From: Hyaloraphidium curvatum
Lineage: Eukaryota; Monoblepharomycota; Hyaloraphidiomycetes; Hyaloraphidiales; Hyaloraphidiaceae
Assembly (NCBI GenBank): GCA_025558095.1
Contig: JAIVFI010000007.1
Location: 372,001 to 436,000 of the forward strand
Reading direction: 5' to 3'
Length of the DNA stretch: 64,000 bases
The notes beneath the pieces were generated by a model. It had not been told where the DNA came from. It did no database searches and saw only the letters and a program-made list of their open reading frames with translations. Position 1 is the first letter of the stretch; each line of letters opens with the position of its first letter. The position numbers were made by a program, and so were the translations under genes. Positions 1 through 64,000 of the stretch are shown here, piece after piece.

Positions 1-207
1 CGGTCACGTCGATGTGATCGCATCTCAATGTTCTTCCCGGACCACAGGTGCAGAGGCACGGAAAGTCTGGCGAGACGAATCGCAGGCTCGGACCCGCGCT
101 CTCGAAAAGGATCCACACGGTTCTCATGGGCGAGGATCCCGAGGAGAGCTGCCGTTGATCTTCATCTGTGGCATTCTACACTGTGTCATGGATACCATGT
201 GTTTCCC
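1..207. other. No gene seen
   Basis: Downstream flank of the PrimPol gene. The short open frames here are uninterrupted only by chance and show no recognisable motif. Confidence 0.5.
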
Positions 208-1578
208 TCAATCCCACTGCTGACTTCCTTGCTGAATGAGCTCGAGCAGGTCCTCGTCCGGGATGTCGTCCATGGCGTCCTCGGCTTCATCGTCGGATTC
301 GTGTTCCGTCGAGCGAAGAAGCGCCGACGGTAGCTTGAGGGACGAGCCGCGGCGCCCGCACTCAAAGTCAAAGCAGCGCCAGTTCAACAGCCCCGTGTGC
401 AAGTTGACAAAGCAGTACGTCCCGTTGCTCCTGTGCTCGCGACCAATGACGCCGCAGTACCGGTTCCCGTCAACCGCGTACGTGATCGTTGCAGATCCTG
501 GGAACCACACCACAGACTTTATGCGCCCCTTCCTCCCCGGTCTATCCGCGAGTTGCCGTGCCACCCATGCATCAATGTCGGGGAAGGGCGATCGCACACT
601 TTCGTACTCTGCCGAGGGCGAGTGGTCGCCGCGGTGAACAGCACGGCTTGTGTCTCTGATGGAGCGGTAATCCAGCAAACGCAGCGAATGGGAAAAGTCG
701 ACGTGCGATGCCAAGGAATCGAGAAAGAAGCTCGGCTCCTTCTCGTGTCTGACTGGAAACCGATTGTCCTTTGCCAAGGCAAAGAAAGTGGCCTTTCCGA
801 CCTTGGAGGACCCCACGAGCCTCAGATTGCGATTTCGACTGTAGACGCTCTGGTCCACAAACAACGCCTCTTTGCCCTTCTCATCCACCACCAGCGGCGA
901 GTACAATGACGCTTCGGCGGCAGGCATCGCGCGAGCTAGAGCTTCCAGGTCCGCGCACACGTCGCGGACCAATTGGCCAACAACGGCATTGTTCCTGAAC
1001 GCAGCGTTTGGCAGGTGAAAAATGAGATGCCTGGAGAACTTTGAAGGGGTCGAGGAGTCGAGAGAAAGAACAGAGTCCTCGCCCGCCACGATCCCAAAGA
1101 CGCTTCGGATCCGGGCCAGGGTGACGGAGACGAGGGATCGCACCATCGCGGGTCCGTCGCGCAAGAAATTGATGTCGAGCGAGAACTCGCAGTCAAAATA
1201 GAGCCGACACGGCGTTGCCTCGCGGATGATCTCGTAGAAGTGTCGCTGCCCATCGGGCATTGCGCGGTAGGCCAGCCAGAAGTCATCCTTGCGGCAGACC
1301 AGGTAACGCCGCTTTCCGGGGTTGCTTCGCTCCTCGAACGCCCAGACCGCGAGTCCCTGGATCCGACGCCCGTCGGCGTAGCGGAATGCGGGCTCCTGCC
1401 TCGAAAACACCTTCCAAATGAAAAGCCCGTCGTCCCGGGTAGCTCGGGCTCGGGCGTTGGCCGCACGCAGCCCGTTGAGTTTGGCTGTCCACCGCGAGGA
1501 GGGGGAAGTTGAACCGCCGTAGAATGAGGATGTAGGAACGGCAGGGACTTCGATGACCGCGTCGTCGTCGGGCTCCAT
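208..1578 (-). CDS. PRIMPOL: PrimPol, DNA-directed primase-polymerase
   Basis: Single-exon 456-residue protein starting at the ATG at 1578. It carries the archaeo-eukaryotic primase signatures of PrimPol: the DxE metal motif in CRLYFDCEFS (about residue 150), the SxH motif in SKFSRHLIFH, and the VYSRNRNLRL segment. A zinc-knuckle follows, with CGVIGREH and later WRCFDFEC giving the C-H-C-C ligand pattern of the PrimPol/UL52 zinc finger (about residues 370-415). Human PrimPol reprimes ahead of stalled forks in nucleus and mitochondria; that role is known for the family, not shown here. The C-terminus is very acidic and ends in DDIPDEDLLELIQQ, reminiscent of the RPA-binding motif of vertebrate PrimPol. 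No mitochondrial presequence is obvious. It lies in tandem with MCM10. Confidence 0.93.
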   Translation of the reverse strand: MEPDDDAVIEVPAVPTSSFYGGSTSPSSRWTAKLNGLRAANARARATRDDGLFIWKVFSRQEPAFRYADGRRIQGLAVWAFEERSNPGKRRYLVCRKDDFWLAYRAMPDGQRHFYEIIREATPCRLYFDCEFSLDINFLRDGPAMVRSLVSVTLARIRSVFGIVAGEDSVLSLDSSTPSKFSRHLIFHLPNAAFRNNAVVGQLVRDVCADLEALARAMPAAEASLYSPLVVDEKGKEALFVDQSVYSRNRNLRLVGSSKVGKATFFALAKDNRFPVRHEKEPSFFLDSLASHVDFSHSLRLLDYRSIRDTSRAVHRGDHSPSAEYESVRSPFPDIDAWVARQLADRPGRKGRIKSVVWFPGSATITYAVDGNRYCGVIGREHRSNGTYCFVNLHTGLLNWRCFDFECGRRGSSLKLPSALLRSTEHESDDEAEDAMDDIPDEDLLELIQQGSQQWD

Positions 1579-1685
1579 AATTCACATCGGGCCTCTTATG
1601 GGCTGCCGCGCCGTCCATTCGCGCCCGACGAAACTAGAATTCACGGCGGTTGATTGTGGACGCGACGCCGCCGGGAGTCGATCTT

Positions 1686-3821
1686 CTAAACATCAAACAG
1701 GAGTATCTTCTTCTGCGGCGACTCTCCTCTCGCCAAAACAGGGGCCTCAGGATCATTACCGTCTTTGTCTTTGTTTCGGAAGTCCTTCTCCGTTCGCGAG
1801 TCATCCCGCCCCCGAGATGAGCTAGCGGGATCATGGGACCGTGAATCGTCCCCTCCACCCTTTGCTTTGCTCTGTAGCCGGCGTCCTTGGGAGTCCATGC
1901 TTTCACGGGGATCATAGCCGATCTTACGGATCAGCTTCTCGCTGAAGGCCGCCGTCGGTGCGGAAGCAAAGTCTTCCTGTTTGACATCTGGTGATGTTGG
2001 AGGCGTCATACATACTGCGCACAAGCAACCTCGTCAACGTACCTTCGACACCGGCAATGCCACGGGCAAGACGGAGGTGCTTGGATCCCATAGACTTGTC
2101 GCCGGCCAGTCGCTTCGTCCTGGTAGGGATCAGATCGGCAACCGATGAAGAACCCGGAAACACAAACAGCTCCTCGTTGATGCGCTGGTTCTGCTCCTCG
2201 CTTAGGCGGGTTGGCCGCGCAACGGCCCCTTTCTTGGTGCCCAGAGTGATGGAGTGTCCGCCGCCGAACGTGTAGGTTGGCGTCGGATCGGCCTCAGGGT
2301 CGGCTTCCAGCTTGGGTTTGGTCCGGACGACCCCCATCCCTTGCTGCTTCAAGGCCATCATCTCCACCTGCTTTTTGGGGGGCCCCATTGTAACCTCGCC
2401 GGTCCTGGCAAACAGGTCAGGGAGCTGGCCAGCCGCCATAGTGAGAGGGACCAACCCGCTCGCAAACTCCTGCCTCCGATTCTTGGAGTTGCGGAAGTTG
2501 GTCTCGATGTGGTACATGCAGTATGCGCCTTCGCGTCTGCAGAACCAATGAGTTGCGTCGGAGATACGGGCACATCTCGCTGCTTACGCGTCGATCGGCA
2601 TCGTGCACGGTTTCCCGTCCTTTCGCAGGCTCTTGCAAATGACCAGGTCGCAGCTGGTACCGATCTTGAGGAACTTGTCGGCCACATCGATGTTGATCCC
2701 GAGCGGGTCCGTGCTCTGGAGCGGTTCGGGGCGTAAGCACACCAGACAGAACTTCGACCTGCACGCACCTCCTGAGGCCTCGCGATGTTCGGGTTCAGTA
2801 CCGCGATGATCGATCCCACGACCTCCTTGTAGTGGACCTCGAACGCCTCGTCGAAAAGGAAGAGGTTCACTTGCGTCCCTTTGAGATCGTTGAGGCGCAC
2901 GACGCAGTACTTCTTGTCGTTGCTCGCCGTCCGCGGGTGAGTCTTTTCCGCAATCACACCGATAGTCACCCAGTCGCCGTCAATGTCCCCGAACTCCATG
3001 TTGCGCGTGATGTCCCTGAGCGGCACAACCTTTCTCCCCTTCATATGGCCATCCATTTGCGACTCGGAGACCAGGCGTTTGCTGGAATGAGGACGTCAAC
3101 CATCAGGTTGTTTCGCACTGCGAGGAAAGAGAGCTGCCCACGTGATTCGCAAGTTCGAGAACTTTTCGATATCTGCGTTCTCGTCCGAGTCTCTCGGCTC
3201 CCAGGTAGGATGCTGAGGCCTTTCGACAGGGTCCAGCTTCCGTTTCGGCGCTCTGGTAGAGCTCTGCCGGCCATCGTTTGCAGGAGGTGGTCCGTTGGAG
3301 GGCGCAAAACTCGCGGGCCGCGTTTGAGCTGGCGGCATCACCGCGACGGGGTCCATCCTGCGTCCCTGAGGCGCTTTGCCTTTGGCAGCCATGTCGAATT
3401 CCGGAGGCAGCATTGACTGGAGCTGCTCCAACCGCTGCTTCTTCCCCGTCTCCTTTGCCCGTTCGGCCCCTTTCTCGAGTCCACGCTTCCGGTGGTCCGC
3501 CACGACAGGATCCGCCCGTGAATCCCGCCGAGCAGGTGCTTCCTGTACGGCTTCGGGCCCGTCCCCGAGATGCACCATCGAACCGGGCCTCGAGTGCTGG
3601 CGGGCTCTACGCGCAGAGTCCAGGCGCTCCTTCAGGTCCTCCAAATGGTTCCTCGCCGCCGCAACCTGGCTCTGCAAGAGCTGCAGCTGCTCCTGGAGCA
3701 TGTCATGTTTGATCTGGGCCTTTGTAATCTCGGTATTGAGCTCCTCCTCTGGGACATGGTCACCATGAGTCCACGCGTCACCCGGGCTGCGGACGCGACG
3801 CTGACCGGTCAAGTCGCCCAT
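1686..3821 (-). CDS. MCM10: MCM10 replication initiation factor
   Basis: Five exons, complement of 1686-1987, 2043-2536, 2588-2715, 2769-3081 and 3142-3821; every junction has GT/AG ends and keeps frame, giving 638 residues. Residues 1-120 form a Gln/Glu/Leu-rich predicted coiled coil, the expected MCM10 oligomerisation region, followed by a basic low-complexity linker. The conserved core begins at FSNLRITKRLVS and contains the OB fold (GDWVTIGVI, KYCVVRLNDLKG), then the CCCH zinc finger (CKSLRKDGKPC and YCMYH) of Mcm10. MCM10 activates the CMG helicase at origins and binds ssDNA and polymerase alpha (family knowledge). The C-terminal exon is charged and poorly conserved. It sits head-to-head with the mobile element that follows; only 249 bp separate the two start codons. 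Confidence 0.93.
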
Positions 3822-4070
3822 TTCCGCTCTTGGAGCACAGTAGCGGCTCTGACGCGGGATTCGGCCCCCAGAACCCCCGGGCAGCGTTGTGATTCGAGGG
3901 CAAAGGACTGCGCCCGCCGGACGAATTGCAGTGTCGTTTCACACACAGGTCCCGCTACTCGAGCTTGCCGGAGTCGCCGCGTGCGAATTTGCAACCGCTA
4001 GAGCACAGTCTCCATCGCAAAAGGCGCGTGGTGCCTCCTGCGTCGCGTCGGGGAACGGCACGGCCAAAAC
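3822..4070. other. Intergenic region holding the left end of the mobile element
   Basis: 249 bp between the MCM10 start and the transposase start. It must contain the MCM10 promoter and the left terminus of the element. I could not find a convincing terminal inverted repeat by eye. The 10-mer at 3834-3843 recurs in the same orientation at 12533-12542, downstream of the Fanzor gene. Confidence 0.5.
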
Positions 4071-5150
4071 ATGCTTCTGAGCGGGCCAGAAACCGCGGTT
4101 CGGCTCAAGCAGACCGGCAAGCTTGGCCCGGACGAGATTGCTGCTGTACTCGCAATTCACCGAACGACGTATTTCCGTTGGATCCGCCGATGTGGGGCTC
4201 AGACCGTTCCGGACCATCCCCGCAAGGCCTTCCGCAAGGTGTCCGAGGAAATGGTCCGGCACGTAGTTGACGAGGCCAAAGCTCGCGTCCGCGTGACGCA
4301 AAGGGAGCTCGCTGCTGACCTGGCGGAAAAGTTTGGCGTTTTGGTGTCGCAGCAGCATATCTCGCGGCTGCTGAAGGCCAACAGGGTCACGAGGAAGAAG
4401 CTCACCATTAAGAGCGCCGAAGCCCTGAAACAACCCGAGCGGCACCGCATGTTCCACGAGAGGGTCACTTCCTTTGATTTGGGGCGCCTAGGTGCCTTGG
4501 ACGAGTCCTCATTCCAACTCAACGATCCGGGGCGCTTCGGCTACTCGGAGAAGGGGACTCCCGCCGTCGTATACCTGCCAGGGAACCGGGGCCCCAAGGT
4601 GACCCTTTGCCTCGCCATCTCACCCACTCCGCGACCCGGTAATCACACTGGAAACGTGATCTCGTACCAGATCTACAGCGGCAACATGAACACCGAGAGG
4701 TTCTGTGCTTTTCTCAAGACTATTCGCGCCGGGGCTTGTGGGCCCGAGTCCCTGGGCGTTATCCTGGACAATGCGGGTTTCCACGGCTCTCCTCTGCGGG
4801 CAAGGAAGACCACGGACGGCACGGCAATAATAAAGAACCTCTCGGGCAAGTCGTTCCTTGCGGTCCAGGCCGTAGCAAAGGCCAACAATCTGAGCCTCAT
4901 CTACCTGCGACCGAGATCGCCGGAATTTAACCCGACCGAGTACGTGTTTGCCACGATCAAGAACCTCGTGAGGCGGGACTGCCCCAGGACGGTGCCGGAT
5001 CTCGTCCGGTCCATCGAGAGGGCCATTCAAATCGTCGGCCACGGCGATCTGATGGCGACGTTCCGGCACTGCTTGAAGCTAAGCGAGGCTGAGTTTGTGC
5101 GCATCGCGGAATCCGCGTCCGCCGGCAAATGTGTGGCGCGGAAGGTCACA
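4071..5150 (+). CDS. IS630/Tc1-mariner-like DDE transposase region
   Basis: N-terminal part of a 785-codon open frame beginning at ATG 4071. Residues 1-110 hold two helix-turn-helix-like segments (DEIAAVLAIHRTTYFRWIRR, then REL...VSQQHISRLLKANRV), the bipartite DNA-binding region of this superfamily. The DDE_3-type catalytic core has Asp144 in LGALDESSF, Asp233 in GVILDNAGFH and Glu290 in PEFNPTEYVFATIK. Asp233 and Glu290 are 56 residues apart rather than the usual 34-36, because of an extra stretch around TTDGTAIIKNLSGKSF. The transposase cuts and pastes the element through its ends (family knowledge). The frame runs on without a stop into an unassigned region; the end given here is where transposase similarity stops. 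Confidence 0.85.
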
Positions 5151-7015
5151 CTACAAGGTCAGATCTCTGCCTTTGCTTCTCCGGCTCCTCAGACGTGCCC
5201 TTCCGCGATGGAGGGCGCAGCAGCGACCCAGACCGAAGCAAACGCGGCCGAGCGGCTCGCTGAAGAGGTGGACTGCCATGACGGTTGCGCATCGGGCATG
5301 CAGACCGCGCTGACTCACGACAACGCCCACTCCGAGCAGGCTCGCAACCTCGGCGTCGCCCACATCAACCCGCACCAAAAGCACACTTTGCTGATCCTGA
5401 GGGAAGTTCTCCACGTCGATGGTTCGGCGAGGGAATTCTTTGGGCCGTGGAACGACTTCACGGACTCCGCTCAAAGGACCGCGGGCTTCGACGCTGCGGA
5501 CGTCCTCGGGGGCCTCTCCAACCTCGGTGAAGCTCCTTTTGAGTTCATCTGTCAGCGGGTGGCATCGGGTCGGGGGTACAAGCTGGAGCGCGAGCTTTTC
5601 GTCGCGCGCCTCCGGAACATCGTCGCCCGGCGGCGCCGGGTCGCCCCCAGTCTGATCGGACCAGACGCACCGGCACCCCCCTTTTTCCGCCCCGCGGACG
5701 ATGGCGCGGATCTGGGACCGCCGTCAGCCCCCGACGTCTCCATCTCCCAGCTGGATAACCTCGCCCGCTATGCCGACGTCCCACCGGAACTTAACGTCTC
5801 GTTCAAGAAAGCCAGCCGCGCCGCGTTGAAACAGCTGTTTCCGCTCTCAGCCCTTGCAAACGACACCGTGCTGGACGAGAGGTTCGCCATCCTCCTATCG
5901 GGCCTTGTACGAAACGGTCGTGGACCAGAATGGCTACGTGCGCTCGCTGTTTCTCTCTGGGGACAGCTCGGCCCGGCCGGGAGGGCACGCATGGACAGCT
6001 TCGAAACATCCGAGACAGCACGTCGTGCTCTGCATTATGTTCACCAGCCCATTTCGAAGGTCTGTCGGTTGGAGTACCTCGAACGCGCGGCTTCGACCGA
6101 GTCTCTGCCAAGGAACCTTAGGCAGATACTGGAGGAAGCGTGCCGCACGCTGAAGGACCAGCAGGGCCGCTCGCTTTTTGATGCGTCGCCCGGCCTGGAG
6201 TACTTCCTTGCTTCGCTCTCCCTCCCGCAGCGATGCAAGATAGTCATGGCGGCGCGTTTGCCGGATAGTGTGGCGAGTCGCAATGCGGAAGGGCGCAAGA
6301 GATTCTTCGATTGGGCGGTGTGGAACCCGATGGCGGCCAACGAGGAGGCCCTCGCCATCGAGAATCCGGGTTCCGTTCCCGTGCTGGTGTGCAATCTCCT
6401 GTCGAGCAGCCCCGCAATCCCAAACTGAATTTTGCCCCGGCAGCTGCTTTCGTTCCCGGGCCTTTTCCAGATGAGCCCGGGCGTACCTGGACTGGATGCA
6501 GAGGGCGATAAGCTGCTGGCAACCCTGTTCCTGAAGGCGGAGCAGCTCGGGTGGGAACACTCTTCCATGGTGACGCTGCGGCTGCTGGAGTCGGGGCCCA
6601 AGATGCGCGATTTTACCCTGGACTTGTGCGGTATGCCCGCGCTGGTGCGCGGTAGCAACCCCGAAGCACGGCAGGAGGCCGCGCGCACCGCGCTCGACGC
6701 CAAGCTCCACTTCCACGCGGAATCCGTTGGACTGCTGGACTTCGGCCGTATCCAGAAGCGGGATTGTCCGCTCTGTTCCTTCAGTGTGCAGGTGGAAGGC
6801 GAAGTCCCGGCGAAGGCTGGGCGGCGGCGCAAGGTCGCGGCGTCGGGGATGGTGGCTGACGGAGCTGCGCGGGAGCGTGTCTATGACGCCGAGCTTCGGC
6901 TCCTCCACCACGTCAAGGGTGCGCACCTCACCTGCAGAGCGTGCCCGGGGAAGGGACATCAGTTCGACCTCGAGAGTGAGTTCCGGCAGCATGTCGAGGA
7001 GAACCACCGTGGGGC
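5151..7015 (+). CDS. Unassigned region between transposase and Fanzor, with C2H2-like zinc motif
   Basis: The transposase frame continues to a TGA at 6426-6428. A likely intron 6387-6470 (GTGTGC...CCTTTTCCAG) joins it in phase 0 to a second open stretch ending at a GTGAGT donor at 7016. Alternatively a new gene starts at ATG 6471 or at an internal ATG such as 5209. Residues after about 345 match nothing I recognise; they are helix-rich with Pro/Asp linkers. The second stretch contains CPLCSFSV followed by LLHHVKGAH, CRACPGKGH and FRQHVEENH, which could form one or two zinc fingers. Function unknown; location implies a role in the element, for example DNA or RNA binding. Confidence 0.5.
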
Positions 7016-7081
7016 GTGAGTTGCACCGCGCTTTCCATGCATGCCTGGGACCGATGCGAAGCTGACCGCCGCCGCGGACAG

Positions 7082-10000
7082 TTTGGTCGCCCCAAGGAAT
7101 CTCACCACGTCGTTCGGCCAGTTCATTGCCAACGCACACTACATTGTCCCGTTCGCGTCGACAAACCTCAAAGCCAACATTCCTACGGGCCTCGGCGGCT
7201 CGTCCTGCCCTTTCTGTTTCGCCGGTGGCGGGAGGCACCGGCAGGAGTGCTCTCCGAAGCGGCGGTGGGTCGCGCTCAACGGCTTCCTCGCACTTGGCGA
7301 CCCCCAGCACGAGCGATACAAGACGATGACGGAGCTGGCCGTCGAGTGGTTCCCGGCGGCCGAGGTGTGCCACCCATGGGCGCGGGGCCCGTACGAGCAA
7401 GTCGGGCCCCTCATCACCAAGGCCTGCACCCTCGCCGCCATCTTATTCAAGATCATCTGGACCAAGATCTTGTTGCAGATCCACAACAAAGAGCTCCCGG
7501 ACCAAGACGGATCCGTCACGCAGGACATGCTCGCCAGCTTTCCCCCGTCTTACGTCGCAAAGATTGCCATCCACGCCGTGCTTGGTGCCGGCCAGATGTC
7601 CGCCGCTGTTGGAACCCGCCGCGCGGGAAAGCAGAAGTCGGCCGGGCTCGGTGCTGGGGCGAGATACTCGGGCCATTCGGGTGCGCCAGGAGTGGAGCAG
7701 CTTGTGGACGGCGGTCCGGACCTCGGAGCCAACGACGACGATCGAGACGAGGTGCTCGAGGACGTTGACTTCGAGGACGATGACGACGCGATGGCCGAGG
7801 ACCAGGCCGGCGCCAAGATCTTGGCCGACTTCTTGCACGGCGAGCTGGATCAGATTGAGGACGAGGACTTGGTTACGGCTGAGGACACCCCCGATCTCTC
7901 GCAGGTTGCTGATCAGGGCGCACCGTCCGTTCTCACCGTCGCGGAGCACAACGCAGCGGCAAAGCTTGTCCGCAAGGCGGCCGTTGCTGCGTTTGCAGAG
8001 GCGCGGGAACTTGTGGGCGAGACGTACGACAAGCTCAGGCCGCTTTTCGTGCAGGGACCTTTGCTCCGCTATGCCGAGCAGGTCGCTTTCAACCGAGCTC
8101 GAAGCGTGCCGCAGCGGCTGCTGACTGCGCTCAAGGTTCTCATCCGTCGCTTCCTACGCGGGGAGGTGAACGCGGGCGTCGGCCGGAGGCGGATTGGCCC
8201 AATCCTCAGCTACGCTCTGGCAAAGCTCGGATATGGGGACGACGACTTCTCCAATTTCCCGTTCGAAAGCGCATTTGGCTGTGGTCTCGCCGAGGCCACG
8301 GAGCTCAGGGTCGGGCTGGGGAGGCTCCTCCGGCCGTTCAGAGGCTTGCAGCTGAACCGGATCGTTGACCTCCGGGATTCAAAACAGAAGCCGCCGGTGC
8401 CGGCAACCGTTTCGCAGCGGAGGGTTATCGCTCGGGTCCTGCAGGACAAGCAGGCGGGCAACCCCGTGGCGGCCGCGGTGCGAACCGTGAACCTGCCGAA
8501 GGGCAAGCCGCGCGGAAAGGTCGACGCGGAAACGGAGGCGGTGCGCAGCTACCTCCAGAACATTTGGGAGACGCTGCCGCGGGCCTCACCTGCGGAGAAG
8601 GCTGACTTGCGAAAGGTGGAGCTGCAGGAGCTGAGGGACTGGGTGGTTGCAAACCGTCTACAGCTTCGGAGCATCCCCTTCCGCTACCCGGCCGTGACCA
8701 CGGCAACGATTCGGTCGACAGAGCAGAAACCCAAGTTCTGGGTCCCCGAGCACGCCGAGGACATGAACGAGGCGGCGGCGGTGGCATTGGTGGGGCAGAA
8801 CCGGCCCCACTGGGAAAGCGAGAAGCTTTTGGTGGCGCGGATGAGCGAGTATGACCTCGACAAGTGTCGTTCATCCACGAACCCCGCGGACGAAGCCTTC
8901 GGCTTCCAGATGTGCTTCATCGCCCTGCACGAGCTCGAAAAGCAGGACGAGGCGCTGAAGAAGAGGGCCGCGTCCGCGGCTGCTGCACTGCCGGAACCTG
9001 GATCGGCGCGGAGGACGAGCACCGCCAGGGACCCCGATTCAACCCCAACTTTCCCAACCATTTCAACTGCTCCGGTCAAGGACAGGGAGGCTTCGAACAA
9101 GACCAGGAGGGCCCGCAACACGTGGCGGCCGCACCGCGTCGAGAAGCGGCATTACAGCAAGAATGGCTCCCCGAAGCGATGGCACGGGTTCGTCGTGAGC
9201 TTCCGTAAGCGCCGACCGCAGCCGGGGCCCGAGGGACTCGCCAAGAAGGAGACCATGGAGACGAAGCGGCGGGAGCGCAAGGCGGCCGCCGCCGCCGCGA
9301 TGGCGGGGCTTGGCGCCGCCCAGACCGGCAAGGAAAAGGCAGCCTCGTGGGCGCGGCGGAAGCTTCGGGCTGCGGTCGCCGAAATCAGCTTGTCCCCCGT
9401 GACCGTCTACATCTCGGCCTCGGATCTGCCCGAGTTTTTGTCCAAGCTGGGCGTGGAGGTCGCGCCTGGCATCGACACCTCGCGCGTTGACTCGGACTAC
9501 CTATTCGGCCACCTGCTCAACGGCGGCAACCAACTCGTCAACGAGGACCGGCTCTTCCGCCTCCGTCAGCAGGGCAAAGTCTCGGCCAGGGGCCATGCCG
9601 CCGCCACGCAGCCCATCTATCGTCGCACCGCGGACGTTCTGAGGTACTCCGGCGTCCGGGGCATCTATCATTGCGGCAGCACCCTGGGCATTCTTAACGA
9701 AGAAGTCTCCTTCGTGGAAAAGGTCTCGTTCCAGCAGTCGCAGCAGCAGGAGCGGCAAAACACGACACAGGACGTCGAGCCGCCAAAGCGCGCAGCGCAT
9801 TCGCCAGCAGCCGCGCCGGCTCCTCCTGTTCAAACTCGGCCCACCGTCTCCGTTCCCGCCGCAGCTCATGTGCCCGCCGGTCTTGCTGCTTTCGAAGTGG
9901 ATGTTTCGTTCCCTCGCGATGTTCCGATGGATCCCTACCCGCCGCTCTACACCGGTCCATGGCTGCCAAACGGCGATCCGGACCCGCCGTGCGACATGGC

Positions 10001-12443
10001 TGTCTTCGATGGTGGGCATTTTGCTCAGTGACGCACGGGTTCGGAGGCTGATCGGATCCTCACTTTTCCAGGCCAGAATCGGATTTGGCATGGGGGCATG
10101 GTCTACTACCTGCAGGCGACGGCCCAAGGGGACGAATCGGTCCCGATGGATTGGGAGCCCTCTTATTGTGCCAGCAGCAACCTTAACTTCACCACCATGC
10201 CTTCCGAGCCTCCGGCGGACTGCGGCATCCCCGCCGCGGTCCCGCCGGAACCCCCGCCCTTTTTCTCCTTCGTCGAACCACCAGCCTCGACTTCTCTCCC
10301 TGCCTCCATTCCCCCGGAACCGCCCCCGCATTGGGTGCACGACCCGTGCTCGTGCTGTCAAGATGCCGCCTGCAAGGCCGTGGACTGTGCGCCCAACGTG
10401 TTCGCGCCCCTGAGCTCGGGGCACAACGACCCTCCCTGCGCGACTGTCTCGCCCGGTGACTCGGTGCCCGAGACTTCTGTGCATCCATGCGCGGCCCTTC
10501 CTTTCCCCGACTTCTCGCCGCCACTTCCTTCCCCCTTCCTTTCTTGCTTCCCTCCCGAAGTCGTCGTTTGCGCGGTCGAACCGTCGCCGCCGACGGTAAC
10601 GGTCGAGGGCAAGTTCGCTGCCCCCGTACCTCCTCAGCTGGCCCCGACCCCGGTTCCGCTCCCGCCGCGTTCTGCCGAGCCGTTGCCGCGGCCCCCGGTC
10701 GACTTCAAGACTGGCATTCCCGTCTACTACCTCAGCCGCCCTGACCATGTGTCCGTGCTGGCACCCAATCTCCTGCACATGCCGACGCAGGCGGAAATGT
10801 TCGAGCGGGCCGAGCGCGGCGAGCCAGTGGAGGGCGGGGTCGTCGACGTGGATCCGAATCGCTGGTTTCTGGCTGTTGCCAACCGCCGCGTCGACGTGCG
10901 GCTCGTTGCCAAGAGCCTGAACCCCGGGCCGAACGGACGCTACGACTTCGCCAACAGTCATCTGCCGGGGACAACGGAGCGCATCACCGTGACCAATGCC
11001 GACGGCACCAAGTCGCACTACGTGCCGAAGCGGGCGAACCCGTCCAAGGCCGACGGTTCCGTCAGCTTCGGGAGGATCGTCGGCTTCCACCTAGAGCACT
11101 CCTGCTCCGATACTAAGCGGATCGCAAGGTCTTTCGGTCCGTCGCCGCCTGCCGCTGGAGCGTGCAGACACCACCCGCTCTGGGAGCCCAAGATCTCGGA
11201 GTTCAAGCCGCCGGCGCCCGATTCGCGCCCCAACGACGCTGCAAAGGCGGAGAAGCACGCTCGGCGCAACGTCGAACTGTTCCCGACCCCTGGCGGCTGC
11301 ACGGACGAGTTTGGTGCCAAGCTGTGGGGCGAGGTCGCTGGTGCCGGCCGTGCGGGGACCCCGGCGCTGCCGGAGCTCATCCTCGGTGTTCCGGCCAAGC
11401 TCGACCGCCGCCTGTGCGGCTACGACAAGGCGGCCGCGCGTCTGAATGCCACCAAGCGGACCACCATGCTGGACGTCAACGATTGCGAGGGCAACCCTGT
11501 GCAGAAGTCTCTCCACGATTTCGAGCGCGACCTGCCCTCTCAACGCACAACGAACAGTGCAGCCTTCTCGGACTACACGAGGGCGCTGCTGCCACAACTC
11601 GACCGCATCCTGGACGTCTACTGTTCCGGAGAACGGAGGTGGGCAAGCCAATCCCTGTGGCAACGACTTCGCTCACGCATCCTGCAGCCTGGATCGTGTG
11701 CGCACGATTCGCCGGCGCCGCGAGGTCCTCAGCTGGATCTGTCGCGACATGTGTCGCAACCCGTATTCGGGCAAGTACGATCCACAGACGACCATCGCAT
11801 ACGGCGCCGCGCGATTCGGCCATGCGAGCAAGGGCGGCCCGGCCTCCCGGATCGTTCGCTTCAGGGCGGAGCTGGCCAAGGCCGGGATCATGGTCTTGGT
11901 CAACGAGTACCTCACGTCCCAAATGTGCAGCTGGTGCGGCAGCCGCCGTGATCATCCGACTCGCCTGACGTCCTTTCCAGCTGCAAGACCACCTATGTCG
12001 TCGGAATCCGGAACCCCGGCTCCAAGGGCGAGGTGCGCGGGGTGAAATACTGTCCCCTCTGCCGCCGCTTCTGGATGCGCGACGTGAACAGTGTGCACTC
12101 CATGGAGCACCTCTTCTGGTTCGGCCTCATCACCGGAGGGGAGCGCCCCTGGCCGTTCAGGCCGGACACCAGGAAGCCGAAGCCGCAGCCCAAGCTCCGA
12201 GCTGGGACTGGTGCAGCGCCGCGCAAGTCCGCGGGTGAGCGCGCTCGCATTCGCGACGGTCATCCCGAGCGTCATCCCGAGCTGATCCGGGAGCTCCAGG
12301 TGCCGCCACAGGCCGCAAGCGTACGGCCGCAAGCGCCGCGAATGGGTCGGTCAAGAAGCTCAAGCCGGCAAGCTGACCTGGCCGCGGAAACAGTTACAAG
12401 TTGGCGTGCCATGCACCGCGTGGGCGCCATTGCATTTGCTTGA
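7082..12443 (+). CDS. Fanzor (eukaryotic TnpB/OMEGA) RNA-guided nuclease
   Basis: Exons 7082-10011, 10072-11638, 11688-11933 and 11981-12443, joined by GT/AG introns of 60, 49 and 47 bp in one frame, with the preceding exon joined through intron 7016-7081. The last 350 residues show the TnpB/Fanzor RuvC and zinc-ribbon signature. A RuvC-I-like Asp lies in GGVVDVDPNRWFLAVANR (about 10834-10890). Then come TTIAYGAARFGHASKGGPAS, the EYLTSQMCSWC zinc knuckle, the second knuckle YCPLCRRFW, and RuvC-III RDVN. The long N-terminal part (about 980 residues) has an early CPFC...C motif, an acidic tract (DDDDR...EDDDDAMAEDQ) and basic stretches, but nothing I can assign; a Pro-rich linker precedes the RuvC part. 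Fanzors cut DNA under guidance of an element-encoded RNA (established for the family). An alternative start is ATG 7041. Confidence 0.82.
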
Positions 12444-12773
12444 TCGAGGTGGAGTCCGTCAGGGACCGCCTTTTATTCGCAGGCTCGATGATGAACATTG
12501 CTGCTAGGCCGCAAAGGATTGCGGCACAGGGGGCACAGTAGCAGTTTCTGAGAGTGTAGCTATGGCCAACTTCGTCGCCACCACCCCATCCCGGGAGACG
12601 AAGGCCAGCTTGCTTAACAACCACCCTCGCGGCAACTTGCCTGCTCAAAAGGCACCTCGCCCGGTCACGCTAGTGGCGGGGCCTTTGCATCGCGGGAGAC
12701 GACGCTTGTTCAACTGGACATCCGAACATTGCGGGAGACGAGGACTCCAGCTGCTTCTTCGCTGCTCGACGCC
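12444..12773. other. Right end of element and promoter of TauD-like gene
   Basis: 330 bp without a convincing coding region. In characterised Fanzor elements the guide RNA is encoded at or beyond the 3' end of the nuclease gene, so this is the place to look for it. It contains three copies of a 15-bp repeat listed separately and the 10-mer shared with the left side. No clear inverted terminal repeat seen. Confidence 0.5.
12587..12741 (+). repeat. Three dispersed copies of CATYSCGGGAGACGA
   Basis: Copies at 12587-12601, 12688-12702 and 12727-12741, all in the same orientation, differing only at the fourth and fifth bases. The spacing is 101 and 39 bp. The last copy lies 33 bp before the start codon of the TauD-like gene. 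They may be regulatory sites of that gene or subterminal transposase-binding repeats of the element. Confidence 0.6.
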
Positions 12774-13720
12774 ATGTCGAAGTTCAACCACATCAAGATC
12801 AAGCGCATGGGCAGGCACCTGGGGGCGCTCGTAGAGGACATTGACCTGAAGGCAGTCCTCGCCGACACGTCTCCGCGCGCCAAGGAGGTCCGCTCCGAGA
12901 TCCGCCGTGCCTGGCTCGAGAACGGCGTCCTCTTCTTCCGCCGGCAGCCTCTGACGGAGGCGGAGTTTGTTTCCCTGGCGAATGTCTTCAACCCCGCCAT
13001 GAGGTGTGTAGCAGCACGACCAGGGGACCGTCAGTAGTAATACCAGTTCCGGCCTGTCGCAGGTACCCTTTCGTGCGGCCGATCTCGGAAGATTACCCTC
13101 AGACTATAGCTGTTAAGAAGCTGCCGCACGAGACGAATGCGTTCGGGAACATTTGGCACAGCGATACGAGTTACTTGGAGGAGCCACCGAGCGCCACCCT
13201 GCTGATCGCTAGGGAGCTGCCGCCGCACGGCTTGGGTGATACCTGCTTCGCTTCCCAGACAGCAGCCTACGAGGGCCTGTCACCGAAGTTGCGGCACATC
13301 CTGGAGCAGCTTGTGGCGGTCAACTCCTCGGCCAAGGCCGACGTGACCAAAACGCGCGAGGACAGGGTCGCCGAGGAGAACGCGGACACGAGCCGTCCGG
13401 CTCCGGAGAAGAAGGACTACGAGGCCCACCACCCCGCGGTCTGCACGCACCCGGAGACCGGGAAGCGCGTGCTGTACGTCAACGTTGCGCACACCGCGCG
13501 CTTCGACGGCATGACTGCGGAGGAATCCGAGCCGCTCCTGAACTTCCTGTTCCGGCACCAGGTCAAGGCCGAGTACTCGTTACGGTGGACCTGGGAGAGC
13601 CCAGGGGACATTGCGATCTGGGACAACCGGAGCGTGCAGCACTACCCGGTCAACGACTACCACGGCTACAAGCGCCTCATGCACCGGATCACCACCAAGG
13701 GCGAGCGGCCCCGCCTCTAG
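12774..13720 (+). CDS. TauD/TfdA-type Fe(II)/2-oxoglutarate dioxygenase
   Basis: Exons 12774-13003 and 13063-13720 (59-bp intron), 295 residues. The facial-triad His and Asp are in NIWHSDTSY and the second His in WDNRSVQHYPVNDY; the 2-oxoglutarate-binding Arg is in LMHRITTKG. The N-terminal segment GALVEDIDLKAVL is typical of the TauD family, which hydroxylates taurine, sulfonates or other small acids; the substrate cannot be told from sequence. An upstream in-frame ATG at 12729 exists, but the chosen start matches the family N-terminus better. Its stop codon overlaps that of the convergent methyltransferase gene by four bases. Confidence 0.88.
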
Positions 13721-14391
13721 GAGCTCGCCGGTCTCTTGAGCCTCATCTTGACGATCACGACGTCGGCCTCGCCTTCCCGCCGGAACTTGGCAGCCTTTGG
13801 GACCTTGGCGACCTCAAAGCCGCGCTCCCGAGCCACGTCCAGAAAATGCTGGACCACGAGTGGGTCCCGCTCCTCGTAAGCGATGTACGCGACGCTGCGC
13901 TGGTGGCAGGCGCGCAGGATAGCTCCCAGGAACGGTTCGACCAGTGTCATGGAAAAGAGTGTGTCGCTGGCAAGGATGAGGTCGTAAGGCCCGAGTGCCC
14001 ATACGTCGCTCCCCCGTACGTCTTCCGGAGGCAACCCGGACCACGTCCAGTCCAGCTCCTTCACGGTCGCCTTCATAACCTCGTTCAGATCCAGGTTGTA
14101 ACGTGCAAGCTCCACAACCTCCCCCGGCGCCGCCCCCGCGTCGCTCGTGTCCGTGCAGACCACCAGCTCGGCGCCCAGTTTTGCGCAGACCATGGCATTC
14201 AGACAAGCCGTGCCGCTGCCGAGCTCGAGTACCTTCTGGCCCTTGAGGTTCCCGAGAGTTTTGTGTAGGAACCGCGAAAGCACTCGGGCACCGTCCCAGA
14301 CCGTTGTGCCGTGGGCGAGGGAAGCATTCGACTGCCGGATCCTGAAGGACAGGCCATTCGCGACTTCGAAAACCTCTTCAAAGTCCGGCAT
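13717..14391 (-). CDS. METTL21/EFM-type lysine methyltransferase
   Basis: Single-exon 224-residue protein from ATG 14391. The SAM-binding motif I is VLELGSGTA, preceded by TTVWDGARVLSRFL, the region before motif I in Methyltransf_16 family enzymes. Post-motif II is PYDLILASDTLF, close to the (D/E)xxY-like catalytic segment of this family. Members methylate lysines of elongation factors, chaperones or other proteins; the target is not deducible. The start codon is only 77 bp from that of the divergent mitochondrial-protein gene, so they must share a promoter. The longer open frame upstream to 14691 overlaps that gene and is not needed. Confidence 0.82.
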   Translation of the reverse strand: MPDFEEVFEVANGLSFRIRQSNASLAHGTTVWDGARVLSRFLHKTLGNLKGQKVLELGSGTACLNAMVCAKLGAELVVCTDTSDAGAAPGEVVELARYNLDLNEVMKATVKELDWTWSGLPPEDVRGSDVWALGPYDLILASDTLFSMTLVEPFLGAILRACHQRSVAYIAYEERDPLVVQHFLDVARERGFEVAKVPKAAKFRREGEADVVIVKMRLKRPASS

Positions 14392-14468
14392 TCGGTCGTC
14401 GACGTCGCCAGCAGGTCGTCCAGGGAGAGACCGAAGGCAAGCCGTAAACAAACACGACGCTACCCGAG

Positions 14469-15503
14469 ATGCAGGCCACGCGAGCCCTGTCCGGGGTGGC
14501 CCTCCGCGCGCTTCCAGCGCGTGTATCAATAACGACTGCTCTCCGGCTTCCCGTCGTGCCGCCGTCTCGATTTCCTTCCGCGTCGAGGACGGAGTTTGGA
14601 CGCCACTTTGCCGCATCCCCGGAAACGCCGCCTCCGCCCAAGCCCGAGGCCCAGACGCCGGTCGACGGGCAGCAGGTGGACCCGGCAACATCCGCTCCGG
14701 CCGCGCGGTACCCGTGGCGCTTCAGCTTCGAGCCTCCCTACCCTCCCCCGCCCTCCTCCTTCTTCGCCCGGGTCGTGGCGCCGATCAAGGCCTCCCACTT
14801 CCTCTCCCTGGGCCTGCAGCGCGCCAAGCGGCACCTCCCCTCGCACCTCCGCGACGCGTTCCCCGCATCCCTGCTGGAGAACGACGCCCCCGCCCTCATC
14901 CGCTCCCTATTCGGCGCCCTGACCTCCCCCGACGCGACCGAGGAGGACTTCCACCGCGTCGCCTGCCCCCTCCTTGCCGACCGCCTCATCGAGGCCGCGT
15001 CCGAGGCGGAACAGTTGGGCCTGGACGTGCAGTTCGCCGTGCCCCCCGGCAGCCCGGCACCGGAGTCGCTCAAGGTGGTCGGGTACCGCTTCCTCTACGG
15101 CCCCCGCGACCCCGCCACGGGGGCGATACCCGAGACCCACACGAGGACGCCGTGGTTCAACGGGCTGGTGACGCTGATCGTGCCCAGGGAGGAGGCCGAG
15201 TTCAGGCACCACCAGCACCAGCGGGAGCTGGTGCTCGGCGCCATGGCCGAGGGCGGGGTGATCCACGTGGACGTCAAGGCGAGCAACTGGGCCGTGGGGA
15301 TGCGGGTCGCCGAGGGCGGGGCGCCGGGGTCCGAGGGGGCCGTGGTCGTCGAGGACCGCAAGGACGGGATCGTGTACACGTTCGAGAGCTCGCGGTTCGT
15401 TGCCGGGCCAAAGGGGCAGGAGTCGAAGCTGCTGGACGACGCGTGGGGGTGGCGCATCTCGGACATCGACTTTATCCTCACACAGGAGCAGAAGGAGATG
15501 TAA
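14469..15503 (+). CDS. Predicted mitochondrial protein, unknown function
   Basis: Intronless 344-residue protein. The first 40 residues are rich in Arg, Ala, Ser and Leu with no acidic residue, a typical mitochondrial presequence (MQATRALSGVALRALPARVS). A Pro-rich linker follows, then a globular part with SLLENDAPALIRSLFGAL, HVDVKASNWAV and a terminal WGWRISDIDFIL segment. The fold pattern (helices, then a beta-rich half ending in a Trp-containing strand) is loosely like the Tim44/MBA1/MRPL45 group, but I cannot confirm it. Divergent from the methyltransferase gene; its stop lies 9 bp from the stop of the convergent RS-rich gene. Confidence 0.6.
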   Translation: MQATRALSGVALRALPARVSITTALRLPVVPPSRFPSASRTEFGRHFAASPETPPPPKPEAQTPVDGQQVDPATSAPAARYPWRFSFEPPYPPPPSSFFARVVAPIKASHFLSLGLQRAKRHLPSHLRDAFPASLLENDAPALIRSLFGALTSPDATEEDFHRVACPLLADRLIEAASEAEQLGLDVQFAVPPGSPAPESLKVVGYRFLYGPRDPATGAIPETHTRTPWFNGLVTLIVPREEAEFRHHQHQRELVLGAMAEGGVIHVDVKASNWAVGMRVAEGGAPGSEGAVVVEDRKDGIVYTFESSRFVAGPKGQESKLLDDAWGWRISDIDFILTQEQKEM

Positions 15504-15512
15504 TCGCGGCCG

Positions 15513-16487
15513 TCAATACGTTTGGTTGAGCCAATGGAGGAGATCCGTCCGGTTCATATCCCGCTCCTTGTCGTCGCGCGTCTTGTTGACCTTCATCTTG
15601 ATCTTCTTCCCGGTGATGGCCGAGCGGCGAACCTCGTACTCGGACGACGACTCGCTGCTTGACCGACTCTTTTTCGATTTCCGGCGCTGTGAGGCAAGAG
15701 ATTTTCAGCTTTTAGCTGCTTTCTGAGCCGAGACGTCGATACCCACGTCCTTGTCTTTCCGTTTGCTTTTGCTCTTTTCCTTCCGGTCCTTGGACGACTT
15801 CTTGCTCTTGCGGCGCTTCTTCGACCGCGAATCTGTTCCAAAAAGCGTTGGAAAGGGAGGCGGTCTGCAACACGCCGCCGCTGACCGTCGGAGGACTCGG
15901 AGCTGGAACTCGAGGAGGATCCCGAGCTGTCGGCCGACCGCGACCGGCCCTTTTCCCGGTCCTTCGACCTCGATCTGCGCCGCTTCTTCCTGTCCCGGTC
16001 GCGATCCCGCGATCTCGAGCGATCCCGCCTGGATTCGCGGCCCTCGTCTGCTACTCGAGTCCACCGAGGGGCAGGTTGCCGTGCTCCCCCGAAACACGAG
16101 TCCGACAGCCGCCCGACCGCGGATCCCGGGAGCCACCCGATTCCACCCCGATGCCGTGATCAGTCAGTTATCCAGAAGGGGGAGAGGACAGCCAGTGTTA
16201 TCCAACTGTGGGGCTGCGGGACGGGCCGCGGTACCTCTGTCGTCCCTGGCCCGGTCCTTGCGGCCCTCCGAGGCGTCGCGCGAATCGCGCCCACGGTGCC
16301 CGCGGTCCCTTGCCGAGTCCGGCGAGCGGCTGCGGCGCCGCGTGCCCGCGGTGGGCGACCTCGAACGCGTGCCGCCGCCGTCGCGGGCGTCCCCCCGCCG
16401 GTCTCTCTCGGCCTCCCGCGAGCGCGAGCGCGACCGGTGCCGCGAGCCCGGCGGCCTCTCCGACTCCCTCTCGCGCGAGTCGCTCAT
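15513..16487 (-). CDS. Arg/Ser-rich (SR-like) nuclear protein
   Basis: Starts at ATG 16487 and ends at TGA 15513, with at least three introns. Two are clear: about 15692-15751 (GTGGGT...TCACAG) and about 15825-15880 (GTCAGC...AACAG); the first junction, between about 16040 and 16230, is uncertain. The protein is dominated by RS, RD and KS dipeptides (SRHRSRSRSREAERDRR, DRDRDRKKRRRSRS) with a Ser/Glu tract in the middle. The C-terminus is not low complexity: AITGKKIKMKVNKTRDDKE followed by NRTDLLHWLNQTY looks like a conserved short domain. Such proteins usually act in pre-mRNA splicing or nuclear speckles; the precise family is not identified. Tail-to-tail with the mitochondrial-protein gene. 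Confidence 0.65.
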
Positions 16488-16622
16488 CGCGGTGCACGGT
16501 GCAGGGGGCAGATTGCTTGATTGGCGCGAACCATCACGACGTGTCACACCCTCTCCTCGTTCCCACTGCCGCTGCCCTGCCGCCGGCCATTCGCGCTCCG
16601 CAGCGCGCGCACGCGATCCGGC

Positions 16623-18151
16623 ATGGGCGAACTGCGCGGCGCGGGCGCGCGGGCGAGGAGACGCCCGGGCCTGCCGCGGACGTGGCTCCTCCTTGCCCTG
16701 CTCCTTGTCCTCCTCCTGCTGGCCGAGGCCGAGGCCGGCCGCGACTTCTACGGCATCCTCGGCCTGCCGCGCGATGCGTCGCAGCGCCAGATAAAGAAGG
16801 CGTACAAGGACCTGTCGCGGAAATGGCACCCGGACAAGAACCCGACGAACAAGGAGGAGGCAGAGGCAAAGTTCGTCGAAATCACACAAGGTGGGCTGCC
16901 GAGCGGCACGTAACTGCTGCGTGCGTGCTAAGTGCCATCTGTCACCCTTGGATCAGCCTACGAGGTGCTGAACGACGAGGAGAAGAGGAGGATTTACGAC
17001 CGCTACGGCGAGGAGGGCCTCTCGAACGACCAGCGGGGCGGCGGCGGTTTCCACAACCCGTTCGACATCTTTTCTCAGTGCGTGGACCTCCGGAATGGCT
17101 AGTGGGCCTCCTTGACCCCGTTGCCTGCTTCCAGGTTCTTTGGCGGCGGCGGTTTCCGGTCACAGGAGCCGATGGAGCAAAAGGGCCCCGACATCCACAT
17201 GGATCTGGACGTCACGCTGGAGGACCTTTACCTCGGGACGACGATTGACGTTAGTGCCGGTGGATTGAACCTCCGGCGTTGTGCTGATTATGTTGCGTGC
17301 AGGTCGAGCTCAACCGCCAGGGCATCTGCCCGAAATGCCGCGGTTCGGGAGCGAAAACTCCGAACGACGTTTCCAACTGCCACGTCTGCGGCGGCAGCGG
17401 CATGAGGATCATCCGCCAGCAGCTCGGGCCGGGAATCATCCAGCAGATGCAGACGACGTGAGGATCTCGGCCGTTGGCGGCACGTCCGGAAGAACCTGAC
17501 GCCGTCGATCCAGGTGCGACAACTGCGGGGGCAAGGGTCGGATCGTCAAGGCCAAGTGCCCGCACTGCAAGGGCACCAAGGTCACCCGCGAGTCGCGGCA
17601 GATCTCGATCGTCATCGAGCGCGGCATGCCCAACGGCCACAAGGTCGTCTTCGAGCGCGAGGGCGACGCCTCGCCGGACGTGACGCCCGGGGACGTCATC
17701 TTCCACCTCAACGCCGCGCCGCACCCCGTCTTCCTCCGGAACGGGGACGACCTGCACGTCAAGCAGACGATCGGGCTCAAGGCCGCGCTGCTCGGGTTCA
17801 AAAAGACCCTGAAGCACCTCGACGGCCGGAACGTCGTGCTCGAGCGACATAACGTGACGCAGCCGGGTGGGTGCCGCGCCTCGAGTTCCCGATCGACCGT
17901 CGGCGCTGACGCTGGTTGGCCAGGCTTCGTCCAAACTATACCCAACGAGGGCATGCCCCACCACCAATACCCCTCCGAGGCAGGGAAGCTGTTCGTCGAG
18001 TACAGCGTCCTGCTGCCGGCGACGCTGACGGACGAGCAGAGGGACCGTGGGTGTTTCAGCGCACCGCCGATCGGTCCCCGGCTGACCGCTCCCGCCCGTT
18101 ACAGTGCTCAAGAAGGTCTTTGCGAAAAAGTCCGAGCACGACGAGCTCTGA
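16623..18151 (+). CDS. SCJ1: ER-lumenal DnaJ co-chaperone (SCJ1/ERdj3-like)
   Basis: Seven exons: 16623-16890, 16955-17077, 17135-17249, 17303-17457, 17514-17876, 17924-18046 and 18105-18151; all junctions keep frame. A basic start followed by a Leu/Ala core ([18 protein letters not shown]) is a signal peptide. The J domain contains the HPD motif (KWHPDKNP). A Gly/Phe region leads into four CxxCxGxG-type repeats ([32 protein letters not shown]). The C-terminal substrate-binding domains follow. The protein ends KKSEHDEL, so HDEL should return it to the ER. It would stimulate the lumenal Hsp70 (BiP/Kar2) during folding and ER-associated degradation. Confidence 0.95.
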
Positions 18152-18215
18152 TCACAATAGAGATGGAATCGAAACGACGAGGCGAGGTCTTCCCGCCGAT
18201 CACGTTGCCTCGACA

Positions 18216-19214
18216 ATGTCAAACGCGTCCCGCTCAACGCGCTATTCCGGCTTCGGCGACGCGTGGGACGATGAGTCGGCTCCCGTCAGACGCGCGGCAA
18301 AGATGCCTCCGGCCTCGGATTGGTTCACGGAGAGCTTCGCCGCGCTCGCAGTCGGCCCGACCAAGGGAGACAGGAAGGAGCGCTTCGAGCGGCCCGTGCC
18401 CCAGGACTACGTGCACGTCTCACGCCAGCTCGGCGTGACGGACACGGTCCCCCGGAACTACGATCTGCGGCGGGCCGAGGTGCAGGAGCGCTTCCGCGCC
18501 GAGATCCGCGCGGACCTGGACCGCGCGACCCCGGAGGGACGCCGGGACGCGCTGGCGGCCGCCGTCGTGGGCTACCGCAAGCTGCGCGAGGGCATCGTGT
18601 CGAGCGGGAGGCTGGACGCGTTCGCGGTGGAGGCATACGAGGAGTCCGTGGGCGCGGCGAGGGAGGCCGAGGACTGGGACGAGATGAAGCGGTCGCTGCA
18701 GCACCTCGTCTACGAGATCTATCCCGGCGTGGGGCCGCAGTTCCAGGGTGGTTGGCCAAAGCATGCCAAGCTGCTGCTGCTGTTTTTCATCTGTTTTGCG
18801 GTGGCGCAGGCGCCGCCCGAGGGCAAGGTCTTCCTGCACGGCAGCGTCCTCGAGATCTGGACCGTGCTGAAGCGCCTCCCGAGGCACGTCGTGGAATCGG
18901 AGGACGTTCGATGGGCTTTGAGGCTGCTTTCGCTGCTGCGGTTCGTGGACTACGCGCGGTTCGCCGCCGCCGTGGCATCGGCGGCGCCGGACGAGCTGTC
19001 GTTGATCTCTTTTGTGCTCGGCCGGTATCGGATACGTGTCGCGGCCATCCTGCACAAGGCGTACTATACGATGCCTGCGAATCTGGTCGCCCGGTACCTC
19101 CTTTTTGACGATGTGGGCGAAACTGCCCAGTTTCTGGCTGCGAGATACCCGGCCTCGCGCGTAGCGGACGGGATTGTATCCTTGCGGCCGCTGTCGATGC
19201 CGAAGAAGAGTTGA
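18216..19214 (+). CDS. SAC3/GANP-domain protein (THP3/LENG8-like)
   Basis: Intronless, 332 residues from ATG 18216, only 64 bp after the DnaJ gene. The helical pattern fits SAC3/GANP: YDLRRAEVQERF, a basic region with GYRKLREGIVSS, then SLQHLVYEIYPGV, HAKLLLLFFICFA, VRWALRLLSLLRFVDYARF, and the PCI-like end AILHKAYYTMPANLVARYLLFDD. Family members work in mRNA export and transcription elongation (Sac3 in TREX-2, Thp3 with Csn12). The short length and lack of a long N-terminus favour the THP3/LENG8/SAC3D1 side. Tail-to-tail with PDX1; 70 bp separate the stops. Confidence 0.65.
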   Translation: MSNASRSTRYSGFGDAWDDESAPVRRAAKMPPASDWFTESFAALAVGPTKGDRKERFERPVPQDYVHVSRQLGVTDTVPRNYDLRRAEVQERFRAEIRADLDRATPEGRRDALAAAVVGYRKLREGIVSSGRLDAFAVEAYEESVGAAREAEDWDEMKRSLQHLVYEIYPGVGPQFQGGWPKHAKLLLLFFICFAVAQAPPEGKVFLHGSVLEIWTVLKRLPRHVVESEDVRWALRLLSLLRFVDYARFAAAVASAAPDELSLISFVLGRYRIRVAAILHKAYYTMPANLVARYLLFDDVGETAQFLAARYPASRVADGIVSLRPLSMPKKS

Positions 19215-19284
19215 CGATCTTCAAACCCATAAAAGATCTACAGTGTCCACTTTCCCTTTCCCTCTCTCTCCCCCCGGCCACCCA

Positions 19285-20528
19285 TCACCACCCGCGCCCA
19301 GCCATCTTCTGCGATGGTGCCATCGAGTCGCAGTTGATGCCCTGCAAGTCGGCCGTGAGCCACGCAGAAAAGCGCAAAGGCACAACGAGCGACTGCTCAC
19401 CACCATCGGCTCGCCGAGGTCCTCGCTGACTTCGGCGAGAACCTTGGGGTCGTTGAAGTGCGTCACGGCCTGCACAATGGCGCGGGCGCGCTTTGCCGGG
19501 TCACCGCTCTTGAAGATGCCCGAGCCGACAAAGACGCCGTCCATGCCAAGCTGCATCATCTGGTGGTACCGCCGATTAGATCTGCTGATAGAGAGCGCCA
19601 TCGGCAAACCCACCATCGCGGCATCGGCGGGCGTGGCGACACCACCGGCGGCAAAGTTCACGACGGGAAGCCGGCCGAGGCGGGCGGTCTCCTTCAGGAG
19701 GTGGTACGGCGCCCCGAGCTCCTTGGCGTAGGTGTAGAGCTCCTCGTCCGTCATTGACTGCGCCCTCCTGATGTCGCCCATCAGCTGGCGGGCGTGCCGA
19801 ACGGCCTCCACGACGTCCCCGGTGCCCGCCTCCCCCTTCGTCCGGATCATCGCAGCGCCCTCGTTGATCCGCCGCAGAGCCTCGCCCAGGTTCCGGCAAC
19901 CGCACACGAAGGGCACCTTGAACTTGTGTTTGTCGACGTGGTTGACGTCGTCCGCCGGGGTGAGCACCTCGGACTCGTCAATGTAGTCGATCCCAATCGC
20001 CTCGAGGATCTGGGCCTCGACAAAGTGGCCGATGCGGACCTTGGCCATGACGGGGATCGTGACGGCGGCCTTGATCTCCTTGATCATCCTGGGGTCCGAC
20101 ATGCGGGCCACACCGCCTGGGGGACGGGCATCGCGGGGTGTGAGATGGGATCACGGCCCGACGCCGCGGCCGGAGCGCCCCACCGTCCTTGCGGATGTCC
20201 GCCGGCACCCGCTCGAGGGCCATGACGGCGCACGCGCCGGCCTCCTCCGCAATCCTGGCCTGCTCGGCGTTGACGACGTCCATAATGACGCCGCCCTGGA
20301 GACAACAATGCAACAAAGCATCGGGGAGGTGCGAGCACGCCGTCAGCCCCGTCGAAAGGCGCGGGAGCAAAAGCAGAGGGCCGATGCCGGCACGAACCGC
20401 ACCTTGAGCATCTGGGCCAGCCCGGCCTTCAGCCGGAACGCATCCTGGCCGGCAGCACCGGGGTGGCCGCCGTTGGCATGCCCGTTGGCGTGGCCGTTCG
20501 TGAGGTTCGCAGGAACTTCGAAAGACAT
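19285..20528 (-). CDS. PDX1: Pyridoxal 5'-phosphate synthase, PDX1/SNZ subunit
   Basis: Exons (complement) 19285-19341, 19404-19559, 19614-20116, 20184-20295 and 20403-20528; 317 residues. PDX1 makes vitamin B6 from ribose 5-phosphate, glyceraldehyde 3-phosphate and ammonia supplied by the PDX2 glutaminase; PDX2 is not in this window. Key segments of the (beta/alpha)8 barrel are present: [20 protein letters not shown] (Asp of the ribose site), [20 protein letters not shown] with the catalytic Lys region, [14 protein letters not shown], and the phosphate-binding [13 protein letters not shown] and [11 protein letters not shown]. The C-terminus [14 protein letters not shown] is family-typical. 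The 54-bp intron 19560-19613 has no in-frame stop, so only the family alignment reveals it. Confidence 0.95.
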
Positions 20529-20676
20529 GGCGGGTAATGTTCCGGGCTTCTTTACGCCGCCGAGAAGCTGGTTGCCACGGGTTCTCGTGAGTGAGAAAAG
20601 TGGAGATGCGGCGCGGCGGGAATCGAGTCTCCGCGCGCGCGATCACCCAGGCAACGACTTCGCATCGTCGATCACA

Positions 20677-21120
20677 ATGTCCTCGGCGCATACCGCGGAG
20701 GTCCGGCAGCTCTACCGGGCCTTCTGGCGACTGTACCGGAGATGGCCGGCCGAGGAACGGCGCTCGAAAAGCTTCCGCCAGTACTGGATGACGCGAGTCC
20801 GGAACTCGTTCGTCGACAACAAAGGCGTCACTGATCCGGAGCGGATACGGGAGCTCGTGGCCGGCGGGAGGCAGGAACTGGATAGCCTGGCATCCATCTT
20901 GGAGGGCTCGATAGAGAAAGAGGTAACTTGCGGCGCGATGGTGGAAGCCGCGGGCCTGATCTCCTCGCCCCAGATCCCGCTGGCCAAGGACGGTCCCATC
21001 CTGTCGAACATGCCCAATCCTGAACGCTATCAGCTCCTTGATGTGGACATGAAGGACGCGATTCGCGAAAAGAACCAGCTGCGGTTCTTGATTGAGGAGT
21101 TTCAATCGAAGAGGAAGTGA
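20677..21120 (+). CDS. LYR-motif (complex1_LYR family) mitochondrial protein
   Basis: Intronless 147-residue protein. The N-terminus reads [16 protein letters not shown], an LYR motif twice over, then [26 protein letters not shown], the conserved Phe/Arg helix of LYRM proteins. These small matrix proteins bind the acyl carrier protein and help build Fe-S clusters or respiratory complexes. The long C-terminal extension after about residue 75 is not typical of ISD11. The member (for example LYRM4 or LYRM9) is not resolved. Divergent from PDX1 with 148 bp between starts. Confidence 0.75.
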
Positions 21121-21213
21121 AGGATACCTTTGGAAGATACCGCTCTGGGCAGGGGAGAAGGAAGGGGCTTGACCAGGCACGTTTGAGGGATGCTGCTTCT
21201 ATCGAATCGATCA

Positions 21214-23088
21214 TCACTTCTTGGTGAAGAAGCTTTGGATGCTCTTCTGGCCCCCGCCACCCTTCTTGGCATCCTTCTTGGGCTTGCTCTCACCGGCCGA
21301 TTTGGAGCCTTTCTGGCCGGCAGCCCGCGGCGGCGGCGACGAGTCCGGAGAAGCCTGTCCCTTGCTTGTTCCCGGCGCCACGATCTCCACCTTTGGCTTC
21401 GACGGGGCCAGCTTGGGTTTCGGCGGTGGAGACGGTTCGTCGTCCGTGTACTCCACCATTTCCTCCACGTCGTTGGTGACTAGAAGCGGGCGATCATCGT
21501 TAGACAAAGGTTGTTCAACCGCTCTGCCAACGAACCGAGGTAGCCGTCCTCGTCCAGGCTTGTGACCTGCTTAACAATCTTTTTCCACTTCTTCCTCTTC
21601 ACCCGTTCGCCAGGCTCGGCGGTGGCCGCACCTGCGACGCAGATGGGTGATCAGCGTGGCAAAGCAGTCTTCAGTGTACGGCGCTCACCATGCCCCTCGT
21701 CCTCCGGCGCCATATCTCCGCCAGCCTTGGAGTCGGTCTCCCGATCATCGTCAAACATCCCCGCCAGGCTGTCGTCCCTCGGAGTGCCCCCTGATACCCG
21801 CCTGCTTTCGGCCTCCTTGCGTCTAGGCTGCGGCTTCTTCTCCTCTTCGTCGTCGTCGGCAGGCCTTTTTTCGGCACGTAACCGCTGCTGGTTCCGCTCC
21901 TCCTCCGACATGGCGGCCTCCTCATCCTCGTCATCTGCAGGAAAAAAGTGAGCCCAGTGGGATCCAAGAGGGCTAGGCAGGGCCGATCACCAGAGTCCGA
22001 GTCTACGACCTTGCGCTTCTTCCCCTTGCCCTTGATGACGATATCATCGTCGTCATCTTCGTTGGCCTTTCCCTTGCCTTTGCCCTTTGAAGCGCCTGCT
22101 TTGCCCTTGCCTTTTTTGGCGGCGGGTGCCGGCTTGGACGGCGCGGGAGCCGGCGACGGCCTGCGAAAGGAGCTAGAGTCAAACCTGATAACACTTCCGC
22201 CAAGGAAGAGCGTCGCACCTCGACTCGACAGGTTTCGCCGGACCAGCCGATTTCCCAAAGAAGCCGGTGATGCCCGACGGCTTCGCCGTCGTTTCCGGCT
22301 TCTTCTCCCCTGGCGGCGGAGGAGCAGACTTTGGTGCCAGCGGAGTGCCAGATCCGGTGGCGGGAGGGGCCGACGTCGAGGGATTGGGCGGTCTCGGGGC
22401 ACGGGGGACGACCTTCACAGCAGGGTTGACGATGCATGCGGTCCTGGAGACAAACGTGAGCACACACGAACGTGAACGAGGGCTTGCCGATGACGCAGAC
22501 TTGCTGGGATCGTACGACGGGTTTCGAAGCAGCTCGAGGTCGGCGAGGTAGAGGAGTTCGGGGTCCTATAGGGCGCCGTTAGTCGAGCCTCAGTCGTCGT
22601 GGCCGCAGCGTACCACGGACCTTGATTTTCACCGGCTGTACGCTGTAGACGTGCATGCTGCATGACACAAAGTTGCCCTTGAACTCTGCCATTCCGCGTG
22701 AAAAGATGCGCGAAGCGTGGAGAACGTCCAACGCACCGTCCAGCTTCTCCTCCGGCACCAGCAGCACCTCCAAAGCCCCGGACTTTCTCGCCACTCCGCT
22801 CAGCGCATACGTAAAGTGCTTCGTTCCCTTGCCGGGCTTCTGGGAGTACTCGTACAGGATCCTGCGGGACGCGGGGCCCAGTCAGCTCGTGCCGTCGACG
22901 CGGCGGCGGACGGACCGCTTCGCCGTGTTCAGATCGACGCCAAGCTTGTTACCGAGCAGCTTGTAGGTAACCTGCGGCCGACGCACGCGCGGTTAGGGCG
23001 CGCAGAGCCGGCATCCCGAACCGCGCACCGGCTGCGACGAGTCCCCGACGAGCGATTCGACCACGTCCAGGTGGTCGGCATCGGCCAT
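21214..23088 (-). CDS. POLD3: DNA polymerase delta subunit 3 (Cdc27/POLD3)
   Basis: Begins at ATG 23088. The first exons are 23029-23088, 22916-22971, 22621-22861 and 22516-22565, followed by a further exon from 22443; later exons reach the TGA at 21214. The N-terminus matches POLD3: SQPVTYKLLGNKLGVDLNTAKRIL, FTYALSGV, KSGALEVLLVPEEKL and SMHVYSVQPVKIK, the winged-helix that binds POLD2. Then come GITGFFGKSAG, long Lys/Asp/Glu stretches, and the conserved SLDEDGYLVTNDVE segment. The last residues QKSIQSFFTKK form a PCNA-interacting PIP box. It is the processivity subunit of Pol delta for lagging-strand synthesis. One junction near 22185-22218 would need a 34-bp intron, so that part of the model is uncertain. 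Confidence 0.93.
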
Positions 23089-23283
23089 CGCGGCAGACGC
23101 GAGCCCGCAATGAGAGTCGTGACTTTTTGGGACCCGGACCGACGCGCTGCTGCCGGCCGGGAGAGACGGGGCGGGTTGGCGTGATCGACGCCGCGGCAGC
23201 CAGGGCCGCGCATCTCCAAACACTCGTCTCCCACCGAAAGCAGCTGTAGAGCCCCAGCGGACCACCGGACATTTGTGGAAACG

Positions 23284-23962
23284 ATGAGCGAGGGCCCGCA
23301 GGTGTACGAGTTCAACGTCACGGTGGGACAGGGCCCCGCGATGCCGGCGGTTGGACGCTGAGGCGAACCGCCCCAGATGACATGCGGGGGATGTTCCGGA
23401 GCTGTCAACAGGGCATTGAAGCGGACGGAGGGTGGGTACATCTGCTGTCTCTCGAGCTCTCACAGGGCTGACCTTGCTTCCGTGGCCGTGTCGCCCACAG
23501 GGGTCCAAGAGGTGCGACGGAGCTTCAGCTTCAGGGAAGCTTGCGAGGTGCTGACGCTGTCTTTTGCGTTGACATCTAGGTGGACATTAGCATGGAGGCA
23601 CAGCGAGTGAAGGGTGGGGCGGCCGGGCTTTGGTTGGCAACGCAGCTGACAACCCGGCACTCGGCAGTCACCACGGACGAGCGCTTGACGGAGGACGCTG
23701 TGTTTGAAGTCATCAAGAAGGTGAGCCCGTCGATCTGCTTGTCTCCTTGCAGCAGTGACTCAGTGTGCTATGTGCTTTGAAACAACATCAAAGACTGGCA
23801 AGGCGGTGACGAAAATCTCGCCTTCGGCGTAGCTCGTAGCCGCGTTGGTGGCTGCCACTCCGCAACATCCCGATGCAAACCACATTGGCATTAGATACCT
23901 TCATCTACAGTCTAGAAGTCTGTTCCGGCGGTATCAAAGATTGGTTCCAGAATGGGGCTTGA
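23284..23962 (+). CDS. Hypothetical multi-exon gene, model unresolved
   Basis: An ATG at 23284 starts MSEGPQVYEFNVT before a GTGGGA donor. A likely second exon begins after CATCTAG at 23580 and reads VDISMEAQRVKGGAAGLWLA, then TEDAVFEVIKK before a GTGAGC donor. A last exon may read TLALDTFIYSLEVCSGG and stop at 23962, overlapping the 3' end of riboflavin kinase by 29 bp on the other strand. I recognise no domain. Exon joins after the second exon are not certain, and the region might instead be non-coding. The start lies 195 bp from the divergent POLD3 start. Confidence 0.35.
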
Positions 23963-24638
23963 GAAAGCTTGCCGCAGAGAATTTCTGGTACACGGGCCGT
24001 GCCAGGGAGTTTTTCGCCACCTGGATGTCCATTTGGATGTCCGCGATAAGCGCATCTGGTGGTTCACGTCATCGGAGGGAGGCCACGGAGGTAAGCACCT
24101 CGACCCAATTGAAAGCCAACGGCCTCTGCTAACCTAAAGAGTCGTAATTCTGCTCTGGCCGAATGTATCCGAGCACAATGATCCGCAGCTCCTCGTCGTA
24201 GAAGTCCGTACCGAACTTGTTGAAGATGTGCACCTCCTGGAGCGGGATGCTGGTTCCAACTCCGTTCCGACGCTCCCTGACCCGCGATGTGCACCCACGG
24301 CAGTCTTCTTCTCGTTCTTGTAGTACGGGTTCCACCCGTAGCTCATCACCATGCCGTAAACCTCCTCGCTCGATCCCACTCCGGCCCAGCCGTAGTGGAT
24401 CCCAATGTCCATTACCGCCGCCTCGTTGTTGGACACGTCCTCGGGCAAGTTGGCTGGCGAGTTGCTCAGCACGACGAAGGAGGTGCCGTTGGGCCGCAGG
24501 CGACCCACCGGTGGGGATGCCCAGCTCGCGGGAGCCGCGGCCGAAGCCCTTGCAGACCTTTCCCCGCAGGTAGACGGGGTACGGCAGCGTCGGGCCGGCA
24601 TCGTCGCCGACGATGGACGGCCGAGATGGCGTTGCCAT
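23934..24638 (-). CDS. FMN1: Riboflavin kinase (flavokinase)
   Basis: Exons (complement) 23934-24055, 24134-24236, 24299-24453 and 24509-24638 give 169 residues, the usual length for eukaryotic monofunctional flavokinase. The enzyme phosphorylates riboflavin to FMN with ATP. Conserved motifs are PYPVYLRGKVCKGFGRGSRE (nucleotide-binding loop), LGIPTANLP with the PTAN metal/ATP motif, YGMVMSYGWNPYY, KTAEVHIFNKFG with the catalytic Glu, and LGYIRPEQNYDSLDALIADI. The first residues lack a clear targeting signal. The PTAN motif is rebuilt only by removing the 55-bp intron at 24454-24508, which supports the model. Confidence 0.95.
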
Positions 24639-24760
24639 CGACACTACTGGTCGTTCAATGAGGTGCGGCAAACTTCTCCCGCCCCGCGCGATTGCCGCCT
24701 CCCTCCACCCCACCACTGGGCAAGGGAATTGCACGACGCCACCTATTGGACCTGCTTGCG

Positions 24761-25498
24761 ATGAAGGCGCTCTGGACGCTGGAGAGAACGGCTGGCCGCT
24801 TTGCCGCGCGATGCATCGTCGGCCAGCAGTCCGGCACTCGCACGGTCCCTCTTGTACTTTCCTCTACACCCGCACCGCACATTGTTCCTTCCCTGCCGCC
24901 ACGGTCTGGCAGCTTCCACACCTCTTCGATCGCCGCGGCGTCTGCCGACCACCCAATGCAGCCCATCAAACTTCACGGTGGAGCTTCGCAGCCCGGCGAT
25001 TATGCCACCCCGTACAACAACGGCCTGGAGGCGTTTGCGCGGGGCGATTTCGCGGACGCCGAGCGGTGGTTTCGACGTGCCCTGCGGGTGGAACCAAACT
25101 CGGCCGACTGCCTTTACAATCTCGGAAATGCTCAGATGGCGGCCGGCCTCATTGATGCGGCCGTGGAATCCTATACGAAGTCATTGGGATTGAAGCCCAA
25201 TCAGCCCGATGTGTTGGTCAACCTCGGCAACGCGTACGCCCTGTCGAAGAAGGACCCGGCGTCTGCGATCCTGAACTTTGAGGCCGCCCTGCGAATCGCC
25301 GAGGATCCCCAGGCACGTTTCAACCTGGCCGTCGTTCTGGACAACGAGGGCAGACTAGAGGAAGCAGTGGACAACTACCGGAAGGCTCTCAAAGGCGGCA
25401 TCGGGCACGCCGAGAAGTTCTTGCGGAACGCAATGGTGCGGCTCGCGAGCCGTGTGGCCCAGTCTGGCAGCAAGGAAGGAGCGGACAAGAAGGAGTGA
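24761..25498 (+). CDS. Mitochondrial TPR-repeat protein
   Basis: Intronless 245-residue protein. Residues 1-60 are rich in Arg, Ser and Pro without acidic residues and end in a typical cleavage-like FHTSS stretch, a mitochondrial presequence. Four tetratricopeptide repeats follow: NNGLEAFARGDFADAERWFRR, ADCLYNLGNAQMAAGLIDAA, PDVLVNLGNAYALSKKDPAS and ARFNLAVVLDNEGRLEEAV. The C-terminus is basic. TPR arrays bind partner peptides; no further assignment is possible. Its start is 122 bp from that of the divergent riboflavin kinase. Confidence 0.75.
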   Translation: MKALWTLERTAGRFAARCIVGQQSGTRTVPLVLSSTPAPHIVPSLPPRSGSFHTSSIAAASADHPMQPIKLHGGASQPGDYATPYNNGLEAFARGDFADAERWFRRALRVEPNSADCLYNLGNAQMAAGLIDAAVESYTKSLGLKPNQPDVLVNLGNAYALSKKDPASAILNFEAALRIAEDPQARFNLAVVLDNEGRLEEAVDNYRKALKGGIGHAEKFLRNAMVRLASRVAQSGSKEGADKKE

Positions 25499-25502
25499 CG
25501 GC

Positions 25503-26696
25503 TCACGGATACGGTGGATGGGTCTGTTGCTGATCTCGGAGACCGAGGATGTACGCGGTACAAGAGGCGATAATGCTGCGCTTGCCTTCGCAAATGGCCC
25601 GCACCATGTCCAGCTCGGGCATGCCCAGCTTTTCCAGGGCCTCACTGTCCCGCTGCAGCCTTTCTAAACGGAGCTCAAGCAGCCGCAAAATGTAGGAAAC
25701 AGAGTCTGCTGTGAAGTCCTCCGCGTCTGCCACAGGATCCAAGCCTCTAACTCGCCGCCTCCATGCTTCTGCAACCTCATCCATCCGTGATGGCGCACTC
25801 GCCAGGTCAGTCCTCAACAAAGCCGCCATCGTCAGCCGATGTGAGACCTCGTTCCGCCCGACGACGTAATCGCCATTGAATCCCTCTTCTTCGAGCAACG
25901 CAAGGCATAGTTCACGCAGTGGTCCTTGCTCGCGCTCGGGCCCGCAGCCAGCAAACTCGCCATCGAGCGAGACGCCCTCGTAAGGGTTGTTCGGCAAAGT
26001 GAAGCCATATTCGAGAAGCAGCGATTCGTCGTCGTGCGGCCCATAAAAGATGAAGCACTGCTCGCCTTCCGGAACGTCACGGTCCAGAACGACGTCCAGC
26101 GTCCTTGTCGCCGGATTGCACGCGATTTGCGACGAAACCGTCGGATCGTGGTTGAAGAGATCGAAGAAAGGCGCCAGCGCAAGGGTCGCGCGGGGGCCTC
26201 CGTCACGGAAATCCACCGAAACGCACCGGCTGTTGACGAGCAACCAGGATCTCGCGAAATCCTTCCGGATGAAGGCACCAAAGGAGCTTCCAAACTCCAA
26301 AGAGTTCAAGACGGCTTTGAAGTGGGTTTCCATAAGGCGCCGCTGATCCATCACGCGCTTCCTTAGCTCGATCGGCAAGGCGTCGACCGCTCGTTGAGGC
26401 AGCATCGCGGGCCAGCCGCTAAAGTCTGTCGGCAACGACGCGATGTAGCCCGCCAGCGGCGAGCCGGAGCCCAGAAATCGATGGTGCGCAAGAAACGCGG
26501 TGACAGCTGCGAGTTCTGGCAGCGCTCTGGCACCTGGGAACAAAGCTTCGGCCGATCGAATGGTGTACAGATCCGCAAAAGGTATTCTGAGCACAGGAAT
26601 GCCCGCCTGGAGGTGTCGGGTGGCCCGTAGTCCGCGTCCGGTCGTGGGAAAGTCGAAAGGCACCAGCGCGTCCGTGGGAGGCGGCAAGGATGGCAT
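25503..26696 (-). CDS. SET-domain lysine methyltransferase (SETD4/RKM/LSMT-like)
   Basis: 397 residues, ATG at 26696; the open frame extends 33 bp upstream only through a TTG. SET-domain elements are GRGLRATRHLQAG near the start, a long inserted helical region, SVDFRD..., the catalytic-site motif LAPFFDLFNHDP, and YGPHDDESLLLEYGF, which supplies the conserved Tyr and substrate channel. A Rubisco-LSMT substrate-binding-like helical domain follows. This split-SET arrangement belongs to the SETD3/SETD4/RKM group, which methylates non-histone proteins such as ribosomal proteins, or histidine of actin in SETD3; the target is unknown. Stop codon 5 bp from the TPR gene's stop. The start overlaps the 5' region of the divergent acid phosphatase gene. 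Confidence 0.87.
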   Translation of the reverse strand: MPSLPPPTDALVPFDFPTTGRGLRATRHLQAGIPVLRIPFADLYTIRSAEALFPGARALPELAAVTAFLAHHRFLGSGSPLAGYIASLPTDFSGWPAMLPQRAVDALPIELRKRVMDQRRLMETHFKAVLNSLEFGSSFGAFIRKDFARSWLLVNSRCVSVDFRDGGPRATLALAPFFDLFNHDPTVSSQIACNPATRTLDVVLDRDVPEGEQCFIFYGPHDDESLLLEYGFTLPNNPYEGVSLDGEFAGCGPEREQGPLRELCLALLEEEGFNGDYVVGRNEVSHRLTMAALLRTDLASAPSRMDEVAEAWRRRVRGLDPVADAEDFTADSVSYILRLLELRLERLQRDSEALEKLGMPELDMVRAICEGKRSIIASCTAYILGLRDQQQTHPPYP

Positions 26697-26872
26697 CGCG
26701 GTCCGTACGGCTGCGGCAGACGACTTCAAACCATCATCGACGTGTTACGTCTTTGCAATGGCGAAAACAAAGTAGCGCGCTTGAAGCGGACGGCCACGTG
26801 GAGTTGATTGTGGCAAGAGTGCATGAGCTAGCGGTGCGAACCTTCATCGCAGACCCCGGCGCGAATCGCGCG

Positions 26873-28306
26873 ATGACGGGCTCCGACATCGTGGATCACG
26901 ACGCTCTGGAGTGTATATTCGTCGCTTTCTTTCACAGGCATGGTGCCCGGAGCCCTGTCAAACGTAGGGGCCACGCTGGAGTGTCGAGGTCCCGGCTGAA
27001 CTTTCCCGTTCCTCTGGGCCGAACAGGGATCTTGGAGCAGTACATTGGATCCGGAAGCGGCGTCTGGCGTTCATGCAACATCGCACCCGAGCTGCACGCG
27101 CGCTTCTTGGGCGTGGAACGCGCCACTGCGGAGACAAAGAAGCCGGGACTCCATCGGCCCTCACATCCGGCCAAGGAGCGACCGCCGCCCCTATACCAGT
27201 TGATCTTCGAGACGTGCGGGAAGCCGGAGCCCTGCGATTCTGTCGCGATGGAACTACTGAGGACCAGCGCACACAACCCTGGGGGAGAATGCGTGAGTGT
27301 CTGACTGGGTCAAAGATCGCCTCCGCGGCGTATGAACTTCTTTCTCCTCCAGTCACTGGGGCAGCTCACGGACGTCGGCAAAGAACAAATGGTCGGCGTC
27401 GGGAGGAAGTTGCGGAAACGCTACGTCGACCAATTGGGCGTGCTGCCCGACTTCCTGACCGACACGAAGCCGATCCTTCTCCGTTCGACGGATTATGCGA
27501 GGACGCTCGAAACCTCCCAGTACCTTATGCACGGACTCTATCCTCCGGACAAGCGGAACCGTAGCTTGGTGCTGGAGTACAAAGTCGCCGATCAGGACAC
27601 GGAGTGGCTCTTTCCTTCGCCTGCGTGTCATAGGTTGGAGCAGCTGACCGAGGCATTCACGAAGCGCGTTCACGCCGAGATGGCCGGGGAGATCGCCATT
27701 GTGAGGGACAAGTTTTCGCACTTCCTCGCCAAACCGGACAAAGTCGTCGTTAGCGCCTTCGCATTGCACGACTTATACGACTACAACGCGGTCCTCACCG
27801 CACATGGCCACCCGATGTTGCCTGGATTCACGGAGGAGGATTTTGCGCGGGTGGATCGGATCGTCACCGCTTCGTGGTTCCGCGGTTACCTCGAGAGCGA
27901 CGAGATCCGTTCGCTGGGCGCCGGACCCATGGTCAAGAACATTTCCGACTTGCTCGCAAAGGCGGCGGCCGAGGACGCCCCAGCGATCCGTTTCGCCGAA
28001 CTCTCGTCGCACGATACCGGGGTCGCGCCCTTGATCTGCGCGCTGCAGGGCTTTGACGGCAAATGGCCCGGGTTCGGGTCCTCCGTCACCTTCGAACTCA
28101 TGAGGCCGAAGGGAAAGGGGGCAGCATCGGACCATTTCGTGCGCGTGCTTTACAATCTGAAGCCGGTCAGGCTGCCGTACTGTTCGGCGGCAGGCGATCA
28201 CTTCGAGGGGGACCCGAGCGTCTGTCGCTTGGAGGCGTTCATGCGGTATGCGGATTCGATTATACCGAAACAGTACGCGAAGGACTGCGCTACCCCGCTG
28301 AAGTAG
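26873..28306 (+). CDS. Histidine acid phosphatase family protein
   Basis: Two exons, 26873-27292 and 27353-28306 (donor GTGAGT, 60-bp intron), 457 residues. The phosphohistidine motif is FFHRHGARSPVK and the proton donor motif is ELSSHDTGVAP. GQLTDVGKEQMVGVGRKLRKRY and LLRSTDYARTLETSQ are the usual intermediate motifs of branch-2 histidine phosphatases. No signal peptide is visible, unlike secreted phytases and lysosomal phosphatases. A second possible intron of about 69 bp at 26963-27031 would shorten the segment after the active site without changing frame. Other in-frame ATGs exist upstream (26690). Substrate unknown. Confidence 0.82.
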
Positions 28307-28643
28307 AAGAGTAAATAGAGGCTTCTGCGTGGTGATGACTCAATCGTGCCCAACAACTCCGCCGACTCTTCCTATACAAATAGTGAAGCAGAGCTCAGAT
28401 GTTTTTTCTGGATGAGAGGCCAGCAAATCCGACTTCCATGTGATGAGAAGAACGGGACGTTAGCATGAGCTGCGCCATCGCAACCCGCTAGCTCGCTCGG
28501 CCCCTCGGCTCCTATCCAACCGACCGCCCGACCTCCGCGCCGGGCCGCCGCTCCAGGAGCGGCGCGGCGTCGACAGCGGCGCTCGGCGCGGAGTCACTCT
28601 GGAGCACCCGGCCGGCCAGAAGCGGAAGCGCGGCGCGGAGGAA
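28307..28643. other. Intergenic, nothing seen
   Basis: 337 bp between the phosphatase stop and the next gene. The first half is AT-richer than its surroundings, as expected for a 3' end, and the second half is GC-rich upstream sequence. No RNA gene or repeat recognised. Confidence 0.5.
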
Positions 28644-29472
28644 ATGAGCACGAAGAGGTGCGGCACCGGCGCCGCCGCCCTCGGTTCCGATTTTCTGATA
28701 CGGCTTCCAATTTGTAATAGCTCGTCGGGCCTCCTACCCCTCACGGCGGACAACATCAAGCGGCTCCAGGACCAGTATGCCCGCGTCGCCCCGCTGCCGC
28801 TGGAGCAGCGCGTCATCCGCTGGCTGCAGTCGATCCCGATGTTCGTCGGCGACGCGCAGCACGACGTTGCGCCCGACCCGTACGCCGCGCCGCCGCCCGA
28901 GCTGCCGGCGCAGCGCTTCTTCGAGCCGGACGACCGGCTGCGCAACCCGAACACTCTGCTGCCCGGCGACCCCGGCGATGCCCGGAAGGACCTTGCGCAG
29001 CGCCGCCCCGTGAGGGCGCCTGCGATGCCCGGCGTACCGGCGGGCGGCGGGACGGCAAAGTACGCCGTGCCGTCGCCGGCGATGGACCGGGGGGCGGCAG
29101 CAGCGGCGGCCGCCGCGGGGAGGGAGGACCGGGCGAAACACGGGAAGGGGCGTCTTTGCTGCTACTTGAAGGTGGAGGTGTCGGGCAACACGCAGATGCT
29201 GCCGATCCACGAGGTGGGGTTACGTCAGGTCTCGCTTCTCCGCCGCTGACGATACCTCCCCCGCCGCTCCCCGCTCTCTCGCGTACCGCCTCGTTGCACG
29301 GCATACTCCTCCCTGCACATTGGATTCCGTTTCGGCCCTTGATCTCTGGCTGGATCAGTTCGATGCACCAAAGGAGCTCGCGTACAACTTCTGCAAATCC
29401 AACAACATCCTTGGATCTGTGGATTCCCTCACGGAACACATCACCACTGCGATTCAGAACTACCGCAAGTGA
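28644..29472 (+). CDS. Hypothetical protein with conserved C-terminal segment
   Basis: Exons 28644-29213 and 29359-29472 (145-bp intron, phase 0), 227 residues. The N-terminal part includes LLPLTADNIKRLQDQYARV and PLEQRVIRWLQSIPMFVG, a helical stretch; the middle is Ala/Pro/Gly-rich and disordered. Across the splice junction the C-terminus reads LKVEVSGNTQMLPIHEFDAP then ELAYNFCKSNNILGSVDSL and EHITTAIQNY. Its pattern (strand, LP, then a P-x-E-L-A-x-x-F-C helix) resembles a ubiquitin-binding PFU-like or similar short domain, but this is only an impression. Function unknown. Confidence 0.6.
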
Positions 29473-29629
29473 TGGCGGGACATGGGACGGGCCGCTGCAC
29501 GGCGCGGGCGGGCCCGCGTTAGACACGGGCGGGATGTGCGCCGGGATGGTGTGTACAGTAGAGAAAAAGGTCGGAAGACGACATCTCCATCACATTGTGA
29601 CGTGCATTTGATGGATTCGAGACGATCTT

Positions 29630-30870
29630 CTATACCATGGCCAGCGCGGCAGAGGGGACCAGTCCTAGCTCCTTCAGCGTTTTGCTCCGATCCGCTCCGT
29701 CCAAGACCTTGCGAGGGAAGGTGGTTGCAAGGCGGAACGCGCTTCCGGGTCGCTGCGCCGAGACAAAGGTGTAGATCGATTCAAGGGTATCGTCGGCGGG
29801 GAAGGTGTGCGTAATCGGAGGACCGTCCGTCGGGCGGATCTGAGGCCAGGTCGGTCAGGTACCGGAAACACGACGCAACATCTCAGCCAACCTGAATCTT
29901 TGCCTCGGTGTAGTTGCCCGAGCTGGCGGCGGGAGCTGCGGGCTTCGGTGCGGGGGCCGCGGTCGGAGGCGCCTGCCCTGCCCTCTCCGCCTTTTCCCTC
30001 GCCAGCCGCGCTTCCCGGTCCTTCTTGTCCTGCTCGATCTGCGCCTTGATCTTTTCCTTGGCCCGCTTCTCGGCCTCCTTTTCCCGCCTCGCGTCCTTTT
30101 CGGGCCATGCTCCATGAGAGAAATTGTCGGAGAAGTGAGAAAGCCCACGAACCTCGGCTGCCTTGATAATCTCGCGCTCCTTCATCTGCTGCTGCAGTTT
30201 CGCCATCTCCTGCCCCGTCGCGCGCCGCACTTTCTCTCGCTTCTTCTCTTCCTCCTCCTCCTCCTTTCGCTTCAGCTCCCTTTTCGCCGCGAGCTTCGCC
30301 TTCAGCTCTTCCAGCTTCTTTGCCTGGTCACGAAACGGAGATCAGCTCTCTCGCCGTTCCGACCATGCCTGAAGTGCCACCTTTTCCTCCGGGGTAAGTG
30401 GCTTGATCGCCTCCGTGCTCTCCTCAAAGTTCGTGTGCTCCGTCTTCATGGCATGGATCTGTAGACGGTCAAAGAGTTACAGAGTATGCAACCACCTTGA
30501 GAGCAACTCTAGCTTTCCTGAGCCGCGTTCTCGTCGCGCAGGATCTTGCCACAATCGGCGCACCGCAGGGACTGGGCCGTCTGCTGCGCGATGACCCCGT
30601 CGGCGTGGTCTGAACTCGCCGCGGGCGTCACGACCCGGCATCGGCCCCGGACACGCGATCCCAACCTTCCGCAGAGATATTCGCATCCTTTGCGTCGCCA
30701 TCGGCCGCCGCTCCGGGCTCCTCCGGGTTGTCGATGTCCGGATTGTCCTGGTTCTTCTCGAGCCAGTCGAGCGCGGCCTGCAGCCCCGCGTTCTTGGTAG
30801 CTTTCATCGCCTTCTTCGCCCGGACCTCCGGAACGCCGAAGTCGAGGAGGGTCTCATAGTCCGTCGGCAT
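29630..30870 (-). CDS. UBXN1: UBA-UBX protein (UBXN1/SAKS1-like p97 adaptor)
   Basis: Starts at ATG 30870 and ends at TAG 29630, with several introns. One is clear at about 29834-29888 (ATTCAG|GTTGGC...CCTCAG); others lie near 30110-30155, 30330-30370, 30460-30515 and 30550-30690. The N-terminus is a UBA domain (YETLLDFGVPEVRAKKAMKA, LQAALDWLEKNQ). A Cys motif (CADCGK) and HAMKTEH form the small zinc-finger-like segment. Next is PLTPEEK, then a long Glu/Lys coiled coil (RRATGQEMAKLQQQMKEREI). The end is the UBX domain (DGPPITHTFPADDTLESI, TFPRKVLD, LKELGLVPSA), though its S3/S4 loop is FPRK rather than the common FPR. Such proteins bring ubiquitinated substrates to the Cdc48/p97 ATPase. Confidence 0.88.
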
Positions 30871-31013
30871 CTTGGCCCGCGGGCAAGGGGATCTTGGAGT
30901 TCGAGGAGTGACCACAGGTCTCAAAAGAACGTGGAAGTCGGAGCCCAGAGCTGGAGGCGCTGTATTGCATAGCATACATCGAATGAACAGTGAATCCATA
31001 AGAGATCGATGCA

Positions 31014-33579
31014 TCAGTACGGACTGTTCACGATAGACGACCGGCTCTGATCGGAGGCGGGGCGGTAAGCGCAAGATCACTCCAGTAAAGCGATCTGCCC
31101 ACCTTCAGGTTCTTTGCAGGTGTCTGCAGCAGCTTAACCGGATCCTTGAGCTCACTGCTCTTGGCAATTGTGACATCGTTGGGCAGTGTCACGACGATCG
31201 ACCTGCCCTGGCCCGGCCGGAAGTCGTCCGTGACCACGTCCTCGGTGTACTGTTGGAGGCACCGGTGAGCATACGGCGACGATCGCACGATCCGAACATG
31301 GAACGCACCTTCTTGATCACGTAGTCGTAGAGCTTCCCCGCCTTGACCCGCCTGAAGTTCCAGGTGACGACGAACGGCCCCGTACCGGTCACGATGTACT
31401 TCTCGTCACCCTCGCCCGTGTTGAACCGCGCGCGGGTAAAGGACACCTCCACGCCCATGAACGCCACGTGCTCCGGCCGCAGCTTCAGCCGGATCGGCAT
31501 GGGCTTCTGCTCCCCCATGCGCTTATTGAACCCAGTGTCCTCCGTGCCCTTCAGGGACGTGTTGATGAGCAGGAGGTAGTCCTTGCACGTGGCCAGGATC
31601 CAGTCGCCCTTCTCCGTGACGTCGATGCCGATGATCGGGTCGCCGAAACCGGGCAGCATGGTCTTGGCGTTGATGCCGATCTTGTCGAACATGCGGATCT
31701 CGCCCTTTTCGGAGCCCACGGCCACATAGCCCTGACCGGTGGTGGCCATGCTGCTGAACTTTTGCTTCGTCGTGTACTGCTTGGAGGTTTCGGCGACGCG
31801 CTTGGCTCCAGACACCCTCGGGTCGATCACGAACAGTGAGTTGTGGTTCAGGCCGTTGATGGTGGAGGCGTTGGTCTTCTGGTCGTACTTGTGCGCCGGC
31901 GCAATCTCCTCCAGGGGCACGATCTCGTCCACGTTCCACTTCTCCACGACCTGACCGCGCTCCAGGTCCATGCGGTAGATGTTGTGCTCGTCGCCCGGCT
32001 TCATCATGAGCAGGTCCCTGTCGCGTTGGTGCAGCATGATCTTCGAAGGCGTGAAGGTCGCCTGCTTTTCCGACTCGCGCACGTCCGTGATGGCGGTCAC
32101 GAACTGCAGCTTGTCGTTGTCGCCGTACTTGAAGACGCCGATGCGGTCGCCGCGCACGACAAAGGACCGATCCGTCGCCTGGCCCACGGCCATCGAGCTG
32201 TTCTTGACGTTGGCGGGTCCGCCGACCTTCACCGCTTCCTCGTCCTCCTCGCTCTCCTCGGATTCGTCCTGCTCGCCGGTATCCGTGCCCGCAGCGTCGG
32301 CGCGATCCCCTTCCGCCTGCTTTTCCCGCTCATCTTCCTCGTCCGCCAGGTCATAGAAGTTGTCCTCCATCTCCACGTCGTCCCGGTACCCGTCCAGGAT
32401 GTACTTTTGCTCGTCGCTCTTCACCTTTGCGAACGAGCTCTCGTTCAGCGTTTCCCAGAGGCACTGCCCAAACATTTCCCGGAACGCGGTCTCGTTGGTT
32501 GCGTCGTTGAAGCGGATGCTCCACGACCAGATCTGATTGTCCTCGTCAAAGTAGCACCAGACAAAGGACAGGTGCTCGTGCGAAAAGACGGGGTTCATGC
32601 GCTGCTCCACCGCCTGCGAGATGAGCCCCTTGTCGCCCGCCATGACGCTGAACCAGAACTTGAACTTGTCGACCTTTTGGATCTCGGCAGTGACGTTGCG
32701 CACCCGGAGGTGGAACTGGTTCACGCGGGGGTCGAACTGGTACAGGTCCCCGGCCGCTTTGACGACGCTGGAGCCAACCGGTGCGTTGCGCACCGGGGGT
32801 ATCGCCAGCTCCTGCGAAGGAGGCTCGGCGGCGGCGGGCGATTTGGGGGTCGATGCCGCCGCCGCAGGCCCCGCCGACGGGCCAGCGGGCGTCGAGGCAG
32901 ATCCGGCACCGCCGGGTTTTCCGACCGGGGTCGGTGCGGCAGATCCCGCCTCTCCAGGCTTGGCAGCTTTCGCAGGTGTGGCCGCGGCGCTGCCCGCCGC
33001 AGCTTTTGCGGCGAGCGCAAACTCTGCAAGGTCCTCGTCCCGAACGCCGCCCGCGTCAGTCAGGTTCCTGCGCTCGTACATGGCACGGTAAACGCAGCGC
33101 ACAAATTCGTCCAACAGGGCCCTCATGATGTCGGGCCGATCGCCGACATCGGGGTAGAACGAGTATGACTTTCCCCGGCCCTCGGCCAGGTCCAGCCAGG
33201 AGAATTTGACCTCGTCGGTCCTGTTGTCCACGCGGAACCCCATGGATTCGTCGATCAGGAACGCGCGCTCCTCGTCGAACAGCTCGTCCACGTTCTGGAT
33301 GTTCTCCGCGCCCTCCTCGGGGATCCGCTCCGCGACCAGCTGGTAGTTGAACGGTTCCGAGGTCTTGCGCACCAGGAGCCGAGCGTCAAGATAGATCTGC
33401 TCGTCCGGGTTGAGCCGCCGGCTCGGGTCGGTCAGGAAGAGGCCGCCGTGCGGGACGGTGAACACGACCTGCGGGACGGAAGCGCGTGAGAACGAGTTCG
33501 GAACAGGGCTTGCGCTACTCACGCTGTCGGACTTGTTCCATGGGCTGAATATGCTCGCGATTTTGCTGAGGAACGACAT
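31014..33579 (-). CDS. VID27: VID27 family protein
   Basis: Exons (complement) 31014-31046, 31103-31249 and 31309-33579, 816 residues. The N-terminal domain (MSFLSKIASIFSPWNKSDS, HGGLFLTDP) is followed by a Pro/Ala linker and a PH-like part. The C-terminal half is a beta-propeller-like VID27 domain: IYRMDLERGQVVEKWNVDE, GLNHNSLFVIDPR, GEIRMFDKIGINAKT, DPIIGIDVTEKGDWILATC, and VVTWNFRRVKAGKLYDYVIK. An acidic stretch rich in Glu and Asp separates the halves. Yeast Vid27 was named for vacuolar import and degradation of fructose-bisphosphatase; its biochemistry is unclear. The last exon (SRSSIVNSPY) restores the family C-terminus and is reached by a 56-bp intron. Confidence 0.93.
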
Positions 33580-33876
33580 TGTCGGGCGGTGGGGCCCAAC
33601 CGCGCGGGTGGTGGAGCGTTCTTCTCAACCGAGTCGCGCTGAGCGCAGCAGCGAGGCGACCGGCTGTCGCGATGTGCGGTGCCGAAGGAAGAGCAATACG
33701 GCACTGCGCACCTCCGAGCGGGCCGCTGAATGAATACGCAGGAAAGATGTGGGTGTGTGTGAAATGTGGGAGCGAGCTTGCGGAGCGCTCGCGCCCGTGC
33801 AGCCCCGCGTAACGGCGCTGCGAAGGGACAGGCGACCCGGCAAAGAGAACCCCTGCTGGCCACCTCCAGAGGAGCG

Positions 33877-35843
33877 ATGCGCCCGGCAGACGAGCAGGCG
33901 TACGGGCTCTTGAGCGCATCGGTCGCTTCCGCCCCGAATGGCATCGCCGGAGGGTCGGATGCGGCAGACCCCGGTCGCCGGGTACACCCCATGCACGATG
34001 CGGCTCCGCCGGAGGAAGGACGCGAGCCGGACGATGACGATGGCAGCGATCCGATGCCTCACTTACCCCGGCGGCTCACGGTCCAGCTGCGGGGCGTCTT
34101 TGCCGCCTTCCGCAAGCGTTACACACGGAATCCTCTGACGCTGCGGTTTCACGACCGGCGGATGGAGCGGGAGTTTGAAGCAACAATGAACAAGGGCTCG
34201 GCGCTCATGAACAGCCTCCTCATGCTTCTGGGCAGCGGGCAGCTTGGTTTCGTCTTGGTCTGGCAAGCCTTGACTTGGGGCACGAAGAGCGCCAAGTTCT
34301 GGCAGGTGTTTCCCTACCAAATAGCCGGGCTCGTCTTTGCTCTCGTGACCGGTATTGGGGTCTATCTTGTTCCCGCCCCGCGGAAGCGGCAGCGTCTCGT
34401 GTGGTCTTTCCTCTACGGCGCGATCGTTATCCTGCTCTTCGTCGTCATGGACACGGTCGAGCACGTAAATTGGCAGCCCACGGACGACTCTCCCGTCGAG
34501 GTCTTTGTGAGCGGCAACCTCATGGTCCTCCTGTTTGTCTACGCTAGCACGCTGCAGATCCCGATCGTCAATTCCGCGATTGGGATCACAATTGCTCTAT
34601 GCTCACATGTGCGTTGCAGAATCGGCAGTCCGCCCGGGCTACAGCTGACCCCTGCGAACTGCAGATCGCTGCGTACGCCACTTTTGTGCCGCAGTCGCTC
34701 CTCAGGGGATACATTCCCTCGATCACGATTTACTTTACGTCTTGCATCGTCGGCGTTGCGGGCGGCTGGCTGCGCGAGCGGAACGCACGGGAACGGGTCC
34801 TGATGGAGAAGTTCACCAAGACCGAGGTCGTAGCCAGCCTCGCCGAGGGACTCGCCGCCATGCGGAGCGTGGACGTGGGCCTGGGCACGGGCGACTGTGC
34901 CAAGTCTGACGACGGGGCTCTCAAGGAGAACCCCGAGGGCCTGGCATGGTGGGATCGCCTGGGGATGCGGCTCGGTCTGGGAAAGCGCCGTCGGAATGCG
35001 GTAGCCCCCGAGGGAAGCTCCTCCGAGAAGCGCTCCTGGAGCCTCGTCGGCTTTGTGCGCCACAAGATCCTCCTCACATTCCGCGACCCCGCCCTCGAAA
35101 AGGCATTCGCCGCCCACTTCAACCACCAGCACGCGCACACCCTGTTCCGGATCGAGATGGTCTTCATCGCCGTCTCCACCGTCATCCACGCCCTGATCGA
35201 CTTCACGACGTACCACGGCTTCCTGATCTCCGACCTGGATTTCGTGCTCTGGCTCGCCATAACGGGCGCCGTCACCTCCTTCAGCTTCCTCCTCTCCTTC
35301 CTCGGCGCCGTGCGCCGCCGCCCGCTGCTCTTCCAGCTCATCTGCTTCTCCGCCAACATGGTCGTCCTCCAGACCGTGCTCGTGCTGTACGCGACCAACA
35401 GGTACAAGCACGAGCGCAACGTGTACGCCCCGATCGCCGTCGAGATCATCCTCGCCTCGGCCGGCGAGTCGGGCATGCGGCTGCCCTTCTTCTACGCCTT
35501 TGCGGGCGTCGTCTCGGCCTCGTCCGCCGTCAAGGTTGCGATCGGGTGGACCAACCTGCGGGAGCTGGTGGACGTGGTCTTTCCCTGCCTCGTCGGGATC
35601 CTGTACGGCACCCTCAGCGAGCGCGAGGTCCGGTGGTGGTACATTGTGCGGCAGAGGGCGGTGGGTGCGAGCGTGCGGGCGCAGCACGGACGTCTGACTG
35701 GACAGCGATCTGTCGCAGCTTGCCAAGGTCCACCAGGTGCGCCCAGACGATGCCTCAGAGTAAGGCATTGCCTCGGAACCCGCGATCGTTGGGACAAAAC
35801 AGGACACCGAATGAAAAGCCCGAAAGGGAGCCAGAAGCAGTAG
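33877..35843 (+). CDS. Multi-pass membrane protein with duplicated modules
   Basis: Exons 33877-34608 and 34665-35843 (56-bp intron), 636 residues. After an acidic Pro/Asp-rich cytosolic start there are two similar modules. Each begins with a motif of the form F-x-D-xx-(M/L)-E-xx-F: LRFHDRRMEREFEATM and LLTFRDPALEKAFAAHF. Each is followed by about six hydrophobic spans and separated by a polar loop. This type of membrane region precedes class III nucleotide cyclases or sensor domains in some protists and zoosporic fungi, but no catalytic domain is present here. The C-terminal 60 residues are low complexity and may include unspliced sequence. Head-to-head with VID27. Confidence 0.6.
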
Positions 35844-35946
35844 TTTGCAGAGACGTATGTTGCGGACGTGACGTGTCTTGCAAAGGAATGGTGAAGGAGT
35901 AGATTCTATCCGGGCATCTCTAGCGGTATCACCGTCCCCCTGCCGC

Positions 35947-37987
35947 CTACCGGCGCTCGTACACCACCTCGCACGCGCCCATGGGCAGCACAAACAGCCT
36001 GGCAAAATCCGGCGTGGGGAAGACCTCCTCGCCCGTCTTGGGGTCCCTCGGCAGCGACAGCTTGTGCGTGCGCAGGAGGGTGGCGATGATGGACTTGATC
36101 TGAACGTAGGCGAAGGATTCGCCGATGCAGCGGTGGCGGCCTGCTCAAAGGGTCAGCGAATGTAGAGTGCGGAGGCCAGGAGAGACATACCGGCGCCGAA
36201 GGGGAGGTAGTTGCTCTTTGCGCTCTTTTCCGCCACGTCGAAACCCCCGTAGACCCACTCGTTCGACCCGGACTCGGCCTTCTTGAAGAACCGGTAGGGG
36301 TCGAACTTGTACGGGTTGGGGTAGTTGCGCTCGTCGAGCTGGCCCACGGCGGGCGAGGCGCAGACGAAGTTGCCGGCGGGGATGACGTAGTCCTTGTACT
36401 GCACGTCGCGGATCACCTTGCGCATGATTGCGATGATGGGCGGGTGGATGCGGAGGGTTTCCTGTTACGCACGACCAGGGTGAGTGCTGTCCGCCCAAGA
36501 ACGGTGGCCGCAATCCCACCTTCAGGCACGCGTCCAGGAGCTCCATCTTCTTCAGCGACTCGTAGTCCATCTCCGGCAGGTCCGCGGGCTTGGTGTCGGG
36601 CTTGCCCGTGAGCACCTCGGACTGCTCCCGGATCAGGGCCTCCTGGATCTCGGGGTTCTGGGCGATGTGCATGAGCATCCAGACCGAGGTCGCGGACGAG
36701 GTGTGGGAGCCGGCCATCAGGATCGCCTGAAACAGGGGCGTTGCTGGTCAGGACCGAAGAGAAAGGCCACCAGGGGGCAGCCCACGATCATGAAGCACGC
36801 CACGGCGGTCTCGCTCATGTGCTCGCCCGACTTGTACTTGGCGTCCATCAGATGGCTCAGCATGTCGTAGCGCACCTGCCCCGAGGTGTCCTCCTTGCGC
36901 GCGCGGAGGATGGACATGAAGAGCTTGCGCAGCTCCATGTGCGCGGCGTCGCGCTTGTAGAACGAGGGCAGGGGGAGCCACTCGAAGAGGAAGTTGACGG
37001 GGGTGAAGCCGTCGTCGAGGTCGTGGTACAGCTGGGCGACTGCGGGCCGGACGGGTGAGCTCACCGTGGGGTGGTGAAGTCGGATCGGTCGACTCACTCC
37101 GCGAGTCCATCTGGTCCCTGATCTCCTTGCCAAAGAGGCACCGGCTGGCCGTGTAGATGATGAGCTGGGCCAGGGCGTCGGAGGCCTTGCCCGTCTGCGG
37201 CTTGTCCGCCAGCGGCCACTTGGCGTCGAAGTAGTTGCGGGTCTCCTCGGCGCAGTAGCCGACGTAGACCTTGAGCGCGGTCGTGTTGAGGGCGTCCTTG
37301 ACGAACCTGGGCGCCAATCGCGCGAGAACAATCGAGGCAGTAAGGTTGGCAGCGTGGCGAGGCGAAGGGAGCCGGGTGGAGCCGGGGAACACGAGATCAG
37401 AAATGTGGCGGGGACGGCGGCTTCTCGCGCGGCGCACCTCTTCTGCTCCATGAGCACGGCGTTCTCGACGTCGTAGACGACCTCGGGCCCAAACACCGGC
37501 ACCGTCAGCGACTTGTACGCCTCCTCGGCCGACACGTTTGCCAGGGCGGCGTTGAAGAGGAAGTTGTTGCCGTCGGGGCCGAGGACGTAGGTCATCTTGC
37601 GCCCGAACATGAGGAACGTGAAGCAGTCCCCGTACTAGCACGATCACGCATGTCGATCGCCGGCAGAAAGCCGTCCAAGAGGCGTCAGTGGGCGCCTGGT
37701 AGACGGGACGGGCAACCCACGGTGTCGAGCTTCTCGCGCAGGAACTCGAGCGGCCGCATGCCGAAGGTGACCATCGAGCCGATGAACGGCACGGTGTAGG
37801 GGATCATCGGCGGCTCGTCCAGCACGCGGCCGTCCTTTGCGACGTGCGAGCGACGGCGCGTCTGCGACAGGCGGAAGAGCCAGTTCGCGACGGCGACGGC
37901 GAGCACCGTCAGCGCGAGCACGGCCGTGACGGACAGCCCGGCGGGCGCCGCGGCGGCCGCGGCGGCGGAGCCCGAGGAGTTTGCCAT
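35947..37987 (-). CDS. ERG11: Sterol 14-alpha-demethylase, CYP51 (ERG11)
   Basis: Seven exons (complement): 35947-36140, 36191-36471, 36530-36726, 36786-37039, 37098-37306, 37438-37634 and 37721-37987; 532 residues. An Ala-rich N-terminus leads into a single membrane anchor (VTAVLALTVLAVAVANWLF). CYP51 marks are YGDCFTFLMFGRKMTYVLGP (B region), DDGFTPVNFLFEWLPLPSFYKRD, the I helix AILMAGSHTSSATSVW with the family's HTSS, ETLRIHPPI, and the haem-binding loop PFGAGRHRCIGES with its Cys. The enzyme removes the 14-methyl of lanosterol or eburicol in the ER, in the ergosterol pathway. It is divergent from HMG-CoA synthase with 274 bp between starts. An insertion at FDVAEKSAKSNYLP before the haem loop is also seen in fungal CYP51. 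Confidence 0.94.
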
Positions 37988-38261
37988 CTCGGCGAATGGA
38001 GAGCTTTGAGCGGGTGCAGGCCGAAGTCCGAAGACCACCAGTTTCCAGCCCCGGGCTGGGGAGTTGAGCCCGCGCTGGCATCGAACCACGTCTCCGTCCC
38101 TCGTCAAAAAGCGACGTGCACGGGACTGCGCCTCGCTGACAACGGGAGGCGTTTAGTACGCCCCTCCTCGCACACACCCCCGGCCGCCGCGGACCGCCCG
38201 CCGCCCCGCTCGCCCCCCAACCCGCCCCGCTGCCGCCTCCGCGCACACGGACAACACCGCG
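37988..38261. promoter_or_regulatory. Shared promoter of CYP51 and HMG-CoA synthase
   Basis: 274 bp separate the two divergent start codons. It holds an AAAAAGC run on the minus-oriented half and pyrimidine-rich CCGCCCCG blocks close to the HMGS start. Two ACGT cores (38087-38091 region and 38111-38116 region) are present. I see no exact SREBP or Upc2 site, so any sterol-regulatory role is inference from gene pairing. Confidence 0.55.
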
Positions 38262-40318
38262 ATGCTCGCAAAGGCAAAGTTCGACGCCGCATCGCGCGCC
38301 GGCAAGGCCCGCGACGTCGGCATCTGCGCGATGGAGGTGTACTTCCCGCGCCAGTGCGTCGACCAGGAGGACCTCGGTGGGTGTCCCGACCGCGAACGCG
38401 CGTCCCGGAAAGCGGGGCGCCCCCGGCTGCCCGGTCGAGGGGGGCGGGGCCGCGCTGCGCATGGCGGCGATCGGCCGGCCGCGCTTTTCGGGGCTTCGCT
38501 GTGGCCTCTGGCGGCCCGGAACGGGCCCTCCCTTCAAGGGCGGCCAGTTGGATCTGAGCCCTGTGCAGGGCGTACGGGCTGCGCGAGCGGCTCCGTTCCG
38601 TGCGTGCGATCGGCCCACAGGGCGACCTGCGCATCGGTTGCATCTCCGAGGCTCCGGCGCCCGCCCTTCGCCGGCCGCGCCCGAACCCGCTTCTCACCTG
38701 TCTCCGCCCCGGACCGCCGCTGACCCCCCTTCCCTCCCGTTTCCCCAGAGCGGTTCGACGGGGCCTCGACGGGCAAGTACACCATCGGCCTCGGGCAGAC
38801 CAAGATGGCCTTTTGCGACGACAGGGAGGACATCAACTCGATCTGCCTGACCGGTGGGTTTCCAGCCGGTCCGTCGTCCAGAATCAACTCTGACGACACG
38901 GCATATCTTGTGGTTCCCACAGTGGTCGAAAGCCTCATGGCCAAGTACAAGATCCCGTACACGGCCATCGGCCGCCTCGAGGTCGGCACCGAGACCATCA
39001 TCGACAAGTCCAAGTCCACCAAGTCGGTCCTCATGCAGCTCTTCCAGACCCACGGCAACACCGCCATCGAGGGCGTCGACACGCACAACGCCTGCTACGG
39101 CGGCACCAACGCGCTCTTCAACGCCATCAACTGGGTCGAGTCGTCCTCGTGGGACGGCAGGTTCGCGCTCGTCGTGGCGGGGGACATCGCCGTGTACGCG
39201 CACGGGAACGCCAGGCCCACGGGCGGCGCGGGTGCCGTGGCGATGCTGGTCGGGCCGGACGCGGTGCTGGTCGCCGACGCCGGTGAGTAGCTGGGCGGAC
39301 TTCCGTCGTGAAGATGGGAGCTGACGCCGCCTTCCCGCCGCCCAGGGATCCGCGGCACGCACATGGAGCACGCCTGGGACTTTTTCAAGCCCGACCTGTC
39401 GTCCGAGTTCCCCGAGGTCGACGGCAAGCTCTCGGTGTCGTGCTACCTGGGCGCGCTCGACGCGTGCTACGCGCGCTACTTGGAAAAGTTCGAGGCGCTC
39501 GCGGGCGGGCACCTCAAGATGGACGACTTCGACTACTTCTGCTTCCACTCGCCCTACACCAAGCTCGTGCAGAAGTCGTTCGCGCGGCTGGCGCTGGGCG
39601 ACTTTGTGCGGGACCCGTCCAACCCCATGTACGCCGCGCTGCTCGAGAAGTTCAAGGTGGGGCGTGGCGCGGGATCCTGCTGATGTCCGGCATAAGCTCA
39701 TCCACCTCCTCTTGTCCCAGGACGTCAAGCCCGAGGACACGTACTTTGACCGCGAGGTCGAAAAGACCTTCATGGACTTTTCCAAGGCCACCTTCAACAA
39801 GAAGGTCGCGCCGTCGCTGCTCGCCGCCAAGCAGCTGGGCAACATGTACTGCGGCTCGCTGTACGGCGGCCTGGCGTCGCTCGTGAGCGAGCTCGAGCCC
39901 GAGTCGCTGGTGGGTTGCACCGATCGCGGCGTTGCGCGGTTTGGAGCCTGACCTCCCTTGCCTTCCATTGCAGCTCGGCAAGCGCATCGTCCTCTTCTCC
40001 TACGGCTCCGGCCTCGCCTCCACCATGTTCTCCTTCACCGTCGCCCGCCCCACCGACGCCCTCCGCGCCGCCGTCGACATCCGCGCCCGCCTCGACTCGC
40101 GGCTCGTCGTCCCCGCCGAGGAGTTCGATGCCGCCATGCGCCTGCGCGAGGAGACGCACCAGCTCAAGGGGTACGTCCCCAAGAGCGACCCTGCGCGTAT
40201 GTTCCCGGGGGCGTACTACCTCGAGAGCGTGGACGACAAGTTCCGGCGGTCGTACGGGCGCGCGGGGGGCAAGGCCGCCCCCGTGGCTGTCAACGGGGCG
40301 GCGAACGGGGCGCACTAA
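38262..40318 (+). CDS. ERG13: HMG-CoA synthase (ERG13)
   Basis: Six exons: 38262-38376, 38749-38853, 38923-39282, 39346-39656, 39721-39909 and 39974-40318; 474 residues. It condenses acetyl-CoA with acetoacetyl-CoA at the head of the mevalonate pathway. The N-terminus reads [18 protein letters not shown]. The general-base Glu is in [16 protein letters not shown], the acylated Cys in [16 protein letters not shown], and the active-site His in [32 protein letters not shown] and [14 protein letters not shown] complete the thiolase fold. There is no mitochondrial presequence, so the cytosolic isoform is expected. The first intron is 372 bp, far longer than any other here. Divergent from CYP51. Confidence 0.96.
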
Positions 40319-40900
40319 ACGCGGTGCCGCGGTGGACTGCAAAGGACTGGGCCTCGGGAGCCGGGAAGGAAGGGTGGGAGCGGACGTCGATACCCTCGAC
40401 CGCCTGCAGCGGGTAGACGGACTTGAGACAAGCTGGCTGGTAGATCATGCATGTAACTTTGTAATCGCCTAATGCGGGAGAGTTTTGCCATCTGGAACCA
40501 CCGATGGGGCGCATCGCCTTGCGAGAGGGGCCGCACGTGCTTTTTGGGCCGGAAGCAGCAAGCGTCGCCGCTCCGGTGCACACCCGCCACATCGAACGAG
40601 CAGCGGAGGGCCGCCACGGCCGCCACTGGCGTTCCGGTCGAGCAGCAGCATCCGGCTGCCTTCTGCGGCGGCCCCGAGCGGGATCCGCAGCGCGTGGCGG
40701 GGCGCGGCTCTGGCCCGTGCGCGTCAGCATCTCTGCCGGACCGCGCCGGATTCTCATTCGCACGTCTCTCCGCCCTCGGATTCCCGGAATCGATCGGGAA
40801 AAGGGCGCATATTCGCCGATTCCACGGGATTTATTTGTCCGGCTGACGGGGACCGCTGACGGTGTGTGTCGGCTTTGACCACCGCTGAGCTGGCCCTGGC
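40319..40900. other. Intergenic region without a supported gene
   Basis: 582 bp. Several overlapping open frames exist on both strands (for example minus 40290-40961), but they lack recognisable motifs and have the shifting Arg/Ala/Pro composition of GC-rich non-coding DNA. The AT-richer stretch 40440-40500 suits the 3' end of HMG-CoA synthase; the rest is probably the promoter of the following gene. Confidence 0.55.
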
Positions 40901-42269
40901 ATGGGCCCACCGACTCACGACGGGCGCCCGCTGACGCCCGAGTCCGACGCGTCACCGACATCTCTGAGACCGCCGTTGGCGCGGAGGCCGGCGCCGCTGG
41001 AGCCGCTCACTGAACGCGCGCGGGAGCGGCCAGAGGGGATGCAGGCAGCGGACAATGCGAACGGCGACCGCCGCGGGTCGGCGGCGTCGTCGGCGGGCGA
41101 ACCGCGCAGGCGAAGCACATACGTCGGCACGCCCACGTCGCAGTACGCGCCGCCGTGGCCGCAGCAGCCGCGCCGCGCATCCACCGCCCCGGGCAGGCCG
41201 CAGGCGAGGCGTCCGCCGCAGGAGCCGGAGCAGCACGACGATGCCGCCGCCGCAGCGGGGCTGCTGGTCACCGTGCCGCTGGTCATCGCCATCGTGCCGC
41301 CGCTGCTGTCGGCGCTCACGGGCAACTCGCAGATCTGGGGCGACCTGCTGATGGTGCTCTTTGTCGCCTACTACCTCCAGTATCTGATGCGAGGTATGTT
41401 GCATGTCGTTGGCGCATCGCAGCACATCTCCTCACAGCCTGGCTCCCACAGTCCCGTGGGACCTCTACGAGGCCTCGCGCAGCGCCCGCGCCGCCGCCCC
41501 CCGCCCCCCCGCCGCCGCCGACGCCTCCTCCCCCGCGGCGCAGCACGCCCTCGCCGCCGCCGCCGAGCTCCGCCGCCTGGAGCTCTTCAACCTCCTCCTC
41601 GTCGTCGCTTCCCCCGCGCTCGGCGGCGCCGGGCTGTGGTTCGCCAAGCGGTACCTGCTCTCCCCCGGCGGCCCGATCGGGTCGCAGTTCAACATCGGCC
41701 TGTTCGTCTTTGCCGCGGGCATCAGGCCCGCCGTGCACGTGGCCGAGCTGGTCAAGAACAGGGCCGTGGCGCTGCAGAAGGAGGCGCACATGCCGTACCC
41801 CGAGATCGACGCGCTGCGGGACCGCGTGGGCGCGCTCGAGGCCGAGGTGGCGGCCGTCAGGGGCCTGCTGGAGAGGGGCGCGGCCGGTGCGGTCGAGGCG
41901 GAGGGCGTCAGGGAGGCGCTGCAGGGCGTGGAGAAGCTCAAGGGTGCGGTGAGGAAGCTCCGCGAGGGGACCAAGGACGCGGAGGCGCTGGCGAGGGAGG
42001 CCGAGAGGGTCAGGGAGCTCGAGCGGCGGGTGGCCGAACAGGGCGACGCGATCGCCGCCCTGCGGGGCGGCGAGGTCGAGCTGTACCGCGAAGCGGAGCG
42101 GGCCGAGAGGGGCGCGGCGGGGCTCGCGCTCGAGCTGGGAGCGCGGCTGGCGGCGTGGTCCGTCGAGCTGGCGTTCCTGCCGCTCACGATCACGCTGTCT
42201 GTCGCTCGCGCCGTGGGCGGGCGGATGCTGCGGGGGATCCCGCGCAAGCCCATGATCGCGGGAGAATGA
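40901..42269 (+). CDS. Coiled-coil membrane protein, unknown
   Basis: Exons 40901-41393 and 41452-42269 (58-bp intron), 436 residues. A Pro/Arg/Ser-rich disordered N-terminus of about 110 residues precedes a hydrophobic hairpin (AAGLLVTVPLVIAIVPPLLS and LLMVLFVAYYLQYLM). Then PWDLYEASRSAR, an Ala-rich stretch, another membrane segment (LFNLLLVVASPALGGAGLWF) and a region ending at HVAELVKNRAVALQKEAHM. A coiled coil from about residue 260 to 400 (RVGALEAEVAAVRGLLE and following) leads to an amphipathic end. Similar architectures occur in unnamed fungal ER/outer membrane proteins. No function can be given. Confidence 0.65.
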
Positions 42270-42392
42270 GGCGGGACGTGGAGGAGCGGATGGTGACGGC
42301 CGGGCCGCGTGTCGCCGGCCCGGCCAGTGTTGCTGCACTGTTGTTTTGCATTTCCGAATCTTGAATCTTGAGATGTTCGTCGTCGCAGTCTT

Positions 42393-43465
42393 CTATTCCG
42401 GCGACGCCTCGACAAACGCCCGCCAGGCCTGCCAGTCCGTCGCGTTGGGCTTGGCGCCTTCCGACGCCATCCGTATGGTGACCCCGTTGACCACGGTCCT
42501 GTGTGCCCGCGTCGACGTGGCGACGGAAAAGTGCGGGTGCGCGTCGAGGAGGGCGAGGTAGCGGCGGTGGTAGTTTGGCGTCGTGAAGTCTGTCGAGGGG
42601 GAGCGGGTCGGCCGAGAAGTGCGGGGGCGGAAGCAGAGCACCCACACATCTTGTTCATGTAGAGCAGGAAGGGCATCAATCCCCGCGGTTCCGAGGACGG
42701 CAGCAGCAGGTATCGGTAAATGCCCTCGACGACCCCCGGCCACGGCGCGCTGATCGCGTCGTCCACCACCACCACGCACCCGTCGACGCAGGCCCCCGTC
42801 GCGATCCCCATGTCGTGCTCGGTTGCCTCGGCCGTGTGCCCGCCGTCGACGCTGAAGAGCCGCACGGGCCCGACGGCGTCCAGCACGTCCTTTGCCGAGA
42901 GCTCCGCCGACGAGGCCTGCACGACGTGTGACTGCCGCCCCGGGTGCACGCCGAAGCGGGCCATGTTGCGCTCGAAGATGGAGCGGTCGCCCAGGCCCGA
43001 GCCGTCCAGGTTCTTTTCCTGGTCCGAGAAGACGTCCACGGCGAGCATCCGCTCGGCGCCCTTGAGGGTGTGGGCGACGGCGCTGGCGAAGCGGCCGTGG
43101 TGCACGCCGATCTCGGCCGCGGCCCCGCAGATGCCCAGGCGCGCCTGGTGCTGCGACAGGAGCTGCACGAGGAAGGCCGAGCCGGGCGCCATCCACCCGC
43201 GGATGCCGTCGATGTTGTCCACGAGCTGCAGCCGCACGGCCTTTGGGATCCGCGGCGGCTGGGGGCCGGAAGGGCATTCGGAGGCGGGGAACGTCCGAGG
43301 CGGTGCCGCAGTCCGGTGCTGCGGGCCGGAAGCCGCGCCGGACGCGTCCGCCTGCTCCGAGGCATCCGCGGGGGCCGGACGCGTGCTTGCGCCCGTCCCA
43401 AGCAGCCAAGCGGCGCCGAAGAGGAGGCCCAGCAGCAGGAGCCACCTCCGTGTCCGCACATGCAT
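42393..43465 (-). CDS. Type II membrane methyltransferase-like protein
   Basis: Exons (complement) 42393-42589 and 42646-43465 (56-bp intron), 338 residues. A short basic N-terminus and the hydrophobic segment WLLLLGLLFGAAWLLGTG predict a signal anchor, so the rest would face the Golgi or ER lumen. The globular part resembles class I SAM-dependent methyltransferases of the Methyltransf_24/cephalosporin-hydroxylase-like type: CGAAAEIGVHHGRFASAVA (motif I-like), MLAVDVFSDQ, VRLFSVDGGHTAEATEHDM and GCVVVVDDA. The C-terminal exon (YHRRYLALLDAHPHFSVA) completes it. Enzyme specificity is unknown. A 1213-residue antisense-frame reading over the next gene is a shadow. Confidence 0.72.
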
Positions 43466-43547
43466 TGACGGCGGGGCGACGTGGGGCGGGCGGGAAGTGC
43501 GTGATGATCGCCCGGAGATCCGACGTCTGTTGCAAACACCCGCCCCG

Positions 43548-45542
43548 ATGAGCTGGGGGCCCGGCGGCCCGTACGTGCCCGGCGGCTACGCGCCTTCGGG
43601 GGCGTACGCGTCCGCGGCGGGCGGCTACGGCGGCGGCGGCTACGGGGCGCCCGCGGGGTTCGCCCCTCCCGCGCCGCCCGACCCGATGGGGTCGTTCCTG
43701 CCGCGCCACGTGCGGCCGCCGCCCATCGGGTACGGCCAGCTGCCGCCGCCGAGCTCGTACGCCCAGTACTTTTACCCGCCGCCGCCGCCGGCCTACCTCG
43801 CGCCGCACGGCGTGCCGCCCAACGCCATCTACGCCGATCTCGCAACGGACGACGCGCGCGCTGGCCGGGGCCGCCGGTCGGCGCCGCACGCCCCCGCTGG
43901 GTACAGGGCCGTGCCGCCGCCGTACGCAGCCGGGCAGGCGAGCGCACCGCTGCCGCAGAAGAGGGCCCGCTCGAGATCGAGATCGCCCCGCGCGCACCGC
44001 GCGCACCGCGCCCGCGAGATGCTCGGCGGCACCGCCCTGCGCGACCCCGATCTCGCGCGCTTCTCGCTGCCGCGCCCGCCCGCTGACCTGTTCGCCGAGG
44101 TGATCGACCGGGACGCCTTCCACGCCGTGGACACCCTGCTCGCCGCCGAGCTGCGGCCCACGACGGAGCGGCTGCGCGACAAGTGGGGCCAGGAGGTGTC
44201 GGTGGCCGCCGGGCTGCTCGAAAGTCGGGGATCCTGGTTTTCGGAGCACGTGCTGGCGGCCGTGCAGCCGGGGCAGCCCATCGCCGGAGCCTCGTTTGCC
44301 GCGGGAGACGTGCGGCTCTACCTCTGGAGCACCAACAAGGCGGCCCTGGTCTCGCCCGCGGAGCTCGTCGGCGCGGCAAAGGTGGCGCTGCGCGGCAGGC
44401 AGCAGCCCGAGGAGGTCCCGCGCGGCGCCCGGCTCTGGATCCGCGTTCGGCACGACGCCGGCCCCGAGCAGAGCCTCGAGGTGGACCTCCCCGACTCCGG
44501 CATCCCCTCGCGCCGCGTCTTCTTCGACCTCACCACCCTGCTCGCCAAGTTCGTCGCTTCCGCGCGCGATCGCTCCGTCGTCCTCTTCGAGATCCGCATT
44601 TCCGCGCCGCACGCGCTGCTCCCGCACGGCGCCGCCGCGCTGATCGTCGCCCGCCCCAAGCCCGCGGACGACCTGCTCGCCGTCGTCATCCGGCGCACCC
44701 TGCGCGCGCGCGGCCACCAGGTCATCGGCAACCGCACCCTCGAGGAGCTCGAAGCGATCGCGCGGGACCGCCTCCCCACCGTCGGCCCCGACAACCAGGC
44801 CTCCGCCGGCGACGCCTCGGACGACGACGAGGTGCTCCTCGCCACGGCCGAGGTGCTCTCCCTCCTGGACCCCATCTCCCTGCTCCCCCTGCGCTACCCC
44901 GGCCGCACGGCGCAGTGCCGGCACCGCGCGTGCTTCGACCTCGCCGCCGTGCTGCAGCAGACGGACCTGCTGAGCGTGCCTGCGGCGTGCCCGATGGTCG
45001 GGTGCGGCGGGAGGCTGGACGGGCTCGCGGGGCTGAGGGCCGACGGGGCGGTGCTCGATTTCCTGCGGAGGCATCCGGGGGAGAGCGAGTGCGTGGTCGG
45101 GGCGGGAGGGGTGCTGGAGCTGCGGAGGAGGGAGCCGGCTGCGGAGGCCGGCAACGCCGAGGCCGAGGTGGTGGTGCTCAGCAGCGACGACGAGGACGAC
45201 GCGCCGAGCCGCTGGCAAGGCAGGGGGAGGGTGCGGGCCGAGGACCTGGTCGCGAGCGACGGCGAGGTCGGATGGCGCGGCAGCGGATCGGACCGGCCGG
45301 CGTCGGAGGACTCCTCGGGGTCGTCGGGCTCGTCGGGATCCTCGGGCTCCTCGAGTTCGTCGGGCTCCGGGTCGTCGCGGTCGCGGTCGCCCGGCAGACG
45401 GCCCCGCCTCGTGCGCAGGCGGCGGTCGACGGAGAGCTCTCGCTCGGGACCGGAGTCGGAGATCATCAGCCCGCCGCCGCGGCGCCCGCCTCCGCGCCGG
45501 ACGGGGCCGATCGAGGTGATCGAGATCGAGGATTCGGACTGA
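43548..45542 (+). CDS. PIAS/SIZ-type SP-RING SUMO ligase candidate
   Basis: Intronless 664-residue protein from ATG 43548. Residues 1-150 are Gly/Tyr/Pro-rich repeats and disordered. A PINIT-like region runs from about residue 230 to 410 (VRLYLWSTNKAALVSPAEL, ARLWIRVRHDAG, RRVFFDLTTLL). The SP-RING follows: LLDPISLLPLRYPGRTAQCR, HRACFDLAAVL and ACPMVGCGGRL, giving the C-H-C-C-type zinc site, though the last pair is C-x4-C rather than C-x2-C. Two hydrophobic-acidic SUMO-interacting-motif candidates occur: EVVVLSSDDEDD and, at the very C-terminus, IEVIEIEDSD. A Ser/Gly-rich tract separates them. Such proteins transfer SUMO to nuclear targets. The start is 82 bp from the divergent methyltransferase-like gene. 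Confidence 0.75.
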   Translation: MSWGPGGPYVPGGYAPSGAYASAAGGYGGGGYGAPAGFAPPAPPDPMGSFLPRHVRPPPIGYGQLPPPSSYAQYFYPPPPPAYLAPHGVPPNAIYADLATDDARAGRGRRSAPHAPAGYRAVPPPYAAGQASAPLPQKRARSRSRSPRAHRAHRAREMLGGTALRDPDLARFSLPRPPADLFAEVIDRDAFHAVDTLLAAELRPTTERLRDKWGQEVSVAAGLLESRGSWFSEHVLAAVQPGQPIAGASFAAGDVRLYLWSTNKAALVSPAELVGAAKVALRGRQQPEEVPRGARLWIRVRHDAGPEQSLEVDLPDSGIPSRRVFFDLTTLLAKFVASARDRSVVLFEIRISAPHALLPHGAAALIVARPKPADDLLAVVIRRTLRARGHQVIGNRTLEELEAIARDRLPTVGPDNQASAGDASDDDEVLLATAEVLSLLDPISLLPLRYPGRTAQCRHRACFDLAAVLQQTDLLSVPAACPMVGCGGRLDGLAGLRADGAVLDFLRRHPGESECVVGAGGVLELRRREPAAEAGNAEAEVVVLSSDDEDDAPSRWQGRGRVRAEDLVASDGEVGWRGSGSDRPASEDSSGSSGSSGSSGSSSSSGSGSSRSRSPGRRPRLVRRRRSTESSRSGPESEIISPPPRRPPPRRTGPIEVIEIEDSD

Positions 45543-45607
45543 AGCACGGTGCGCGTTTGGTCGTGGAGGTTTGATGCAGTCTTTTCTTTGTGCCCATCGA
45601 CGGGAAT

Positions 45608-46708
45608 TCATGTGATGCTTTCCGATTCGATCTCCTTGATCTGCTTCTGCAGCACCGCGGTCCTCCAGACCCCTAGCAGCGCCGCGTTTCGGCGCATGCA
45701 TGATTCCAGCGCATCCACATCGCGGGCGTCCAGCGCCGCGCACAGGTCCCGCGCGGCCACGCCCGCGGAGCCGGCCTCGAACCGCGGGTACCTCGCCGCA
45801 AGCCCCTCCCGCTTCCGGGACATGGCCACGGGGTCGCCCTGCGCCAGCGCGCACAGGCACAAATCGAGGAGAACGTCCGGCAGGCGGTAAGAAAGCCCCG
45901 CGTCGTCGGCGATCCGCTCCGCGCACGCCTCGAGGCGGGACGCGGCGCCGGCGAATGAGCCCGATTCGGCCGTCAAGTCGGCCAGGGCGAGCGAGACCCC
46001 CGCCGCGCGCGCGTCGCCGGCCTCCTCGAAGCACCGCAGCGCTTCGCCCAGGTGCTCAACCGCTTCGGGAAGTATGCCCTCCTTGCGCTCCATCTGCGCC
46101 AGGTTCTCGAAATGCCTGCCCGCCCGCGCCGCCGTCCTGGCGTCCTCGCGGAAGCACTCGGCGGCGCGGAGCAGCGCCTCCCGCGCCCTCCCCATGTCCT
46201 TGACGTGCTGCAGCGCCTTGCACGCGGCCTCGAAGTTTTCCCCCGCGCCGTGCGCCATCCCGTTGGACCGCAGGAGCGCGGCAGCGTCCAGGTGCGCGCG
46301 GGCGGCGCCGGCAAAGTCCGAGGCGGCCTTGGCTTTCGCCGCCCGCGCGGCCATGCCCTCGGCGACGGCGTCGACCGTCGCGCGGCCCTGCTCCGGGTCC
46401 GTCCCGGGCCCGTTGCGCGTGTGCACGTGGAAGAACAGGCCGAAGATGCCGAGGTATGTCCGGCCGTCGTCCAGCTCATGCAAAGTGAACAGGAGACAGT
46501 CCTGCGTTTTGAATTCGGGCAGGTTGGGTGCTGCCGAGGAGAAGAAACTGGATACGGCGGCAAAGAAGCCCGAGGGCGGCTGCTCGCGGGCCGACGGGGG
46601 CGAGGCCGCGGCGAGCGACTGCAGGAAGGCGCGGAACGACGCGTTGTCCGGCCGCGTCTTGTGCGCCGCGAACAGAAGCAGGACGAAAAGTACATAATGC
46701 AGGAACAT
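45608..46708 (-). CDS. SNAP-like TPR protein with hydrophobic N-terminus
   Basis: 366 residues, no intron needed. The C-terminal 240 residues have the helical repeats of alpha/gamma-SNAP: GAARAHLDAAALLRSNG, GENFEAACKALQHVKDMG, ALLRAAECFREDARTAA, RHFENLAQMERKEGILP, EAVEHLGEALRCFEEAGD and the C-terminal KQIKEIES. SNAP proteins bridge NSF and SNARE complexes. Unusually, the first 20 residues are hydrophobic (LHYVLFVLLLFAAH) and a region FRAFLQSLAAAS and FKTQDCLLFTLHELDDGRTY and LGIFGLFFHVHTR precedes the repeats. This N-terminal part is not found in SNAPs I know and may be a separate domain. The ancestry with SNAP is by motif impression only. Confidence 0.55.
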   Translation of the reverse strand: MFLHYVLFVLLLFAAHKTRPDNASFRAFLQSLAAASPPSAREQPPSGFFAAVSSFFSSAAPNLPEFKTQDCLLFTLHELDDGRTYLGIFGLFFHVHTRNGPGTDPEQGRATVDAVAEGMAARAAKAKAASDFAGAARAHLDAAALLRSNGMAHGAGENFEAACKALQHVKDMGRAREALLRAAECFREDARTAARAGRHFENLAQMERKEGILPEAVEHLGEALRCFEEAGDARAAGVSLALADLTAESGSFAGAASRLEACAERIADDAGLSYRLPDVLLDLCLCALAQGDPVAMSRKREGLAARYPRFEAGSAGVAARDLCAALDARDVDALESCMRRNAALLGVWRTAVLQKQIKEIESESIT

Positions 46709-46884
46709 TCCTGCAGCAGCTCCAAAGGGCCGGCGAACCCGGAGATTCGAGCTGCCGACCTACCACGGCCTCGTTCTTCTGAGACGCGGTCTCGACCGCC
46801 AGCGCAAGCTCGGCTCCCCCCAGGCCAAGGCCGCCTCCACGTCAACCGGATCCCTGCTGCCGGCTCCTGGCTCACCGTCCTTGA

Positions 46885-47736
46885 ATGCCTAAAACACCAC
46901 CAAGCAAGTGGCAACGCCGAGTAGTGGGCTGCTCTTCTCGGCGCCGAGCTCGTCCGGATACCTCCCGGGCGCGGTCAGCCCCTCCATCTTTTGCTGTTTT
47001 GCAGTCTTCACCGGTACGCCAACTACCACTATCTACAACGTCTCACCGAGTTCCGAGGCCGTTCGCGGCAGCAGGGGAGACTTCCGACATTGACCCCGCG
47101 TCCCCCGGGGCCCCTCGGCCAAATGCCGTGCCTAGCTTGGCCGAGGGTCACACTCTGCCCACGCCGCCCCGCGGCTCCTCCCGCTTGCCGGCACCAGCGG
47201 GGGGGAAAGGGGCGGCATGCTCGGAAGTATCTCCCTCCTCGTCATCGCAGATCTTGATCGCTGATGCCCCGGCTTCGGCCGCTTCCATGCTCTCGGCGCA
47301 CCCAGGCCATCCTCCGTGGGAAACCCCAGCTGCAACCGCCGTGCCGAGCTTGCAGCTGCCGCCTGCGCCGCCCCGCACAACCCCCGGCACGCCGCCGGCA
47401 CCAACGGCCGGGGGGGGGCAGAGCTCCTCGGAAGTATCCACTCCGACGCGCACCTTGCCTCCTTGGTATGCTCACACGGAGCCCGGTTCGCCGGCGCACC
47501 TCGAATGGCCAGGTTCCGAGCTCCTCGATGACGGCGGCCGTGATGCTATCGGTGACGCGTGGTCGGCGCTTGCGGCCTGGCACAGGGCGGGGGGCGACCT
47601 GACCGAGTCACAGGAGGTTTGGATGCGGACACATGCGCTCGACGATTGGGAGATCTCGTCGGACAAGGCACCGTCCGCGGTAGCTGATCCTGGCGGCGGG
47701 ACACCGGCATCGCCGCCGCCACCGTATTCGCCATGA
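46885..47736 (+). CDS. Retrotransposon ORF1, Pro/Ser-rich
   Basis: 283 residues, ATG at 46885. The protein is disordered and dominated by Pro, Ala, Ser and Gly with a basic first 40 residues and a short acidic C-terminal segment (SELLDDGGRDAIGDAWSAL, ESQEVWMRTHALDDWE). It contains two imperfect copies of a block beginning AVPSL and ending in SEVS. Its stop TGA overlaps the ATG of ORF2, a layout used for stop-restart translation in some retroelements. No zinc finger or coiled coil of typical ORF1 proteins is visible, and it might instead be a 5' leader frame. Confidence 0.55.
   Translation: MPKTPPSKWQRRVVGCSSRRRARPDTSRARSAPPSFAVLQSSPVRQLPLSTTSHRVPRPFAAAGETSDIDPASPGAPRPNAVPSLAEGHTLPTPPRGSSRLPAPAGGKGAACSEVSPSSSSQILIADAPASAASMLSAHPGHPPWETPAATAVPSLQLPPAPPRTTPGTPPAPTAGGGQSSSEVSTPTRTLPPWYAHTEPGSPAHLEWPGSELLDDGGRDAIGDAWSALAAWHRAGGDLTESQEVWMRTHALDDWEISSDKAPSAVADPGGGTPASPPPPYSP
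47125..47444 (+). repeat. Imperfect duplication within retrotransposon ORF1
   Basis: A block of about 110 bp at 47125-47234 is repeated with differences at 47337-47444. Shared landmarks are GCCGTGCC(T/G)AGCTTG near the start, a GCCGCCCCGC core, GCCGGCACCA and a run of G, and TCGGAAGTATC near the end. At protein level both read AVPSL...PP...P(A)PAGGG-like...SEVS. Confidence 0.7.
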
Positions 47737-50700
47737 GCCGCACGCCGCTCCTGCCTTACAGCTGCCACCGCTGCGCGGCAGCTTTCGCCAACATCGGAGC
47801 TCTATCTCATCATCACCAATCTTGCATCGACGGCGATGTGCCGATGGCGGAGGCGCCTGCTGAACCCGGCCTCCATGCGTGCCCGGTTGATGGTTGCCGC
47901 TTCCAGCCAACTCCAAACAAAAACAAACGGGACGGTCATCTTCGGGTCACACGGAGCCCGGAGCACTGGTTGGCGATGCAGCGCCTGTCTGCCGATGCGT
48001 TGCGCGCCATGGGGCTAGCGCGGTGCGGGGGTTGCCGGCGTCCCTACGCCGCAAACGCCTCTGGTGCCGGTGTTTCTGGACAGCACACCTCGTGCAACCC
48101 GGACGCAGCTAACCCGCCACTCGGCGTCTCTTTAGCTTCGCTTCCACCCGATCTCGTCGAGTTCCTCGACCGCGTGCGTGCCGAGCGGGCGGCTGCCACG
48201 GGACGCGCGGAGGGACCGGCGTCACCAGCGGCATCGTCGGCATCTCCCCGTGCTTCGCCACCCGCGCCCGCGCTGATGGCGGCCCTTGCGGCCGCCCGGG
48301 TTGCGGCCGACGCCCCGCAGGACGGCCAGGCGCAACGGGCGGCGCTGGCGGCGGCGGCGGCGGCGGCGCGTGCCGCCCCGGACGGCGGTGATCCCCCAGG
48401 CGGCGACGGCGCGCCGGGCGGCAACGCCGCGGCTGGCGGGCACGGCAACGGCGGTGATCCGGGCGACCCGGGCGACGGTGGTCCACCCGGGGGTCCCGGG
48501 CCTGATCCGCCTCCGGGCGGGGGCGCGGGGGCGCCGCCGCCGGAGCCGCTGAAGCACCGCTACCGGACCACCACCTGGAGCACGCTCGCCTTCCGGGCCA
48601 GCGAGTCTTTCCAACGGGCCTACGAGGACCCGGCGGCACCGGAAACCGACCTGCACCGCACTCTCACCGCCTACCTTGCATTTGGCGGCTACGTCATGTC
48701 GGGGGACTACATGTACGAGCAGAACTACTTCGCCGCCCGTCAGGTCAACCGGGGCGCGCGGCGGGACGGGCTGCGGCCGCTCAACTACCAGCTCTTCAAG
48801 TCCATCGTGCTTGCCGCCTTGAAGGGCGCTCCTGGTGCTGCGTCCGCGGCCCTCTCGGGGGAGGCCGTTCCGGCTGGCTTCACGCCCACGCTTCAGGCGG
48901 AACTGGAGGAGCTGTACCCGGGGCCGCGGGAGGGAGAGCCGCTGTGTCGGCTGTCTCTGCCCCCCAACGCGCCCGCGCCCTGCCCTGCCTACACGGACGC
49001 GGCTTTCCTGGAGGACATCTGGGCCCGGTTGCGCCGGAAGAAGGACGGTGTGGGGGCCGGCATGTCGGGTTTCAGCATGGCCAAACTTTTCATCGTGCAC
49101 AACTGCGAGAACGACGCGACGCGGCGGAAGCTCCGCCCGCTGGCGGCCATGGTGCACGGCGTGTGCACTGGCCGACTCGACACCCCCATGCTCCGGCCGC
49201 TCCTCACGGATCAAATCCTCGTCCCTCTGCTCAAGCCGGAGGGGGGGCTCCGGCCGATTGGCATTATGGAGGGCATCACGCGGCTCGCGGGCTCGTACCT
49301 GGCCGTGCGGCACAAGGCTCTTCTGAGGAAGCTCCAACAGCAGGAGGACCTGGGTCACGGGGTGGACGGGGGCGCGGAGGCGACCGCCCACGCGGTGAAC
49401 GCGTGGCTGGCGGCCTTCCCCGACCACGTCGTCATGAAGGTCGACTCTAGGAACGCCTTCAATACGCTGCGCCGCCTCTTCGCGCGCGAGGTGGTCCGCC
49501 AGGTGCCTCAGCTTATCCCGTACTACAACCTCGTTTACTCGCGCCCTTCCCACGCCTACTTCCGCGACCGGCGCTCGGCGGAGCTCCTTTTCCGGATCAC
49601 CATGTACGAGGGCAACATCCAGGGCGACCCGCTGTCGTCTGCCATCTTCTCCTGCGCCATGAGCCGCATGCTGCGGCCCATCCGCTCTGGGCACCCCGAC
49701 TGCCTCATCCTTGGGTACCTCGACGACCTCACCGTGGTCGGGCCGCTGGACTCGGTCATGGCCGTCCTGGGAGAGGTGCGTGACGGCCTTTCTTCCCTCG
49801 GCATGACCCACCGCCCGGACAAGAGCTACCTGCTTTCGCTCTCGACGAACCCGGCCGTGCTGGAGCGGGTGCGCGCGGCCGGTGCGGCCCACAACATCCG
49901 CGTCGCTGGCTTCCCGCCTCACGAGGCCGACCCCGAGGTGCATGCCACGGCGTCGGCCCCGGGCTCGCCTGACTTCGCTCGCTCGTGCGGCCTCAAGGTG
50001 GTAGGTGCCCCGGTCGGCACCCCTGCCTACGTGGAGTCGTTCCTCGCGGCCAAGATCGACTCCATTGCCGCTCTTCTCGATGACATCGAGCGCGCCGCGC
50101 TCGGCTACGCCATGCCGGCCGACATCCCCTCCCTCCAGGGCCTGTACTCCCTCCTCCGTCTCTGTGTGACCCAGCTCTTCTCGTTTTGGCTCCGCATTCT
50201 CCCCCCCTCGGTTACCCAACCCTTTGCTCGACGTCTTGACAACGCGCTTTTCACCACCTTCTTGCGCTTGCTGGGAGATCGGGCCGAGGATCTGGATCCG
50301 CTGTCGGTGGAGGGTCGGACTGTGCGGGAGCAGGTATTCTTGGGTCTGCACTACTCGGGGATGGGGCTTCTGTCATCGGAGAAGGTGGCCTCGGCGGCTT
50401 ACCTGTCTTCACTCAACCTCACGGCGGGCCCCTTGGACGCCATGCTTGGTCTTCGAACCTCGGCCCGGGGTGTGGGCGTGGAGCACGTGCGGGAACTGGT
50501 TCCCGTCATCGAGGCCCTCCGCCCCGCCTTTGAGCGTGTCGAGGATGACACGGCCGCAGCGTACGCCGAGGCTGCGCGTGCTGGGCAACCGGTGGGCGCC
50601 GCGCCCGCCCGCCGTACGCTCCCTGCGGACGCCAGTTTCTTCGCTCAGCCGGTCTGGCACGGCCTGCAGAGCGACCTTACGCGTCTCGAGGACCAGCGCC

Positions 50701-51644
50701 GCCTCGCGGCTCTGATTGCCTTGCAACCCGACACTTCCGCTGGTCTGGAGCGCCGCAAGCGGCTCGTCCAGGCGCAGGACGGCCTGTCGGCTTTCCTGAC
50801 TGCCTCTCCCGCGCTGCTTGCCAACCACATTCGCAACAACTTTTTCCGCTTACTTGTACGCTTCCGGCTTTGCCTCCCGCTCCTGCACGAGGCCGACTAC
50901 CCTGGTCTTTCCTTGCCCTGCCGGCGGGGCTGCAAGCGATCGGCCATGTCGCTGACGGGGGAGCACGCGTTCTCGGGCTGCTATGGCCGGGATCTCTTCA
51001 GTCCTGGTCACGACGACATTTGCGCGGCCATCCGCGCGGCGCTTCGCTCCATCCCGCTCCTCCGCGTGCACCCCATGCCGCCAAACCTCCTTGCGCATGG
51101 CTACGAGACTGTCACCCCGCCCACGCCTGCGGATGCTGGCCGCCTTGGCGACATTCTCATCACGCACCGCGAAACCCGGAAACGGTGGTTGCTCGAGATC
51201 AAGACCCTCACCTCTATGGCCCATTTGCACACGGGCCTGGTCTTCTCGGTCCCGGGCCACGCAGTCGAACGGCGGGTCGAGGCCGCCAGGAAGGACTACT
51301 CCCGTTTCGTCTTCAACGCCAACTTCTACCCTCTGATCGTGCTTGCTTTTGATTCGTACAGCGCTGTCTCTGCCACTTTCTCGCGCTTCTCCTCGGAGAT
51401 GGGGCGCATCCAGTATCCCGGGATCGTCGGCCGCGATGGGCAGCCCGTGGACCTCGATGGCCTTTACTCTCGTTTTGTGCGGCGCTTCCGCGAACGGATC
51501 GCGGTGGCCTGGGCTCTTGGCGTCGCGGCCCAACTCCAACACTGGCTTCAGCTGTGCACCGAAGCCGCCGCTGTCAACGCTCCGGCCCCCGCGCCGGTCG
51601 CTTTTGGTTTGAATGTAGATGAGGAGCTGATTCTTGGGGCGTAG
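47733..51644 (+). CDS. Retrotransposon ORF2: zinc fingers, reverse transcriptase, REL endonuclease
   Basis: 1303 residues. N-terminal zinc motifs: CHRCAAAFANIGALSHHHQSC, CPVDGCRF... and CGGCRRPYAANASG...H..C. A Gly/Pro/Ala linker (about residues 170-270) follows. Reverse transcriptase palm motifs are MKVDSRNAFNTLRR with Asp571, YEGNIQGDPLSSAIF, and LGYLDDLTVVG with Asp664/Asp665. A thumb region leads to CRRGCKRSAMSLTGEHAFSGC, the CCHC-like motif that precedes the endonuclease in R2-type elements. The restriction-like nuclease has Asp1140 in LGDILITHRE and Glu1155-x-Lys1157 in LLEIKTL. R2-type proteins nick the target and prime reverse transcription there. The target site of this element cannot be read off the sequence. 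Confidence 0.9.
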   Translation: MSRTPLLPYSCHRCAAAFANIGALSHHHQSCIDGDVPMAEAPAEPGLHACPVDGCRFQPTPNKNKRDGHLRVTRSPEHWLAMQRLSADALRAMGLARCGGCRRPYAANASGAGVSGQHTSCNPDAANPPLGVSLASLPPDLVEFLDRVRAERAAATGRAEGPASPAASSASPRASPPAPALMAALAAARVAADAPQDGQAQRAALAAAAAAARAAPDGGDPPGGDGAPGGNAAAGGHGNGGDPGDPGDGGPPGGPGPDPPPGGGAGAPPPEPLKHRYRTTTWSTLAFRASESFQRAYEDPAAPETDLHRTLTAYLAFGGYVMSGDYMYEQNYFAARQVNRGARRDGLRPLNYQLFKSIVLAALKGAPGAASAALSGEAVPAGFTPTLQAELEELYPGPREGEPLCRLSLPPNAPAPCPAYTDAAFLEDIWARLRRKKDGVGAGMSGFSMAKLFIVHNCENDATRRKLRPLAAMVHGVCTGRLDTPMLRPLLTDQILVPLLKPEGGLRPIGIMEGITRLAGSYLAVRHKALLRKLQQQEDLGHGVDGGAEATAHAVNAWLAAFPDHVVMKVDSRNAFNTLRRLFAREVVRQVPQLIPYYNLVYSRPSHAYFRDRRSAELLFRITMYEGNIQGDPLSSAIFSCAMSRMLRPIRSGHPDCLILGYLDDLTVVGPLDSVMAVLGEVRDGLSSLGMTHRPDKSYLLSLSTNPAVLERVRAAGAAHNIRVAGFPPHEADPEVHATASAPGSPDFARSCGLKVVGAPVGTPAYVESFLAAKIDSIAALLDDIERAALGYAMPADIPSLQGLYSLLRLCVTQLFSFWLRILPPSVTQPFARRLDNALFTTFLRLLGDRAEDLDPLSVEGRTVREQVFLGLHYSGMGLLSSEKVASAAYLSSLNLTAGPLDAMLGLRTSARGVGVEHVRELVPVIEALRPAFERVEDDTAAAYAEAARAGQPVGAAPARRTLPADASFFAQPVWHGLQSDLTRLEDQRRLAALIALQPDTSAGLERRKRLVQAQDGLSAFLTASPALLANHIRNNFFRLLVRFRLCLPLLHEADYPGLSLPCRRGCKRSAMSLTGEHAFSGCYGRDLFSPGHDDICAAIRAALRSIPLLRVHPMPPNLLAHGYETVTPPTPADAGRLGDILITHRETRKRWLLEIKTLTSMAHLHTGLVFSVPGHAVERRVEAARKDYSRFVFNANFYPLIVLAFDSYSAVSATFSRFSSEMGRIQYPGIVGRDGQPVDLDGLYSRFVRRFRERIAVAWALGVAAQLQHWLQLCTEAAAVNAPAPAPVAFGLNVDEELILGA

Positions 51645-51744
51645 GGGGATTTCTAAGTGTACGGTGGGATTGCTAGCTCCTCATTACACACACGACCGCC
51701 AGCCGAATCTGGAGGACCTACAGGACGGGGAACTCCATTCGAGC

Positions 51745-52041
51745 ATGCTGCGACGGCCGCCGACGGTGATTGCGCTGAAGCGCGAGGACTTTGAGGAGCT
51801 CGCAAAGATCCGCGCGGCCGAGAAGCGCGCGGCCGCCGGGCTCAAGACGTCGCCCGAGGGCCTGTCGGGCGCGTCGTCGCGCGTGTCGGGCTCGGTGTTC
51901 GGCGACACGCCGCGCACCAGCGCCGGGGGCTCGCCGCAGTCGGCGGACGGCTTCACCGCAGCCGGCATCCGCTCGGACGACGCGGCCCACCAGCGCGCCG
52001 CCGCGCAGTCGGTCGCGCAGAGGATCGGATTGAGGCGCTAG
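51745..52041 (+). CDS. CDC26: Anaphase-promoting complex subunit CDC26 (APC12)
   Basis: 98-residue protein. The N-terminus MLRRPPTVIALKREDFEELA closely follows the CDC26 consensus MLRR-P-T-x-I-x-L...D-x-E-E, which inserts into the TPR groove of APC6/Cdc16 and stabilises it. The remainder (SGASSRVSGSVFGDTPRTS) is Ser/Gly-rich and disordered, as in other family members. APC/C is the ubiquitin ligase driving anaphase and mitotic exit. The retrotransposon ends 100 bp or less upstream. Stop codon 13 bp from that of the convergent acylaminoacyl peptidase. Confidence 0.82.
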   Translation: MLRRPPTVIALKREDFEELAKIRAAEKRAAAGLKTSPEGLSGASSRVSGSVFGDTPRTSAGGSPQSADGFTAAGIRSDDAAHQRAAAQSVAQRIGLRR

Positions 52042-52054
52042 CAGTCTATTGCTT

Positions 52055-54392
52055 TCACGGCGCCTGCGCTTTGGGCATGTTGGCGAGGAAGAACGTCAGC
52101 ATGGCCTCGAAGCCTATTTGGATCGCACATGAGCAACCGGGCAGGGCAACGGCCACCGGAAGACTTTACCTCGGATCTCGGCGTCCATGCCGTCGAGGGG
52201 ATGCCCGTTCTCGGGGAACCACAGGCAGTGGGCGTCGCGGCCGCGCGCCTTGAGCTGATGCAGGTAGTTCAGGCCGTCTTGCGGCGGCACGCGCTTGTCG
52301 ATATCTCCGAGCATGAGCAGGACGGGCGTCTCGACGGCGTCGATCCCGCTGATGGGGCTCATGGCAAAGAGCTTGGTGTACGTGTCGGGGTCGAGGATAG
52401 ACGGCTTGGCATAGTCGTAGGCCATCCCCGATTCTTCGTAGGACCAGCTCGGAATGTCCGAAGTCAGCACCATGTGGCCCATGTTGAGCACGGGATTTCG
52501 CATGACGGCTTCAACGGGGTGTCAGGATGGCCAATATCATCGGAGACGGCAAAACTCACCTGCTTTGAAGAGTTTCGGGTACTTCGCGATCAAGTGGCCC
52601 GTGATGTAGCCCCCGTGCGAGCCACCGGTGACAAAGACGGCTTCGGAGTCGACTCCTTCGCTTTTCAGCGCAGCCTGCGCGCAGGCGTGCGTGTCCTCGA
52701 TGTCGAGCGTGCCGACATTCCCGACGAGCGCGTCGACAGAGGCCTGTCCGTACCCAACTGAGCCCGTGAAGTTCACCATCACGACGACGAAGCCGAGGGC
52801 GGCGAGGCCGACGGGGTAGAGCATAAAGTCGGTCGCGAAGGCCGAGTTTGGGCCGCCATGGGGGTTGACGACCAACGGCGGCTTCGCACCCAGTCCCGAC
52901 AGCCCTCCCGATACCCCATCGGCAGGTCGCAGGACGATGAAATCAACAAATTCGCTCACGCTGACCACCTTCGACGTGATGCCCGAGAGAATGGTCCGAG
53001 CCGGGCTGGGAAGGGGCGAGGAAGCCAGGGGCGTCCACTTGGCTGCGGGCCGCCCGCCCTCATCCGCCAGCGTGCCCAAAACAAGCTTGCTGGGAAACGT
53101 GAGGGTCTGCCTAGACGCCAGGATGTAGCCACCCGTGACGTCGAGCACGGAAAAGGAGGCGTCCAGATCTCCGGTCAGCTTCGTAACGGCACCAGTGGCG
53201 ACGTCGACGGCGAGAATATCGCGGTGCGAACGCCACATGGAGTTGCACACGACGTGGATGCCCGAAGATCCCTTGGCGAAGCATGAGACCGGCAGGTTGT
53301 CGACATAGAGGCCGGGGAAAGCGGTCGAGTCTGCGGCCTTGGCAACCACGTCGACCAGGATAGCGGGAGCGGATCCGTCGATCTTCATCTGCGAGCGACT
53401 GTCAGTGACAGTCTTCGTGCAGATATCGTTCAGGTCACCTTTATGAGCCGCGCGCACGAGTTGTGAGTTGCGTTCGTTACCGGGTTCGAGAGGTACACGA
53501 TCTCGCTCCCGTCCGGGGTGACGCGCGGGCACCTGGCACCCTCGTCCGGGCTGATCTTGGCCAGGCCATCGCCGTTCAGGCCGCAAGTGTAGAGGCCCCC
53601 GGGCCTGTTAAAGCAGTACACCGAACCGTGCTTGGGCGAAGACTCCTCCAGCGCGTGGAACAGCAGGGCCGAATCGCCCCGGATGAACACGGGCTGCCCG
53701 GGCGACAGCGACAGCGTGCTCAGCGCGGTCGCTTTCTTCGCGTCCAGATCGACCACGACGAGCGTCGGCTTGCCCTTCTTGTCCGAGTATCGCTCCCCCC
53801 ACGTCTGCCGGTACAGGAACGCGTGTAGGCCCTCGGCGGGAATCTTCTCCTCGGCAATGTACGCCAGCAGCCGTCCGCTGGCGGAGCAGGCAATCCCGCC
53901 AAAGAACTCGTCGGTGTAGAAATCTCCGTGCACGTCCGTCACCTCAACGCGCTCAAGACAGCCCGAATCGTTGCCGATCTCGACGAACCGCCGCTTCTTC
54001 TCTTTCTCGGTGACGATGCGAGTGGCCAGCTGGGTTCCGCCGGGTCCGAACGCAGTGGCGGCGACCTGCGGCGAGACTTCCACGGGGAATCCGACCCGGC
54101 GGGACGAAACTCCCCCATCGGCGCCAATGTCCACCGCAAACGCGACCGATGTCTTGCGCTTCGCTTTGGCAAGCAGATCCCTCTGCGTGAAGACGGCCTG
54201 CACGTCCGCGCTCGTGGGGGACACGGAGACGATGCTGCCCGACGCAACCGAAGGCAGCGTGCTCAACGTCTCGTACACTGTCTGAATGCGTTTGTCGGCT
54301 TCGGCCTGGAGTCCTTCGGGAAGCCACGGCGCGGATATGGTGTTTCCAGGACCAGCCACAGGCAGCTGCGACGCGTCGGCGTTGGGAGCCAT
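52055..54392 (-). CDS. APEH: Acylaminoacyl-peptidase (prolyl oligopeptidase family S9C)
   Basis: Exons (complement) 52055-52113, 52170-52508, 52560-53388 and 53439-54392; 726 residues, the normal size for APEH. The enzyme releases N-acylated amino acids from blocked peptides in the cytosol. The N-terminal two thirds are a beta-propeller (repeated strands such as GGTQLATRIVTEK, GRLLAYIAEEK, PDGSEIVYLS). The hydrolase domain carries PPLVVNPHGGPNSAF (oxyanion hole), the nucleophile GGSHGGYITGHLIAKYP, the Asp in LLMLGDIDKRVPPQDG, and the His in FPENGHPLDG. The AAVMRNPVLNMGHMV and SDIPSWSYEESG segments are characteristic of APEH. Head-to-tail with Rho-GDI. Confidence 0.93.
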
Positions 54393-54503
54393 GTTGACGC
54401 GTCGCTGCCGTCATCAGATCACTGGTGCAGGCATCGGAGCACGCCAGGTGTAGAGAAACGATGTTCATTCAATCATCACATTGCAAAGAAAGAAAAGATA
54501 CGC

Positions 54504-55406
54504 TCAACTCCAGTCTTTCTTGATCTCCATTTTCTGCCGCGAAGGTGAGCATCTGGCTCCGGTCGAGCGCTGTCACGCGCACTCACCCATGCCCACTCCA
54601 GATGCCGCACTTTGTCGTCGTCGATAAAGGCAGACCGTACGTCGTACGTCCCCCGCGCCATCATCCCGCTGGGCGCCTCCTCTGCCGGGAACTTCTTCTC
54701 GTACGCCGCCTCCTGCGGCCCGTACGATCCGACCATCTCCTCCGCCTTGTCGACGGCAACGCCCAGTCGCTTGACAACGTGGAGATACTTGAGCCCCGTC
54801 ACGATCTCGTGCTGGATCTTGAAGCGAAGCTTCAGCTGGTACGTCGCGCCCTCCTTGATCACGATCGGCTTGGAGGCCTGGAGCTTGGCAATCGCCGCTG
54901 CGTTGCGATGCGCTCGTCAGCAATCGCGACACCGAATTGCATTCGCGCTCGCGCGTTCCCACCGGGGCTGGAAACATCCATGACAACGTCCTGCCGTCCC
55001 GGCACCTCCAGCGCGAGCGACAGCACCACGACCTTGCGCGGATCGTCTTTCGGGCCCGCCGGAGCGGCGTCTCCCTTGATCCCCAGGGACTAGCGGCCTA
55101 GAGGCGTCAGACTCGGGTGTGGAGTCGACCGACGCGTCGAGCCGCACCTCCTTCCACTTCCTCAGGCTCTCATCCTCGGCATCGAGATCTACGCGTCAAA
55201 GAATTCCGAAAAAACACGTCAGACATCGCCCAGAAGGAGCTGTCCGGGCAACCGAGCGCACTTGCGTACTCCTGGACGGACTTCTTTGCCGTGATTTGGT
55301 ACCCCCTGCGGCTCCGTCAGCGCGACGCGACGCGTTCGGGCCGCCCCGGGGACACATACGCATCCGAGGGTTTGAGTTCGTCCTCTTCCGGACCAGGTTT
55401 GGACAT
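54504..55406 (-). CDS. RDI1: Rho GDP-dissociation inhibitor
   Basis: From ATG 55406 to TGA 54504. First exons are 55360-55406 and 55262-55305, with a third from 55198; the last intron has a GTGAGT donor and ends just before KMEIKKDWS. Typical features are DELKPSDAGYQ, KKSVQEYAN, LDAEDESLRKWKE, VVVLSLALEVPGR (start of the immunoglobulin-like domain), VIKEGATYQLKLRFKIQHEI, GLKYLHVVKRLGV, MVGSYGPQEAAYEKKFP, EEAPSGMMARGTYDVRSAF and DDDKVRHLEW. Rho-GDI extracts prenylated Rho GTPases from membranes and keeps them inactive in the cytosol, important for polarised growth. One or two internal junctions between 54880 and 55120 are only approximate. Confidence 0.9.
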
Positions 55407-55597
55407 CTTTTCGGTGGCAGAGGCAGCCGAAGTTGGCCGAAAGACGTGTCGATCGCTGATCACCGCCCTTGCCGCAAAGGCTCAGACAAAGAGCAATCGA
55501 TTCGCAATCGAGGCAATACATAGGCATCTAATCTAAGCAGGTGCAAGAAGAAGGATTTCCGGAAGTGTGTCTGGTGTACGTGGGCATGGAGTCCAGC

Positions 55598-56755
55598 TCA
55601 GATCGCCCGCCTCTTCCCGTTGGCGTTGCAAATCGACGACATCTCCCTTTCGCGGATGCGCTCAAGGATCTGCTGAGTCTTTCCCATGATCCTCGGCTTC
55701 TTGAGCCGCTCCACCACCCCGTTGAGGTCGCCGTTTTGGTAAGCCTTTTTGAAAAGCCTCGCATAGACGTCGATAGAATCCTGCGAGAGCTTGAAGAGGG
55801 AAGCGATCGCTTCCTTGGCCGGCCACTGCGAAGTATCGAGCTCGTTTGACTGGCCGATCGCCAACGCTGCCCTGCAGGCTGCGGCGTACAGCGACCTGGG
55901 TTCCGGCGATCTGTTGAGCTGGAGCATCACGCCAGCCCGACCGGCGGTGAAAACAGACACGGAGAACTGGATAAAAGTCTCGCTGAAGCTCTCGGCGGCT
56001 GTAGTGAGGTCGGCCTCCATGATCCTTCCGTAACGAGTGGTGCGTTCGCGCTCGGCGACTTCGACGGACAGGGAAGGGTCGTTGGGGACCTCCTTCCAAG
56101 GCACTTGCTTCTTCAGTTCGTCGAAAGCCCCGCGAATCTGCTGGGCATCGACCCCGAAGAAGAGATTGGCCAGGTCCTTCCAGGCAAAGTGCTCGGCGTT
56201 TGCCACTTCGATCGAGCCGCGCATCAGGCAAGCCCCGAGGAGAGCGTCCCTCTGCGTCGAATGGTGGGGAAAGTCTTCCGCCTTGACCGCCGTGGCGTAA
56301 AAGTCCTTGGCGGCCCTTATGGTGTTGGCCCTGATCTCGTGCTCAACCGTCAAGCAGTCCAAAAGGGCCCAACCGTCCTTGATCTTCTCTTCGACATCAC
56401 TGCCGAGCTTCTTGTTTGCGGCTTGCAGCGCCTTGGTGTGGATGCTGGAAGAAGGGCCGATGGTTGTACCCGAAGCCGTGATGAGGTGCTTCTGGAGAAG
56501 CGCATCCAGATGCGTAACCCTCGAGGGATCACCGCGCCCGGTTTGCGCATCATCCGCAAAGACGCGGTGCTCTGCGGTCTCATCAATGATTTGCGAGCCG
56601 CACACGACGCCGCATTTGAGGCAGACGTTGAAGCCTTCGCCACGGTCCTCGATGATCGTTGTGCCGGGACCGCAATCACGGCACTCGAGTCGGATCGTGA
56701 GGTCGGGAGCCTGCTTCTGCTCTTTGCCGACGGCGTCGGTCGGAAAAATTGGCAT
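55598..56755 (-). CDS. SUA7: Transcription initiation factor TFIIB
   Basis: Intronless, 385 residues from ATG 56755; the frame extends upstream only through a GTG. The N-terminal zinc ribbon has CRDC and CLKCGVVCG, 16 residues apart, with the B-finger/reader region ETAEHRVFADDAQTGRGDPSR. Two cyclin folds follow (KLGSDVEEKIKDGWALLDCL to ELKKQVPW, and AESFSETFIQFSVSVFTAG to KKAYQN). TFIIB bridges TBP and RNA polymerase II and helps set the start site. The second linker and C-terminal tail (KKPRIMGKTQQILERIRERE) are basic. Ser/Leu substitutions in the second fold make it more divergent than the first. Divergent from the MBP1-type gene across 687 bp. Confidence 0.92.
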   Translation of the reverse strand: MPIFPTDAVGKEQKQAPDLTIRLECRDCGPGTTIIEDRGEGFNVCLKCGVVCGSQIIDETAEHRVFADDAQTGRGDPSRVTHLDALLQKHLITASGTTIGPSSSIHTKALQAANKKLGSDVEEKIKDGWALLDCLTVEHEIRANTIRAAKDFYATAVKAEDFPHHSTQRDALLGACLMRGSIEVANAEHFAWKDLANLFFGVDAQQIRGAFDELKKQVPWKEVPNDPSLSVEVAERERTTRYGRIMEADLTTAAESFSETFIQFSVSVFTAGRAGVMLQLNRSPEPRSLYAAACRAALAIGQSNELDTSQWPAKEAIASLFKLSQDSIDVYARLFKKAYQNGDLNGVVERLKKPRIMGKTQQILERIREREMSSICNANGKRRAI

Positions 56756-57442
56756 CGCCGGGACGGGGGGCAGGCAGGCAGGTGGACTTTGCTGCCGGGC
56801 GGACACAACGAACTACACGGAGTCTCTCCTTCACGAGGCTCTTTCTGGGTAGCAGCGACTAAGGACGTGAGGAGCATGATGGTAAGAATTCACCCGAGGC
56901 ACAACTTGACGACCCCAAAGTCTCTGGAGGAGAGGCCCCGGGGGTCGCCTGCGAGTTGAGAGACGCACCTTGCGAGCAATGTGCCCAACAGTTTCAAGGG
57001 AAATCAAGCGAGCAACGGCTGGAGTGCTTCGGTATACAGTGAGAGAGTACGCTGCGGGCCCCGCAGGGTTGTCACGGCGCTGGGAGGGGTGGGAGCGGGC
57101 CGAGTGATTGAGGTGAAGTTCGCTCCCTTCGTGCCCCGGCGCCCTCGCGAATTCCCTAGGTTTCTTTGAGAGGTGGTTAGCGAGCATCGGCGCCTTAGCG
57201 ATCGAATACGAAAAATTCCTGCCAGCGCACTTTGTCGAGTTCAACGGCGAGCCTTCCCCCGGGCCTCTCGCGGCGCCCGACCGCGTTTCGCGCGTGCGGC
57301 AGAGACCCAACCCCTTCGCCGCGCCCGCCGGCTGGGCGTCTGCCGCCGCGGGCCGCCCCGGAACGCCCGACGCGCGTCAGCCGTCGCATACTCCGGTGCC
57401 CGCTTCCGGTCCCGGCCGCCTGCAGGCCACAATCTCGCCAGG
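56756..57442. promoter_or_regulatory. Long divergent promoter between TFIIB and the MBP1-type gene
   Basis: 687 bp, the longest gene-free stretch outside mobile elements. Open frames on both strands here lack motifs. At 57287-57294 the top strand reads TTTCGCGC, whose reverse complement contains CGCGAAA, an SCB/E2F-like core recognised by the SBF/MBF family. It lies 150 bp before the MBP1-type start, so autoregulation is possible but unproven. Confidence 0.5.
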
Positions 57443-60351
57443 ATGGCGGCGCCACCGCGGCCGCCGCCGATTCACAGGTGCGCCGCCCGCTGGCGCCTCC
57501 CCCGCCGCCGCTGAGACCGCCGATCCGCAGTGCCGTCTATTCTGGCATTCCGGTCTTCGAGATGGTGGGCGAGCCCGGGCTGCGGTGCGGGCGCATCTGA
57601 CACGGCCGACAGAACGTCAACGGCGTGTCGGTCATGAAGCGGAAGTCGGACCACTACATGAATGCCACGCAGCTGCTCAAGGTTGCGGGCTTCAGCAAAC
57701 CCCGCAGGACAAAGATCCTGGAGCGGGAGATCATCCAAGGTCGGGCAATCGTTGTTCAGGATTGGGGCCGTTCTGGAGTCGAATGGGGATGCTGATTCGA
57801 CGGGCCCGGTCTCCCAGATCCGGACCACGAGAAGATTCAAGGCGGGTACGGCAAGTACCAGGGCACTTGGTGGGAGGACTTGCTTTCGCCTCCCGTTCTT
57901 CTTTCTCATGCATGGTACCGCGCCGGCCAGGATTCCCCTCGAATCCACCCGCGTGCTCGCGCGGCGCTACAAGATTGAGCACCATCTCAACCCCCTGATC
58001 GAATTCGGCCTTTCCGGAACCGCCGTCGCCCCCCGCAAACCCTCGCAAGCGGGACGTGGGGGAGCGCTGTCAGCCTCGCCCGGGGCTGCTCGCGGCGGCC
58101 GGGGCAGGGGGCGCGGTAGGGGCCGTGGGCGGGGCCGCGGCCGAGGACGCGGCGGCTACCGGCCTGGCGCCCGTACCGGCGAAACGGACGACGACGAGGA
58201 GGAAGACGAGGAGTCCGCGGACGAGGAGGAGTTTCCCGATTCGCTGGAGGAGGACATTGAGCCCGAAGGGGACGGCGTCGCCAGCGCAGCGGGTTATACT
58301 CGGGGCAACGAGGACTCGGACGATGACGACGAGTCTGGAGACGAACCGACCTACATGGCACAGGACCATTACCCTGCCGAGGGCGCAGAGAGCGTCGAGG
58401 AGCAGACCAACAACGGCGAGGCGGCCGCTGTCGCCTCCCCTGCGCCGGACGGCAGCGCCCAGAGCGACTACGGGGGCTACACCGCAGAACAGGGTGCGGA
58501 GTACCTAAGCAACGCGGCTGGCCCTTCCCACCCCGCAGCGGGACAGTCGGGATCCAACGCCGTCGTCCCGTACGACAACCAGGACGGACCCAACGGACAG
58601 TACCTGAGCCCCGGCAAGCGCCCACGGGCCAGTCGCTACGATGCTTCTCCCGAACGCGGCCGGGCGCCGAGCCCGCGGTCCGATAAGCCGCGGAACCGGG
58701 TGCACGACTGGCAAAAGGAGGTTCTCATGGCCATCTTTGAGGACGAAAACAGCTCCAACACCTCCCACATCCTCCACCTCCTCACCAGCAATGGCATGAC
58801 GATCGACTACCTGCTGGATCAGGAAGGTTGGTTTGCTGGAGGCGGCCGCAGCACCGGACCGCTGATCGTGTTTGGCAGCCCACTCGGCGATCCACTGGGC
58901 GGCCGCACTAGGCCGGATAAAGATCGTCAAGATGCTCCTTAAGCACGGCGCCGACGTCAAGCTGCTCAACTTGAACGGAGAGACGGCGCTGATGAGGGCC
59001 GTGCTCGTCGTCAACAACTACGAGTCGCAGACCTACCCCAAGCTCATCGAGCTTCTCCGGGACATCGTCTTTTACGCCGACAACGACGGGCGCACGGTGC
59101 TGCACCACATTGCGCGGACGTCGGGCAACAACGAGAGCAAGCGGCTCATCACGGCGTCCAAGTACTACATGAAGCACACGGCCCAGTGGCTCCAGTCCAA
59201 CAGCGGCATCATCCCCACTTTCATCGACTTTGAGGACAAGAACGGGGACACGGCGCTCAACATTGCCTGCCGGAACCGCAACGCGAGCGTCGCCGAGTCG
59301 CTGCTGGGGCTGGGCGCCAAGACCGACACCCCCAACCACGCGGGCAAGCGCCCGACGGACTATGCGCAGCTCGACGCGAAGCTTGCGGCGCTGTTTGGGC
59401 TGCCGGCCGCGGTCGGCGCCTTTGTCGTGGATGAGGACGACGAGGACGAGAAGGAGCCGCTCTCGTTGCTCAACGGTGCGCTGGCACAAGGTGGCGAGCG
59501 AGGGGTCCTCGCGCTCGGCGGCGCGGGAGCTGGGTCGGGGGCACCAGGGGACGATGCAAGGGTCGGCAAGGTCATTGGCAGTGAGTGCGGTCGTCGCTTG
59601 CGGTCTTCCGCGACGATTCACGAGGTGTGCCGCGCAGCCGTCCACGATCTCGTCAAGTCTCTGTCGACCTCGTTCCAGAACGAGCTTAACCACCGGGATC
59701 GGAAATTTCAGCTGATCCAGGAGAACATTCAGGCCGCGGCGCAGCACCTGGAAGACGCTCGGCGGACATTCACGGAGCTTACGGAAAAGGAGGCAAAGAT
59801 GCGGGAAGACAAGGCCACGGCGGAGCGCCTTGAGGCAGAGCTGATGCGAGTGCTCACCACCGTCGGGCAGCCGCTGAAAACGGGAGCTCCTGCGCCGTCA
59901 TCGACCGAGGCACCAGCGTCTGCGGATGCCGTGCGCGAGGATGGGATGGCCATCGACGGGGAGGCACCAGCAGGTGGGCAGGTCGAGGCACGGTTGCTTG
60001 TTGCAACTTAACCGTTGGACGCCTTCAGGACCGATGGCCGACGCGCCCTCTGGCAAGAAGGTCGACTTGGCACCGGAGTCAATGCCTGTCGACCATCCCC
60101 CGCCATACGCCGAGGCCGCAGGCGCCCACCCAGAAGGCGAACTGTCGGATCTCGGCAAGCTCAAAGCACAGCTGCTGCTCGTCAACGAGCGCAAGGCGTA
60201 CCTCGTCTCGCGGATAGCCGCGTACGAGCAGCAGCAGGCCTCGCGGGAGGCCAAGCTGAAGGAGATCATTGCCAAGGCAACGGGGTTCCCGCCGGAGAAC
60301 ATGGACGACGCCATGCTGAAGGCGCTTTTGGACGAGCTGCAGGCGGACTAG
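57443..60351 (+). CDS. MBP1: MBP1/SWI4-type APSES-ankyrin cell-cycle transcription factor
   Basis: Seven exons: 57443-57477, 57531-57564, 57613-57739, 57818-57869, 57931-58826, 58879-59973 and 60029-60351; 853 residues in frame throughout. The APSES (KilA-N) DNA-binding domain begins at once: AVYSGIPVFEMNVNG, VMKRKSDHYMNATQLLKVAG, RTKILEREIIQ, EKIQGGYGKYQGTWIPLE. Directly after it is an RG-rich tract (about 58095-58165) and an acidic region. Ankyrin repeats follow (SAIHWAAALGRIKIVKMLLK, DGRTVLHHIARTSG, NGDTALNIACRNRNASVAESL), then a coiled coil and the C-terminal heterodimerisation segment ending LLDELQAD. With a Swi6-like partner it would drive G1/S genes through MCB or SCB sites. The stop at 60009 in the unspliced frame lies inside the last intron. 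Confidence 0.94.
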
Positions 60352-60514
60352 TGTGGACAGAGGGTGCCGTCTGGGGACGAGGCAATAACTTAGCTGCATG
60401 GACGGATGGTTCGGGGGTGCGTCGATGATGTACGGGCTCCGCTCTGCGTTGGAAGACAGTGATCATGGAAGAACGATTTACATCAACAGTCCTCAGTCCC
60501 AACTCCAGGTGCGA

Positions 60515-62566
60515 TCAAGCCAGCTTCACCACGAGATGCGTGAAAGCCACAGTCTCCTCGCTTGGGTTCGGTACGGTGACGCACCAGCCGTGGTCCTTCA
60601 TGGCGCTCGTGCTGACGCGGCAGACGGCAACGATGCTCTCGATGCAAGCGGCAGCTCTGCGCTCCTCGGAAGTCACGGCCGGTGCGTCCGCGAGGTCATC
60701 CACATCGACGTGCAGGATCGGAGGCTTGATCACAGCAGTGCCAAAGCTGTTTGAGTAGCCATTCGCCGTTGTGAAGTCCTTGCCGAAGTACACCCCCGCC
60801 CCGTGCGCCGCTCCGTTAAGCTGGTGCCTCGTTCCGCTGGCCGACTGCGGACCGAGGGCCAGCAGGCTCAACCAGTTTCGCAGAGAGGAGCCGTGGAAGA
60901 GGAGAACGGCCTCAGACGTCTGACCGTTCGTCTGAGTCTGACTGGCTCCGTAAGCCACCTTCGCCATGAACGGATCGTCGGGCTCGAGGCTCCCGTCCTC
61001 CCTGTCGGGGTTCCACACTCGCAATACCATCGCTCCGGCCGGTTTGAAGACGATCGGCTCCGGCTCCGGGATTGGCGGCGCCGTGACCTCCTTTTGCTTC
61101 TGTCCCTTTGCCGGTGCCGGGGTCTTGGCCGCCGGGGCAGCTTCCGTGGCGGGTACTTTGGGAGGCGGCTTGAGATCCGCGACGTTGCACTGCCCGACCA
61201 GCCTCTGCCTTGCGAAACTCCCTTCGTCGTACTCTTCCTCGCGGAAGTGCAGGGCCGTGAGCCTGCAAAGCCACGTCGCGAGGACGAAAAGTCTGTCGGG
61301 CGACCTTCCTTGCGCATCTGGGGGGGCGGCGATTGCTGCCCAAGATCCCATGTCGGCCGCGAGGATCCGCTGCGTCGCGCGATCGGCCTGGTCCGCGGGC
61401 AACCCGGCGTGAAGGAGTGCGTACTTGCCGAGGAAGGCCCTGAGGTGCCTGTTGCTTGCTCCAGACGCCACAAGCTCCGACAGCTGCCTTCCCAAGTGCG
61501 GATCGGTCACGAGCGCGTAAAGCTCGCCGAGATCGCGCGCGAGATCCTCGTAATCGATCGCCAGCCCCCTCCTTGCGAGATCGTCGTCGAGAGGTCCACG
61601 GCCATCGACGCGGGGCTTCTTGTACGCGGGCGCCGAGTAGACATCGAGCTCTCTGACTTGAGCAGCATCGGCGGAAGTCAGCGGAACGATGTACGCAGGA
61701 GGAACAGGATATACGAGATCAGCGCGCCTCTGACGGTCCTCCAGAGCGGCGAGCGCAGAAGCGAGCAGCACGCGCAATCCTGGGTACTTGTTCCTCAGCT
61801 CCGTCTGGAGATCGGCATGGAGGAGACCTTCAACTGCTTGGAACTTGCAGAGATCGTTGCCGCAAAGGCCCGGTTCCTCGTACGCAGCCTGCCGCACGCG
61901 TCCGCAGACGGAACAATGCAAGGACAGGTCCTCGGCGGCGTAGACGAGCAACCTGGCCGTCTTGGCGGCGAGCGATTCGTCGGAATCGAGCACGGGTTGC
62001 ACGAGCGACAGCAGCTTGCGCGCCTCAGCAGCCGCCGACTCGGCCGTGCGCGTCTTCTTGTCGACGATCCGGTTCTCGCTCGTCGAGACGTAGAGGAAAA
62101 TGGCTTCAAGCCTGCGCTCGCGTTCGGCAGCTGGCGAGAAGAGCAGGTCGAAAAGGAGTGCGACGAGGTGCCGGTAAGCGACCGAATGCGGCGACCGGTC
62201 TTCGTGGTCGAGGCAAGGCCAAGCTTTCGTCACATGCACGCCGCGCGCGGCAGAGCTTTCCAATTGGAGACGTATCGAGTGACCGAGTACACTTGCATCG
62301 ACGCGTCGCCCGGTGCCGATTGAGCACACGTCTACGCCAAAGCCGTGCTGGTGGGCGAGAACTTCGGGGAAGAGCCGTTCGAACGCGTCGTAGAGAGTCG
62401 CAGTGTCGATGCCGCGGAGGGGGGAGGGCCCCGAGGACTTTTGCGCCTCCAAGGCTCCGAGCCCGAAGGACGAGTCGTCGTCCTCTTCAGCATCCGAGCT
62501 CCAGGCCGAGGGCGGTCCATCGGAGCCCAAATCGCTCCCTGCGTCGTCGGCCGCGTCGCCGGTCAT
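60515..62566 (-). CDS. PARP-family ADP-ribosyltransferase (PARP6/8/16-like)
   Basis: 683 residues from ATG 62566; the upstream extension to 62644 begins at a TTG. An acidic N-terminus (DDAGSDLGSDG, SDAEEDDDSS) precedes a long helical region. A Cys cluster (LHCSVCGRVRQ, GLCGNDLCKF) could bind zinc. The catalytic domain shows LLFHGSSLRNWLSLLALGP with the NAD-binding His, GAAHGAGVYFGKDFTTANGYS with the conserved Tyr, and the C-terminal strand VDVDDLADAP with a terminal HLVVKLA. The H-Y-then-non-Glu pattern and the sequence style fit mono-ADP-ribosyltransferases of the PARP6/8/16 branch, not poly-chain formers. Target unknown. Tail-to-tail with MBP1-type gene, 163 bp apart. Confidence 0.85.
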   Translation of the reverse strand: MTGDAADDAGSDLGSDGPPSAWSSDAEEDDDSSFGLGALEAQKSSGPSPLRGIDTATLYDAFERLFPEVLAHQHGFGVDVCSIGTGRRVDASVLGHSIRLQLESSAARGVHVTKAWPCLDHEDRSPHSVAYRHLVALLFDLLFSPAAERERRLEAIFLYVSTSENRIVDKKTRTAESAAAEARKLLSLVQPVLDSDESLAAKTARLLVYAAEDLSLHCSVCGRVRQAAYEEPGLCGNDLCKFQAVEGLLHADLQTELRNKYPGLRVLLASALAALEDRQRRADLVYPVPPAYIVPLTSADAAQVRELDVYSAPAYKKPRVDGRGPLDDDLARRGLAIDYEDLARDLGELYALVTDPHLGRQLSELVASGASNRHLRAFLGKYALLHAGLPADQADRATQRILAADMGSWAAIAAPPDAQGRSPDRLFVLATWLCRLTALHFREEEYDEGSFARQRLVGQCNVADLKPPPKVPATEAAPAAKTPAPAKGQKQKEVTAPPIPEPEPIVFKPAGAMVLRVWNPDREDGSLEPDDPFMAKVAYGASQTQTNGQTSEAVLLFHGSSLRNWLSLLALGPQSASGTRHQLNGAAHGAGVYFGKDFTTANGYSNSFGTAVIKPPILHVDVDDLADAPAVTSEERRAAACIESIVAVCRVSTSAMKDHGWCVTVPNPSEETVAFTHLVVKLA

Positions 62567-62732
62567 TTTGGACGGGGAAAGCGCGTTGAGAGAATTCTCA
62601 ACTGGAAATTGAGAACTTGGAAACGATCCGCGATCCGACGTCAACAGGGAGACAGCACCAACCCTCGTTCCATTCTTCGCGGGCGAACGGTCGGCGACCA
62701 GCTCCAGGACTCACTCCGACCCGGGAATCCGA

Positions 62733-63467
62733 ATGAAAGTCGCAATCACGGGAGCGTCGCGTCCGCGGGGCATTGGTTTCGCCATCGCAACGGCCTTTAC
62801 GCATCAGGCCGCACCTTGCCACCTACTGCTCGCCGCTCGGACAAAGGACGCGCTCGAAGCACGAGCGGCGGAGCTCGGCGCTCTGGGATTGCGCTCCGGG
62901 ACTCACGCGGACGCGTTCGCGGCCGATTTGTCGACAAAGGAGGGCGCACAGGGGTTCGCCGAATTCGTGCTGACACGGGGCCGGCCTGGGCCCCCGGACG
63001 TACTCGTGAACAACTCCGGGAGCTACGTGCCGGGCACCACATCGGACGAGCCGGAGGGTGCCCTGCGGCGGATGCTGGAGGCCAACCTTTTGGGGGCGTA
63101 CGAGCTGACGCGGGCACTTCTGCCTTCGATGGTGGAGCGGGGATCGGGGCTGATCGTGAACGTGTGCTCGGTCGCCTCGCTGCGCGGCTTTTCCAATGGG
63201 GGCTCGTACTCGATAGCCAAGCACGCCCTCGCCGGGTTCTCGCGAAATCTGCGCGAGGAAACCAAGGGGACGGGCGTCAAGGTGACTGCGATCTACCCCG
63301 GCGCGACGCTGACAGAGTCCTGGGACCAGGAAGGTGTGGGGGCCTTTGACGGTCGGCCGATCATGGAGCCGCGGGATGTGGCAGCGATGATCGTGTGCCT
63401 GGCAAACCTTTCCCCGGGATCGGTGGTCGAGGAGATCGTAATGCGGCCGCAGGGAGGCGATCTGTAG
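62733..63467 (+). CDS. Short-chain dehydrogenase/reductase
   Basis: Intronless, 244 residues. The Rossmann cofactor motif is ITGASRPRGIG, followed by ADLSTKEG and VLVNNSG. The catalytic Ser is in IVNVCSVASLRG and the Tyr-x-x-x-Lys in GGSYSIAKHALAGFS. PGATLTESWD is the usual PG motif. The cofactor loop reads LLLAARTKDAL, where the Arg suggests NADP(H). The classical SDR length and the SSxAS-like segment resemble sepiapterin- or 3-oxoacyl-reductases, but the substrate is not deducible. Its start lies 166 bp from that of the divergent PARP gene. Confidence 0.85.
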   Translation: MKVAITGASRPRGIGFAIATAFTHQAAPCHLLLAARTKDALEARAAELGALGLRSGTHADAFAADLSTKEGAQGFAEFVLTRGRPGPPDVLVNNSGSYVPGTTSDEPEGALRRMLEANLLGAYELTRALLPSMVERGSGLIVNVCSVASLRGFSNGGSYSIAKHALAGFSRNLREETKGTGVKVTAIYPGATLTESWDQEGVGAFDGRPIMEPRDVAAMIVCLANLSPGSVVEEIVMRPQGGDL

Positions 63468-63837
63468 TTTCTTACAGTTACGCTACGTTACTTGCGCTTA
63501 CGGTCATTTCGGAAACGATCAGATGTGTGGTGCGCGATCGCGGCGAAGGCGTCCGAAGGAGGCGCAAGCGTCTGCGCCGGAGGTCACCCAACCGCGGTAA
63601 GTCCCCCGGGCGGATCCGGCGCCTTGAAGTTTGCTGTTTGGATGCATAGCACCGTCCACGTGGGTACTCGAGCTCCGAGGAGCTGCGTAGCGTGCGGAAA
63701 TGCGATTGGATTGCGAGGGAAGGCCCGAGAGTTTTCCAAGGGACCCGGGGCTCTCAAAAGCGGGCCGCCGCCGCCGCAAGCCGCACCCGCCCCTGTCGCC
63801 CGAAACTCCGAACTCGCCATCCCCGCTTCGCAAGCAA
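63468..63837. other. Intergenic, nothing supported
   Basis: 370 bp between the dehydrogenase and the next start codon. Short open frames on both strands show no motif. The first 60 bp are AT-rich (probable 3' end); the remainder is likely the promoter of the edge gene. Confidence 0.5.
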
Positions 63838-64000
63838 TGTCGTTCTTCGGATTCCCGCAGTACGGCTATCCCTCCGGCTTCGGCTACCCGGCCGGGGGAT
63901 ACTACGACGACGATGACGACTGGGGAGCTCCCCGGCGCCCTCCGCGTCGCCCGCAGTTTCCCCCTTCCCCGTTCGGCGCGTATCCGTCCTACGAGGACGC
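63838..64000 (+). CDS. Start of an unidentified gene, cut by the window edge
   Basis: An ATG at 63838 opens a frame that is still open at the end of the window (54 codons visible). The peptide begins MSFFGFPQYGYPSGFGYPAG, then has five consecutive Asp residues and a Pro/Arg-rich stretch (RRPPRRPQFPPSPF). The Phe/Tyr/Gly-rich start resembles low-complexity N-termini of several fungal proteins, including BAG-domain and RNA-binding proteins; nothing more can be said. Confidence 0.5.

Follow-up and report, generated by a model that had tools for sequence, protein, structure and literature searches.

A predicted transposase-Fanzor1 fusion protein encoded by a mariner-type transposon that lies upstream of host genes

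The 64,000-nucleotide stretch of DNA analysed here (the window; C7:372001-436000 within a 31.9-Mb assembly of 55 contigs) contains a complete DNA transposon in which a single predicted reading frame joins a transposase, a linker and a Fanzor nuclease. Taken together, the evidence makes it probable that this is an intact and recently mobile IS630/Tc1/mariner-type transposon encoding one spliced transposase-linker-Fanzor1 protein of about 2,697 residues, which would capture a host promoter and take its guide from the host leader. The original prediction had confined a Fanzor gene to positions 10834-12443. That interval does hold the RuvC and zinc-ribbon end, but the gene starts at 4071 and the element extends from 3934 to 12562 (Table 1). 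The fused transposase, the full extent of the element, its unusual target duplications and its promoter-proximal insertion all go beyond that prediction. The introns and host genes indicate that the genome to which the window belongs is eukaryotic; a photosynthetic host was considered and rejected, as no chlorophyll-binding families were found in this genome.

Table 1. Positions of the transposon, its predicted gene and the adjoining host features in the window
Feature	Position	Strand	Remarks
Complete DNA transposon, family A	3934..12562	+	8,629 bp; edges placed by comparison with other copies
Left target site duplication	3932..3933	.	2 bp, TG
Right target site duplication	12563..12564	.	2 bp, TG
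Left terminal inverted repeat	3934..3959	+	Imperfect, T.G.T.CAC.C.CAG...C.GCTACT; aligned to right end
Right terminal inverted repeat	12537..12562	-	Aligned to left end
Predicted single spliced reading frame	4071..12443	+	2,697 aa/codons; transposase, linker/putative zinc fingers, Fanzor
Exons	4071-6386, 6444-7015, 7082-10011, 10072-11638, 11688-11933, 11981-12443	+	Predicted splicing
Intron 1	6387..6443	+	57 nt; transposase exon to zinc-finger exon; sister family: same place, 59 nt
Intron 2	7016..7081	+	66 nt, GTGAGT; zinc-finger exon to Fanzor N-terminal exon; sister family: same place, 54 nt
Intron 3	10012..10071	+	60 nt; sister family: same place, 52 nt
Intron 4	11639..11687	+	49 nt; sister family: same place, 60 nt
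Intron 5	11934..11980	+	47 nt; inside zinc ribbon; sister family: same place, 58 nt; removal lifts Pfam score over cut-off
HTH_32 DNA-binding region	4170..4373	+	Pfam PF13565, E 2.7e-7, slightly under cut-off
DDE_3 transposase core	4497..4976	+	Pfam PF13358, E 5e-15, over cut-off
RuvC-I DPN, catalytic D2200	10851..10859	+	D at 10851-10853; D-P-N-R invariant in four family members
Displaced catalytic glutamate E2535	11905..11907	+	Six residues before first zinc-ribbon Cys, C2542; invariant in four members
C4 zinc ribbon, CSCC ... CPLC	11926..12065	+	Split by intron 5
RuvC-III aspartate D2578 (RDVN)	12081..12083	+	RD[VI]NS kept across four members
Conserved 3' block, candidate omegaRNA scaffold	12438..12474	+	37 nt at/after stop codon; family A versus B identity 92%; predicted hairpin
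Second candidate omegaRNA element	12508..12525	+	7-bp perfect hairpin near right end
Host target motif	3902..3911	+	AAAGGACTGC here; family consensus AAGGGNTT; begins 32 bp upstream of insertion
Host TauD-family dioxygenase gene, outside element	12774..13720	+	Start 211 nt past right end; Pfam TauD E 7.7e-46

The C-terminal part of the predicted protein was firmly assigned to the Fanzor (TnpB-like) family on the basis of profile matches and motif content. Without splicing, Pfam profile PF07282 (TNB/OrfB zinc-ribbon domain) scored 20 bits, which is below the cut-off. Removal of intron 5 changes CSWCGSRR to CSCCKTTYVV, and the spliced protein scored 26.5 bits against a cut-off of 26.3 (E 7.5e-6), a small margin for the window protein; the same profile also matched three relatives, i.e. 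all four members compared. NCBIfam IS200_TnpB/guided_TnpB models likewise matched four of four members (best 1.8e-6). When a profile of the four members was compared with solved structures, it matched LaTranC (5.5e-4) and the Guillardia theta Fanzor1 chain 9cer (E 1.4e-3), with both matches resting on the ribbon region; the sole Fanzor among the structure matches is a Fanzor1, ranking behind LaTranC. A single-sequence search of solved structures yielded no match, and folding the Fanzor N-terminal exon from its single sequence gave a low-confidence model (pLDDT 39). The original prediction had named the lack of any match to TnpB/Fanzor profiles as the outcome that would speak against a Fanzor gene; matches were obtained. 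The motifs that it listed, DVDPN, TTIAYGAARFGHASKGGPAS, EYLTSQMC, YCPLC (C at 12051) and RDVN, are all present in that order, and the short introns that it invoked correspond to GT-AG introns at 11639-11687 and 11934-11980, which join motifs lying in two frames. As the Fanzor exons recur in ten near-identical genome copies (family A; ~99.7-99.8% identity where compared, 99.78-99.84% for the full-length copies compared) and in a sister family (family B; five copies, 74% identical to family A in the conserved exon), a chance origin of these exons is ruled out. A more distant Fanzor-like gene at C5:334526-337672 scored over the Pfam cut-off; it contains VDEYLSSQRCPRC and has an unusual RDELSG replacing RDVNSA.

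The residues expected of a Fanzor were found in order: the RuvC aspartate, [TS][TS]xx, a C4 zinc finger and RD within 5-50 residues, the distance from the ribbon to RD being five residues. Both CxxC pairs are conserved across the four members. The RuvC-I aspartate and [TS][TS] are 337 residues apart, outside the published range of 125-275, and we read this segment as an expanded spacer with the motif retained. DPG was absent from RuvC-I, all four members having DPN at this position. According to an earlier study, RuvC-I is near-exclusively DPG, and the Fanzor glutamate precedes the zinc finger by six residues (PMC10711439). In SpuFz1 the metal is coordinated by D383, N385, E541 and D606 (PMC10432273); as D383 and N385 are reported metal ligands, DPN does not disqualify the window protein as a Fanzor1. 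Its carrier, an element with a DDE_3 transposase, is a eukaryotic transposon other than IS607, as is the case for Fanzor1. The displaced glutamate and this non-IS607 context appear to fit the Fanzor1 type, and the Fanzor part is predicted to function as an RNA-guided nuclease.

Toward the N-terminus, D144, D233 and E290 are likely to form the catalytic triad of the transposase, with a spacing of 56 residues between the second aspartate and the glutamate. A DDE_3 catalytic domain accompanied by a helix-turn-helix (below its cut-off) and terminal inverted repeats place the element with IS630/Tc1/mariner; the repeats are imperfect and about 26 bp long in both families. The transposase is present in 15 of the 15 copies of families A and B and has relatives elsewhere in the genome, and the family A and sister transposases are 64% identical. 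With a transposase, inverted repeats and target duplications all found, the earlier description of an intact transposon was borne out. The transposase that was said to accompany the Fanzor gene was also recovered (DDE_3, 5e-15), apparently as part of the same protein.

Comparison of the flanks identified 2-bp target duplications at 9 of 10 family-A sites and at 4 of 5 sister sites. Their sequences in the other family-A copies are CC, AC, CC, TG, AT, CG, GC and AG, and those in the sister family are CG, GG, CT and CC; edge placement in some copies allowed the first one or two element bases to vary (TA, TC or TG). Tc1/mariner elements duplicate TA at the target. This hallmark of IS630/Tc1/mariner was found in neither family, the duplications being 2 bp long and variable in both. 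As the published Fanzor mariners have TA duplications (PMC3627910), the elements described here are unlike them in this respect. No viral relatives were found in the viral sequence collection searched. About 90 bp to the left of the element, host sequence at window positions 3833-3860 (GCACAGTAGCGGCTCTGA) resembles the right end of the element (GCACAGTAGCAGTTTCTGA), possibly by chance.

Three copies (the window copy, C3 and C6a) were read over their full length, while for most others the edges and 3' parts were read. Over the whole element, C3 differs from the window copy by 16 substitutions and C6a by 14, with no indels in either, and the remaining copies show few changes in the last 2.3 kb. 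Such near-identity is the pattern expected of recent transposition. Damage was seen in two copies. Copy C35 contains a nonsense codon, K2265* (last 2.3 kb compared). In copy C7b (C7:468333-471611) a proline-rich linker stretch, matching window 10211-10372, is swapped for unrelated sequence and the remainder is nearly identical; gene conversion or rearrangement could be responsible. The claim that the frames carry no disabling mutations therefore stood over the full element length for the window copy, C3 and C6a and failed for the copy with the nonsense codon. One nonsense codon in ten copies and one replaced linker segment could be taken to mean that the element is a dead relic with a Fanzor that no longer functions. 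However, the three fully read copies are free of frame damage and only ~0.2% apart, and all of the catalytic residues are present, such that we consider a relic very improbable.

The five predicted introns are all GT-AG and 47-66 nt in length; splice sites were chosen for open frames and for fit to the protein alignment. In family A, the transposase, zinc-finger, Fanzor N-terminal and RuvC-I frames share the same phase, and the stops that separate them fall in introns 1 to 3. All five intron positions recur in the sister family, where the introns have unrelated sequence and different lengths; two further introns were assumed to hold its frame open. Between the spliced proteins of the two families, identity is 27-75% per 100-residue block from the start to the end of the Fanzor part, without a break at the joints. 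As five intron positions are shared despite unrelated sequence and length, and as the protein alignment is unbroken, a single protein of ~2,697 residues is favoured; the data are best read as a natural transposase-Fanzor fusion, a prediction that is well supported. A frameshift pseudogene was also considered and was rejected because the intron positions are conserved.

Alternatively, Fanzor1 and the transposase could each have a gene of their own within a single mariner-type element, with the continuous frame a by-product of G+C-rich, stop-poor sequence. The published Mariner Fanzor elements are described as encoding the Fanzor protein alongside a transposase (PMC3627910). Moreover, the window is 65% G+C, a composition in which long open frames arise easily, such frames are present on both strands, and stops do occur in introns 1 and 2. 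These two joining introns nevertheless keep their positions in the sister family and differ in length there (57/59 and 66/54 nt), so that the frame across them is kept by splicing alone, and protein similarity between the families crosses both joints gap-free. Two separate genes thus appear unlikely. Two distant, single-copy relatives (C2:397301-407200 and C2:426401-436300, about 30 kb apart) both have the transposase first and the Fanzor about 8 kb on, in frames that are partly broken. Apart from one weak match in the zinc-finger region, their linkers have no detectable similarity to those of families A and B, which restricts the evidence for the fusion to these two families; with frames broken in places and an unrecognisable linker, the relatives do not decide for or against it. 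Splicing, the start codon and activity are all predicted, as is the fusion itself, to which processing or internal starts would be alternatives.

At 10 of the 15 insertion sites, the right edge of the element is followed by a gene that has a Pfam match and the same orientation as the element. These genes encode TauD, SET, MscL, OSCP, CLP1, arginyl-tRNA synthetase, a Myb-like protein (under cut-off), an Rpb4-type polymerase subunit, a histone-fold protein (two exons joined by eye) and ribosomal protein L34. The distance between the element edge and their likely start codons ranges from 20 nt to about 250 nt. If a 10% chance per random point is assumed for position and orientation together, the probability of ten of fifteen is 2e-7. 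The neighbour of one family-A copy (C15, near 545100) is a degenerate related transposase with its possible start 12 nt downstream of the copy; the promoter region of a relative may thus serve the element as a target. In the window, a methyltransferase-like frame (judged by eye; 13717-14721, minus strand) and the TauD-family gene are arranged tail to tail.

Host DNA upstream of the insertions contains a motif at a fixed distance, which is measured from the element edge and so includes the 2-bp duplication. For family A, the motif AAGGGNTT had a best 10-column information of 8.47 bits compared to a null maximum of 3.46 ± 0.39 (z about 13; 0 of 2000 random-offset trials). In the sister family, CGCGTCGATC is found about 30 bp upstream in 3 of 5 sites (p 0.001, from few sites and with the alignment register set by hand). 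The two motifs are unlike each other and their spacing is nearly equal; both are candidate core-promoter elements. As a simple pattern, the family-A motif was not enriched at host promoters in the window (28 found versus 39 expected). Genome-wide, GCGTCGATCAC gave 79 matches compared to 6 for the reversed control, and its copy in the window (23181-23191, minus strand) is followed by a likely gene start at a distance of about 100 nt. Some of 20 GCGTCGATCAC sites inspected were apparently within coding sequence, and its interpretation as a purely promoter motif was rejected.

Insertion next to genes might instead reflect survivorship in a compact genome where the element is tolerated only if it spares coding sequence, with no promoter targeting at all. 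The genome is small (32 Mb), and most of its neutral space is probably near genes. Survivorship explains neither the sense orientation, seen in 10 of 10 Pfam-confirmed sites, nor the motif at a fixed distance (0 of 2000 trials), and we regard it as quite improbable. Promoter-directed insertion is supported by these observations, its mechanism being a proposal. A different reading of the targeting step is that promoter-proximal insertion is real and that the motif is read directly by the DNA-binding domain of the element, not via the host transcription machinery. The finding that two families with transposases 64% identical share a common spacing and have different motifs points in this direction, whereas the position of both motifs where a core-promoter element is expected relative to the start site, followed by sense host genes, argues against it; we consider direct reading a realistic prospect that falls somewhat short of probable. 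More tentatively, and with some doubt on our part, an active fusion could be directed to promoters by binding the initiation complex or by reading the motif, and could insert at a fixed distance downstream; its own expression would then rely on the captured promoter, and the host leader would supply its guide.

In the mechanism that we propose for promoter-directed insertion, the transposase part would act by cut-and-paste, placing the element within a host promoter region and close to the start of transcription, and the captured promoter would then drive transcription of the element. RNA from the 3' end of the element would continue into the host 5' leader, and this leader RNA could guide the Fanzor part to the empty site. 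Cutting of the empty site, followed by repair from the copy-bearing chromosome, would restore or spread the element, a role already proposed for TnpB and Fanzor.

A guide of this kind would presuppose a scaffold at the 3' end. The conserved 3' block is far more similar between families A and B than the neighbouring coding DNA, which is about 71% identical, and a hairpin is predicted for it in both families, making it a suitable candidate for the omegaRNA scaffold. Comparison of the two families revealed no covariation in the stem of this block, as the stem sequence is invariant, and the folding energy of the 3'-end RNA was not lower than that of shuffled sequences (z -0.8 and -1.0). The right-end hairpin (GCAAAGGATTGC) was considered as a copy of the target motif, serving as guide or substitute promoter, and was rejected; it ranks fifth on the plus strand and is outscored by sites elsewhere in the element. 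A guide match to the target motif was looked for in the element without success, and no conserved TAM was evident beside the insertions.

The presence of a Fanzor in a mariner-type element is already known. The Tc1/mariner elements PUl-1 and PGv-1 likewise combine a mariner-type transposase, Fanzor1 and inverted repeats (Bao and Jurka 2013, PMC3627910); their proteins are described as separate and their duplications are TA, whereas the 8.6-kb element described here has one spliced frame and variable 2-bp duplications. SpuFz1 and GtFz1 are also eukaryotic RuvC nucleases with Asp, displaced Glu and Asp, and the D-x-N at RuvC-I of the window protein fits the SpuFz1 metal ligands D383 and N385 (Saito et al. 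2023, PMC10432273). Their omegaRNA comes from the 3' end of the gene, where the window has its candidate block; no transposase domain was reported for them and their activity was shown (PMC10432273), whereas that of the window Fanzor is a prediction. IS607 TnpB and pro-Fanzor proteins with a displaced glutamate have the same six-residue spacing from this glutamate to the zinc-ribbon Cys, but they are bacterial, belong to a serine-recombinase transposon and contain DPG, as opposed to a eukaryotic setting, DDE_3 and DPN in the window (PMC10711439). The literature searched yielded no description of a transposase-Fanzor fusion, of variable 2-bp duplications or of promoter-proximal insertion, which is no proof of absence as one major Fanzor survey lay outside it. 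CRISPR-associated transposons carry an RNA-guided nuclease-family protein within a transposon and insert at a fixed distance from a recognised sequence; in these systems nuclease function is inactive or lost, and the protein is separate. The window element resembles them in its fixed distance and differs in its intact nuclease residues and in that the search for a guide match to the target motif was negative.

Our findings bear on how Fanzors cooperate with eukaryotic transposases. The joined protein, encoded in ten near-identical copies, offers a test case in the form of one expressible molecule, with which one can ask whether the nuclease and transposase halves act on the same site. If true, insertion close to promoters at a fixed distance from a motif would be undescribed for Fanzor elements in the literature searched, and it would predict that the guides are host 5' leaders.
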